Shown: piece after piece, positions 1-64,000 of the stretch | How the letters are laid out: each line of letters begins with the position of its first letter | Position numbering within the stretch: the stretch's first letter is position 1 | DNA from: Dichotomocladium elegans | Taxonomy: Eukaryota; Mucoromycota; Mucoromycetes; Mucorales; Lichtheimiaceae | Assembly (NCBI GenBank): GCA_025716815.1 | Contig: JAIXMN010000020.1 | Coordinates: 744,001 to 808,000 of the forward strand | Direction: 5' to 3' | DNA length: 64,000 bases | The notes under the pieces: model-generated | Databases searched by the model: none | What the model saw: the letters and a program-made list of their open reading frames with translations, nothing else | What the model was told of the DNA's origin: nothing | Position numbers and translations under genes: made by a program

Positions 1-470
1 AGTTCCGGTGATCTGTTCCAGAAGTCTTTCTGGTTCTGCCTTGTTCCTGGTAATAGAAGCGTGAGGCCCGCAGCTCGGAGGTTGCAGAAGTGATTTCAAA
101 GGCCTCGTTTCCCATCCTGCTAAAGGTTCTGGTAAGTGTCACAGCGAAGAAAGCTATGAATAATGGAGAGTAGGTGAGCGACTGTATGATGGAAAAGCTC
201 TAACGAAACTTTAAAAAGACCAAGCACAAAAGACTTAGAACGTATCAACTATGATCTTTCTCGGTCGATCTCTGATATTTAACGCCTCGTCGACTGTTGC
301 CGGTTTTGTATGCGCGAGAACGAGTACGAAACAAAGAAATACGAAGTGAAAACGGCCACGAGCGGAGTAACCATGCGCAGCCGTCAACGATGATTCTTTG
401 TTATTGCTTATCCCGTTTGCCATGTCTATTAGATGGTTGTTCAGCGCACAGTTGCCAAAGAATCCAATTC
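1..470. other. No recognisable gene at left edge
   Basis: No ORF with recognisable protein features was found here. Short reading frames lack motifs. The stretch leads into the direct repeat that begins near 471. Confidence 0.4.
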
Positions 471-955
471 TCTAGAGCCACTGAACTAGGGGTGACCGCT
501 TGGGACGTCGCTGACGACAGCACATCCTTGACGATAATTTCGCCGTTTGCCGAAAACTGGGTCAAATCAGACGTAGTTAGTTCGAGAAGAATCGCAAGAA
601 GCGGTTTTACAGCAAAAATGAGGTGAAGTAATGAAAAATGGCTACATGGAGCTCTAAAGTCTTGATGAAAGATTATATGATCCTATTTCGACCGTCAAAG
701 AGGTTACGTAAATTATCGGCGTTATCTTTCGAAAGGATCTGATTTGCTAGAGCCATCGAACTAGGGGTAACCCCTTGGGACTCTCTGACTACAAGACATC
801 CTTGACGATAACCTCGCCGTTTGCCGAAAACTGGGTCAAATCAGACGTAGTTAGTTCGAGAAGAATCGCAAGAAGCTGTTTTACAACAAAATGAGGTGAA
901 GTAATGAAAAATGGCTACATGGAGCTCTAAGGCTTTGATGCAAGATTATATAATA
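471..955. repeat. Diverged direct repeat, about 210 bp, two copies
   Basis: Positions about 471-681 and 746-955 match closely. Both contain the same run 'tagagcca..gaactaggggt', the shared block 'gccgtttgccgaaaactggg' and the end 'ggctacatggagctctaa'. The period is about 273 bp, with roughly 65 unrelated bases between copies. Differences are mostly single substitutions plus small indels. It looks like a duplicated non-coding or decayed element. No protein family was recognised in either copy. Confidence 0.85.
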
Positions 956-1053
956 TTTTTGTTAGTGACTTTTTTTTTCTTAGTTCACATGCTAAAGTGG
1001 AAAGGTATAGATTAAAAGACCCATCCACACCTCCCTTTTCTTCCTTGCCAAAG

Positions 1054-1066
1054 ATGTATTCACCAT

Positions 1067-1130
<64 letters not shown>

Positions 1131-1974
1131 GATCTCTTCTCCGTGCTCCGGCCGGAAAACCTCCCGCGCGAGGTGGTTGAGGGCAATGCCTTACAGCATC
1201 CCTCAGGCGTCTGTTCGCTGCAGCCTCCGTCGTCGCCGCCTCTACATACGGGAGGCCAATGCGGCAACGGGCATCGACGCGGTGTTGGCGATGCTGGAAT
1301 CGCGACCCGCACTGCCTGTCGCATCCGGGTATGACTCGGATGTATCCACAAGCGTCTCTTCGGAGATCTGCTTGGGATCGTCCTTGTCTTCCCGGGGCGC
1401 AGGCGGATCGCGTGGTCCGCTTTGCCAGCGCGTCACTCCGTGTCGTGCTCAGCGTCGCTTTGGACCTTATTCAAAGCGGGCGCTGCTGGCCGTGCGCTCA
1501 CGCCAGCAGCAGCATCGACGAGAACGAGGCGATGCGCTGTACTTGCAGCAATTACAGCAGCAGTACCAGCAGCATCAGCAGCAACAGCAACAGCGCCTCT
1601 GGCTTCAAGCCATGCGCCCCGCCGCTCCTTTCTCCTCCTCTTCCCCCGGCCATAGCGTAGGTGCATCACGGCATCGGGCCATCACACCTCGCTATGCGCC
1701 GTATCCGCATCCTCCTCTTCCCCCACGCCGGCTCCGCAAGCGCGTGGAGATTGACTTGGCCCCGGCCTCGTCGTCCCACCCTGCGTCTGACCGGCGTGTT
1801 CCGCCAACCCCCCGCCGCCAGTACGTGTGCCGGCGCTGCAGGCGCTATGCGCCATATCCCCGTCCCCCTCTCACGCCAGCAATGCGGAAGTGCTTCGGCA
1901 TTCCGTATATGCTGCGTGATGGGGACGTGGTGATGAAGGTGGTGACGACGCCCTTTGTGGCCGTCGCGCCATGA
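1054..1974 (+). CDS. Hypothetical Q/P/R-rich protein, 306 aa
   Basis: Open from the ATG at 1054 to TGA at 1972-1974 without an intron. The N-terminus is an (AT)n dipeptide run made by a CAGCAA hexanucleotide repeat (about 1064-1129). A second Q-rich stretch lies near residues 165-190. The C-terminal half has a duplicated motif RYAPYP(H/R)PPL (near 1690 and 1846) and ends with a hydrophobic segment. The region is more GC-rich than its surroundings. An intron-like element (gtaagt at about 1998 to catag at about 2051) follows the stop, so the transcript may run on. I do not recognise the family. The repeat-driven composition could keep a frame open by chance. Confidence 0.4.
1064..1130. repeat. 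CAGCAA microsatellite
   Basis: About eleven near-perfect tandem copies of the hexamer cagcaa/acagca. Depending on frame it reads as poly-Q, (AT)n or (SN)n. It lies inside the hypothetical ORF at 1054-1974. Confidence 0.9.
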
Positions 1975-2099
1975 GCAGCTGTGGTTTTGGCCTTCGGGTA
2001 AGTGTTGGGTCTAGCTAAATCAACAAAGACTGACTATTTTTGCTTTCATAGGCCATTTCGGCAACGTTTCCCCCCTTCCCCTCCTCCGCCCCGCCCCCG

Positions 2100-2900
2100 C
2101 CCCGAGGAGCAGGGAGACAAGTTCATGGGACGGAGGGTGAACCCCACGGGAGTCGTCTTGGGCCGGGGAGGACGGCTTCTTTTGTAGCTCCTATGAAAGT
2201 ATCAGCGGCCTTCGAGTTTGCAGCGCTTTGGCGACGCCTCCGCAGATCGGCAGCAGGCTTGCACACTGCCCGTCTGGGGCTATCTCTGCTCGATTCTAAC
2301 GGGGATTGCTTCGAATCTTGATGAAGTAAGTTATGTCCTGTCTCCATGAACACCGAGAAGTGCACCTTTTTCTTTTGGCAGCCTACAAGGCAAGAAATAC
2401 GCTCAAAATTGAGAAGAGCATTTGGTGACCAATGCGGCATCATGGAAAAAAGTCTGTTTCCACATCATCAACAACGACTGTTTTACTGTAAGTGCATATT
2501 TTCCCTTTCTACAGTCTGCGCCATGAAAATCTATTTACTAACTAACTTTATCCGGATGAAAGGTCTCCACATCAAATGCCTGGTGTTGCGCTCTTAAGCG
2601 CATACTAGGCATTTTTTATATCATGGACTTCCATTTCAGAAAACAGACACATCATTTAAAGAGCCATACACGTACACCAGATGTGTTCATGAAGATAAGA
2701 CATAACTTACTTTATCAAGGTTCGTAGCAATCCCGTAGCACTTGAGCAGAGTAGCTCTGGGCGTGCGGTGTGTATGCCTGTTGTTGGTTTGCGGGGGTTA
2801 GCCAAGCGTTGCGGGCTCGGAGGTTGCTGAGAAATCATAGGAGCTGCAGAAGAAGTCGTCTAAACCGTCCCTCGATGGCTTTCCGTGTGGGTGATCCCGA
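2100..2900. repeat. Imperfect inverted repeat pair with about 350 bp spacer
   Basis: The reverse complement of about 2100-2345 aligns with about 2695-2900. Both arms, read in the same sense, share 'gacataacttact(t)', then 'caag(g/a)ttcg', 'gagcaga', 'cataggagct(g/a)ca' and 'gaag(t/c)cgtc'. Identity is clearly above chance but with many changes. The arms may be two oppositely oriented copies of an old element or the arms of a large foldback element. The spacer (2346-2694) shows intron-like signals but no recognisable protein. Confidence 0.65.
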
Positions 2901-3530
2901 TGTCCCTCTTCTCCCTCTCCATCACCTCCCCCTTCTGTCCACCTGGTAGGCGGCCCGTGACCTACCCTGCGTGTAACGCAGTTCTGGACGAAGGCAGCGA
3001 GTTTATATTCTCGCGTATCGGAGTGTCAGGGGAGCACAACGTATTGTTTTACGGCGTTGTTGTCCTACGAATGAAGACGTCCAACAATGAGGGGAGCAAC
3101 TATCAACTTCGGCGGAAAGAAGGGGTTGTATACGCGTACGCTCTTTCAGCAATACCTACAGCTCATCGCGCAGGCCGTAGCTCATGCTTTGTGATGCCAT
3201 GCTCAGTGCAAGTTTCCATTCTCGATTAAGAAATGGTGGTGCTTCGTGCAAAGATAAATGTGGCCCAAAGGTCGGCGACAAACCTCCATCATCAAAATCC
3301 CGGCATATTCGACAGCGTACAGCGGTCGCGATGTCCTTCGAAATGTGCGGTTCATATACGTTCGGCGAAACTTTTGGGGAAAAATACACCCTCTAAACCC
3401 CCCTCACCGAGGAGATCATCTTCGTTATCGGTTTGCCTGATGCGTTACCAAGTCAAGAGTATGAAGAACCATTGCCTAGGCGCTACTCCAAATGAAACGG
3501 CCCGCAATGTGCAAAAACATCGTCACTAGA
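2901..3530. other. No recognisable gene
   Basis: Several short overlapping frames occur, but none has conserved motifs, and no convincing splice chain could be built. I see no RNA gene. Confidence 0.3.
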
Positions 3531-4345
3531 CTAAAGCAAGAGCAAGAGCAAGAGCTAGAGCTAGACAAGAACAAGAACAAGAACAAGAACAAGAACAAGA
3601 ACAAGAACAAGAACAAGAACAAGAACAAGAACAAGAACAAGAACAAGAACAAGAAAAAGAACAAGAAAAAGAAAAAGAAAAAGAACAAGAAAAAGAACAA
3701 GAAAAAGAACAAGAAAAAGAACAAGAAAAAGAACAAGAAAAAGAAAAAGAGCAAGAACAAGAAAAAGTACAAGAGAAGGAGAAAGAGAACAACAACCAGA
3801 AGAAGAAGAAGAAGAAGAAGAAGAAGAAGAAGAAGAAAAAGAAAAAGAAAAAGAAAAAGAAAAAGAAAAAGAAAAAGAGCAAGAACAAGAAAAAGAAAAA
3901 GAGAAGGAGAAAGAGAACAACAACCAGAAGAAGAAGAAGAAGAAGAAGAAGAAGAAGAAGAAGAAGAAAAAGAAAAAGAAAAAGAAAAAGAAAAAGAAAA
4001 AGAAAAAGAAAAAGAAAAAGAAAAAGAAAAAGAAAAAGAAGAAGAAAAAGAAAAAGAAAAAGAAAAAGAAAAAGAAAAAGAAAAAGAAAAAGAAAAAGAA
4101 AAAGAAAAAGAACAAGAACAAGAACAAGAGAAAGTACAAGAGAAAGAGAAAGAGAAAGAGAAAGAGAAAGTGAAAGAGAACAACAACCTGAAGAAGAAAA
4201 AGAAGAAGAAAAAGAAGAAGAAGAAAAAAGAAGAAGAAGAAAAAGAAGAAGAAGAAAAAGAAGAAGGAGAAGAAAAAGAAAAAGCCAAAGTAATTCTGAT
4301 AGCCAAAGAAGAAAAGCAAGAACGAAAGAAGAAGAATAGAAATAC
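3531..4345. repeat. Polypurine block, (AAGAAC)n / (AAAAAG)n / (GAA)n
   Basis: About 0.8 kb is almost pure purine on the + strand. It is built of nested tandem units: AAGAGC near 3535, AAGAAC to about 3650, then AAAAAG and GAA runs. A higher-order unit recurs near 3776, 3899 and 4167, in which 'gagaacaacaacc(a/t)gaag' is followed by GAA repeats. Because the strand lacks T, all its forward frames and the reverse frames stay open for about 300 codons as K/E/R/N or S/F/L runs. These are composition artefacts, not proteins. Confidence 0.95.
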
Positions 4346-5903
4346 CAGAGAGGAGAAGAAAAGACAAGTCCAATGTGCAACAAAGGAAGGAAAGAAGCAA
4401 ATATCGACGAAGAATACCACGAGGCAAGAGAAAACCAAAGGGCAAGAACCATAGAAATACAATTACGACAGAACAAAGCTATCTGCCTGTCGATAAAACA
4501 AAGCACATCGCGCATGCACCTGACACGACAGCAGAAGTCCCAAACCCTTTTCTGTACGGAAAATCCAAACTATCTCCACAAGGGCAGCAATACGATGATC
4601 GAATAACCATAACAGCCAACGATGCAATAAGTTGAATTTGCCCATTGGATCAAGGGTGACGACGTCTCATCTGCACGGCTGTTTCGGTCTCTGTCGTCTT
4701 TAACGCAGAAACCCTCCCATGTTCACATTCCACTCGAATGTGGCAACCCTCAAATGTCAAGCGATGGCTGTTCACTCCCGCAGAAGAGTTATATGTGTCC
4801 TGTTATTGTGTGCGGTCGAGTTCGACGATATGACAATGCATTGATATCCTATCTCCTGGTGTGTTATGAATAGTCCCAGCTGACGGTATTCGTCCACGTG
4901 CACAGTATTCTGATTATTCCCCAACGATTCACGAAACTACACGATTGGGGGCGTCACTTCCGAAATATGGACCTTCAAATTACTGCCACATAGCAAGTGC
5001 AACACCTTGGCATACGCATTCATCCAGCCCATCGCCCTCCAGAACAATCAGCATCCACAATTTCCGCTGCGGTGCAACTATCAATACACCGACCCGCATC
5101 TTTTAGCACCAAAAATTCTCTGGAGCAAGCTGTAGACTAGGACTTTTGTTGTATTAAATGCAACTAGCATAGTGGGTACAAGCGAATGTAAAATGGTCAT
5201 GTGTAGATAGTGCGAGAAAGAACTTCATCTAGAAAAGATATCCTATACATAATGATTAAAGCATGACTGCCCTACCTCATTTGATTGTATATACTTTAAG
5301 TACATACGAACAACGATTTCGAGGTCACTACGTATCTTAAGCAGCACATGTTATTACGAAATATTGTCTTTGCTTGATATGGATGAAACATTCACTACTT
5401 TTTCTTTTCTCGTGTCAGCTGCTGATGTGATAATACTGTATTTATCGTATCTCTTACCAGCAAACGCTCTACTGGTATACATAGCGACCGGTAAATCGAG
5501 CGCTGACTGTATATGGTGATGGATAAGGTACCTATTCGTAAAACTGACAAGATCAATATATGTTATTCGTCAGAGCCCGCAGGATCACAAAAGCCTTTTT
5601 AAAGAGATGTCAGGTAGTATTCTTTTTCTTCAGGATGTTTATTGCATCGCTTAACCCCGTCTTCTATTGTACAGGGTACAACCCGCCAGGAAAGGCGGAG
5701 AAGGGGAGGAGGGAACGACGAAACGTTCATTGCCTTTGATGCTGGTGTATTTTTTTGCGCTCACAAAAGAAAAAAGATTTCTGACTTTCTATTTTTGAAT
5801 GATCCTGCGACTTGACCCTTTTTTTTGTGTGTGTTAAATCCTCTCCAACCGACATCACCACCAGCTCTCTTGTATATTCCATCACACCCCGCCATCGGAA
5901 ATA
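4346..5903. other. Intergenic, no gene seen
   Basis: AT-rich sequence between the polypurine block and the Nup93-like gene. No frame with recognisable motifs was found. A T-run lies at about 5817-5827, close upstream of the next gene's start codon. Confidence 0.4.
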
Positions 5904-6719
5904 ATGCAAGGCGAATCCAACACCCCAGCATCATTAAAACTTACACTCGAAAAGTCAAAACTTCTCACCTCGCGGCTTGGCCAGCAGGACTTGCAGCCCA
6001 TCGAACGCGGCTTTGACCATATTCTGTCGCAGACCCATAATCTCAACTCTAAATCCTCTTCTGCTGTTCAGGATCCATCCAATGTTAATATTCGGGCGTG
6101 AGTTGACCACGATTACAACTAAAGCAGACCAATAGATCATGAACTCAACATTTTATAACCCATGCTAGACATTACTTTTTATCAAAAGCACGGGCTAATA
6201 CTCAAGTCTTTTCCGATCTCGAGACTATCCAATTGGGGACCGCTAGTGAACATCGGCAGCCGATTCAGGATACGGATGTAGAGGTATGAGCTAGGAGATA
6301 TATATATATATATCAGGCGAATGATATCTCGTTTGCGTCAAGCGTGCCATGTGTCGAGGCTGATATATCTACGGTTCCCCCATCCATTGCATTTTTTTCA
6401 AGGGCTATATTGCGCAAGAACGTACGCGTACAGTGGCAGATACCATCCATAAGTGCAAACAAGAAGTAAGCAACATTTCTTATTGGGAGACAGATCTCTT
6501 TTAGCTCATCCGGCATGAATGGCATACATATAGATCATGGATGATAATGATCGCGCGTTTGACCAGGACATAAGAGCCTCATGGCGCAGTCTGAGGTCGA
6601 AGCTTTGCCAAGGCTATAGCACAGAGGATGCAAAGGTTGATATGGGACCTGCCAACCAACCAAAGCCTAAGGTGGACTTCTCGCGGGTGGGGACGAACCC
6701 GCTGTGGGGAGCCCAGTAG
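5904..6719 (+). CDS. Nup93/Nic96 N-terminal-like protein, apparently truncated
   Basis: Four exons join in frame: 5904-6097, 6169-6283, 6403-6465 and 6534-6719. The product (about 185 aa) starts with a helical segment (LEKSKLLTSRLGQQDLQPIE) like the N-terminus of linker nucleoporins Nup93/Nic96. It continues with 'HYFLSKARANTQVFSDLE', 'DTDVEGYIAQERTRTVADTI' and 'MDDNDRAFDQDIRASWRSLR', in the order expected for that family. The protein ends at TAG 6717-6719, far short of the usual 800 or more residues. No helical-solenoid sequence follows in the next 800 bp. In full-length members this part binds the Nsp1 trimer in the nuclear pore ring. Either this is a 3'-truncated copy or an intact gene lies elsewhere. 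Family assignment is by motif order only. Confidence 0.5.
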
Positions 6720-7576
6720 CGATGGGCGGACGATACAATATTCCACATCTTTTGGGAAACAGGACCTCGATGCTATTGTTTGCTTGTGAGCACGGATTAA
6801 AAAAAAAGAAAAGAAATAAGAACTTGTCTACTGCATCATTACCAGCCTCAATCTCCGTTTTCATGAAGAATAACACCACCACCGCATGTCTTCAAAGAGC
6901 GCAGTTGTCGATACGTCCTATGTCGACGATTGAAATAGACTTAAGCACGAACTTTCCCCTCCACGTTGTGCATAGAAAAACTACATGTTCATTGGTCCCC
7001 TAGTGGGTGTTATGATGGGGTAGACCTCCTGGTTCGAACTCGCTTTGCACCTAGTTTTCTACCCATCATCAGCGCTATCTACATACCTGAAAGGCTTCCC
7101 CGCAACATGACCGTGTCTGTAGCTGAAGCCGAGCTCTGCGAGCCTGTCATGGCAGGTAACAGTATAAAAGAAAGGAATGAACAAGGCCCATTTGCTTGAC
7201 GCATGGGCTTGATATAGAGCGGATGGTCTTGTGCACTTGACTAAGTGTAATCCGCAAGCGTGGTGGAATATACATACTATGTAGCTCGAACACTTAAAAA
7301 CGCGCCCACATGAACAGAGCAAGATATGGTGTGGTTGAATTCGTGAGGGAGGGCAAAGAAATAAGCGAGAAAGGGTTGTGATCATCTTGGATGGAGTATT
7401 TACTCTAACCACTGAGGGTTGGAATAGGCACAAAGTACGCAGTTCTATGGATTCCCGCATTGGAGATGTTTAACCTTTTCCCTCGAGTCAAACGGTTTTA
7501 ATTAGTTTGGCCCCATGGAGTCAATTTATTTATTTTCGATAAGCACTGGAAGTCTTATTTGCAACGCGGGATATCA
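6720..7576. other. Intergenic, no gene seen
   Basis: Follows the truncated Nup93-like gene. I looked for the missing nucleoporin solenoid and did not find it. Short frames show no family features. Confidence 0.4.
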
Positions 7577-10500
7577 TCACATGTACTCATCCGTGTCCTG
7601 GATAAGATTGTACTTTAAACCATGTTTCTCAATGTACTCAGCAAGCAAGCACTTTGAGACGATTGCAGCGTGATGCAGCTTTGCGAATGGCACGAAGGGA
7701 TATTGGGCTTCGATGGATGTGCCTGCCTCACCGCCAATGACGATACCCGGGCCATACTCACCATTAAGGCAAGTGTTGTTAAACGTTGTAGGGAAGCTGC
7801 GGCGGAATTGCTCATAACTCAAGTACCGGTCGGCCTCCCTGAATCCCTTGTGCGCCTCCTCAAAGTCAGCGAAGGCTTGCTTACTTGCCTTGGCTGTTTC
7901 ATTCGCCACTGTAGCCTCCACCGCAGGCTTATCCTGCGGCTGATCAGAGATGAGACTGTCGAGTTTCTTGGACGCCATCGGGACCCGTCGTACAAAGGTA
8001 TAATATCGCACCATCCCCATCATGCGCGAGCATATCGCGTACAACTCAAACTCTCTGCGATTCGACAAATGTTTGAGCAACAGCCCTGTGAAAGGCATAA
8101 GCGATTCCCAGTGTCGAAAACCGTGGTATTCTGTCGCTCCGAGATCCTGATAGTAAAAGCTCAGTATGTAGTTGAGCAATGCCTGGATGTGATCCAACAG
8201 CCCGTCGATGCTGGATAGCTTCACATCACCGCGATGTTTATACGCAGTCGCCAACCTACGGAACCTGCGTGGAAATTAACCAACAACAATCCAGAGTCAT
8301 TTGGCTATCTACATATACTTACATAAGCGCATATAATTTGCACTGCTCATCGCTCTCTGCGTCAGGTGAGGTGGCGTTTTTATATACAGGTTTGGGTGGA
8401 GCATGTACAGGTGCAGGTGCAGGTGCAGGTGCAGGTGCAGGCGCAGAAGCAGAAGCAGAAGCAGATGGCGGAGCTGGCGGCTGTTGCCCCGCTGGGGTGG
8501 ACGCAACGCCAGCAACCGGTCGGCTCGGGGATTTGGAGCGCGTTCTTGATGCATTATAAGAACGGTGTCGAGGAGATCGCGAACGTCGACTTGACGAGCG
8601 AGAACGGCCATGACTTCGAGATGGGGAGCGTGAGCGGTAGCGGTGGCGATCGTCAAAAGACTGTCGACTGTCGCGACGATGACGCCTCCGGTCATCAATA
8701 GAATGATCTCGATAGCGACTCCCGTACTCCTTCTTGCTGCTGTTGCTGCCATTCCCGTCCTCTTCATCTCGGCGCTCAGATGGCCGTTTTCGATCACCAT
8801 CATCTCTCGTTGACCGACGGGTATCCTTTTTGTTTTCATCTTCATGACGAGATCTAATATCACGTCGAGATCGCGAAGGAGATCGTGATCGCTCACGGCT
8901 CCTGTCACCCAGACCAGACACTGGAGGAATCGAGGTTGATGGAGGCAACGGATGTGCTGCTGGAGGATGGGGTGGAGGTGGGGATGGTGGAGATGATATC
9001 AGATGTGCGTTGGTATGTGATGGTGATGGAGAAGGACTGATTGTTTCGCCTTCTTCAAGTTCACCAGGTTCTGTCGCAACAATCGGTTCAGTTTTGGGTT
9101 TTCTTTTGGGAATCTTAATAGTCTTCAGGAAATCAGCAGTGACGGTCCCTGTCAATGCCTTTAGTTTTTCGCTTCCTGCAGAAGCAGAAGTGCCGGCATC
9201 TGGTTCTTTTTTCGCAATGGTATTGGGTACAGGAGTTGATGAAGCTTCTTTTTCTGGCTTGGTTGCTCGGGATTTTGCGTCGTGCGGTTTAATAGATACA
9301 GATGGCCTTGTGGATGAATCATTGGCTGCTGAATCACTGAACTTCCCAGTGAGTGCGATCGATTTTGACTTTGTGGGGTTTGGTTTGGTATGCTTTTGAT
9401 CAGCTGATTTATCAGCAGACTTTGCTGTTGTTTCAACAGCAACAGATTTTGATGATTCAGCTACGACAGGCCTCGACTTAACCTGTCTCGGTTCTTTATC
9501 TTTTACAAGCTTTGCCTCGGAAGTTGTCTTTCCCAGCAGCCTGTACTTGCCAAGGATTGTGGCCTATCCATCCATCTGTTAGACTTTGTCCTGCTGGTCG
9601 CAAACTAAAGAAGTATCAATTTTTTAAGTTTCTATCACACATTACCTTTTCTACGAGCCGGGGCTTGCGCAGGTGAATCATTAACTTTGGTCTCTTCTTG
9701 ACATCAACAACCACGTGATTCCTAGTTTTCCTGTTACACAATACATGAGTTGCTTGTAAGAGTGGCCCGTTCCAAAAAAAGACCAGCCTACTTTTTCATC
9801 AAATCAGCTATCTTGCGTGATGCGGTCTCATCGGGCATATTATTTGTAAGGTGCGGTTTAAGCGTAAGCAAATCCTAAAAGGGTAAGCTCAAAATGTGAG
9901 TTGGGCGTGTGAACAAAAAACCAGTCGCATGGTTGCGACGAAAGACGCGATGCCGCAGCAACAGCTTGCAAAGTAAAGATCATACCAGACAGGGGCGTTT
10001 GTGACTAGTAGTGGTTGGGAAGGGCCGTTTTCCAACTGCGTTGCGGGCGACTGATGTGGATCCCGATGATGTTGACGAAACAGAGCTTTTGCGTTGAGCT
10101 GGTGGTGCAGGAGCGGGTTTCTTAAAGACGCGCTCTTCCTTTTTGGTTCGGAGAACATTCGCCAAGCGACGGTCTTTACGGACAGTTGATGAGGTAGAAG
10201 GCGCTGTGAAGGAAGATGTAGTGGAGGAGATGGATGTGGAGGAGAGAGAGTTTGCATTGCTGAGAGCCCCTCTAGGATGGTTGTTGTCGGTACCGCTGCT
10301 GCTCGCACTGCTCTGTGCAGATTGAGTTCGGGGCCTACTAGCAGCTGTGATTTCATTTAGAATGGCCTGTACTGGGCCAACCGGTGCAGGCGGGGGTACA
10401 GGCTTAGGCATCAGCGATTGAATCGTAAACCGTTCTTTTTCCGCGGCCTTCTTGCGCCGATAGGCCTCGTATTGTGCTGCGGACATGTTCTTGGTATTAT

Positions 10501-10913
10501 GTCTGATTGAAGGATCTCCATCAAGATTCATTTTCGAGACGGCAATAAGAATAACAAGACACTTACTGTTCCTGGTTGAGTTCCTGGTTGAGTTCTGCTA
10601 CACTACGGAGCTTCATCCCTTTACTGGGTGGGAAAAAGAACTTTGGTTTCTTCACCGGTGGCTCCCAGTCCGGATCTTGAGCGATATGATGCCTCTTCTT
10701 CAGCGCGACTCGATTCAATTTGGAGTCCGTGCGTATAGGGAGCCACCGTTCTCTGGCATCATCCGCTTTGAACGCTGGGAGTTGTTTGAGGATTTCTGAC
10801 GGGGGCTGGAAAGTAGCATATTGTACATTGCCCTTATATCCATACAATGTCCGGTCGAAGCCAGCCAATGCAACATCACAGACTTCCTGTAATGACTGTG
10901 CTTTTGTAGACAT
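7577..10913 (-). CDS. RS-rich nuclear protein with possible AF4/FMR2 (Ebp1-like) C-terminal domain
   Basis: Six exons on the minus strand join in frame: 10913-10567, 10502-9986, 9874-9792, 9730-9656, 9563-8323 and 8264-7577. The N-terminus carries 'GYKGNVQYATFQPPSEILK', a basic PPVKKPK patch and an S/T-rich region. The long fifth exon holds a K/S/P-rich linker and an arginine-serine domain with many RSRSPS-type repeats (about 8560-8910). The (AP)n run there comes from a GGTGCA repeat at 8408-8440. The last exon is helical: 'FRRLATAYKHRGDVKLSS', 'LNYILSFYYQDLGATEYHG' and 'LYAICSRMMGMVRYYTFVRR'. Its length and pattern resemble the AF4/FMR2 C-terminal homology domain, found in fungal Ell-binding elongation factors. 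The family call is inference; a splicing-linked RS protein is the alternative. The gene structure is well supported. Confidence 0.55.
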
Positions 10914-11679
10914 GTCAAATAAGAGAAAATCAAGGAATTCGGAAAAGCGAGCAAGATGTTACAGAGTAACGTAGCTCAGAGGGATAAAAAAGAAGGAGGA
11001 AAAGGTAAGCGTGGACTATGGGTAAAGAAGGGAAAAGAGAAGGGAAAAGAGGAACAGAGTAAGAACCAGCAATGGCAAGTGCGAGGGAGGGAAGAGAGAG
11101 AGCCGATGAATATTGGACCCTCGTGCAACCAATCGGAATCATGGCTGAGTTGCCCCGGTATGCCGCTTGTTGTTTCTACACCTAATGGCATCAGACAATG
11201 CCAGTAAGACCTCTTCGTTTTGCGCTTACTTCTCATATCAAAATTCATCGATAGCAGAATATGTTTCTGTATGATGCTGAAAGATTAATAAATGTTTCTG
11301 TGAATCTGTACCTATCTAACGAGACCACGGGATTTTGGAGAAAGCCTACTAGACGAACGTTGACTGTACATACCCGTCCGTTTCGGCGAAAACAGATTGA
11401 ACAATGGGGCATATTAAAGTATTAGTTATCGGCATTATGCGACTCCTGCAGTACAGTATACTTGCAGCTATGTGTTTGCTTCTCATGGTTTCATTACATA
11501 TTCCTCCATGAACTCGACCGTGTAAATATGGCCATCAAACAAAGAGCTATGAGTAGAACACAAATCATAATAAAATCACCAAAATCTCTTCGATGATCGG
11601 CACTGGTAATAGAAGACTATGCCTAGTTTGAGCAACGTTGTAGATTTGGTCGGATACACAGATATCCTAAAAAGTCATA
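10914..11679. other. Divergent promoter region
   Basis: Lies between the minus-strand RS-rich gene (start 10913) and the plus-strand PHD gene (start 11680), so it should hold both promoters. It contains purine-rich runs of g/a near 10983-11100. No further coding sequence was seen. Confidence 0.45.
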
Positions 11680-14339
11680 ATGCCTGCGGATAAGCTGTTA
11701 TCGGCGCTGGAGGGTGTGGGTTCAAACGAGCTATGGCATGCACGCGCGCAAATTGGATCACGGTCACGCTGGGGTAAGTACTCCGACATTCACGCTCACC
11801 CACTCACAGAGACCATAGAGCGTTGGAGACGCTCATACGCCTACACTCCTACTTTAACTATTTTCATTTACATACTCTCTTTCGTCCATTTACAGCTCCA
11901 TTCCCGCACTCACCTAGCCAAGTGATTGAAACTCTACTCTCAAAACTCTCCACAGATATCGAAAAGAAGGAGCGATTCAAAAACTCAGAGACCGCTCATG
12001 CCAAAAAACCCTGTTGAGAACTGTCCGCCGCTTCAACCTCAGGCCGCTACTGTCGCTTCTGCTCAATTCATGAGACGTCCCCCATCACCTGTACCTCCCC
12101 CAACGGCTTATGCAGCAGCTGTAGGTTCCAGTGTCTTGAATCTGGCTTCGATCCTGAATCCATTGCCAGTTTTTGACAGCAAAGGCGGTATTAAGCACTC
12201 GATCTCTCACCCGGCCGGTGACACCAAGGAGGAGTCTGTAGAGCACAGCTTTTCGCTGGCATCGCACTTACCTGCTTCTAATAGTCCCGCTATAGTTGCT
12301 TCTTCTGTTTCGAAAACTGATACCACAATGCGGAAACAAAGACCTTTACCAACAACCACGCCCTCACTTCCACAAACAACAACCTTAGTATGGCAACCTG
12401 TCGAGACTCCAAGAGATCATGGGGGCGTCGAACGGCCGTTTCATTTACATTACCAAGAACAGGGTTCCTCTACGCGTTTTCCAGTAACATCTGCTGTAGA
12501 GCATCAGCAACCACAATTTACTGCAGTTACCACCACCGTTAGGCCAGCAAACGGCGGGAATACGTCCTCGCCGACGTCGTCTAATGGATTCTATCATTAC
12601 TACCACTATCCGACACCTGAGTCGCCTAAATATTGCCAAGAGGAGACCAATATATTGAATAGCCGGAAACGCAGTTTGCAAGACGAGACATGTCCGGCTG
12701 ATGACGGTGCGGTGGCCGTGTCAAATCACAAGACTCCAAAATACTATCATCGAAACGAGAAATTGCTGGCACAAGAGAAGACGCAGAAAAGCAAATCATC
12801 GCTTACCAAAAAAGGACAATTAGCTAGCAAAACAGAGAGTCAGATTGTTTCGGTAAGGAAATTAGAAAGCGATGGCTAGTACAGATCATTTATCCGGTTG
12901 ATTCTCCCTTTAGATGGCCGAGCCTTCGTCATCGTCTCCGCTCTTCACTACCTTTTCTGCTACTTCTACCGCAGTTACGACTCCCACACACCTGCCCCCG
13001 CTCCAGACTCATCTGCAACCTTCGCTTTCCTCCCTCCCTCCCTCTTCTACGCCTCCTACTGCAACTACACCTCCATCGGTGCCCTTTACGCCCCCAGCAT
13101 CTATTGCGTCGTCCTCTAATACTACGTCTGCCAGTACTGGTGACCAGGTAAGATAAAGGAGAGGGGTGTCTTAAGTTTGGAAAGCGCTGGAAATTCATGG
13201 TTTTCTCTTTTTGGCAGACGAAAAAAGTCGTCAAAAGACGTGGACGACCTCCAAAACCAGCATCTGAAAAGAAGAAGAAGGCTCCGGTAGATCCTGCGGT
13301 AAAAAAAGCAGCAGCAGCAACAGCGAAGAAGGCGGGCAAGGATCAGGAAAGATCAAAAGAAGAGAAGCGATACTGCACTTGCCATCGCACGTTTATAAGC
13401 CCGTTGTTCATGATCCCATGCAACGAATGCCAAAACTGGTTCCATGGAGCATGTATGGGTGTAACATTTTCGGAAGCAGCGTTTTTTGACCTCTATTATT
13501 GTCCGGATTGTACTTCGGGTGAGTAGGATGTGTATTTTCTGGGATGAAAACGGCTGACAAGATTGGGCTCCATCTTAGCAACTGACAAGTCGTCCACCAA
13601 GCGACCGATATGCGCACGATCATCATGTACCAACCCGTCAAACATCACCACATGGGGCGCCACACGGTCAAAGTATTGTTCCTTCGAATGCGGGTTGCAG
13701 ACAGCGCGCGACCATCTCAACAAGACCCTGTGTCATAGCCAAGATAATACGGCAGATAGTAAAGATGTGGAAAGATTGCTGCGTCCGAGGGGTGCTCAGC
13801 TTGGCCATGAGTTGAACATGGAGCAGAATCGACGAGATCGGAAGCAGATTGAAAAGATCAAAAGAAATGCATCCAAACTTAAGGCAGAGGCAAAACTGGT
13901 CAACCGCAAACTGGAGTTGCTTCAGCAGATTCTCGTCTGCCAATCTACTGCTGCTGCGAGAGGATCTGAGATGGACATTTGCGGATTTGACTCGCGACTA
14001 ACGTGGCAGGATCATGTTACAAAGGCTATTCAGCGGATTTATGCGGTAGAAGAGGGCACGGCGGTTGCTATTGATTTCGATGCGGATATCGCTCGGAATG
14101 ACAGTATGTACACGATATGTGACCGACCGCGAAAGTGTCCCGTCCATGAAAAGTGGCGAGAAGATAAAAGAGCTGAATTAGCTTGCGAGCGGCGGCTTTA
14201 CTTGGAAAAAATCGCATCGTACGATCGGAATCTCAAGCACCTCCGGCGTCGTATCCACCAGAGACTTCAAAAGGGCGATACCTGGGAATTCCTGGAGAAT
14301 GGCACTATCCAGCACAACATCCATACTACTACTGACTGA
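11680..14339 (+). CDS. Spp1/CXXC1-like PHD-finger protein (copy 1)
   Basis: Well-supported exons are 12914-13147 (preceded by a 61-nt intron after 12852), 13218-13518 and 13579-14339. Upstream frames 11680-11773, 11896-about 12012 and about 12116-12852 probably belong too, but the 11.9-12.1 kb junction is unclear. Order of parts: a P/S/T-rich N-terminus, an AT-hook-like KRRGRPPKP, a PHD finger (CTCHRTF...CNECQNWFHGACMG...CPDC), then a Cys-rich segment (CARSSC...YCSFECG) with coiled coil, a conserved 'CGFDSRLTWQDHV' and a Cx6C/His cluster (CDRPRKCPVHEKW). This PHD plus C-terminal architecture is that of CXXC1/Spp1, the H3K4me3-reading subunit of the Set1/COMPASS methyltransferase. No CXXC CpG-binding finger is seen. 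A second paralogue lies at 54976-57249. Confidence 0.8.
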
Positions 14340-14757
14340 ATTCATCATAGCATTTCTTCCCCTCCTGTATACACTCTCGCAAAAGAACTATTTGCACTTA
14401 CTCCCCTACCTACTCTCGCTCATATATATACCATAATAGCCTCAGATCATGTACAAAAGACACATTCTCGTCATCGCTACCGTCCTCGTCACCTCATACA
14501 TTCATGCGCTTTATTCTCATCTCGCTTGCTCTGCATAATCAACAACCCTGAGTTTGACAGTTGACTTTGTCATGTCTTTTCTATAACGTACGTGGCAAGG
14601 TTACAACTTGAACTACCAAGCCCGGGTCCATGTCTACGTTTGTAATTCCCATAAGCATTAGAAAGGTTACGCAACGTAAACTTTTATATTGATCTCCTGA
14701 TGTTTCTCGTGTCCTCTTTTTTCTTTTTCCTCTCTTTTTTCCATACAGAAAATAAAA
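14340..14757. other. Intergenic, COX5 promoter
   Basis: Pyrimidine-rich sequence (runs of ctctttt at 14715-14740) lies directly before the COX5 start, a common feature of fungal promoters. No gene seen. Confidence 0.4.
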
Positions 14758-15376
14758 ATGATGCGCACCCTCCTCAACAGAAGCAGCCGACGTGTCCTAG
14801 GTAGCCGTTTGTATAGCGCTCCATCGAAGACCACGGAGGTGTCCCTGGCCAATATCGAGTCGCGCTGGGCGTCGATGTCTCCCTCTGAGCGCTCTGCCAT
14901 CACCAAACACGTTGAGGAAGCCCAGCTGGGTGATTGGAAGGCGTTGACTGCCGATCAACGAAAAGCTGCTTGTATGTTTATTGATATGCTCAAATCCCTG
15001 CATATCGATGTTTACTTACACACACACCTTTATAAAAAGACTACGTTGCATTTGGTGCGCACGGCCCTCGTGCGCCAGTAACCAAGCCTGGCCATGGTCT
15101 CAAGGTAGTTGCAGGCGTTGCAGGCGTTCTTGGTGTTTCGGTGGGTCTCATGCAGCTTACTCGCGCTGGAGGCAAAGTATCTGGGGGAAGGGGAGGGCAT
15201 GATGTTTTGTAATCCAGGAACTAAAGAAAAAGAGATATTGACAATCCATAGGCGCCGAGACTCCCAAAACCATGTCGCCCGAATGGCGCGAAAAGTCGAC
15301 TGAGTACATGCGTAGCCAAAACTCCAACCCCATTTCGGGTATCTCGTCTGAAAACTACAGCGGCAAGGGCATGTAG
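14758..15376 (+). CDS. COX5: Cytochrome c oxidase subunit IV family (yeast Cox5 type)
   Basis: Exons 14758-14971, 15040-15171 and 15252-15376 join in frame to about 156 aa. The protein has a basic mitochondrial presequence (MMRTLLNRSSRRVLGSRLYS). The family core follows: 'RWASMSPSERSAITKHVEEA', 'GDWKALTADQRKAAYYVAFG' and 'AHGPRAP', then one hydrophobic membrane segment (VVAGVAGVLGVSVGLMQL) and a C-terminal tail with 'MSPEWREKSTEYMRSQNSNP'. It is a nuclear-encoded inner-membrane subunit of respiratory complex IV. The second intron (15172-15251) starts with GC (gcaaag) instead of GT. That choice is needed to keep the frame (G|GC GCC GAG). PSD1 starts about 200 bp downstream on the same strand. 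Confidence 0.92.
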
Positions 15377-15576
15377 CTTGCCAAAAAGGGACCAACTGCT
15401 TTGTCTCCTCTTCGTCCTCCTCCATAAAAGTAGAATTAAAAAAAAAAGACGTCTTTTTTTTTGTGAGTGCGTATGCTTAAAAAGAAAAATTCTTGAGTGG
15501 GAGGGGTGGAATCATAAGCCAAAAAAAGGTGGGAGTGGTAGTTTTTTCTTTTTTTTTTACCTCCCTGTCCTTTGTT

Positions 15577-17209
15577 ATGCTGTCCGTCCATCGACACGTT
15601 GCTATCAATGCTAAAAGTAGTCTCCGGCGTCCTGCTTTGGCATTGACAAAGAACCATGCCCCAGTCCTTCGTCAGCGGTCTCTGCATCAACACCACCAAC
15701 AACAGAAACCTTTGTGGGGTAATTAAATCATACATTCTACAAAATCATTCAGACGTGCATTTTTTAACACGTCCATGGATTCACGTTATGCATAAAAGAA
15801 CGCATTCGACATGCATGGGCGACCACCGAGACGAAATGGTACCCCATTCCTGCGGGACTCGGTCTTGCCGTCATTGCGTACATCCAGTTTCGGCACGTCC
15901 AAACACGCGAGCAACCCAATGAGTCTGACCAGCCAAAACCAAAATATGTGGCCACCGGTCCTTGGCAGGTAAGAACAAAGGGCACTCGAAAAGCTAAAGA
16001 AGAGAAACTGTTTTGTCTGACGCGAGGCACACATACGCAAGGTTCACGTAGCTGCTGCACTTCCTCTACGCACCATATCACGCCTGTGGGGTGCGTTCAA
16101 TGATCTGACAATCCCCGAATTCCTGCGACCAGCGGGCTTCAAGCTGTACAGCTATATCTTTGGCTGCAACCTTGCGGAGATGAAGAACCCGGACTTGTAT
16201 GCCTACAAAAACCTCGGCGAGTTCTTCTACCGTGAGCTCAGAGACGATGCACGGCCGGTGGCGGATGCGCCCCTGGTGTGCCCGTCCGATGGCAAAGTGC
16301 TTCACTTTGGCGTGGTGAACGAGCGCGAGATTGAACAGATCAAGGGCGTAACTTACTCGCTGGATGCATTGCTGGGCACCGATAGCCCTGCGACCAAGGT
16401 GGACGAAGCAGTATTCCGCAGCGTCCCACACGTGGTAGACGAAGAGGCGTTTGCGGACGTCAACGGGATCCACTACTCGCTTGATGAGATGATGGGCGGT
16501 TCGGACGATGCGGTGCAGGTCCCCAGTACGGTGGGTCCGGACGGGCTGGCGCGTCAAGACTTGCCTTCTGCCGAGTCCAGTGCGATCATCAAGACACAGG
16601 ACGTCAAGCCCACCGATGTACACAGCAAGCATCATGTGCGCGATGGCAACGCCCTGTTCTTCTGTGTGATATATCTGGCACCGGGAGACTATCATCGCTT
16701 CCACTCACCCACATCCTGGGTTGTTGAGACCCGAAAGCATTTTGCGGGTGAGCTCTTCTCCGTATCCCCTTACTTTGTCAAGCTACTCCAGAACCTATTT
16801 GTCCTGAATGAGCGTGTCGTGCTGCTCGGCAGATGGAAGCATGGCTTCTTTTCAATGACGCCTGTTGGCGCGACAAACGTCGGCTCCATTCATATCAACT
16901 TTGATGAGGTAAAGGGAGAAATGGAATGAGCAAGAGTAGTGACTGAAACGGTCATTCTTGTAGGCATTAAAGACCAATCGGAAGGAGGATCTTGCGCTTG
17001 GTACGTACACCGAGGTGTCCTATAAGTCAGCGTCGAAGCGACTGGGCGGTAAGGCCGTGGTTCATGGCGAGGAAATTGGTGGTTTCTCGCTAGGATCGAC
17101 GGTGGTGCTTGTCTTTGAAGCACCGAAATCCTTCAAGTTTAAGGTCCACGAAGGCCAGACGGTCCGGATGGGACAGCCGTTGGGTGAGATTGATGCCGAC
17201 GATGCATAA
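15577..17209 (+). CDS. PSD1: Mitochondrial phosphatidylserine decarboxylase proenzyme
   Basis: Exons 15577-15718, 15799-15968, 16042-16908 and 16974-17209 join in frame to about 471 aa. It converts phosphatidylserine to phosphatidylethanolamine in the mitochondrial inner membrane. The N-terminus is basic and Q/H-rich (presequence-like), followed by one membrane segment (IPAGLGLAVIAYIQF). The catalytic domain shows 'CPSDGKVLHFG', 'YLAPGDYHRFHSP', 'SVSPYFVKLLQNLFVLNERV', 'GFFSMTPVGATNVGSI' and the 'GFSLGST' motif. In this family cleavage inside LGST creates the pyruvoyl cofactor. An insert of about 90 residues between CPSDGK and YLAPGDYH fits fungal Psd1. There is no C2 domain, so it is type I, not the Golgi/endosome Psd2 type. 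Confidence 0.93.
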
Positions 17210-18023
17210 GCGACTCATTTCTGGCTTCGAGGACAGTAAAAATCATCTAGACCATCATCTTCCCGTGTATCTTTTTGTACAAATAATTCATATTGCATCA
17301 TGTGCACTGCAGAAATTAAAGAGAATCCAGACAACATTCTTGTCTCCTTCTTCATCACTTTCTTCATGCCCGTGTCTCACAGACCAGTTCAAGCTGATCT
17401 GTTACGGACCTTCCGAGATCGCGAGACCGTCGTCCATATTCGTACGACGGCACATCACCGACAGCAATTCATCGGCGAACTCGGTTTGAATACATGTCCT
17501 ATCCGGTCTCTCAAGGTCAGATCGATTGCCAGTGTCGAACACACGCATTCTTCTATCGATCCGATATCGTTGCAAATGATGGACGTTGTGCTCAAAAGTG
17601 GATTGCTGGTGCTAGAAATATCCTTTTCCAAGATTCTAGAGTCGCGCGCACGATGTCTATTGCATATTTCCTTAACCAAACTTTATTGTTTTTGATACTG
17701 TTCTAGCAAGATTAATGAGCTCGAGTGGTGTTTGTCGATGGATTGGATGGAAGAGCCTCTGCGCTATGCAAGTATCTCTGCATATTCTAGGATCACCAAG
17801 ATGCCAAGATGGATAACTGACAATATTCTCTTGCGCGCGCTCTCTCTCTCTCTCTGTGTGTGTGTATGTGTGTGTATGTGTGCGGGTGTATTGTTTATAG
17901 ACAATGAGTCGATCCGGTTTCCAGATGGAATCATCTTGGGTCGACGAAGGTTTTCATAGTACAAAAGGTGCATGATTGTACTTGAATGTATGCGGCTTGG
18001 GTTCCAGCGAGACTGACTACATC

Positions 18024-18083
<60 letters not shown>

Positions 18084-18257
18084 GATGACCTTCCGTACAA
18101 AGCGTTCTTCCGCGTCGATTGCCGCACCCCTCTCATATCTCCTTGGACAGCGCGCACCCCACGCCACTTTGCAAAAAGTGTATCTGGTGCTCGAGTTTGG
18201 ATCCAACCATATCCTTTTTTTTTATACCTTTTACGATGATTTGATATACTCATAGCA
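17210..18257. other. Unassigned stretch with dinucleotide repeats
   Basis: Downstream of PSD1. Short plus-strand frames with coding-like composition exist (for example 'KINELEWCLSMDWMEEPLRY' near 17707), but no family or splice chain was recognised. It holds a TG run near 17855-17881 and a long AC run at about 18028-18080. It may contain the missing N-terminal exons of the gene that follows. Confidence 0.35.
18028..18080. repeat. (CA)n microsatellite
   Basis: About 26 uninterrupted AC dinucleotides. Frames through it encode only TH or CV runs. Confidence 0.97.
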
Positions 18258-19117
18258 CTGGAGATGAGCTTTTAAACCGATCAAATGCCCTTGACCTTCC
18301 AACTGCACATCCTCACCATCTAGGCAGCCTTTTGACGCAAGATAGCCCTTCTTCCGTGTTGAATGATTATCTCACAACTGCTTTTGATCGTGTCATTTAC
18401 GGGAGACTTTGCGCTGACTATCCGCTTATTTTCTCACCGCAATATAGCAAGGTATATATATGTATGGGTGTGCGTTTCTCAAGCTATGGACATTGCTCTC
18501 ATCCTTTCCTTTATAATAAAATGCGTCCGGATACATATATATATATATATATAGAAAGTCTCTGCCATCACCCAGTATATCCCTGTCTTTGCTCGAGCAA
18601 TCCAACAGATCATCACACGCAGTACTACCGATGGAGAACAGCCACAGACGCAGCAGCAGCAGCCTATGCATACACAGCTGCAGCAGTCGGGATCTCCGGC
18701 TGGATCCATTGCTCTCTCCAACATACGCGCCATGGGGATCAGAATGAAGATATTGCGGCCTCCTCCTTCTCCAGAGGTGCTCGAAACATCAGACCCAATT
18801 GCAGATAACGGTGACACTAAAGCAGACATCCGTCGGGATCTGGTGATAGCTTTCTATTATTCTGCAAAGTGCACACACAAGTCTGCAAAGGTAAAGAAAA
18901 AAGTAGGGATCCACGTAGATACATTATATACTTACCGGCTGTGTTTCTGTATGAATAAACTATAAATATATATTGATTTGCGATGTGGAAAAAGAGTCGT
19001 TGTACAGCAACAACATCTACGCAAGTCCCTTCTACATCCCAGAGACCGCAGCAGCAGCAGCAATATCTACTTCCATACGAAGAAAACGCCGATTGCTGGA
19101 CCGTCCCGGTCGGTTAA
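18258..19117 (+). CDS. Possible peroxin-3 (Pex3) C-terminal portion
   Basis: An exon ending near 18450 encodes 'LNRSNALDLPTAHPHHLGSL', then 'LTQDSPSSVLNDYLTTAFDR' and 'VIYGRLCADYPLIFSPQYSK'. A second exon from about 18555 continues with 'VSAITQYIPVFARAIQQIIT', followed by a Q-rich tail. A late Q-rich frame ending 'YEENADCWTVPVG' (stop 19115-19117) may be a last exon. The block resembles the Pex3 C-terminus ('sPdFs.vL...l..gf..ll' and then 'k.iP.v....h'). Pex3 is the peroxisome membrane anchor for Pex19. No N-terminal membrane anchor exon was found, so the call is weak and the gene may be truncated. Confidence 0.3.
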
Positions 19118-19151
19118 AGAAAGTTAGAAAGAACAAAGCACTGATACGAAG

Positions 19152-20577
19152 TATTATACACTATTTTTCAAAATCAAAAGTCGCACTCTGCCAGTTCTGA
19201 AGTCGCAGAGTCGCAAAAATACAAATCGCATTTTGCCCAGAAATCTATACGCGTGATGACACATCGAATGACACATACATACACGGAAAGATTCGCACAT
19301 TCTGAAATGGGCAACCTATTTTTCTACCAAGATGGCCAAGGTCATGTCGTTGATGAGCGTGGCTGTCCTGAACCTATGGACTATGCTATTGATGAGGAAA
19401 TGGACCCATTTCAGTCCGTTTGTTCTCACACTGAATATCTGCGTAGCATATCTTGCAAAGATAACCCTGAGCTTACTCCCACACACATTTCCCCAGCGAA
19501 AGGACACAGACATTCGGATGAAAGAAGCTGGGGATCAAGCGCAGTTACACAGCATCAACTGACCCAAGACAAGGTCAGATTTTTCAAACGGATGTTTGAG
19601 AAGATCTTGAGTGGGTCAGCTACTAGGACTCCATATTCGTTCAGTCCAGCGATGGGCATTACAGTACGAGAAGGGCCCTGACAGCGTCTTTAAGAAACCT
19701 AACGCGGGGGGGGGGAACTGTTCGCGTATTCTCAATGAAGAGCATAAGCGCATTATTTTAGAATGCGTTGATAAAGACCCATCCAATTGCCCTAGAGTAG
19801 CTGCTCCAGCGATTTGAGGGTCTCAAATCATCTAAAACGACGCTTCATCGATTTATGGAAAACGTATGCAACTTGTCATTAAAAATGGTTCGGGTTCAGC
19901 CTATAGACAGGAATAGTACTGCGAAGATCCAAGAGCGCCTTGACTGAGCATGCAGATAGGATAGGACCGACATCGACTTGCAAAGAGCTGCGTTTTTTTT
20001 TCCTTTGATGAGGTTGGATTCCATATTAACATGAAATGCAGCATGGCGTAGTCCAAGAAAGGGGACCCCTGCAGTGGTTACAGTACCAAAGACAACCACA
20101 ATCGTGGGCGCAATCTCGGCATCAGGCATCATTCAATGTAGCTTGAGACTCCCGCAGCCACCACGCAAGGAAAGAAAGAGGGCAGGACAATCTGAAGTTG
20201 CGAGCAGAGGAGCTGTAACTGGACATTATCTCAGCATCCTTACGGTTACGAAAGAGGAGATGGATAAGTATGAACATATGAAGGGTCATTATTTGATAAT
20301 GGATAATGCACCGACCCATAAGGCTGAGGATATCGATATGCTTATCTTCTACCATACTTGCATGAACTTAATCCTATTGAGTAGTTTTGGTCAGTGGTCA
20401 ATAGCAAAGTTAAAGGCAATAGGTTCTTGGAACGCGAGATTGTTGATAACACAGATCAGCAAGGCATCCAATAGCTTAGAGCTGAGCGATTTCGAAGGTT
20501 TTGTTTCTCATTCTCATATGTGCTTAGTTGACTGCCATGCTGGGAGCAGCTGTTATCTTGTTTACGACATTTATTTT
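19152..20577 (+). pseudogene. Decayed Tc1/mariner-like transposase, copy 1
   Basis: The left end begins at a TA followed by 'TACACTATTTTTCAAAATC' and shares over 100 bp with copy 2 in opposite orientation. Coding remnants in several frames: a shared N-terminus ('DEEMDPFQSVCSHTEYLRSI'), a helix-turn-helix part ('VRRAQRWALQYEKGPDSVFK'), 'RILNEEHKRIILECVDKDPS', a DDE-domain piece ('FFFDEVGFHINMKCSM') and 'HYLIMDNAPTHK'. Multiple frameshifts and stops break it. The family moves by cut-and-paste DDE/D chemistry with TA target duplication. No clear right terminal repeat was seen near 20600. Three more related copies lie in this window. Confidence 0.85.
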
Positions 20578-20720
20578 TGAATGTGTATTTTTCCCTTTTA
20601 TATTATAAAAAAAAAATAGAGCAAACGCAAATGCGGTGTTTTGTCTGTGTGTGTGTGAGATAATGTGTGCGTGTACAGTTGTGCGTGTGCATAAAGAAGA
20701 AAGAGAGAGTATGTCCTTTT

Positions 20721-22475
20721 TTAATAGTTGGTCATGGACTTCTCAAAGATGCTTGCCAACTGCTCCGCAGCGGGCTCACGAGTAGGAGCGAGCTTAGTGA
20801 CGCGATGCTGGGGCAGGGCACCCTCAACCAGGGCAGGAATCATAGAAGTGTCCATCCCAAGAGCGGTCAAGCCGTTGGGTACGTCGAGATCCTGGAGGAA
20901 GCGAGTCAATTTCTCAGCGAGAACATCGCCGGCGGTGGAAGGCTTGATGGTGGCCGGGTCGGCGCCAAAGGCAGCGGCAGCATCAATGTGGCGATCAGGG
21001 CAAGCATGGGAGGTGAAGCGGAAGACGGAAGGAGCAGTTAATGCGACGGAGACACCATGGGGCACAATGGGATGGTCGACCTCGTATCCCGGGTGCTTGT
21101 AGTTCTTGTTCAGGCCGCTGATCGGGTAGCTGAGGCCGTGGCACAAGTGCACACCTGCATTACCAAAACCGATACTAGAAAGGACCGTGAGAAAATGATT
21201 TCTAATTAGACTTCTCCAAAACATTTACCCCGCAAAAGTGGCGGCAAGGAGCATGTTGTGCTGGGCCTCGTGGTCCTCGGGATCCTTGTAGGCGCGGGGA
21301 AGGTACTTGACCACCATCTTGAGCGCATGAAGCGACCACACGTCCGAGATGGGGTTGGAGCCCTGATACGCAGGACGGAGAATGGGGTTCGAAGGTCGAG
21401 GGGAGCGTTCGTTGTAAGGCAGAGCCGTGTAGGATTCAAGAGCGTGGCACAACACATCAAGACCGCTCGATGCATGCACATTGGCAGGCATTGAGCGCGT
21501 GTTCAAGGGATCCACAATGCCAAGGTAAGGCTTCAGTGCACGATGGGCAATACCCGTCTTCGTATGCAATGGCTCATAATCAAAGATCGAGGTTCCCGTG
21601 GTCTCAGAGCCAGTGCCGGCCGTGGTAGGAACTAGCCGCTTCGCCATTAGGAGATAACCGCAAAAGCCATCTCGCTCCCCACGCACTTACCAGCAATCAA
21701 TGGCCGCACAGCCTTGGTGGGAGGGAGACCCTTACCAATCGGCGCATTGACAAAGTCCAAGAAGTCGGCTTCGGGGTGGGACACATACAGGTTGGCGGCC
21801 TTGGCGGTATCCATTACCGAACCACCACCGACGGCAACGAACGCATCAGGGCTATGCTGGCGGGCAAACTCAATGGCCTGCTTGAAACTGCCATCGGTGG
21901 GCTCGACACGGCAAGTATCGTACACAACGTAGTTGACCTTGTTCTTGTCAAGCGACTCAATCACCGCCTTGAGGGGATGAAGCTTGGCGATCTACAGCAA
22001 GGACACGTTAGGACCTCGTCGGCTATTATTTTTACACATTTTCCCACGTTCCCTCTCCCCCCCCTTCTGGACACTTACGGTGGCATCTGTGTAGACAGCA
22101 ACCTTCTTCGCCTTGATGTTGTTCAGATCCATGCCAATCTCGCTAAGAGAGCATATGGAGATATAAACACACACATTCAAGAGCGAGCATTAATAATATG
22201 GCTGGAATGATTCGAGCAAAACCGAAACAAGATCCCCGTTACCTGGTCACACCGGGACCGAAGCGGATATTGCTCGCAGCCATCTCAAAGGCGTAGTCCG
22301 TCGTCTCGTTAGCGCTGGCAAAGTGACGGCCGTAGCGCAAAAGACTGTTGAAGGACTTTGTTGTAGGATGATGGTGATGGGAGTGGGCATGCGAGTGGCA
22401 GGGACAGCTAGCAGCACCCGACTGGAGGGTCTTCATGACATTGACGACTTTGGAACGCGCAGCAGCAGCAGCCAT
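20721..22475 (-). CDS. Iron-containing alcohol dehydrogenase, hydroxyacid-oxoacid transhydrogenase type
   Basis: Exons 22475-22243, 22142-22079, 21991-21691, 21631-21229 and 21174-20721 join in frame to about 484 aa. Family III (Fe-dependent) alcohol dehydrogenase motifs are present: 'PDAFVAVGGGSVMDTAKAAN' (nucleotide-binding GGGS) and 'VPTTAGTGSETTGTSIFDYE'. The metal-ligand region shows 'SSGLDVLCHALESYTA', 'GNAGVHLCHGLSYPISG' and 'PHGVSVALTAPSVFRF'. The order and the last motif match ADHFE1, which oxidises 4-hydroxybutyrate with 2-oxoglutarate in mitochondria. The N-terminus is long and His/Ala-rich (HSHAHSHHHH), which fits a targeting sequence. Substrate is inferred from family only. Confidence 0.9.
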
Positions 22476-23083
22476 GGTGGATCAGAGAGAGTTGCCTAGG
22501 AAGAGGGTTTGGAGAGGGGTGGGAAGTGAAGAAGAGGATGGTGGGTATCCTGGCCAAAGATGGGAAGCACCTTATGGTCCTTTGGAATTGATGCTCCGAC
22601 CGCAAAATGACTAACGTTCTTCTCAAGCCTTTGGGAAGACATTTATCCACACGTCAACCTTATTACTATTTACCACTGACAGAATGGAAACAATCCGTCG
22701 TCCTCGTCGTCCTTCCTCTAACCCTCAGAGCTCCCGCCATGTATGTCTTTTCCATGATAGACGTGCCTGTCGCCATATGTCATTCTTCCTTTTACAAGGA
22801 CGGATGTGCCTTCAAGCACTGACCACTCTTAACCGGGCAATGGGTTGTGCAACCAAAAGGCCTTGGTTTTCGCGCATGTGGATGAACGATTAGTCGTTTT
22901 CTCATGTTTTTCCGAAATCGAACCATGCTGCGTCAGACTACACCTTAGCGTTCCTCGTCCTACGCGCTTAAATAAATAAAATCTCGACAGGCCGGTCGGC
23001 TAAGTCGATAAAGACTCACACAAAGCAACACAGCGCTGCAAAAATACGTGTTACGTTCTACTTTATTCCTCTCCTTAATTCCT
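22476..23083. other. Intergenic
   Basis: Upstream of the ADHFE1-like gene and downstream of OST4. A 69-codon plus-strand frame (22684-22893) has no recognisable features. Confidence 0.35.
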
Positions 23084-23209
23084 TCAGGTCCTCTTGCCCT
23101 TTGACTTGACATTCGCATTGACTGAGATGAAGTGGTATGCCACGATAAGCACCATCGTAAGGAGACCGAGGGAGTTTGCAATGAGCGCGAGCTGATTATC
23201 GGTAATCAT
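23084..23209 (-). CDS. OST4: Oligosaccharyltransferase mini-subunit Ost4
   Basis: A 41-codon gene. The protein starts 'MITDNQLALIANSLGLLTMV' and continues 'LIVAYHFISVNANVKSKGKR'. This is the Ost4 pattern: a short lumenal start (MI.D.QL), one membrane helix and a basic cytosolic tail. Ost4 stabilises the Stt3-containing oligosaccharyltransferase in the ER membrane. The frame is open upstream to 23536, but family members start at this Met, and the upstream part has no homologous features. The start at 23209 is therefore chosen. Its size makes it easy to miss in automated annotation. Confidence 0.85.
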   Translation of the reverse strand: MITDNQLALIANSLGLLTMVLIVAYHFISVNANVKSKGKRT

Positions 23210-23568
23210 TGGTATGTATGCGTCTTCGTGTCTAATGGTGTCCCATCCAACAGCATAAGCCGGCTTTTCTTTCGCTTCATGTCCCTCTCCCACCCTCTCA
23301 ATCACCCCTTCCATTCTCACTTGTTGCAACTCACAGAGGGGGCGTTGGAGTTGGCAGCAAATGAAGTCGTTCGAGCTTTGACCAGTGGAAACCCGACGCA
23401 GGAAAGGCTGGAGGAGAGAAGTAAAAAAGGCCTGACTGAACTTGCTTTGGCTTTGATCAATTTCATTGGCTGCCCTGACTCGGCATGATGCTATTGGCTC
23501 AAGAGTCAAAGCGTTAGAATGGTCCCATTGCTGCACGAAAACGAAACAAGTATTTTATTTATTAATTT

Positions 23569-25930
23569 CTACATTCTGAAAACGCCAAACTTGGTTTTTT
23601 CGATGGGCGCATTTAAGCTAGCACTCAGTGCCAGACCAAGAACGTCGCGAGTGTCCCGAGGATTGATCACGCCGTCGTCCCAGAGACGAGCGCTCGAGAA
23701 ATAGGGATGGCCCTCAGTCTCGTACTTTTTCCGGATGGGTTCCATAAACGCCTCTTGCTCTTCCTTAGACCACGTCTCACCACGTTTTTCCTTGGCTTCG
23801 CGCGTGATCTGTGCTAGCACATTGGCGCTTTGCTCGCCGCCCATAACCGAAATACGGGCATTCTACAAGAGAAGTAAACACTTAGCATCCTTTCGTCCCC
23901 TTACACCACGACTCATACATACGGGCCACATCCACATGAAACGGGGCGAGAACGCGCGACCACACATGCCGTAGTTGCCTGCACCATAACTTCCGCCCGT
24001 GATAACTGTAAACTTGGGCACCTTCGCACATGATACAGCCGTCACCAGTTTTGCCCCGTTCTTGGCAATTCCACCCGCCTCAGCAGCAGAGCCGACCATG
24101 AAGCCAGTGATATTTTGCAAGAACACAAGCGGGATACCGCGCTGTGAACACAGTTCTATGAAATGGGCACCTTTGAGAGAGGCCTCAGAAAATAGGATGC
24201 CGTTATTGGCTAGGATGCCGACAGGATAACCGTGAAGATGTGCAAAACCTGTGACTAGCGTTGAGCCATAGTGTTCCTTGAACTCAGCAAAGCGGCTTCC
24301 GTCAACAAGCCGGGCAATGATGTCCTTGCTGTCAAAAGGCTTGCGTAAATTGTCACCGACAATGCCGCCAATTTCATCTGGGGAGTAGAGAGGTTCCTCG
24401 ACCGGTCGGACGTCCAACTACCTCTCCAGAGTGAGTCCTCTCCTCCTTCCATCTGACTTTTAAATAGGCATGTACCTGATGGGTTTTTACACGGTTCAAC
24501 GTTCCCACGACACGGCGTGCGAGAACCAGCGCATGTTCGTCATCGAGTGCGTAGTGATCAGTGACACCGGACGTTCGGCCTAAAATTAAAGCCGTCAATA
24601 TAACGGTACTTGACCCCGTTTCGCTCTCTTTTTGCGTGTGCACAATTACTTACAATGCAAGTCTGCGCCACCTAGATCCTCTGCGCTGATCTCCTCGCCG
24701 ATTGCTGCCTTGACAAGCGGTGGACCTGCCAAGAAAATAGTGCCCTGCTTGCGGACAATGATGCTCTCGTCCGACATAGCAGGTACATAGGCACCGCCTG
24801 CGGTACATGACCCCATCACGGCAGAAATTTGAGGGATGCCCATCGAAGACATATTGGCCTGATTATAGAAGATTCGACCAAAATGTTCGCGGTCGGGAAA
24901 TACATCCGCCTGACGAGGAAGGTTTGCACCTCCCGAGTCCACTATAGTATCACCATTTAACCTCATCTCCGCTGATGGTGTCCCTCTGGAAAAACTCACC
25001 CAAATAAATGCAAGGCAGATTGTTCTCTTTTGCAATTTCCTGAGCACGAAGGTGCTTCTTTACTAAAAAAAAAAAAGAACCATTAGCCAATATATAGCTT
25101 GTTTCATTGCTGTTTTTACCGTCACTATGGTTGTTGTAGACATCTTTCTTTACCTGTAATAGGATAGTACGAGCCGCCTTTCACAGTAGGATCATTTGCA
25201 ACAATCATGCACTCGACACTTGGGAGGTGATTAATCGCAAGTCCATCCGACGTCTCTTTTTTTCCTCTCGAATACTTACCCATTTACACGGCCAATACCA
25301 GTAATTATACCGCCTGCTGGGACCTCATCATCATACAGTTGGTAACCTGCCAAGGGCGACAATTCCAGAAATGGGGAGCTAACAAAAAGAAGGCATCACC
25401 GTTAATTTACGTGAAAAACGTGCTGTCACACGATTGATCCTTGCTTTTGATCCAAAAGGCGATTGATTCTAGTAGACAAAGATATGTGAGCACACAATGA
25501 GTTCTTTTATCCCTTTCAGCTCTTACCTATCTCTCGGTAACATCTTATTTCGAGACAAGTGACGTTGTCTGGCGCGTTCACCACCGCCTATGCGGCAAGG
25601 ACAGGTCAGAAGGGGATTTTCAACCAAGAGATTACAACAGAAAGTTACCCAGTTTAATTTTTTTGACCGTCAACTCCAAGTCTTCCACTGCCCTTTGCAT
25701 CTTTTCTGCGTTTTCCTATCAATTACGCATTCATAAGCTCATGATGTACGAAGCCGAAGATGGTCGGAACCACAAGTTTGAGCGTGTCTTGCCTTGAAGC
25801 TGGCACTGGCCGTTTCAATCTGGTTAGGCAGAACCGACGACTGGTATTCATGGAGCGTGTGATAGGCGGCAATGCGGCTAGTCAGGCTCCGGATCGTGAG
25901 CAGACGCCGGGAAGCTATAGCTGAAATCAT
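23569..25930 (-). CDS. MCC2: Methylcrotonoyl-CoA carboxylase beta subunit
   Basis: Eleven exons join in frame: 25930-25793, 25715-25649, 25587-25527, 25468-25445, 25378-25280, 25218-25154, 25062-25000, 24941-24654, 24579-24476, 24417-23923 and 23862-23569. The biotin-dependent carboxyltransferase of leucine breakdown is recognised by '[20 protein letters not shown]', '[20 protein letters not shown]', '[19 protein letters not shown]', '[10 protein letters not shown]', '[12 protein letters not shown]'-type '[20 protein letters not shown]', '[20 protein letters not shown]' and the C-terminus '[10 protein letters not shown]'. The N-terminus is a mitochondrial presequence. Introns 25792-25716 and 25444-25379 begin with GC (gcaaga, gcaagg), and exon 4 is only 24 nt. 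The biotin-carrying alpha subunit is not in the window. Confidence 0.95.
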
Positions 25931-26454
25931 TTCTGTGTGCGCGCGCGAAAGAGGCAGAGAGAAAAAAAGATGGGAGCGAGAAAGGAAAATAAAAAAGAGG
26001 TCGTCGCGCTTCTCCAAATGAGATCCCGTGGAAATGTTCCCACGGTATGTCGTCCTGCTTTCACTCGGAGCAAGGTGGCGCTTGAAAGCGCCTCCAGCCA
26101 ATCAAAACCGCTATTCCGATCGGTTGTAAGTTGATATTACTTACTACATTAAATGCACTCCACAAACCAGTTAGTAGTGCCAATGTCCGAATTTTTCTTG
26201 GTTCATAAGCATCGCCCATATTCTAAAGATCATAAAAGGGCTGGGGAAGAGCTGTAGATCTCCCATTTGAATCGTCCTATCCGTCCTGGTATACTTTATT
26301 TTCAAAAATAAATGTCGTAAACAAGATAAAATAATGTCGTGCATAGAATTATATAAATTTGTCGTATCAGCAGGTAAAAAGATTTCGCATCCATGGATTA
26401 AAACCTGTTAGTCAACAGAAAACACTGCTCCTTCTCCAATCCCGTTAACTTACA
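25931..26454. other. Intergenic between MCC2 start and Fanzor 3' region
   Basis: Holds the MCC2 promoter on the right side of the gene and AT-rich sequence up to the hairpin-rich tail of the Fanzor locus. No ORF of note. Confidence 0.4.
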
Positions 26455-26627
26455 ACACACCGTCCTTCCAAAGGAAGGGGGACTTGCCCCGAAGGGCTGT
26501 GGTTATCCTGGGTGCGTCAGCGATAACTGACGCGGAAAATTCTTGGTCGGGCTTACGGTCGTCTCGACCCGCCAGAGCGTGCACCTCGTGGCCTTCCTGG
26601 CCTTGCCCGTCGTGGTCTCACGCTGCG
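26455..26627 (-). ncRNA. Candidate guide-RNA scaffold (omega/fRNA-like) 3' of Fanzor
   Basis: This GC-rich stretch directly follows the Fanzor stop codon. Read on the minus strand it contains three consecutive simple hairpins: GCGTCAG/CTGACGC with a 6-nt loop (26514-26533), GCCC-TTCG-GGGC (26486-26497), a UUCG tetraloop closed by C-G, and CCTTCC-TTT-GGAAGG (26464-26478). In known Fanzor/OMEGA loci the guide RNA overlaps or follows the 3' end of the nuclease ORF. Position and structure fit, but transcription, boundaries and function are inferred. The flank below about 26455 turns AT-rich at once. Confidence 0.4.
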
Positions 26628-28750
26628 CTACTGCTCTGATTCAGGTGAGTGTGGCCTTCCACCAGCTGCGGACGCTTGTGCAGCATTTCTTCTCTGAAAC
26701 CTTGCTGGGATGATACCATCTTCCCGAAGACCCCGGAGGATATGATGCATGTTGAGAGCCGCCGTCAGATCCCGGTTCCATAACCTTGGTTGACAAACAC
26801 CCTCTGCCATGCCTGCTGTACAGTTTTGATTTGTGCATCTATTAAAACGTCAAAATATTAAAATCTTTTTGGACATATAACACAACATCCCCGTCCTTCA
26901 TACCGTAGCAGGCCATGGCAGATCGTGAGCGGATTGTCGGGTCGTCAATAGGGGCGTGGATTAGGAACCATTTTAAAGGTAGCAAGGCTTTCATTGTCAC
27001 ATATAGGGCAGCACTTGCTTGTCTTGTACTCGTCGATCAAATAAATATTGCAATTGTTCTTCTTCAACAGCCGCCGGAAGCCGACACCACGGATAGGCTC
27101 GTGATATCTGGTATGCGGCGCAGACCAATTTCCCATCACGAAAACGGACCTACTGCCAAACTTCGCATTCAAAGAGTTGAGAAGCTTTTCATCTGCTTGC
27201 TGCTTCTTGTAAAATGCTGGCAGGCGAAGTTTTTAAAAAAGAAATTGCGGGTTCGGGTGGTTCGTAGTGGTTGTCGCGTAGAAAGACTTGAGAACTATAG
27301 AGACCCGGTTCTTGGCGGCGAGGTATCCGTCGTAGTTGTGCACGGAAAGCGTATGACTTTGAAATTGAGATAGACTCTGCTCAGCCAACGCGACCTCGGG
27401 TCGCTCTAACTTGAGTCGTTCTCGGAGTCTGCGGTACCGTTTGGTCTTCTGTGTATGATCTTGAATCTGCTTTGTATATCGGAAAGTCTGATGGTTGTCG
27501 GGTGAAGAGTTCTCATGTACGCAATACAACAGATTCCTTCTGCCAGGATCAATGGTGACCCATTGTCCTCTATAGTCTTCGTTCCGGACTATCTGTGGGG
27601 TGACATACTCGATATCTTCGCTCTGGGTGCCAAATCTCTGTCCGAAACCCGATTGAAGGCCATTTGTCTTCTTGAACACAGTAACACTGACGCCATCAGT
27701 GTGAATAGTCCCACGGAATTGGAGCAACTCGGATTCTTGGGGTTTGAAAGCTCTTGATTTCAGGTTTACAACACGTCTCCAGTACTCCATATTGCTTGTG
27801 TGGGATTCCATTTTGCAGCCCAGGATATGGTAGCAAAGGATTTTCGTATCAATCTCCATGTAGCATGGTGACCACGAGCGACGAAGTGGAAAACAGTTGA
27901 ATCCGCGTATTTCGTTCTGTTGACAAACACGTGCAAGCTGGAAGAAGGCGTTGAAATGCTTAACAGGATTGGCCTTGGCGTCGTAATAGATACTCTGGTG
28001 TTGGAATTGGTCGTTTCGGGGGTAAGCGTTTAAGACAGGCTGTAGGATATCGTATGCTTCCCGAAGAAATCCAGGTTCGGCATTAATGTCTTCCCTCAAA
28101 ACACCTCGACGGGCAATGGCTAGCTTGAATCCTGTGGCATGCCGGGTGACGGTTTCATAAAGGTCCTGGCGTACTTGATCGGGGCTTAGGCCCTGTGCGA
28201 TTAACTCCCGCTTGCGGTCGGCTTTTCTCTGACGAAGATTCAGGATGACATTGATGACACGCCGAAGGTGTTGCCCGAACCGCGTGTGGACATTATTCAC
28301 GTAAGCAGTGTAAATATTGGAGCCTTCGTAAGAAGAACATTGCTGGGAATAAGGGAACGCAGGTCTGTCGTTTCCGGATATCCGAAGGTACTCATCCTTG
28401 TGGCAATTAATTAGTTCTCGGATGCGGGCAGTTTCGCCTTGGGTACGGCGTTCGGCTTTATTAACCACGGAGAGCCAAACTTCTGAAAAGAACTTTTCCG
28501 TGATGTTTTCCTGGATATTAAAAGGTGGATCGCGCGCTGCCTCGTTGATGAAAATATATTTGGCGAACGCGTACGCCTGTGTTGTGGTGCTGTGGACAAG
28601 GTCGACCAACTGATACAGACGTTCACGGTACTGCTGTCGCCAGCCGATGCCCCGTATGGACGATTTCACCCCAATTATACGGTCAGTGCGGTCAATGTTG
28701 TGGCCAGTGAGCATGTCTTCGGGAATGACGGGGCGGTGGGGTTGGGCCAT
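26628..28750 (-). pseudogene. Fanzor (eukaryotic TnpB-like, RNA-guided endonuclease family), two in-frame stops
   Basis: Two exons, 28750-26904 and 26838-26628, split by a 65-nt intron that keeps frame. Full length would be about 685 codons, normal for Fanzor1. Seen: RuvC-I 'GQWVTIDPGRRNLLYCV' with Asp401, 'FVMGNWSAPHTRY', 'RGVGFRRLLKK', 'IYLIDEYKTSKCCPIC' (Glu574 and the first Cys pair) and, across the intron, 'LLRCTNQNC', the second zinc-ribbon Cys pair. Then comes 'RLWNRDLTAALNM', with the RuvC-III Asp at 26770-26768. The frame is broken by TAA at 27235-27233 (codon 506) and TGA at 26947-26945 (codon 602). Homology continues in the same frame past both. Known family members cut DNA guided by an RNA from the 3' flank. 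This copy is either recently inactivated or carries sequence errors. Confidence 0.88.
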
Positions 28751-29469
28751 TTGGTGCGTGAGGACCTAAGGTATATTATTTCTTAGTATCGCAGAGCCGA
28801 GTATGAGAGCGGCCGTATTACTTTTCAACCATAAATGTGGTGCTGTGTTATTTTCTGTAGGCTGTATGGGCTCTAGTTTTGTATGTGGATAATGGAAAGG
28901 GAGAGTTTGCTTGAGCATCACTATTTATAGTGTCAGCAATGATCCATCTCCACAGTCATTTTCTTTTTCCCACTGGGTTCTTTAATGAGGTTTTACATAC
29001 CGACGTGAGGGCAGTCTGAAATCAACAATGAAATCCCAAACAATTCCAACAAGTAATTCCAAGAGACCATCTCAAGAATAATCCGATACATATCCGGCAC
29101 TTGCGTAATGTAGGAAGATTGTACTTCTTTTCGTACTCTCTCAGTCTCTTACAACACAACAAAACACGACACTGCTGTCATCCTTATCCATACGTTCAGG
29201 AAGTGTAGGTACATAATGAATAATTTCTCTGAATATTACAATGAGAACGCAGTAGTCTCCTGAAAGCCATTACTTCATTATTCCATTTCATAACCAGCGT
29301 CGGAGGTACAATATCCTAGATGAATGGCTCATTGACAGAGACAAGCACACTCCGATAGTTCTTTGTTCTTTCCAAGAATAAACTTACTCTTCTCGATATA
29401 GGATTCTTTTGAGTACGGCTATTTTTAGCGAAAATTGCATTCTAGAACAATAAATAGATTGTAACTTTC
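28751..29469. other. Intergenic 5' of Fanzor
   Basis: AT-rich, with no ORF of note. It should hold the Fanzor promoter and the left boundary of any mobile unit. I looked for terminal inverted repeats matching the 26.1-26.5 kb side and saw none. Confidence 0.4.
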
Positions 29470-30108
29470 TAATGCTCTTCATTGAGAATACACGATCGGC
29501 CCTCTGCTTCTACTTTCTTAAAATGCTGTCAGGGTTCTTTTCTTACTGTAGTGCCCATCGCTGTGCTGAACGAACATGGATTCCTAGCTGTTTTACTGCA
29601 GCTGATGCACTCAAGATCTTCTCAAACATCCGTTTGAAAAATCTGACCTTGCCTTGATCAGTGTATGCTATGTAACTGCGCTTGATCCCAGCTTCTTTCA
29701 TCCGTATGTCTGGATCCTTTCGTTTGGGTATGTGCGTAGCAGTAAACTCAGAGTTATCTTTGCACGATATGCTACGCAGATATTCAGTGTAAAAACAAAC
29801 GGATTGAAGTGAATACATTTCCTCATCAATGACATAGTCCATAGATTCAGGTCAGCCGCACTCTTCAATGATATGTCCTTGGCCATCGTTGTAAAATAAC
29901 AGATTGCTTATTTCAGAATGTAAAAGTTTATAAAGAGAAAGAGTCATAAGGATAGATGGATTTGTGACATCTTTCCGTGTATGTATGCGACATTTGCTTT
30001 TGTCATCACGCGTAAAGATTTCTGGGCAAAAATGCTATTTGTACTTTTGCGATCCTGCGACTTCAGAACTGGCAGGGTGCCGACTTTGATTTTGAAAAAT
30101 AGTGTATA
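29470..30108 (-). pseudogene. Truncated Tc1/mariner-like copy 2
   Basis: Minus-strand copy of the same family as 19152-20577. Its outer end at about 30108 carries 'TACACTATTTTTCAAAATC' next to TA. The shared 5' leader and N-terminal region ('EEMYSLQSVCFYTEYLRSIS', 'GIHVRSAQRWALQ') are present. The DDE catalytic part is missing, since homology stops near 29470. Stops and frameshifts are present. It ends about 100 bp before the VPS15 start codon, so the VPS15 promoter lies in or next to transposon sequence. Confidence 0.8.
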
Positions 30109-30213
30109 AATCACGCAGCCGCTTTACAGTACCAACTCCGGCCCTTAAAAAATGCGGCATAGAAGTCGCTTCTGCCTGCCTAAGCCTACCTGCACCGCAT
30201 CTTACTTTTTATC

Positions 30214-33200
30214 ATGGGCAACAAAATTTCTAATGTTACCACCATCGCAGGCATTGACAACTATGTGAGCGAGCTAGATGACATTTATTATGAGCGCAGG
30301 TAATGTTCAGAATATAAGAACGAGCCCTTAGTCCCGACATTAACATGATATACACAGCATCGGCAACGCACGCTTCATGAAGACGATCCGGGGCCGACAT
30401 AAAGATACATTAGTTGTTGTCAAAATCTTTGTGAAGCCTGATCCCCAGCTTTCACTTCGATCGTATGTGAAAAAGTTGCAAGGTGAGATACTTATCACCC
30501 TTGGACTATTATGCAGGATGCCAAACCTACTTTTCTATCATGATTTCTTACATGGAATATAGATGAACATGACGCTCTGATGAATGTCTCGAACACGTTT
30601 CCATTTCAGCGCATTCTGGAGACAGACAAGGCTGCTTACTTGGTACGGCAGTACTTCTATAGTAGTCTTTACGATCGCGTAAGGTGAGTTAGTTCGTTTT
30701 TCCATAACGCAGAAAATGCTCATGCATCAACTATTAGTACCCGCCCCTTTTTAACTCTTATCGAGAAAAAATGGATTGCCTATCAAGTTCTGCGAGCTGT
30801 CGCAAGTACCCATGCCAAAAAAGTAAGTGGTTCCCTGGTTCTTTCTTCTTGGATGTGCACTATGATATCGACGATATCACTGAAATCCGACATAATGATG
30901 ATGGGGATAGATATACCATGGAGATATTAAGACAGAAAACGTCCTGGTCACTTCATGGAACTGGGTTTACTTGGTGGATTTCGCATCGTATAAGCCAACG
31001 TGGCTTCCTGAAGTATGGACATAGGGAACAAGTAATGACAAAGACGCTGATACAATGAATAGGATAATCCGGCTGATTTCTCGTTCTTCTTCGACATGTC
31101 ATCCCGACGCAGCTGTTATATTGCTCCTGAACGATTCTATAAGGCTGGAACCGCGATTGACCAGCGCATGGTAAGATCTTTGCTGCAATGAAATTCGTGT
31201 TCTTACTCAAGTTGGATGATGCCGCTGATGCGTTATGTTCTTTAGAAAAATCTTGACTGGGATGAACAAGAGAGCGAACTCACGCCTGAGATGGATATAT
31301 TCTCAGTAGGGCAAGTCGTCTGGAAATTGCCCCGGCTTGAATTTCTCAAAATGCTTGCTTAACGATGTTCTCATACAATAGATGTGTCATTGCTGAGTTG
31401 TTCTTGGAAGGTACCTCTATGTTCTCTCTTTCGCAACTTTTCAAATATCGCAGCGGAGACTACAATCCAGACGTCAATCTTGACAAGATTGATGACGAGC
31501 ACATTAGGGTGGGTATGACTCCAAAAGCATGCATGATATATATATATCTTATCAATGAGTGATCCTTTTAGAACATGGTCAAGCACATGATCCAGCTTGA
31601 ACCTGAAGCTCGCTTTACTGCGGAACAGTATCTAGCAGAATGGTAAAGCAAATTATACGGAGAAGACGGGTTACCGTACTGGTTCTGACAGTAGATATTC
31701 ATACAAGGCGTGGAAAAGCATTTCCGCAGTACTTCTATACATTTCTTCATCAATACATCAGCTCGGTCACTGACACGCATGATCGCGTGACTGAGCAGCA
31801 GCCTCAATGTGCAGCCACCGGTCTCTTGGCCAAGATGACAGATATTAAACCAGTTGATCGAAAATTAGTGGATGCAGACGAGAAGATCGAACGGATATAC
31901 AATGACTTCGATAAAATTGCGTGTTTTGTCAATCTTCAGGGAGATATCCCAATAAACACTACTTCCACGCGACGATCTAAACCCGGCGAGCGACGAAGAA
32001 CCTTGACAGATCTGTCGAACACAACGGCATCCGCTGTTAGTATAGCTTGATGGGCAAATACAAGGCCTAATGATATCCCATAAAAATAGATCATATTACC
32101 TCCCACGCTCAATATACCCAACTATGATCCCGACAACACCTCACCGGCAACGAAAACAGGAGGTGATCTTTCTTAGCAGCTGACAAACGCCGAAGATTTC
32201 ATATCGCTAATACGCTGACATTGGTAGAGCATGGATCGCTTATTTTCCTCTCTTTTGTGTGCTCTCTTTTGCGAAATGTCTCTTATCCCAGTTCGAAGCT
32301 GAAAGCGCTCGATATTCTCCTTGCATTAGGCGAGCGTTTGCCGGATGACATCAAGCTAGACCGCCTGGTTCCTTATTTGATGGATTTACTTACAGACCAG
32401 GCTGCATTGGTTCGAGCAAATGCCATCAAAACACTCACACAGGTGGTAAGTCATAATCGAGCAGAAGACGAGACTCAGGCTTATATCTAAATCAAAAGAA
32501 ACGCATTAGCTATGCATGGTCGAGTCCATCTCACCCATCAACGCGCGAATATTCCCAGAATACATTTTACCAAGCTTGCGAGAATTCCCAAAAGACCCTG
32601 ACGTCCTTGTGCGGACAAGCTACGCAAGTTGCATCGCAGTTCTGGCAGAAACTGCATTACGTTTCTTGGAGATGACTCAGCTTCTCAAGACCGACAATAC
32701 TTTTCCAATGTCTGATTTGGATACGGATGAGCTCGATTTTGAGGTATGGAACTATAAGGCTTACGAGGATGAGCCATGCTGAAGACAAACATAGTCCGCC
32801 TATGATTCATCACTTCATGACCTGAAATCCGTTATCCAAGAACAAGTAACTATCCTCTTGATCGATCCTGAAACACCCGTCAAGCGAGCACTCTTGACAA
32901 ACATTACGTGTTTGTGTGTCTTTTTTGGAAGACAAAAGGCAAACGATATCTTATTGAGTCATATGATCACGTATCTGAACGACAAAGATTGGATGCTGAG
33001 AAGGTAATTTACATATAAACAGGCCTCTTCTCATCTAATTGACACAACGCATAATTAGCTCCTTTTTTGAGAGTATCAAAGGCGTGGGTACCTGCGTTGG
33101 TGCGAGAAGTCTAGAAGAATACATTCTTCCTCTGATGGTTCAAGCTCTAACTGGTATATTATTTTCTCGTATCAGCCAAAGTGAACATCAACTTACTGCT

Positions 33201-36200
33201 TTTTATATATAAAAAGATGGCGAGGAATTTGTCGTGGAGAAAGTTCTCAATTCATTCACCAGTTTAGCTGAGCTTGATCTGTTTTCAAAGATGAAGCTGT
33301 GGGAGTTGATAGGAATGGTTGCTCCCTTATTATGTCACCCGAGCGTATGGATTCGTCACGGTAAGATACGGCTGGAAATCGTCTGCATGTTTAAGGATGC
33401 TGCCTTGCACTGATTTATTAAGAATGAGTGTAGGCGTCGTAGGTTTCATCGCATCCGCATCGAAACATTTACCTCAGACAGATATATGGTGCATCATTTA
33501 TCCCTTACTTAAGCCCTTCCTGAAGACCGACATTGCCTCCATCACTGAACAAGAACTAATTGGGAATTTAAAATCACCAGTGAGTGCTATAAAGGCTACC
33601 TGTTAGAAAATCGTCTCTAATCCGAGCGTAGCTTCCTCGCCAAATATACGATCAAGCTATTATATGGGCAACAAAAGCATCTACGCGGTCAGGGTTCTGG
33701 AAACAGCAACGTGAAAAAAGGCTAAGCTCTGCAAGCAGGCGGCAGGTCAAGTCAGGGCCTGCAATGCTTCTCCGTCAAGGTAAAGAAAAATATCTATCTG
33801 AAAAGATTTCATACGGTTAAAAATACCAATTTTTTTATGGGAATATCCATATAGGATCATTGCTGAGTAGTGTGTTCAGTGGAGGAGAAGAGATCGTTAA
33901 ATCAAGCGAGTAAGTACAAGAGCGATTAAGATGGGCTGGACTGACTCCGGATGCGCAGAGACGAAAGCTATCTGGAACGTCTCCGCGGTATAGGAATGTC
34001 TGCAGAAGACGAGAGCATATTGATATACATGCGCGAATATCTCTTCAAAGTTTCACATTCCAAATTGAGGTTAGTTGCTTTTTGCTATTCTGCTTCGTGC
34101 TCCCAAGACTCATATGCATATTTTGACATCAGCCGTCCAAAGGGCTTTGATGACCAGAGTGCAATGGTAGGTGGTGCTGAAGATGAACATTTCCTGTATT
34201 TAGTCGTTTTTCCAGAAAGGAGATGTTTTCCTCAAGAGCATTGGAGTCACGCCTTTGACGGTGTTCTTACCTGATCTCTCGCAGAATCCTTCTAAATGGG
34301 ATAACTCAAACCTGGTTGTCAATTATGTATGTTTTCTTTGCCGAAAATGATAACAAGTAGCCGTTCTTACTTTTGTTTATCCTTCATTAATAGACTCGTG
34401 ACGTAGAAAGGTGAGCAAAAATGCGGATGGAACAGTCGCATAAAGATCTAATATAAACTTTCCCTTGTGAAAGACCAGTAGCAATGCAAACAGAGCCAAA
34501 ACAAGATGTCTGTAAAATCAATCGTGTTGCTAGTGAGCCACATGTGCAAGCTATCCTCCCAGGTCTCGCTGACAAACAATCACGTCCTGGCGGCGCTGAT
34601 GCTTCATCTATCGCCTCGAGCACTGTAGCCGATCCAAGAACAATTCAACAGTCACCAACACAAAGCCCAACCGATATCAACTTTGATTCACATGCACCGC
34701 TGTCGAGATCCAAGGGTGAGAGTTTAAATTAGCACACAGATCCGTGAAGTCACTCACGACTGGTCCCTTTTCAGACCAGCATTGGTCCGGCCGATCTGAT
34801 GTGATCTACGCAGATACGTCCACCAAACCAAATGAAGGCCCCAAGTCACCTGTGGTCGCCCCACTGCCTCAAACCACTAGTAGGTGTGAAATGATTGCCG
34901 TGATGGAAAAAATATTGAACCTCTTTATTCCGATAATAGTTGGAAATGGACATCTGCATGATCTGCTTGTGAAGACAGCACTTGAGGCGTTTCCGCCGCG
35001 CATGCCTGGTAAGAAAGAAGGGAGCTCTTGGTAGTATGTGATCGAACATGGATCTGACTGGCGCGTGGGAGGCAGAGTTCACCGGCGACCCTTCCGTTAT
35101 GAAACGGATTAAGCGCTTGCCCCAAGGTACATCGCCGTTTCGAACGGTAAACAATTGGAAGCCTGAGGGTAAGATTAGCTGTTCGGATAAACATATCATT
35201 TCAAAAAAAGATTGACATTATGGGAAACCAGGCAGTTTAGTGGGCCACTTTGCTGAGCACACTGCTGGGATCAACCAACTTGCCATATCATGGGACAATC
35301 TTTTATTTGCATCATGTTCTGACGACGGTTCCGTAAAAATCTGGGACTGCACCCGTCTGGAGCGTAATGTCACAAATAGGTCTCGTGCGACATACAATCA
35401 GCAAGGTGAGATTAGGAAGGCGGGTTCGGCGTAGGGGATCGTCTGCTTTGACCTATTTGTGTGCGAGCGAGGGAGAATATTCTTCTTAGACTTACAGACT
35501 AACTCGTGACAAAGGGGGTCGCATCAAATGTATAACTTTTATTCATCAAACATACAGCATTGCAGCTGGGTCAGACAACGGCAGTATCCACGTGTTTCGG
35601 TGAGTGCGGTTATTGGTTGATGCCTGCCATATTAAATTACTGATCCGTCCGTCCTTTTAGTATTGATATCCGTAGCGCGGGAAACGCGCTGAAGTTTGGC
35701 AAATGTATACCCGTCCGCAAACAGCAACTTGTAAACGAATACGCTGTTACCATACAGCATTTCATAAGCAGTACGCATGCTTGGTAAACCAAAGGGCCTT
35801 TAAGGGTGTTTAACCAGATATGTATTAGATGCCTCGAATACAATGGCAGGCTCAAAGTCGATCCTACTTGTTGCAACAAACAAGGGTAATATTTACGCCA
35901 TGGACCTCTTGACGATGGAAATCCTCTGGAAACTGACAAACCCTTTATACTATGGTACGGGTGTTGCAGGTTTTTGAGAAGGTTACTAAGTTATTGACTG
36001 TTCGGGTGTTAATATGACTAGGGGTTATCACAAGCATCGTCACAGACAGACTTCATACATGGATGCTAGTTGGAACGACCCGTGGAATATTAACACTCTA
36101 CGATCTCCGTTTTCAGATTCCATTGCGATCCTGGCTTCACCATAGCAAGAGCCGGATTAATGCGATGCTGCTGAACCATGACCCAAAGGCCGAAGGCAAG

Positions 36201-36963
36201 CAGGTGATCATTGCAGCAGGGAAAAACGAGGTCACTGTATGGGACATCGTCCAGCTCCGCTGCACAGAAGCGTTCCTTGTCAAACCCGGTGACGAGAAGT
36301 CAGTGATTGCGAACGGGATTGAAACTAGCTCGTTTAAGGTAATTGGCCGTTTCTTCTCGTTTGTCAAAAAGAAGGTCCACCAATGCACGCTTTTCGTACG
36401 TATCAGGCTCTAGAAACCCCGACTGAAGAGGATATTCTTTCAACTTCGTGTACAAGTAGTGAAGCTCACTTTTCTGAGAACTCGGTCCGTGCGATTGTTT
36501 CTCCATCGGATTGTCGGTTCATTATCACGGGAGGGTCGGACCGTAAGTTGAGGTTTTGGGACACAGCGCATGCCGAGAATTCGTGTGTGATACTAGGACT
36601 GGACATTGATGAAGCCAAGCCGCGATTCAGGTGAGCATTGATAACACTCAGGAGTATGGCTTTATTAATATCTGCTCCAAATAGGACCAATGTACAGGAT
36701 CAGATAAAGTTTCACTTTGAATTTGCACAGACCCAGCGGGGTCCGACAGCAGGGACAGCGCATCGCGGCAATTCGATGCACCGCACAGCATTCAGTGGAA
36801 CAAGCTCACAACAGCAACAAACACCAGCTGAAGTTAATTTTGCACAGCAACAATCCTTTCTACGAAATCATACGGATGCGATTACTGATGTGATCTTGAC
36901 GGAAGTGCCGTACCCCATGGTGATCAGTGGCGACAGGGACGGAGTCATTAAGGTGGTGTCCTA
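30214..36963 (+). CDS. VPS15: Vps15 / PIK3R4, regulatory protein kinase of the Vps34 PI3-kinase
   Basis: Many short exons (first 30214-30299, second from 30358) cover the full Vps15 order. It starts MGNKIS, with Gly2 available for N-myristoylation, then '[10 protein letters not shown]'. The kinase domain shows '[15 protein letters not shown]', '[20 protein letters not shown]' and 'DFASYK', then '[20 protein letters not shown]' and '[17 protein letters not shown]'. HEAT repeats follow ('[20 protein letters not shown]', '[13 protein letters not shown]'), then a WD40 propeller ('[20 protein letters not shown]', '[20 protein letters not shown]', '[13 protein letters not shown]'). Vps15 anchors and activates Vps34 on endosomal and autophagic membranes. 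The last residues (IKVVS before the stop at 36961-36963) differ from the usual IKVW ending, so the true 3' end may use another splice. Confidence 0.93.
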
Positions 36964-39474
36964 ACGATCAAGGTCCTGCTCGATGGTGCGCTACGCACTC
37001 TTAATGTTTCCATATCATATTGATCTCATGTAGCATGCGGGCATAGTCGTTGTTTCTACTTGGCGCTACTGTCATCCTTTTGTTTTAAAATGCTGCTGAA
37101 CTAGGAGATGAAGTGTTATTGGTTCTTTTGATTGCAATAGATTGGGGAAGATAAAATGGAAATAGAAGACAATGTGGTCAGGATGAGGTCTTGCCATCGC
37201 AGAAAGAATGTGAGGCAAATAGTGTGGATTTACCCGTTAGTTTCAAGAGCCTGTCACCGGTTGATGACTATAGAAATCTCGGCAACTCCCGCAATATCCA
37301 AGATTAAAGCCGAGCCTGACCTTGGTATGGGTATGATGTAAACAATTGTGGGGAAACTAAGATACGATGTATTATGTAGTTGTTGCTGCTGCTGCTGCTA
37401 TTTTTATTGTTGTCGTCATGGTAGACATCGCGCCAATCGCCGCAATCACGACCCCGCACTCTTCCTGGGAAAAAGAATAATTATGGAGAGTTCACCGCTT
37501 TGGCGATTCGGCACTGGGCACCGAACATATGACAAGTTCGTACCCCGCTTCATTTGCAAGACACTCCTGGTGGTATTCCGACATAGCCTGTCGGGAGGGA
37601 AGAATCAACACGATGTTCTAACGCAAAGACAAGGAAACGAAGCAAAAGGTACTCGGAGGACCTGAATAGGGCGTTTGAAGCGCTTGGAGGATGAGTTGCG
37701 CCGAGTTGAGATGATCTTGCGAGACCGGATTTTCACGTGAGGGTGTTTGGACACGCCGGCGCCGCCACGGGGCCGATGAGCCAAATCCTGACAGGACAGA
37801 AGTTTATGCTATTGATGTGAATGCTGCAGTATTTAGGGAGGAGAAGGGGCTGTTTTGCTTAAGAGAGAAGGGCTACAGAGAGAAAGAGAGAAAACAGCTC
37901 ATGGGAAAGCCCAAGCGTCGATCTGAGCTGTGCTAGTGGTCAAGGCGAAAGTGAACTTGGGAAAACTTGCATCGGTTGATGCAATGCACACGTTGCGCTG
38001 GTACACACACTTTAACATTCGCACTCGTCCTCCGGCGTCTCATTTGCTCTCTTTTCTCTTTTTCTCTCCATCGGTCTTGTCGATTGCAAAGGTAAATCAG
38101 GGAATATCACCTCAAAGTGCAGCAGCGATCACATCATCTGTTTACTACTTTTCGGTACCCACAGCACTGTCTTTCGACTCATGCAGGCTTGTATGTATAT
38201 GTATGCATCTGCCCGCGCGTTTTTCTTTCATAGGTGATGCATCATGTACATCTGAATACATGTAAGCTAGAAATGGAATTGATCCGCGTGATATTGAATC
38301 ATGCCTTTACGTCTTTGTTCACGTTGAGACGAGAGAATGAAATAAAATAAATCCTGCACTTGAGATGCATTGTCCAAAGTGCATTCTGTTCGTTGCCTTG
38401 ATCGCTTTCTTTCTCTACCAATTCGCGGTTCCTGACGGCTGTTGTGTGGTCGCCAAACTCAGATGATTTGTCAATGCGTAACCACATGACTTCGTGGGGG
38501 GTCCTGAAACAAAGCACCGGCAACCCCCGTCCAGAACTTACTAGAGTCAGAAAGGGTGCGGATGGACTGGGAGCGGGGTCAGGATAGAGTTTGAAGGAAA
38601 AGCCATTAAACGTATGTGCGTATGCGTGGATGTGTGTGCGTGTGCGTATGCGTGTTTCATTTCATGTTGCGCCAATGATCTTTGCGTACCATCATCCATT
38701 AGGTCTTTTTTTTTATTCGCTTGATATGTAGAAAGCATCGAAATACCCGATCTTCATTCATTCATGGTGAAGGCGTATATGGACAGCTTCTCTCTTTGCA
38801 TTGTATTACATATTTACAATAAGGTTCTACGGAAACATGGGTGGGCGCGCTAATGCAATAGGTAGAAGGTTTGACACTTGAAGCCGGAACGAGATGGGGG
38901 GGGGAATGATGCTCGTGCATATGAAGAAGCGTTGACGACTGAGAGGATCTCTAAAAAGAAAATAGTAGTGGGGGAATAACGATAAAGTAGATGACCAGTC
39001 GTGAACAAATGTTTAGAAAGAACGGGACCGTACGTTTGCTGTTATTGTTGTTGTTGTCCGCGCACGCGTGGAGTCAGTTGCGAGGGCAGCTTCGTGTATG
39101 TTTTGGTACTAGCTCTAAAGAGGGCTGTGCCAAATAGTAGGAATTTACAACCCCCCCTTTTTTCCCATTATGCAGGATCACAGTAAGCTCCGTGGGAACC
39201 GACGCCCTTAACAATGCCTGAAACCAGCGCTTGTAAACACACACAACAGCAGATTTTTCATTCTTGAGAACTAAAAAAGGACGGATCGATGTGGAGAAAG
39301 TGATGGGCAAAGCACGGCTCGGCTGATCCATTTATACGGCCAAGTGGGCATAGCAATGCCTTTTCTTTCCTTTTCTTTCGTTCTTCCTTTCGACATCGCA
39401 TACATCCACTCTTCTCATTTCCCTGATCCCCCCCCCTTTCTTCTCTCGCCCTCTTCCTCTCTCGTTTATCATTT
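36964..39474. other. Long region without a confident gene
   Basis: A plus-strand helical frame near 37677-37735 ('RLKRLEDELRRVEMILRDR') looks like a short coiled coil and could be an isolated exon. It has no recognisable neighbours. A GT/GCGT-type repeat near 38600-38660 keeps frames open by composition. No transposon or RNA gene was recognised. Confidence 0.35.
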
Positions 39475-40638
<1,164 letters not shown>

Positions 40639-40950
40639 TAGACATGCACATTCTGGCCTCCATGACGAAGTCCATTCAATGGATCCACGTATATTCTCTC
40701 TTTCCTTCTTTCTCGTTGTAACCTTCTCACGAAAGGTTCCGTATCCCCTGGCCACACACACACACACACACGTATACACACATGCACGCACGCACGCACG
40801 CACGCTCGCTCGCACAAATACACACACAAACACTCACACTACGTAAAAAAGGAATAGTAATGTATTTTCTATAAGCACACATCATCTCCATCATCACTAT
40901 ATGGTATATTCCGTCCTTTTATCCCTTCATTGTATATGTATGCCCCCGCC

Positions 40951-41003
<53 letters not shown>

Positions 41004-42479
41004 ACACACACAAACAGCGACTTCAACATTATCGTTTAAATTTAATAATGCCATTTGCCTTGAGTAGGTGGTGGAAATGCTTGCACTGTCACGTTACCTA
41101 GCGACGGTACCAGCTGATGATAATCCTATGCCTCAGCGTGGCACATTGTGTAATGCAACGTGGTTCCCGATCTTAAAGGTGACACACTTTATGCTAAGCC
41201 ATAACATAGGGGTTGATAGCCAACACCCGTACACATCTTTGCTGTTTAAAGCAGACGCAAATAAATAAATAAAAAGGTGGGTTTTATATGCGCGTCATTG
41301 TATACGGTCCAAAAACGACATCATTTGACAAGCCACACTCAGAGAGAGAAAAAAAAAGAGAGAGAGCGCTAGAACGGTTGTTTGTTTGAGATGTGTTGCA
41401 TAAGAATAAAAGACGGGATTATTAAAGATATGATACGATAGTGCCCGGTCATCAAGTTTTTGTTGTTTCGCCTTGTCATAAACCTACGCCGCAATGAATC
41501 TGATTCGTTCTTTCATTTGTTTGGTGGCCCATTGGACGTCAGCGCAAAACACAGTTTCTTAGAACACGTGCTGCTTTTGATGTGAGTGAACATCCAGACC
41601 TCAAACCCGGTGGCCCACAATCTGCAATAAATGTATCCTACAATCTATAGTGACCCTTCTGGTCGTAATGAATGCATCGCTGATCTGAAGCCGGCGTAGT
41701 AATCATTCGCTGATATATCTTGGAAGCAAGGTGAAAATCATTAGCCATAACTTACTGCCACGCACACAGGGATTAGTCGGATATGTGCTGGAGATACGTA
41801 CCTAGTTCGGAGTAAGCAAGAGAGGGTTGGGACAGTGGAAAAAACTGAGGAACAAGTAGCAGCAGATGCGGCGTCTTTGCAGAACAAATAGCCCTGCACA
41901 GTGGATGAACTATTACTGCTGCTGCTGCTTCTCCTACCGCCAGGAGGGGCGAGGGGAAATCAGACGAATACAATGCAAGAACCCACTGTTATTATGGGAA
42001 AACCGCGTATATTGTTAATACGTGTTATTTATTTCATAAGCGGTTTATAAATAAATAATAAGATTCAACACTTTGATATGGCAGAGCATAGCATGCGTCT
42101 ACTCTAATTGATTGTTTATGATGTACTGTGCATACATTTCGATGGATTACTTTGTATACATATGCCGTGCATGCGATACTGACAGGCATGTAGGACCAGG
42201 CAGGAGACTGTAGAGCGGTATAGAAGTGGAGGCGGAGACATGAACAAGACATGCAAAACTGAAGGCAGGCATAGAATGAAAACTGTTTCGCGTCGATAGA
42301 TGGAGTAACGGATGCGCTCGAAAAGGGGTATCGTAGAGCCAAAAGTGAACTCTCTCGAATAATTCAGTTCTTAGCCATGACAGTGCACGGTTTTCCAAAC
42401 TTGAAGTCAGGTTCAGCACCTCCGAAGTCGCAGGATCCATTTTGAATCCTTTCCTATTGTACCCATTTTACATTATGAA
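40639..42479. other. Intergenic with CA microsatellites
   Basis: Contains CA runs near 40755-40770 and 40953-41011 and a GA run near 41340-41366. A minus-strand frame from 42440 (MDPATSEVLNLTSSLENRAL...) has no recognisable features. No confident gene. Confidence 0.35.
40953..41011. repeat. (CA)n microsatellite
   Basis: About 29 CA dinucleotides with a single interruption (ATA). Downstream of the zinc-finger gene. Confidence 0.95.
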
Positions 42480-43610
42480 ATAAGCAATTTAATTTTTTTA
42501 CAAAGATGGACATGGCCTTGTCGTTGATGAGGAAATGTACTCTCTTCAATCGGTTTGTTCTCACGCAGAACACCTGCATAGTCTATCTTGCAGCGGTAAG
42601 GCTGAACCTTGTTGCTACGAATATCCCCAAGCGAAAAGATGTAGACATTTCAGATCAAAGAACCAGACTTTAAATGCGGCTATACAATGTGTACCGACAA
42701 GAGAAACTCAAATTTTTTAAACTGATCTTTGAGAAGGTCTTGCGTGCATCAGCTGCTGCAAAATAGCTATGAATCCATGTTCGATCAGCTCAGCGATAAC
42801 TTTCACAGTACGAAAAGGACACCGACAGCATTTTTAAGGAATATAGAGAAAGAGACCGTTCACGTACTCTCAACGAAGAGCATAAGAGTGCTATTTAAGA
42901 ATGGGTTGATGAGAATCCATCAACTGTCCCAGAGCAAACTGATGGAGCAATTGCTCCAGAGATCTGAGGGCCTTGAAAGTATTGAAAGCGACACTCCATC
43001 GATTTATGAAAAATGAACTTGTCACTGAAAAAGGTTCAGTTTCAGTCTATAGACAGGAAAACGATGCGAAAATCCAAGAACGCCTTGATTAGGTACGTCG
43101 ATGGAACATGACTTACATTGACTCTAGAAATGACTCTGTTTTCCTTGATGGGTCGAGTCTGGATTCCGTATTAATAACATGACGCGCAGCATGGAATGGT
43201 CCAAGAAGGGGACTTTTGCAGTAGTTACAATGCCAAAAACAAGAGCAAGGAAAACTCCCATCTTCGAAGCAATTTCATCATCAGACACCATGAAATATAG
43301 CTTAAGCCTCCCAAAACTACCAGGTAAAAAAACAAGAAGAAAAGGAAAAAGAGTTGGACAGCCCGCAGCTGCTAGCATAAGGAACTGTAGCTGGAAATCA
43401 TCTCAGCTTTCGTAAGGCTACCATGGATGAAATGGATAAGTATGAACATATGTAGGGACATTATCTGGTAATGTATAATGCACCTATTCGTAAGTAAAAT
43501 AAAACGTGATAGGTTCTTGGAAAGTGAGACATTGATGACCCGAATCCGTGAAGCACAGAATAGATTAAAGCTGACCAACTTTGAACGATTCATCTCTCAC
43601 TCTTACTAGT
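42480..43610 (+). pseudogene. Heavily decayed Tc1/mariner-like copy 3
   Basis: Plus-strand relic of the same family as 19152-20577. Recognisable pieces in three frames: 'DEEMYSLQSVCSHAEHLHSL', 'LKATLHRFMKNELVTEKGSV', 'VYRQENDAKIQERLD' and a DDE-domain part 'KGTFAVVTMPKTRARKTPI'. Many stops and frameshifts. The aligned order is the same as copy 1, so it is one element, not several fragments. It is older than copy 1 judging by damage. Confidence 0.75.
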
Positions 43611-45067
43611 GTCTAGTTTACTGTCGGAATAGGCAGAAAATATGGTCTGACGTATTATATATAATCCGAATTACTTTGGATATCTGAAAGGATTGTTGAG
43701 ATATAAAGGTCGTTACCTCTATATAGAACCTTGCGATTTTAGGTTGGGTCCCTGGATAAAATGAAGGAATAGACTCCAAACAAGACCAACATGGTGTCAT
43801 ATCGTAAAAGGTATGGGAAGTGTTCAGTCACTTGTCTGGTTTGCATGGAACAACTCATCAGTGAAACAGGTGATTGAAGCTTTTTCATACAAAGGAAGGG
43901 CTTGGATTCTTTGTGGAGTATGCTTGTTTATTATTTGATAATAAGCGTATAATTACATATAATGTACCTACGAAAAGAATCAAACGTCCTGTTTAAATTT
44001 GTCTACAACAACCTGTGGGCTGCTTGTTGCATGCCTGACAAACAAGAAATATCGTGGAATAACAGCTATGAGAGGCGTAGATGGAGGACTTCCGAAGGAG
44101 GATATCATCTGATACGACATAGTACTGGTTTCAGCATTGTCAATGATTATGCCCATACTTGATAAACCATCGAAGAGAGGTCAAAAAAGGCATCACATCA
44201 TCAGGTGGGGCCGCAATTTGGGTGCCTTCGGGCGGGTCCTTCCCTCTTCTTTCTCGCTTCTGGCGTTGACTGGTGTCGCTTTGCCGTCGCTCACACTCGA
44301 GGTGTTCCCATTTTTCGCCGCTGTCAACCTTGCCTCTGCGCCAGCCGCGTAACTGCTGATGCCCCCGCCTTTCGCCGGCCTCGTGCCCGCCATTGTGCCC
44401 TTACCGCTGCTCCTGGCGCACCATCAATCCTCCGCCATGGTTAACACCATGCGTACATCTTGATACGTCTAGTGTGAAGCGGATTGATAAGTTAAAGTAG
44501 CAATTTCCTCAAGTTTCCTAATATCGGTTGTGATGTTTTAGTTGTATTTAAGCTGGACAGTAAGAGTACGATGAGACTCGTGGATGTCTTTTATTCGAAT
44601 GAAATCGGAATTAAGATCCTCGATAGCTACACACATTTATCTACTACTTATATGATTTATGGAAGTGATCCCAATAGGTCAACTGGATACTCCGTCCTGA
44701 ACGCGGGTACTCGGAGATGGTAGCACTATTACAGATAAGGTGCTCGTGTGTGTGTATATGTGACCTCTTTTCTTTGTAAATGTGGTCACTATCATAGATT
44801 ATGTGTCCTTGTTCCTTTCGGACCATCCTCACGTCGGTAAAACCTCATAAAAATCCAGTGGGAGAGAAATAGAGGGAAAAAGACTGTGAAAATGGATCTG
44901 GTTATAACGCGGCGTCATGGATCCTTCAATCCGTAATCACCTATGCGACATCGGTGACAGACAACCCCTAACAAGCGGTGCATGAACAATTTACGGATCA
45001 ACAGACGTCATAGTGGTGTGTATCATTATTATGAAACATCTTCCTTTCAAATCGGACCACTGCTGCC
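43611..45067. other. Intergenic, no confident gene
   Basis: A GC-rich patch at about 44190-44450 carries a 66-codon minus-strand frame (MAGTRPAKGGGISSYAAGAE...) of coding-like composition. No homologous family was recognised. The rest is AT-rich. Confidence 0.35.
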
Positions 45068-48000
45068 ATGCCAAAGGAAAAACTGACACAATTTGAACGC
45101 GACCAGGCTTGGGCCCAAGAGGTCTTCGCCAAAAACAAAGATCTAGACTACGTACAATTCGCACGTCTTTTAAATGATTCGAAACGAGGCACAAATGCAA
45201 AATACCGACTGCTGCTTCGTATCTTGAGCAAGGGCCGGTCGAGTCAGAGGAGGGCAGCAGGAAAAGCGCGCTTGTTCTTCAAGGTGAGAAACTCGCCTTC
45301 TCAAGGATGGTGCTATACTTAGGAATTTCTAGAATCGACACAAGGATGACAGATACAATGCCTACTGGAATCGCCACAATTGTGCAACGGAAGAGGACAC
45401 TGGACCCACCGAAGTCGGCAATTTGGGCGCCGTTCTACGAGAAATGGCCTCCAAGTCGACGCAATGGATGGCACAGCAAGCCTGGAATAAGATTACCGCA
45501 GAAGCTACAAAGGTAACATAGGTAATACATCTCTTTCACCGTGCAGTATCTGAACTCACCAAATAGGCACTTGCAAGGTAAATCAAAGAAAACTGCACTG
45601 TTAGATAGTTACGGATGGTATATCAACACATCGAGTTTCAGGTATGACCCTCAGGAGTCTCCCAGAGTTATCAACGTGACGAAGAAAAAGCAAAAGAAAG
45701 CGCTGCGACCTCTCGGTCTGCTGCGGATATCACCTGCCACACTATCATCGCCATGCACCAAGCTCCTAACGCGTTTACAAATGCCCCACCTTCACCGGGG
45801 GCGTTTAGGGCAGCAATCACGCCGGAGTATATCGGTGACAAAGATTTCCACCCTGTCCTTCACGAGGATTATGATATCTTCAAAGTCCTCTTCCTTAGCT
45901 GGTAAGCGCAAAAACTACATTTCTTTTCAGACATAACTTTCCAACCCACTTTGGCTCACTCCGCCTCCCACTAACCCAACCCCAAAAACTACCATCCGAT
46001 CCAGACCAACCATCTTGCGTGCGAGATGGGAAACTTCTTCTGAAAAGTCCTGTATAAGAAGTTTCTGCTGAATCAACTGTTTAATGAAGGGCGATGCGAT
46101 ACTCTGTCAGGGCCCGTGACTTGAGCGCTTCCCTCCACCGCCGTGGTAATCGCACGATTGCACGCACCGCAGCCGTAATGACTGTTGTAAGGCTCTTCAA
46201 CGAGATGTTTAAGATGAATACGGATCGTGTGGTTCTGAAATGGGAAGTTGTACGATAGATATTAATATGCAATATATGCCGATCGATTGTGTATAGGTTT
46301 GAAGTGCAGAACTACACGATTGCGGCAAGGAAGCAGGACGGTTTGGGTGAATAAATTCCCGGTGATCTTGATGGAGTTCGCTGGGGGCATCCACACTCAG
46401 CAAGGTCTGAAGACTTACGAAGGTCAAGAGAAATTGGACTGCATGTGTACCGAGGCAATCGAGCACTGCCCAGAGATCAGGGAAGACGGGCATTCAACGA
46501 ATTTTGCCATTCTCTTCTACGGTACGTACAATGCAGGTAATAGATAATATAGTTGAGTGTTAAATTATTTACATGTTCATTGAAAAATTAACTCAACGTT
46601 TGAAACTTATTCGTTGATTCGCCCACAGCGATATTTCTGAATGGCTCTAAGCGCGCCTCATTTGCCAACCATCTTCCTTCTTTCTATACTCCATTCTCAA
46701 ACATGTCGAACTCTTCCAAACGCTTACAAGCTATCAGGGCTGTAAAGAAATCGACCCGACAAGCACTGGAGCGTGTGAAAAAAGTTCCTACGATGTGAAT
46801 GTCTGCAATTCTGTTACCAATCACCTAAAATTCTTGGTTTCATTGCAAGAAGAGATCTTCGCGTATCGGCATTTGGAGTCTGGCGTGCTCATCGATCACA
46901 AGAGAGTTGCTTTTGAGCAACTCATGGCCTGGAGTTCACTCGACTTCCGCAAGAAAACCAGAATGAGCAAGAAGACGTTCAAGTTTGTTCTGAGTCTTAT
47001 TCAGGAGAACGAGGTCTTTGGGAAGAGCAACAAGCCAGGCCCGAACCAGCTGGATGTGTCCTTGCAGCTTGCCTGTATGCTCGAGAGATTCGGCCACGAT
47101 GGTACTCTTGCTTCGGTTTTTGGGCTCTTCCGCACCTATGGAATTAGTAAGGGCTCTGTGGTAACATCCACGAAGAGGGTATGCCAGGCCCTGGTTGACT
47201 TGGCACCCAATACTTGTGCTGGCCTGGTCAACGGGAGCGCCGCGATATTGTCAGCCATGTTCACTCGAAACATGGCTTTCCCAACTGCATTGGTTTCGTA
47301 GATGGGACGCATATTGGGCTATCACAAGAGCCAAAGAAGGATGGAGAAGACTTCTACAACAGAAAGGGCCTTTACTGCTTCAATATCTAGGTCGTGTGCG
47401 ATGATAACAAAATCATCCGCCTTCTCCAGGTCGGTCGCCCTGGATCGATGGCAGGTTCGACGATCTTCAAATCATCGCCGATATATAAAGATCCTTCAGG
47501 GTGTCTCTCGGAGCACGAGTACCTTCTCGGCGACTCAGGGTATGCTCTTGAGAAGAGTCGCATCCTTACACCCTTCCGGAGCAATCAAATCCGGAACGAC
47601 AGTGACAGCGCATTTAACAAGGCCATGCTGCTGCACGTGTGGTTATTGAGAATACTATTGGTATTCTCTGTAATCGCTGGCGGATGCTTAAGCGAATCCA
47701 TAGCCAATACAACATGCCTAGCGACGGTGTGGAGATAAACAAACTGATCATCGCCTGTGCAGTACTGCACAACATAATGATCAAGATTGGTGACTACTGG
47801 CCAGTAACCTCCAATATCAGCCACCCTGACACTCCCAGTGGCGCAGACTCGCTAAACGACAAAGCATGGCGGGATCAAATAAAGAACATTGTGATAAACA
47901 AGAAATAAATTGAGGCCAAGATAATTATTTTTAACAACTCGTTGATATGACTCATGATGTCAACGTCGTCAGGAAGTGTACCATGTTAATGTGCAGTGAA

Positions 48001-49948
48001 GAGGGCATTCACTGCAATCTGGATTCGCTCATTTTCAGCCCTCTCTCTTTCAACGAAGTACTGTCTATCAGACTTCCGCTTCTCTTGTTCGAGTTGCTCT
48101 CTTGCCATTTGCTTTTGGAACTCGAATTTCTCCCATTCCAACTCAAGATGCTGGCGTGCAAAAGAAAGCTTTGATTTCTTGTGCTTCAGCAGCTTGGTAT
48201 CCCGGCTAGCTGCGCGCTTATCGCAGACCTCGGTAAACCAATTCATTGCTGAAGTAAAGCTTCTCTTAGCGGGTGGTCGGCTCCGGTCTACTTCGTCTTC
48301 GTCTTTGTCTTCGCTTTCTTCGACTGCATCTTCGTCCTCATTCTCACTCTAGTCATTTTCGGAGTGCGACTGTGAGTTTTGGCCGCTCTCCTCGAAATCA
48401 GAGAAGCCCACCATACGGCTGGCGAGAGAAGGATCAGTGGCAGCCCTTGGAGAAGGGCTGGAAGAGATGCGTTCTTGGCCTTCATTTTCCGATGAAGCTT
48501 CAGAAGCGGCCATCACTACATATTCGGCAAGAGTATTACACGCTAGCCGAGATTAGAGAATATCAATATTGCACGGCTTATATGGAGAAAGACTATGAGT
48601 GATTGGAATGGAATGGTAGACACCAACATCCATAGCAGCAGGTTGCTGTATAGCCTCCTTTGAACCAAGAATGGCATCGAGTCGATTGCAAACGCAGCAG
48701 TAGTGTTCCTTATACAGCTCAATCGACTTGATGCCTCGAGCATGATCGTCTGGGCCAATACCAAAGCCAGTACCGGAAATGGTGATGCGTACTTTCTGAT
48801 ACTGCTTGAGCATTTGGCGCCAGGTGGCCAATACTCGATCTCCAGCTTTCTTACCAGCCTCCCATCTTTCGCGCTGCCCGTGTGGGCGTAGAGCTTCTCG
48901 GCGATTCTCCGAGCGACACTGACCTTGCTGAGCCTCGCCGAACCTCCTTGGGGAATAGAGGCTCCAGGGCCGCGTTTAGAAACGCTCTTATTAAGCCAGA
49001 TGGCCAGGTCATCATGATTTTCTTCGAGGTAATCAAGAATAAATTCAATTTCATCGTAAGACACCTTGACTCCATTGCTTTCATGAGCTTTCGCAGGTCG
49101 GTAATACATTTTTTGGTCATCGTTGATTCTAGCGTTGGTCATGGTAGTAAATGTAGCAAATGGGAGAGAAAAGGTAAGTCAATTTACCGGACTTACGAGC
49201 CGAGTAAATGTTCCATGAACATTTTTCATGATCGTGAAACCCCCTACTAGTTTGAGGAATCCACCAGTGGATTCTTACAGAACTCATTTTCAGGCTGAAG
49301 AATAACACAGTGTTATTCTCTGATGTATTCTCAAGAATCCACCCAAGAATAACCCACTTTTTGGATGGGGTATTCCTCACTCTAGGCGCAGTGGCAGTGG
49401 GTACATTCTGCATCCATCACGCCAAAGGACTGTATTTCTGGTTCAATGCCACTTGTAACGCGGGCAATATTGTGATGCTTGAGCTACAGATCAGAGAAGC
49501 TTATTCGCCTGAACAATTGAGCAAACGGTATTTTTAAACTAACCGCGTCTTGTGTTGCAGCATCTTGACCATTATTGGCAGGATTCATTGGACAATCAGG
49601 ATGTGTGCGCCGCGAATGGCTGAGCTGATTGCAACTCGCGCATCATTGCTCAAATCTTCCCTCCTGCTCCTGGCTGAGATTATAGATGGGAAAGTTGTTC
49701 TTGGTGTTTTTAATCTTTTAGATGATGGCCATTACGCCGGACAAAATGTTCTTGAGGTATACAGCTACCATCAATGGATATTCCTTTGAAACTAACGAAA
49801 TGCGCTTAAATAGTTGAAATTCCCAGAGACACCCAATAAGGTCAAAGCTATCGCCTGCCATGTGCCAACCATTTTGGCGTGGAAGAACGCGGTGGTCGAG
49901 CATGCAACTAAGGCTGAATCCTCGCGAGAAGCCAAACATTTGGAATAA
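45068..49948 (+). CDS. Uncharacterised multi-exon gene interrupted by an intron-nested transposon
   Basis: Exons read by frame continuity: 45068-45283, 45333-45512, an 11-nt exon 45567-45577, about 45668-45901, several up to 46521, then 49392-49527, 49561-49756 and 49814-49948. The N-terminus is charged ('LTQFERDQAWAQEVFAKNKD'). Middle pieces include 'YQRDEEKAKESAATSRSAAD' and 'VWVNKFPVILMEFAGGIHTQ'. After the long intron come 'VAVGTFCIHHAKGLYFWFNA' and 'LKFPETPNKVKAIACHVPTI'. Splicing 46521 to 49392 restores frame exactly (phase 1: G|TG) across 2.87 kb that holds a PIF/Harbinger element. All other introns are 50-90 nt. The family is not recognised. Exons between 45901 and 46287 are uncertain. 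Confidence 0.55.
46703..47908 (+). pseudogene. PIF/Harbinger transposase (DDE_Tnp_4 type), broken
   Basis: Catalytic signature in order: 'FPNCIGFVDGTHIGLSQEP' (first Asp), 'FYNRKGLYCFNI', then 'EHEYLLGDSGYALEKSRILT' (second Asp) and 'VVIENTIGILCNRWRMLKRI' (Glu). It ends 'IIACAVLHNIMIKIGDYWPV', typical of Harbinger nucleases. The upstream part 'FVLSLIQENEVFGKSNKPGP' plus a helix-turn-helix-like region is also family-typical. The reading frame shifts near 47275 and again near 47615, and a TAG interrupts at about 47389-47391. A further break lies near 46795. It lies tail-to-tail with the Myb-like partner gene, with 77 bp between their stops. The copy cannot encode an active enzyme as read. Confidence 0.85.
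47986..49142 (-). CDS. Myb/SANT-like DNA-binding partner protein of the Harbinger element
   Basis: The minus-strand frame starts at 49142 (MTNARINDDQKMYYRPAKAH). It continues with a trihelix/Myb-like part: 'YDEIEFILDYLEENHDDLAI', 'RLSKVSVARRIAEKLYAHTG' and, after a probable intron near 48855-48830, 'WRQMLKQYQKVRITISGTGF' and 'CVCNRLDAILGSKEAIQQP'. A later exon is acidic (SENDESENEDEDAVEESEDK) and ends in a coiled coil (LELEWEKFEFQKQMAREQLE) with stop at 47986. Two-gene Harbinger elements carry such a Myb-like protein, which brings the transposase to the ends and the nucleus. The convergent pairing with the transposase supports this. Internal exon limits are approximate, and the frame may be damaged. 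Confidence 0.65.
49257..49319. repeat. Two adjacent short palindromes near the Harbinger-side splice acceptor
   Basis: GAATCCAC-ca-GTGGATTC (49257-49274) and AGAATAACAC-a-GTGTTATTCT (49299-49319) lie 25 bp apart, with half-motifs 'gaatccaccc' and 'gaataaccca' repeated at about 49336-49355. They sit between the Myb-like gene's start (49142) and the acceptor at 49391. They may mark the right end or a protein-binding subterminal repeat of the Harbinger element. Confidence 0.7.
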
Positions 49949-50054
49949 AACCATGATGTATATTTTTTCTTAAGAAAAAAAGGCAACATAAAGATGATGT
50001 TGAAGATCCTCGACTAACGCCTGGTCTGAGGAATACATAGCGCTCTCTAAAGAA

Positions 50055-50913
50055 TTACAGAAAATCAAAAAAAATAACGCAGCGACGGAGATGGTATGTA
50101 GCAGTACATCGAGCAATGCTAAGACAGGCCGCTCGAGGTGGGTGAAAGAGAACGCCATCGAACACCAGGGACCAATGGGCGCGCCAGATAGCCATTATGT
50201 CATACGCCCAGAAAACCGAAGTGGACAGGTGGATCCAGGCGAGGTTAGGGCGGTTGAGCAAACGGATGTGGTTGAGAGACAAATATGAAGGAGCCAAAAG
50301 ATTCCAAACCGCAACTTTGGACGGGCAAGAGCAAAGAAAATGTTCAATGGTATCATGTTCACCACCGATAGGGCAGCCAGGCGATGGGAAGGAAGACGGA
50401 GCTAAATGATGGACGAAGGTACGATTTGGTAGATATCGATGGAAGGTTCGCCATAAGACGGTATGGGCTCTCGGTAAAAGAGATCCCTCCACCAGAAGTG
50501 GGACCATACACGCTGTGTGGCAATACGGTAATACTCAGAAAGCTCGGCAAGGAAGGAAGGATGGAGCTTCGAAACACACCTCTTGTCATTGAGATGAATT
50601 GCTTGCCAGAGCACAGCCGAAGACCGAGGATGGTGCTGAAATTCCCAGGTGGAAGGGACGCCGCAGGAGACTGATCGGAATCTGGCTCTTTCTGCAGGGA
50701 TTCAGGGTCGAAGACAATCTGCCTGGTAGTCGAACATATACGCGTCTTTGACCAAAGTTTGGACCAGGAGGGAGGCGTGCCAAGGGTTCCTTGTTTCTTT
50801 CCACGTAAGGCAAACTTTACAGTGGGGTTTGCAGGAAGCAAACCGTCTCTCTTCAAACTAAAGCTACCTGTTCTTATGGTTACTACTCCATTCGTAAGGT
50901 TATTCCAATGCAA
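50055..50913 (-). pseudogene. 3' remnant of a non-LTR (LINE) reverse transcriptase ORF
   Basis: The minus-strand frame 50507-50055 encodes 'LWRTFHRYLPNRTFVHHLAP', then 'CPIGGEHDTIEHFLCSCPSK' and 'AVWNLLAP'. This is the Cx2-3C...H...C zinc-binding tail (zf-RVT) that follows the reverse transcriptase domain in many LINEs. Upstream frames 50913-50359 carry further pieces in shifted frames. The polymerase core is absent, as expected for a 5'-truncated and decayed LINE insertion. No poly-A tail or target-site duplication was identified. Confidence 0.65.
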
Positions 50914-51871
50914 AATTAAGAATCAAATGGATATCATCGAGCAGAGCGAATTCGCTGGCCATTAGCTCTGTCATTTGAGGAGCCCCAACTGTCCTCACAG
51001 GGATGTCAAGTTCATGAGTGGACTTGTCCTTCGATTATCCATTATTGATTTCCAGGCGCAATCCTATCTCAAGTGAACTAAAAGCTGTTTTTTCTCGTAT
51101 CGTTGCGAAAGTATACGTATGCTATCAAGTGGCATGACAAAGTTTTCTATGGATTGATGCCCAAGGACTTGACCAGTGGGTGACAGAATAACGCAAGTAA
51201 GTATGGCAACTTTTCTCCACAAAGCCACAATTTGTCAATGTTCATGAGAATAGAGTTGGCATACGAAAAAAATTGGTATCAAAGGTTTTTACCCCTGGTC
51301 GGATATAAATAACATCAAACTGCCTTTGGGACATTCTGGATAGTCAAATCAAGGCCTGCAAACGCACTATCAGCAGTGTTGGGACCTGCAGACAGCTCTC
51401 CATGAAGAGAGCAGAAAAACACCCATCACTGTTCTGTTCAGTCTTGTGGACAATATGTCACGAATATGCCAAGTAGCCATACATATGCATCAGCTAGTAT
51501 TACAAGATACACTGTGATAGTGATATGATTTGGTGTGAGCCAAGAATATCACTATAGCAAGGTGAAATACGCCTTGCCCAATCAACTTGGTTCCGCAAAA
51601 CCATATCATTATATCATTGTAATAAATATCATTGTATTAAGCAGACACTATGAAATTGCAATAAATGCTAAGGTAATAATGAACATCTTTCCTAAGCCAT
51701 AAGCACACCCATCACCCTTTTTTCCTGCGTATACTGTATCGTCTGTATTCCTCAGACTCGCAGAAGTTCCGTTAATTCGCCTTTTCGTTCACACTCCGAT
51801 GTGATGCAACACGCTCTTGATAATCCGATAAAAAAAAAGAGCGGACATGCATCAGCTTCTTCATTGTAATC
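50914..51871. other. Intergenic, no gene seen
   Basis: AT-rich, no frame of note. Leads into the 362-bp tandem array. Confidence 0.4.
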
Positions 51872-53611
51872 CGGTGCTGCTGGAAAGCTCCTCCCTAGCC
51901 ACGTACTTTCCTGGCTTCAACAGCCTCAAGACGATGGGGGCGAACATCTGCTAACCAGTGAACCTTGCATTCGTTTGTTTTATACGAGCGAATGCTCTTC
52001 GTCTGGGACACGCCTTCGTTGCGGAATTCAACTTCTTTTAAGCAGCGTCCTTGCAGATTGCTCTTAAGCAGCGTCCTTGCAGATTGCTTTTCAGCAGTAC
52101 CGCTACCAAAAGTGCGAGCAAAGAAACTGTTCAGGTAAGAAGGGTGCACAGCGCTTATGAATATCTACTGAATACTTTTTTTATTTGCACCACTACAATG
52201 GAAAGATACATACGGAATATCATCTGTCATCATGCGGTGCTGTTGGAAAGCTCCTCCCTAGCCACGTACTTTCCTGGCTTCAACAGCCTCAAGACGATGG
52301 GGGCGAACATCTGCTAACCAGTGAACCTTGCATTCGTTGTTTTATACGAGCGAATGCTCTTCGTCTGGGACACGCCTTCGTTGCGGAATTCAACTTCTTC
52401 TAAGCAGCGTCCTTGCAGATTGCTCTTAAGCAGCGTCCTTGCAGATTGCTTTTCAGCAGTACCGCTACCAAAAGTGCGAGCAAAGAAACTGTTCAGGTAA
52501 GAAGGGTGCACAGCGCTTATGAATATCTACTGAATACTGTTTTTATTTGCACCACTACAATGGAGAAATACATGTGGAATATCATCTGTCATCATGCGGT
52601 GCTGTTGGAAAGCTCCTCCCTAGCCACGTACTTTCCTGGCTTCAACAGCCTGAAGACGATGGGGGCGAACATCTGCTAACCAGTGAACCTTGCATTCGTT
52701 GTTTTATACGAGCGAATGCTCTTCGTCTGGGACACGCCTTCGTTGCGGAATTCAACTTCTTCTAAGCAGCGTCCTTGCAGATTGCTCTTAAGCAGCGTCC
52801 TTGCAGATTGCTTTTCAGCAGTACCGCTACCAAAAGTGCGAGCAAAGAAACTGTTCAGGTAAGAAGGGTGCACAGCGCTTATGAATATCTACTGAATACT
52901 TTTTTTATTTGCACCACTACAATGGAGAGATACATGTGGAATATCATCTGTCATCATGCGGTGCTGTTGGAAAGCTCCTCCCTAGCCACGTACTTTCCTG
53001 GCTTCAACAGCCTCAAGACGATGGGGGCGAACATCTGCTAACCAGTGAACCTTGCATTCGTTTGTTTTATACGAGCGAATGCTCTTCGTCTGGGACACGC
53101 CTTCGTTGCGGACTTCAACTTCTTCTAAGCAGCGTCCTTGCAGATTGCTCTTAAGCAGCGTCCTTGCAGATTGCTTTTCAGCAGTACCGCTACCAAAAGT
53201 GCGAGCAAAGAAACTGTTCAGGTAAGAAGGGTGCACAGCGCTTATGAATATCTACTGAATGCTGTTTTTATTTGCACCACTACAATGGAAAGATACATAC
53301 GGAATATCATCTGTCATCATGCGTTGCTGTTGGAAAGCTCCTCCCTAGCCACGTACTTTCCTGGCTTCAACAGCCTCAAGACGATGGGGGCGAACATCTG
53401 CTAACCAGTGAACCTTGCATTCGCCGTTTTATACGAGTGAATGCTCTTCGTCTGGGACACGCCTTCGTTGCGGAATTCAACTTCTTTTAAGCAGCGTCCT
53501 CGCAGATTGCTCTTAAGCAGCGTCCTTGCAGATTGCTTTTCAGCAGTACCGCTACCAAAAGTGCGAGCAAAGAAACTGTTCAGGTAAGAAGGGTGCACAG
53601 CGCTTATGAAT
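51872..53611. repeat. Tandem array of a 362-bp unit, about 4.8 copies
   Basis: Equivalent points recur at 52051, 52413, 52775, 53138 and about 53500, giving a period of 362-363 bp. Copies differ by only a few substitutions and 1-nt indels, for example 'cattcgtttg', 'cattcgttg' or 'cattcgccg' at the same place. Each unit contains an internal direct duplication of about 26 bp (aagcagcgtccttgcagatt, twice), a splice-donor-like 'caggtaagaag', and reading frames on both strands (84 and 88 codons). The frames persist because the DNA is nearly identical. No family was recognised. It is a satellite-like array. Confidence 0.95.
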
Positions 53612-54975
53612 ATTTACGGTGTTCGAAGGCGCTTTGTTGTTAGACTCAGAGCTTTGTTGTTAGACGTATATAATGACGCCCTCAAACACTCAAAACGACA
53701 GAACGGCTATACGGGAAATCGACACTCGAACAGAAGAGCGCTACAATCATTTGAGCAAGCACACACGCTATTTTGCCATTATCGTTGATATCTTTGTTCA
53801 CGTCACTTGCTCGTCTCTTAGTTTGTCAAAGCTATCGTAAATTAAAAACACGAGATCTGTTAAGCCCTACGACAATATCATTTTAGGGGAGCAACGCTGA
53901 AAGGCGAAATTAGATTAGACGTCACTGCTCCTCGATGCTGCTCAGGACGGTTAAAATAGCTACATCTCCTCAACGAGTTTAGATTTCTGTTGTTTATCGG
54001 TTTTATGATTCCAGTCAAGACCATAATACTGATATTGACAATGTACGCAATCGTGAACAACAAGTTCCTCTGTAATTGAGCTATTGATGAACAAAATATT
54101 TTTCGTCACTCTACAATCCCAATGATGTGCAAGATGATATAAAAGAAATCATCTCCACTTCAAACAGAAATATCTTTTACGGTTCTGTGAACCGGGGTAG
54201 TGGGTTCACGAGGGAGATAAAGAGTATCTGCATAGACTCCAGTCGGCACTCCTGCCTTTTCTCTTTCGGTGCCCGTCAAAACGAACGCAGAAGCAATAGA
54301 GGGGAGAGATATAATGCACACACCCTATGCGCATCTGGCTGTTTAATCTCCTATCTGGTGGATAAATAGAACCTGTGGAACCATCACTGACAGAAAAGAC
54401 AACAACAATGCCAGGAATGTATTATTTGAAAAGAGCCCAAGCCGCCACGAATTGTACACTAAGTTGCTGCATATACTACTGTAGTACATCGCAGAAGACA
54501 TAAGACGTTCCATACGAAAATCAGAAACCTTCATCATAATCCACGTACACGTATGGATCTTTAGTGTGATGGCTAGCTTTGAGATTATCATATTGATCGT
54601 GACACGCACCGCCATTACTTCCGTTCAGGGACAATCCATACAAGGTTGAAAACAATAAATGACTCGCGTTCATCCAGCCAGGTTATCTTTGCAGCAATCT
54701 CAAAAGAGCAAGTCAATCCATTGTCGTGTGCCTCTTCAGACCCTTGATTTCTCTCTTCTCCTACTTGGCATGCAGCCGATGCTTCTTGCCACAAAATTAC
54801 ACAACTCTATTTTATTTTACTCAAAATGCAAAACTCCGCATTTGCTGTATGTTGATGGAATAAAAAAAAAGACCTGCTAAAGCTCTCAGGAAAGCTTTTT
54901 TACTCGTCCTTTCCTTCTCGTCCTTTTTCTTTTTCTTTCCGTTTAATTATTTATTATTCTGGGCACCCCGATTTT
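53612..54975. other. Intergenic, no gene seen
   Basis: Starts with a short tandem 'gctttgttgttagac' (two copies, about 53629-53665). The rest has no supported frame. T-rich sequence precedes the next start codon. Confidence 0.4.
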
Positions 54976-57249
54976 ATGCCAAGTCATTCATACCAAAATT
55001 CGAAAGCCTTGAGCCCACCCTCTTCCGATCGGCCTCGTCAACAACGCCTTTCTTCCCCGCCCGACCTCGATTCCAACAGCCAGCCGCCGCCATCTTCTTC
55101 CGTATCTCCTCCGTTGTACGTCGGGCCGTCGAAAAAGCTAGATGCAGTTACATTTCCTCAAGCTCAGCCTCCAAGGCATTTATCAGAGGCCGCCAAGAAT
55201 GCAAAGCATCTGCCGCTGCGGAAGCGTATTACAAAAGACATCGTTGCGCCTTCATCACATCCTCCACCATCGTCCGTCATCACAAATAATTCGACTTTAC
55301 ATCCTGCTCCTTTCCATCTGTCCGCCCCTGTCATCGCTCGCCAGCCTCCTCCTTCTCGTCTTTCTTCGCCTCCTGTTCTTCCTTCTTCGTCTATATCTTC
55401 TGTACCACAGTCGCTACCCGCCTGTTCGTCACCATCGTCGTCTCAACCTTCCTCAAAGCTCCATACTAATCCTCAGTTGCTCCAAAAAGAAAGAAGAGTC
55501 TCTTATCCTCCGACACCGACGAGCTCGCATGATGCAAAAGTGCCCGACGATTATCCATTAAAAGGCAGCGATCACTCGGACAGAAGCGAGACGCCAGAAA
55601 TTGATGATGATGCTTCCAAGGAAAGGAAGGGACATCATGACGATATTGACACTTCAAGGCGGATTTCCATGCCACTATTATCATCACGACCATATATATC
55701 CAACACTACAACTAACAACGCCGCGCATACTCCTAATAATAATATCAATAACAAGATGAAGCCGTTAAAAAAGGTTCAGCATTGGATCATCAAAGGCAAA
55801 CTCGGTGACACTATATTGAACGAACAAGGGTCAAGTAAAAGCGAAGATGCAGCATCCATACCTGTAAGTGGCTCCTACCTGCATCCGTTTTTATTTCAGC
55901 CGATGATTCTTATCCCCCGCTTTTTATACATCTATACATATTACCCCTCCTTAACTTTACTCCAGCCTCCAAGATCTCGACCACCATTCATCCCAAGGCG
56001 CTTATCGTGGGAAGAGGATGATCGGGTAAGCTTGTAAGTAGAGAGAGAAAAAGAAGTATGGTACTAAATGCAGCATATTAGCCTTCTTCAAAAAAGGCAA
56101 GACGTGGCCGACCGCCTTCGTCTCTCCCAACATCGCGCCCTCCGTCCCTGAACGACCTGTCAGCTGGCTCAGCAGCGAATGGACGGCAGCGGGTTGGGGA
56201 GTCGATCGTTGCAGCGGCCATGGCAGCGGCCAAAGGCAGTAGGAGGAATAGCATACGACAAAACGGTGGCGTGGTGAAGAACGGAGCGGCCCTTTACTCC
56301 GAAGATGTTCTATATTGCATTTGTCGAAAGCCTTACGATGTTCCGCGATTCATGATCGCATGTGACCGCTGTGACCAGTGGTTTCACGGCGAATGTATCG
56401 GGATCAGTGAAAGAGAGGGAGAATTCATAGATCTCTATTTCTGTGGCGAATGCTCAAAAGGTGAGTGCGAGAGAACGTGGGTGTGAGTTGGTTTCCAACG
56501 GCTCATCCTCAAAATGCGTAGTCACTGGTAAAAGCACATCATGGAAACCGAAATGCGGCAACCCTGCCTGCCCTAAGCCAGCAAGGATCAGTTCGCATCA
56601 GGGCAAACTATCAAAGTATTGTACCAATGTGTGTGGCTTACAAGTTGCGCGAGCAAGGTTGGAGCTCGCAGAAATCAAACGGCGTAACCATTCCGAACAG
56701 AGCTATATGGCCATGTTAGCCGAGCGGCAACGGAAAGCGCAAATCACCTCGGAATCATATAAGGCTAATGTGTGTAAATTGTTGAAATTACGGGATACTC
56801 GGCGGCAGATCAAAAAAGAGATTGCAGTCATTGACAAGAAGCTTCAGTTTCTTCGGTCGCTGGTTGATCAGCAGCACGAGTCCGATAGTGCTGTCTGCGG
56901 TTTTGATTCCCGTCTCGCTTGGCCGGACCATGTCTGGCGTCAGCGGGTGGAACAGGAAGCCGCTAACACGGACGAGCACAACAAGGAGACGACATCCGCA
57001 GTAGCAGCAGCTGAAGAGCCGGAGTTCAGCGTCTGTCAACAGGCACCATGCCACAAACACGCAAAATGGCAGGAGTTGAAAATGCAAGAATTTGAACAGG
57101 ACCGGGCCGATCTTTTCCACATACTCGCTCGGGGTGTTCGTCTGCGGAATAAACTCAAAACGCGAATCAGACAGAGACGGGAGATGATAGATGAAGGGTG
57201 GATGTCGAATGCAACCATAGTACATACCAAAGACGCAGTGATAAAGTGA
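54976..57249 (+). CDS. Spp1/CXXC1-like PHD-finger protein (copy 2)
   Basis: Exons 54976-55863, 55966-56025, 56082-56460 and 56522-57249 join in frame to about 684 aa. The N-terminal 300 residues are S/P-rich and disordered. Then follow an AT-hook-like KARRGRPPS, a PHD finger (CICRKPYDVPRFMIACDRC, QWFHGECIG, YFCGEC) and a Cys segment (CGNPACPKPAR...YCTNVCG). A coiled coil comes next, then 'VCGFDSRLAWPDHVWRQRVE', 'CQQAPCHKHAKWQELKMQEF' and a basic end. The layout is the same as 11680-14339 and points to the H3K4me3-reading subunit of Set1/COMPASS. The PHD here keeps the aromatic/acidic pattern of classical H3K4me3 readers. No CXXC finger. The last two introns fall at positions matching copy 1 (after the AT-hook/PHD exon), supporting common descent. 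Confidence 0.85.
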
Positions 57250-57421
57250 TATATTATCTTGTATACTATGGCAGATGGTTTATCTGGAACCTCTGTTTTT
57301 ATTTCCCTGGATGGGTCGCTTCAACAATGGGGAGAGAGGGAGGGAGGGAGAGAGAGAGATATGCGGAACGGATCGTGGGAGATGGTGTAGGGGTGGGGTG
57401 CGTATAGGAGCGAACGAGAGT

Positions 57422-59091
57422 TTACGAAGTTGAGACATAGCGAGGCTCGATGTTGTGATCCAAGAACAAGAACTGGGCGTGCGGTGTCTGTTCGTAAATA
57501 AAATGCCACTGGCGAGCGATGCGATTGAGTTTCGCTTGGATGACGTGCGCCGGAGGCGGGCTCGCACCGGAGCCACATCGAATCTTGCAGACGCGGTAAC
57601 GGGGCACATGGTGATCCAGGAACCGGAACAAAGTTTCTGAAAAGTCGATCTTGTTGTCGCCATAGAGTGAGAGATGATCAATGTAAGGCATGTGATCGAT
57701 CTGAGCGAGGACGGCATCGGTGACACAGGCCATGTCGTCAAGACACAACGTCCGAAGCCGGGGTGCCTGGGCCAAGATGGCTAGTAGCCCATCCTCTGTG
57801 AGTCTCGCACAATCAAGTTCGAGGGCCACGAGCGATCCAAGCTGGAGGGCACCAATGGCTTCGTCGGTGATGGGGTCGCAACGGAGAGCGGCAAATCTGG
57901 TGAGCGTGGGGTGACGTTTCAGAAACTCGACCAGAATCCTGGATTTATTCTCGGCGGGAAGATGACGCCGACAATCCACGGCGAAAATACCGTCGAGACG
58001 CAAGGCGACGAGACGAGGTAGCTCCATATCCTTGAGGAGGATCCACATGATATCGACGGGGGTATAGAGATGGAGATGGGTAAGAAAGGCGCCGTGGATG
58101 ACAAGGATGGGTCGAACGAGGGACGGCACAGATGCCTCATCTGATACAGAAAGTGAGTGACTGCCGGGCGCCTGGAAGAGAGAATCCTCCTGCTCCCCGG
58201 GTTCGGCAAGCAGCTGGATTGTGGTAAGGTTGGTGCAATGGCGCATAAGCGCCTGGGTAACAACTGCCATGTCAGTATAGTCGCCCGGGTGGAGCCGCAC
58301 ATGTTTTAGGCGCGGCAGATGCATCAGAAGCCGTTCGATGGGGAGATCCCATTTGCATCGCCGGCCGTACAGGTTAATGACAAGTGAAGTAAGCCCATGT
58401 GGATCACTTAACCAGCAAGGCGAGTCTTCATCCTCCATGAGCCGCGTGCGCGGCTCGACCGCGGAGTAGTAGATGGGACATACAAGGCTCAGGTGTTGCA
58501 GGTTTTTGAAGAAACCGAGAATGGCATCGGGCCGGAGAACTTTCTCGGCCGCAAGTTCATCGCCACAATGAAGGTCGAGGCACGTCAGACTCGCTTGGGT
58601 GAGAATAAACAGCTTTTGTAGCCACGTTTCAGTCCAATGGCAGCTGTCGACAAAGACTACAGATAGCGTTCTATGCATGAGTGCCATTGGTTTTTCTGGT
58701 TCTTTTTTTGAACTTATGACTTTTTGCCTCGTTCTATGTGTGTGCAAAAACTTAGAAAGTCGAGGTCGGTTGTGTCCTCCTGGCCAGGCCATGGCTTATA
58801 AATTATGAGCGTCCGCACAGAAGACGGTTTCATGAATCGTCGGTAAGGCAGAAGCGTAACGACCAGATCATCCAGGTCTTCATGAGACACAGTCTCCCAC
58901 ATTGCAGACCAATTCAATAGAAGCTCCCTCCAGGACTTGCATACGGCAGTACATCGTATTCGCTCCGGGAATGATAGGTAACCGAAAATGTGAAGTAGTA
59001 ATTCTGAGGGGAGCATATCAAACTTTTGAGAGCCAGGACAAATGCGGGAGAGCCATTTAAAAGAGGCAATGAGGAAATGCCTCAGCAGCAT
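57422..59091 (-). CDS. F-box / leucine-rich repeat protein
   Basis: Exons 59091-58721 and 58670-57422 join in frame (50-nt intron) to about 539 aa. The N-terminal F-box is 'MLPSELLLHIFGYLSFPERI' plus 'RCTAVCKSWRELLLNWSAMW'. The rest is a run of irregular leucine-rich repeats, such as 'LTCLDLHCGDELAAEK', 'LGSLVALELDCARLTEDGLL' and 'LRTLCLDDMACVTDAVLAQI', the last two of the cysteine-containing type. Such proteins select substrates for SCF (Skp1-cullin) ubiquitin ligases. Substrate unknown; large expanded families of this kind are common in fungi. Start at 59091 is chosen as the first Met, though 59016 (at the F-box) is possible. Confidence 0.85.
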
Positions 59092-60920
59092 CCTCCGCAG
59101 ATCACGTGTTGCTTTACTTTACTGACTAAAATAGCCTGCATGAAATCGTCCTAAGTTGTCTCTTGAGACAACAAAAAACACAACGCCATTTCGCTTGGCG
59201 ACAAGGTCGACATGAATGGCCATGTAGATGTGTCTTTAAAAAATCGACGGCACATGGCTGACAGTCTTTAACAAGATGAGATACCATTGTCTACGTAGTG
59301 ATAATTTTCTTGGTTGCGATGGTAGGCTGTACGTACAGTACAGTAATTGGATTCGAAGACGTCAAGCTGTGTTGGCTGATACGTATATGATGACAACATT
59401 GTTTCCAAGGTTGTTGTTGCCTTTGTTCTTGTTCTTGTTCTTGTTCTTGATACTGCAATCATCGGAGCGATCTGCTTTCTTGAACTACCCACACTTTGTT
59501 TCATGTTCAGTCCCATCAATGTAAATGTTCATTGTCTCTGTCTACAGGCGGAAACCGAGCCCTTTTAAATTGCCATAAACCGATAGAACATTCTTTTTCG
59601 ATAATGTCTCTCATATCTGTGGAGCATTTGTTCGAAGATAACGGATAAATTCTCGTCCAACACAATTACGATCTATTGTTCTAGGTTGATGACCACATTG
59701 CCATTCTGCTACGGCTGGACCCCTCAAAGCCGTCCCAAATATCAGCTCGAAAAGTTGGATATTGGCTTGGTCAAGTGGACATTGTGTATCTGCGACTGTT
59801 TCATTGGAATGTCTGTACCCTTCGCATGGAGATATCCTTCCCAAGATAGAATATATATACACGTAGATATGTATTCTGTGCGGGAGCAAACAGGTGGAGA
59901 AGAGCAGATTTCCTTATCAGAGTAGCCATGGGCCTGCCGATCTTCATAAGGAAATCATTACTCATGCCAGAATGATGAATGTGAATACTGTAGAAAAAGA
60001 AAGATTCATCGGGCCGGAAATGTTAAGCACATCATTTCATAAAAATAGATTTGCATATTATGTCTTTTGACGATTGGACACCATGTGCTATGGTAAACCG
60101 TAGGAAGAAACCTGTTTTCTGTACACAGCACGATCAGCGACTCATTCAGACAGGGTATACTATAGGATAAAAAGAACCAGTGCATCTCTTTCTCTTGCTT
60201 CTTTCTTCTCTTGCTGTCTTTATAAATCCTAGGAAACGAATAGGACACTAAACACGATAACGATCATTGCATGCAGGGTATCACAGAGTAAAGACTCAGA
60301 TTTGAATTTCCAGAATTTTAATGAACGTATAGCGCACCATCTTCGCACGAACACACTGAGTAGTTGATTCAATCATTTGCTTGTAGGGGCGTTAATAACG
60401 AGATAGGCCATGAAACAAACATGTGTTTCTTCTGAAGACGAATGAGCATAGGAGCAAGAGCAAAAAAGAGGGAGATTGTCCTTCTTTACAGTAGTTGTTG
60501 TATTATTTGAAGGAGAGACAGAGAGAGATATGAAGCGCGCGTGTGCAATTTGAAAACAAGAACCGAAAAAAAGGAGAGGAACAAGGCAGTATGTCCGAGA
60601 AAAATTGTTATGTATATACAAGTGCCTTTTTTGGTTTGTATTCGCTTTCTGACTTCGTGATGATACAAGGGTCTGACAGATACACATGCATATGTGTGCG
60701 AAGCATGTTAGATAATCCTGACTATCTACTGCTGGATGCGTTAATACGAAACACAACCATAAATTCGGAAAGCTCCATTTACTCCTGGATAGCGATCGAC
60801 TCCTTCCTGAAATAGCTCCCTTCACCGGCCCTCTCCTCGTTTTCTCAATTTTTTTTTGATGCTAGTTTGAGTTCATTCTGTTCTTTTCCTTTCCCCTTCC
60901 CCTCTTTCACCACTTGCCAA
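59092..60920. other. Intergenic, no confident gene
   Basis: A minus-strand frame at 59889-59611 ('NETVADTQCPLDQANIQLFE', 'WQCGHQPRTIDRNCVGREFI') has coding-like composition and might be a fragment of an unrecognised element. The rest shows nothing supportable. Confidence 0.35.
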
Positions 60921-62561
60921 ATGACACATCTTAGCGATTATAGTTTTCTGCGTAAGCTCTCCAAGGAAAGCCAATGAAGTGTCTACTGATCAATCATGAA
61001 TCCGTAGAGCGCGCTGTTTCATTGACATACCTTTATGTATGGTTTATCTATCGCGTTTATAATCTCGACAAGTTCCAATGCTTGCACTGGAGGAAGTTTC
61101 GTCAGGGCGAGCTAAAGAGCATTATCACGTTTCTTTTGTTGTTCATGATACCTTTTCAACTTTTATACGGTAATCGCGTTCTTTTGTTATATTTATACCA
61201 GATGATTACAGGCTAATCGAGGAAAACAACAGATCTGACATCCTGTAAAATCAAATACGAGGAGGGGTTCGCCAATATATTTGGTAGATTCTACACAAAG
61301 CCGGAGATGATGTGGACACAAGCTGATCAGGATCTTATCAAACCCACAAGTCCGTGATAGTATACGCGTTCAGCGAGGGGGAGGAATCAGCCTACTGAAT
61401 ATCTCCTTGTTTTGTTTGGGAAATACATAGATTACAGTGTATGTGTCGGGTTCTCATTGCAAACGTAAGAGCGCGCGTGCGCGCACGCGCGCGCATCATC
61501 ATCTGGGATAATCGATTACAGCTCGACTGACTGGATGCATACAGCGGCACATTGTTGCTCTTGCAGTGCTTTTGGAATTTCCTTGCCAATTCAGTCGCAA
61601 AGACGAGTTTTATGGGCAGCCGCGAATTTCTATTCTACATTATCTGGTCGTGTGTGAGCATGGTCATGTTCCCAGTTCTTCAATACAACTTTTCTCGGCC
61701 AGTGTATGATCCGACCTACAAAGAAATCATGCCAGAGCTGATGTTTGGTATCGGTATGTCCTAAAGCGGACAAGATCAATAGCTATTGTAGTGCTCAAAT
61801 AACCGATTTCAACCTACAACACAGAGCTGTTTTTCGTGGCTCTCCTCGGCCTTGTTTCTCACGTCCGCTTCAAGAAACTGTTGAACTTTTCGAAAACGTC
61901 GAACCATGCTCGATCCATTGGCCACAAGATCCAATACTTTCAGGAACTCAACATTGTCCTGACAATGGTGCTGTTCGTCGATGCGCTGTCTTTCATCATT
62001 CTTAGCGCGGATGGTCTGACGGGCAAAAAGTATCTCAACGTGCATAAATTCACTGCCGACTTCATGATCTGTAACAGTAAGAGGTGTATATAAATTATCA
62101 AGTATCATTGACCATTCATAGGGGATTATCTACACTTAGTCAATGTGTCGTCCTTGATCGTATGGTTTATTGTGGTGCTCATCTTTCATCCCAAGCCACT
62201 GACACATAGACTCGGTACCAGCATATTGCCACCGCCTTCTCAAGGCGTCCTGAGCTCTGCGCAGCCCTTGGATGGGTTATCAGGGAGTCTTCTTGGTACC
62301 CAGGCTTCCCAGGCTTCCCATGCACCCCACGCGTCGCGGGTCGGATCTATCCAGTATGCAGATTCGGTTCTGACTGGTTCCAGAATCCAGACGGAGTATT
62401 TTTCATCAGATACCGCCTTTCGTCCAGCATCCGTGATTCATCATAGCCCACCCTACGAGGAACAAGTTGAACCACCACCACCATCTTATATGGCCCTGCC
62501 GATCGAGCAGGAACATCCGATGCCCCCCAAACCGCAACATTCGTATTATCCACCCTTCTGA
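60921..62561 (+). CDS. Multi-pass membrane protein, probably seven helices, unknown function
   Basis: Exons begin 60921-60951, 61008-61169, 61233-about 61350, then about 61432, 61546 and on to TGA 62559-62561. All junctions keep frame. Hydrophobic segments include 'AVSLTYLYVWFIYRVY', 'SIITFLLLFMIPFQLLY', 'VCVGFSLQTGTLLLLQCFW', 'FLFYIIWSCVSMVMFPVL', 'LFFVALLGLVSHV', 'ELNIVLTMVLFVDALSFIIL' and 'VNVSSLIVWFIVVLIF'. The total and spacing are like a 7TM receptor, but no GPCR family motif was identified. The C-terminal tail of about 115 residues is disordered and P-rich, with a PPPPSYMAL stretch. This is a PPxY motif of the sort bound by WW domains of Rsp5/Nedd4-type ubiquitin ligases. Confidence 0.75.
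61471..61492. repeat. 22-nt perfect GC palindrome in an intron
   Basis: Alternating purine-pyrimidine GCGCGCGTGC/GCGCACGCGCGC lies inside the intron between about 61468 and 61545 of the membrane-protein gene. It is self-complementary throughout and could form a cruciform or Z-DNA. Confidence 0.9.
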
Positions 62562-62662
62562 GGCAAGAAAGGAGGGTAGTAGTAGGCGTAGCAGTAGCTG
62601 CTCGAGCCAACGAGTTTTCTCTACCCCGCATTGTTTATTTAATCAATCTCATCTCTGAAATC

Positions 62663-62705
62663 TTTTTTTCCTCTTTTTCTTTTTCTTTTTCTTTTTCTTT
62701 TTTTA
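62663..62705 (+). promoter_or_regulatory. (CTTTTT)n pyrimidine tract before DHODH gene
   Basis: A CT-rich run with period 6 (ctttttcttttt...) ends 26 bp before the ATG at 62731. Such tracts are common in fungal core promoters and 5'UTRs. The repeat unit is the complement of the AAAAAG unit in the 3.5-4.3 kb block. Confidence 0.45.
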
Positions 62706-62730
62706 TTTAGTGACTAAAAAAAAAATAAAT

Positions 62731-63675
62731 ATGTCTGTTGATCTCTCCACAACCATTGCCGGTGTCAAGTTGCCCAACATCTTCTTCAATGCCTCAGGTG
62801 TATGGTGCCAACACGAGAGTGAATTAAATGATCTCGTGAAGAGTGAGTCGGGATCACTCATCACAAAGTCTGCCACGCTTGAACCTCGGGAGGGCAACCC
62901 CAGCCCGCGCTACCAGGCGCTTGCGCATGGTAGCATCAATTCGATGGGCCTCCCCAACGAGGGTTTTGAATACTATCTGGATTATGCCAAGCGGTACGAT
63001 TACAACGCGAGCTCCAAGCCACTCTTTGTGTCCCTCTCGGGTCTGAAGCTGGAGGATAATGTGGCGATGGTAACCAAATTTGTCGAGGCTGATCTACCCT
63101 GCGTGCTGGAGATCAACTTTTCATGCCCCAACGTGCCTGGCAAGCCGCAGCTCGGCTATGACCTGGAGGGTATGTCGAAGGCCTTGCGCACCCTTGCTCC
63201 GATCATCAAGAAGCCCTTTGGCATCAAGCTCCCACCCTACTTTGACATTGTCCACTTTGACCAGGTTGCGGAGATCTGCAATGCGATTGACAATCTTGCC
63301 TTCTTGACCTGTGTCAATTCCGTCGGCAATGGTCTGGCTATTGACTTTGAAACCGAGACGGCGCTCATCAAGCCCAAGGATGGCTTCGGTGGCCTCGGTG
63401 GCCAAATGATCCTCAACACTGCTCTGGCAAACGTCAATGCCTTTGCCCGTCGCCTTAAGGCCGGCAAGCAAGTCATTGGCGTCGGCGGTGTCACGTCGGG
63501 CAAGGAAGCCTTCTTGCACGTCCTCGCCGGTGCCAGCGCCGTCCAAATTGGCACCCAGCTTAAGGAAGAGGGTCCTGCTGTCTTTGCGCGCGTGAAGCGC
63601 GAATTGGAAGAGATCATGGTCGCCAAGGGCTACAAATCCCTGGATGATTTCCGCGGAAAAGTCAAGACATTATAA
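62731..63675 (+). CDS. URA1: Dihydroorotate dehydrogenase, class 1A (cytosolic, fumarate type)
   Basis: A single uninterrupted frame of 314 aa. The ATG at 62731 gives MSVDLSTTIAGVKLPNIFFN, with no presequence or membrane anchor. Class-1A signatures: 'NASGVWC', 'SINSMGLPNEGFEYYLDYA', the catalytic-loop 'INFSCPNVPGKPQLGYD' with active-site Cys (class 2 enzymes use Ser), 'KLPPYFD', 'CVNSVGNGL', 'GGLGG' and the FMN-phosphate part 'VIGVGGVTSGKEAFLHVLAG', then 'VQIGTQL'. It oxidises dihydroorotate to orotate in pyrimidine synthesis, using fumarate in known members such as yeast Ura1 and Lactococcus PyrDA. Most eukaryotes instead have the mitochondrial quinone-linked class 2. It has no intron while most neighbours have several, which fits an origin by transfer from bacteria (inference). 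Confidence 0.95.
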   Translation: MSVDLSTTIAGVKLPNIFFNASGVWCQHESELNDLVKSESGSLITKSATLEPREGNPSPRYQALAHGSINSMGLPNEGFEYYLDYAKRYDYNASSKPLFVSLSGLKLEDNVAMVTKFVEADLPCVLEINFSCPNVPGKPQLGYDLEGMSKALRTLAPIIKKPFGIKLPPYFDIVHFDQVAEICNAIDNLAFLTCVNSVGNGLAIDFETETALIKPKDGFGGLGGQMILNTALANVNAFARRLKAGKQVIGVGGVTSGKEAFLHVLAGASAVQIGTQLKEEGPAVFARVKRELEEIMVAKGYKSLDDFRGKVKTL

Positions 63676-63715
63676 TAACTAATAATATATCCATTTCCCC
63701 CAACCGACACAAAAG

Positions 63716-64000
63716 AAAAAATCAAAAGTCGCATGTCACCCCAATTCTGACGTCGTCGGACGGCAACAATAGAAGTCTTTAAAAGTACCCAGCTTTCGGA
63801 ACTTTTGTCTATACACATTTTACAAAATGAATGACCAGCCTACTACGATAGGCAGGGCCATGTCATTGGCGAGCATGACTGTCCAAACTCTTTCGACTAT
63901 AGAGGAAATGTACTCTTTTCAAACACACACTGTATACTAACCAAGTATCTTACATGAGGAAGTCTGAGCTTGTTGTTGCGCATATCCCGATACAGTCAGT
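63716..64000 (+). pseudogene. Tc1/mariner-like copy 4, cut by window edge
   Basis: Starts with 'aaaaatcaaaagtcgcatgt', matching the left end of copy 1. It continues with decayed N-terminal coding sequence ('IEEMYSFQTH'), broken by stops. It runs off the window and lies about 40 bp after the DHODH stop codon. Confidence 0.65.

Follow-up and report, generated by a model that had tools for sequence, protein, structure and literature searches.

Two Fanzor1 proteins with solved structures are among the closest described systems to the locus reported here. SpuFz1 from Spizellomyces punctatus (PDB 8gkh; PMC10432273), for which the catalytic residues are numbered D383, E541 and D606 (PMC10432273; PMC11423790), resembles our family in being carried by elements that occur in many copies, have inverted ends and show a conserved CA ahead of the left repeat (PMC10432273). 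PpFz1 from Parasitella parasitica, a member of the Mucorales (PDB 9cf0-9cf3), is the best solved homologue of our protein; it has already been solved and tested (PMC11423790), so that the original prediction, according to which few Fanzors have been studied in fungi of this type, was only partly right. The target motifs given for these nucleases are CATA for SpuFz1, ATN for PpFz1 and TTAA for GtFz1 (PMC10432273; PMC11423790); one sentence of PMC11423790 swaps the motifs of SpuFz1 and GtFz1, a discrepancy that is settled by PMC10432273 and by other passages. The Fanzor1 RNAs are given as 75-150 nt in length, and the three that have been solved begin with a 7-bp stem-loop 1 (PMC11423790).

The occurrence of Fanzor1 genes on mariner elements is already published. 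In the collection of Bao and Jurka (2013; PMC3627910), PGv-1, PUl-1 and PUl-4 are Fanzor1 genes on Tc/mariner elements with TA duplications, some of which, like the element described below, lack a full transposase; their hosts are a virus and the oomycete Pythium ultimum, whereas ours belongs to the Mucorales. Five of the 17 Mucorales families in the table of the same paper were compared by carrier, which is MuDr-type for ROr-4, PBl-3 and MCi-4 and unclassified for MCi-2 and MCi-5, and from these five the family studied here differs by its mariner carrier with the HTH remnant of a transposase. Among the literature titles retrieved, none pointed to a mariner-borne Fanzor in Mucorales.

The stretch of DNA that we analysed, hereafter the window, comprises 64,000 nucleotides of Dichotomocladium elegans (Mucorales; assembly GCA_025716815.1, contig JAIXMN010000020.1, positions 744,001 to 808,000 of the forward strand). 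Its Fanzor1 locus very probably belongs to a non-autonomous Tc1/mariner transposon that is present in many copies, and represents one that has been inactivated. The cargo of this transposon would be a Fanzor1 gene together with a structured RNA at the right end, and its intact copies would guide their own nuclease to cut empty sites. What was observed or computed in favor of this explanation comprises homology, catalytic and zinc-binding residues, the intron, the stops, the ends and their mariner character, the copy number, the covariation of a hairpin, and an excess of synonymous change in a set of copies selected by protein score. We consider the mariner setting and the RNA candidate worthwhile additions to known Fanzor1 biology.

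The Fanzor1 gene and its relatives

The gene is encoded on the minus strand, where exon 1 (26904..28750, start ATG at 28750) is followed by a 65-nt GT-AG intron (26839..26903) and by exon 2, which can be read up to a premature TAG (26628..26838). All sequence motifs named in the original prediction are present: in the spliced protein, VTIDPGRRN occupies residues 398-406, the zinc ribbon halves CPIC and CTNQNC residues 581-584 (26999..27010) and 617-622 (26820..26837), and WNRDLTAALNM residues 636-646. The predicted intron between the two exons holds as well. Its length is no multiple of three, and the frame is restored when the segment GT...AG (26903-26839) is spliced out. The join is supported by the fact that a 69-nt intron is found at the same place in all 16 related copies (L002-L017; GT-AG in 15 and AT-AG in L008), and that the solved Fanzor1 chains align unbroken across it.

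When the window protein, with X at the positions of its stops, was compared with a library of solved structures, PpFz1 (9cf0) was matched at E=1.8e-124 and SpuFz1 (8gkh) at E=4.3e-50; at E values up to 10 these were the only two distinct sequences found, both of them Fanzor1. A hand count on the alignment places the catalytic triad of SpuFz1 (chain positions 777, 935 and 1000) opposite three residues of the window protein: D401 in RuvC-I (27548..27550), which lies within IDPG and hence in a DPG signature, E574 (27029..27031), the alternative Glu in a DEYKTS motif, and D639 in the WNRD of RuvC-III (26769..26771). The general Fanzor motif, D-X(125,275)-[TS][TS]-X-X-[C4 zinc finger]-X(5,50)-RD (PMC3627910), can be followed through the spliced protein from D401 via TS 577-578 and the two ribbon halves to RD 638-639. 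Judged by sequence, an E value of 1.8e-124 against a solved Fanzor excludes a match by chance, and the locus is a well-supported, genuine member of the Fanzor1 family.

The profile search proposed for the joined translation had a divided outcome, as the matches to solved Fanzor1 proteins were not accompanied by any Pfam family at cut-off (top hits PH_fung_RdRP, E=0.031, and Cas12f1-like_TNB, 0.14). A Mucor homologue, P0002, likewise stayed under cut-off (Cas12f1-like_TNB, 0.00055), and PF26935, which is annotated on most homologues in the protein database, did not appear in our Pfam scans. We regard this null result as weak counter-evidence; since Pfam gave nothing above cut-off for the joined protein, the assignment rests on the solved structures.

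The window protein and PpFz1 have in common the DPG motif, the alternative Glu, the zinc ribbon and WNRD. They differ between window residues 497 and 505, where seven residues stand against 108 in the PpFz1 chain; to judge from the alignment, the long insertion that is missing here is probably the cyclophilin-binding FRI domain of PMC11423790. A further difference from PpFz1 lies in the stop codons of the window copy. SpuFz1 differs from the window family in its transposon ends, and its native RNA has been demonstrated, whereas that of the window family is a prediction. With the protein of an intact relative (L003) as the query, 108 matches led by Syncephalis, Mucor and Rhizopus were retrieved from the protein collection, the best ten being 42-48% identical over 83-96% of the query. 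The best-matching homologues, from Mucor mucedo, M. saturninus, Rhizopus microsporus and Syncephalis plumigaleata, are Fanzor1 proteins that have not been annotated as such; in a tree with 23 of the 108 matches, they fall on branches apart from the D. elegans subfamilies.

A search of the 39.4-Mb assembly with the exon-1 protein returned at least 94 matches, a lower bound with 85 candidates scored among 702 first-look candidates. Full-length cover of the query was seen in 25 rows, including L002-L017, which possess a 639-aa exon-1 frame without a stop; all 16 are open over both exons and encode 709 aa. The remaining matches are fragments, decayed copies, or members of two subfamilies with about 50% identity, B (L073-L078) and C (the C57 locus), which we set beside the window type, subfamily A. 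In a tree of 29 rows that includes the database matches mentioned above, all three subfamilies group together (99/98), and A is the sister of B (99/96); the position of C is less sure because it was flagged as a long branch.

A candidate guide RNA 3' of the gene

Just 3' of the family stop codon, A copies carry a 7-bp hairpin (GCGTCAG-TTATCG-CTGACGC; 26514..26533 of the minus strand in the window), which reads GTGTCGG-TTATCG-CCGGCAC in B copies. Its pairing pattern makes it a candidate for the start of a guide-RNA scaffold, namely for stem-loop 1 of an omega/reRNA that, as outlined with RNAalifold, would begin where the Fanzor frame ends and reach as far as the right end of the element (26294..26540, minus strand). 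In 32 aligned sequences, two of the seven pairs have changed on both sides and are still paired (CG to UA in seven sequences, AU to GC in seven), and 222 of the 224 cells are standard pairs. The covariation score was reached by none of 500 shuffles, which ignore the relatedness of the sequences, and sliding the alignment into six other registers produced no double change; of the five measures, two did not rise above the shuffles (double-change pairs, 394/500; pair types, 494/500). As the changes probably trace to the single A/B split, the support amounts to two events, not fourteen. The alignment draws on 44 distinct right-end rows, from which further distinct rows and L078, with its odd-looking right end, were left out; L030, L060, L076 and L083 never entered these rows, having no findable right end. 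In the decayed copy L083, two of the seven pairs are broken by eye, and this weakens the case for the stem there. The covarying hairpin nevertheless provides a concrete RNA candidate for testing.

The same hairpin might instead be a different RNA feature, for example a terminator, part of a 3' untranslated region or a hairpin with a regulatory role, and have no function as a guide scaffold. Its location can be argued both ways: it follows the gene and precedes the right end, which is the region of Fanzor reRNAs, and has the 7 bp of stem-loop 1 in the three solved Fanzor1 RNAs, but it is far from the right end (~220 nt in the window, ~240 nt in most A copies used), and this span exceeds the RNA lengths given for Fanzor1 (PMC11423790). 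The distribution of the hairpin is similarly divided, since the distant copies C57, L079 and L080 do not have it, yet it is kept in the shortened copies L070, L074, L081 and L082, which have lost part of the stretch toward the right end (itself altered in L070 and L081); the shortest version, in L074, measures 110 nt and belongs to a copy with an open exon 1 and a stop in exon 2. Rfam yielded no match, whether the whole window was searched at gathering scores or the right end with an E limit of 1. The post-stop stretch of young copies is at least as variable as their intron (6 private changes in 131 sites against 2 in 69, or 45.8 against 29.0 per kb), and folds of the right-end segment are just mildly more stable than those of shuffles (z of -2.36 for L003, -2.15 for L074, -1.57 for L070 and -0.72 for L073). 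With these points in its favor, a function other than that of a guide scaffold deserves to be taken seriously, even if we rate its chances as less than even.

Two further structures were considered. RNAalifold paired the six bases that open the segment with GAAAAT in the right inverted repeat. Since these six pairs hardly vary (31 or 32 of the 32 sequences have the commonest pair type), and since three of four single-sequence folds lack the outer stem (it was formed in L070, and not in L003, L073 or L074), we treat it as hypothetical. A UUCG hairpin after stem-loop 1 is possible with 4 bp in both subfamilies, in registers that differ by eye, and was not counted. The short element L070 consists of a transposase fragment, a Fanzor tail, the hairpin and the altered right end, with no Fanzor body, and thereby resembles the 'ghost' loci described for Spizellomyces.

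Taking the hairpin as part of a guide scaffold, the following mechanism can be proposed for the family. An intact two-exon gene would yield a 709-aa Fanzor1 RNA-guided nuclease, and a transcript that begins at the post-stop structured segment and continues through the right inverted repeat and the TA into flanking DNA would provide the scaffold together with a copy-specific guide. The nuclease would then cut the matching empty site adjoining the left-end (T/C)ATA motif. A mariner transposase encoded elsewhere would move the element, and the cutting of empty sites would help copies to spread or persist. The processing of the RNA, the guide, the target motif, the cutting and any advantage to the element are inferred by analogy with the described Fanzor1 systems; the window copy would be incapable of these steps. 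The left boundary reads TATA in A copies and CATA in the Fanzor-less copies L064, L066, L067 and L069, so that (T/C)ATA is not specific to Fanzor carriers. One may go further and envisage a mariner lineage fused with an RNA-guided nuclease, in which the right inverted repeat would close the base of the scaffold (AUUUUC with GAAAAU), each copy would produce a guide against the empty form of its own site, and the nuclease would be preserved by selection copy by copy despite the lost transposase. We consider this extended version rather unlikely.

A probable mariner carrier

Delimited by the points at which genomic copies stop matching, the whole Fanzor1-bearing element spans 3,813 bp (26294..30106, minus strand) and is abutted by TA at both ends (30108-30107 and 26293-26292). 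Its left terminal inverted repeat, TACACTATTTTTCAAAATCAAA (30085..30106), is imperfectly matched by the right one, TTTATTTTTGAAAATAAAG (26294..26312); A copies have in common a left end that starts with TATACACC... and a right end that closes with ...AAAATAAAGTA. Relationship to mariner transposase genes is seen in the left ~600 bp, which contain a 102-aa ORF (29543..29851, minus strand), all that is left of a mariner transposase: its N-terminal, DNA-binding (HTH) portion is kept and the catalytic part is missing. This remnant shares 83% identity with a segment of the 475-aa transposase L066/L067, and a genome search with it yielded at least 150 matches (150 scored among 1411 candidates), two 475-aa frames among them; a Pfam DDE_3 domain was found in L066, the one such frame scanned. 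No DDE transposase was found in the window element. As it has the HTH remnant only and the transposase frames lie elsewhere in the genome, the window element is a non-autonomous derivative, and from its sequence we read it as a derivative of mariner with Fanzor1 as cargo. A Fanzor-less mariner copy, L064, is homologous to it at both ends (left, 77% over 665 bp; right, 84% over 117 bp).

These homologous termini, and the ~600 bp in common with mariner copies, speak against an element that was moved by another class of transposase (Helitron, IS607, Crypton, Harbinger or MuDr) and has ends that are merely mariner-like. Crypton, Harbinger and MuDr have been discussed for other Mucorales Fanzor1 elements, MuDr-type ones being known from Rhizopus, Phycomyces and Mucor (PMC3627910), and no clean empty site was found among 17 joined flanks; inspected by eye, the flanks show no longer duplication, and we deem such an origin very unlikely. 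On the mariner reading, TA target-site duplication by A-copy elements is likely but unproven. In right flanks, the base after the TA is T in 39 of 44 distinct cases, followed by A in 29 of 44; in left flanks, A or T precedes TATACAC at -1 in 27 of 29 cases and at -2 in 27 of 29 (32 rows minus L047, L050 and L081, which are right ends read backwards), the boundary TA itself being partly built into the search patterns. The one paralogous site, L086 (C35:678080-678360), corresponds to the insertion site of L008, with ~50 bp in place of the element that could reflect a target deletion or an unrelated insertion. Because of this unexplained segment, the site is not taken as proof of TA duplication.

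Other copies preserve more of the carrier. B copies retain more of the transposase than window-type copies, and at the C57 locus (L071/L067) a full 475-aa mariner transposase and a divergent C-type Fanzor point toward each other. At the C44 locus (L072), the same transposase is accompanied by only the 3' end of a Fanzor. Together, the two loci suggest a composite transposase-Fanzor element; a right inverted end belonging to it was not found.

A second mariner of the same kind lies within the window at 19145-20580 on the plus strand; no Fanzor was seen in its frames, and its transposase is broken into an N-terminal (19145-19681) and a C-terminal piece (20035-20580), neither of which reached a Pfam family. 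Many A copies additionally contain a nested insertion, ~170 bp in most, which has inverted ends (CAGTGGCCGC / GCGGCCGCTG in L003, at ~1082-1255) and lies between TA. It is present in 24 of the 26 distinct A copies having both anchors; the window copy (site near 29000) and L023 are without it and both read GTATGTA there, which could be the ancestral state or an excision trace.

Decay of the window copy and possible constraint on its relatives

The window gene is broken, since an in-frame TAA (27233..27235) and an in-frame TGA (26945..26947) interrupt it on the minus strand and a TAG (26630-26628) stands ahead of the family end. The original prediction had taken this TAG for the end of the gene; comparison with genomic relatives places it 75 nt (25 codons) short of the usual family TAA at 26555-26553. 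The claim of a full layout at normal length is thereby not borne out, as no intact Fanzor1 frame exists in this copy. Of the designation as an RNA-guided nuclease gene, the Fanzor1 family part stands (solved homologues, triad, zinc ribbon, motif), whereas the premature stops speak against a working gene. The window copy is a fossil of a multi-copy transposon family. Were the gene functional after all, its stops would have to lie in unrecognised introns or be read through. The frame is indeed open outside the two stops and the early TAG, with no frame-shifting deletion counted, but both stop positions are ordinary coding sequence in the intact L003 and in all 16 open copies, both fall within segments aligned to the solved Fanzors, and the stop codons are of two different kinds; we consider a functional window gene extremely improbable.

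In the Fanzor frame of the 16 young copies, 34 private changes are synonymous and 32 non-synonymous, against an expectation of 77% non-synonymous (P=5e-7, omega 0.28). The HTH remnant of the same copies shows two synonymous and six non-synonymous changes (omega 0.81), which are too few to separate it from the Fanzor frame (Fisher P=0.26). When 23 of the 29 copies L002-L030 with a non-coding divergence below 3% were considered, 53 synonymous and 78 non-synonymous changes were counted (omega 0.44, P=1e-5); the other six have 87 and 186, the latter including seven stops (omega 0.64), and L021 and L027 are rearranged. The private changes of the window copy comprise 13 synonymous ones, 19 non-synonymous ones and two stops. 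Since protein score decided which copies were included, and such a choice favors low non-synonymous counts, the excess of synonymous change in young copies is a purifying-type pattern that is suggestive only. If upheld under unbiased sampling, the excess would mean that the copies depend on the nuclease that they encode. Irrespective of this, at least 16 open and very similar copies with different sites and right flanks offer a natural panel for the role of a Fanzor in its own host.

A purifying-type pattern might also be expected of a domesticated host gene that is no transposon cargo, a notion that is already contradicted by the dozens of copies that have termini in common and occupy unrelated sites, by the mariner ends and transposase remnant, and by the decay of the window copy, and that we regard as scarcely credible.

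Other features of the window

Two observations do not concern the transposon family. At 3476-4569, the window contains a purine-rich low-complexity repeat of ~1 kb in which several frames are open on both strands. The window also encodes a dihydroorotate dehydrogenase, which by itself would place the host in the Mucorales, probably close to the Lichtheimiaceae. An unnamed protein is 89% identical to it, and its closest named proteins are those of Circinella minor (85%), Phascolomyces articulosus (84%), Rhizomucor pusillus (83%) and Zychaea mexicana (82%).
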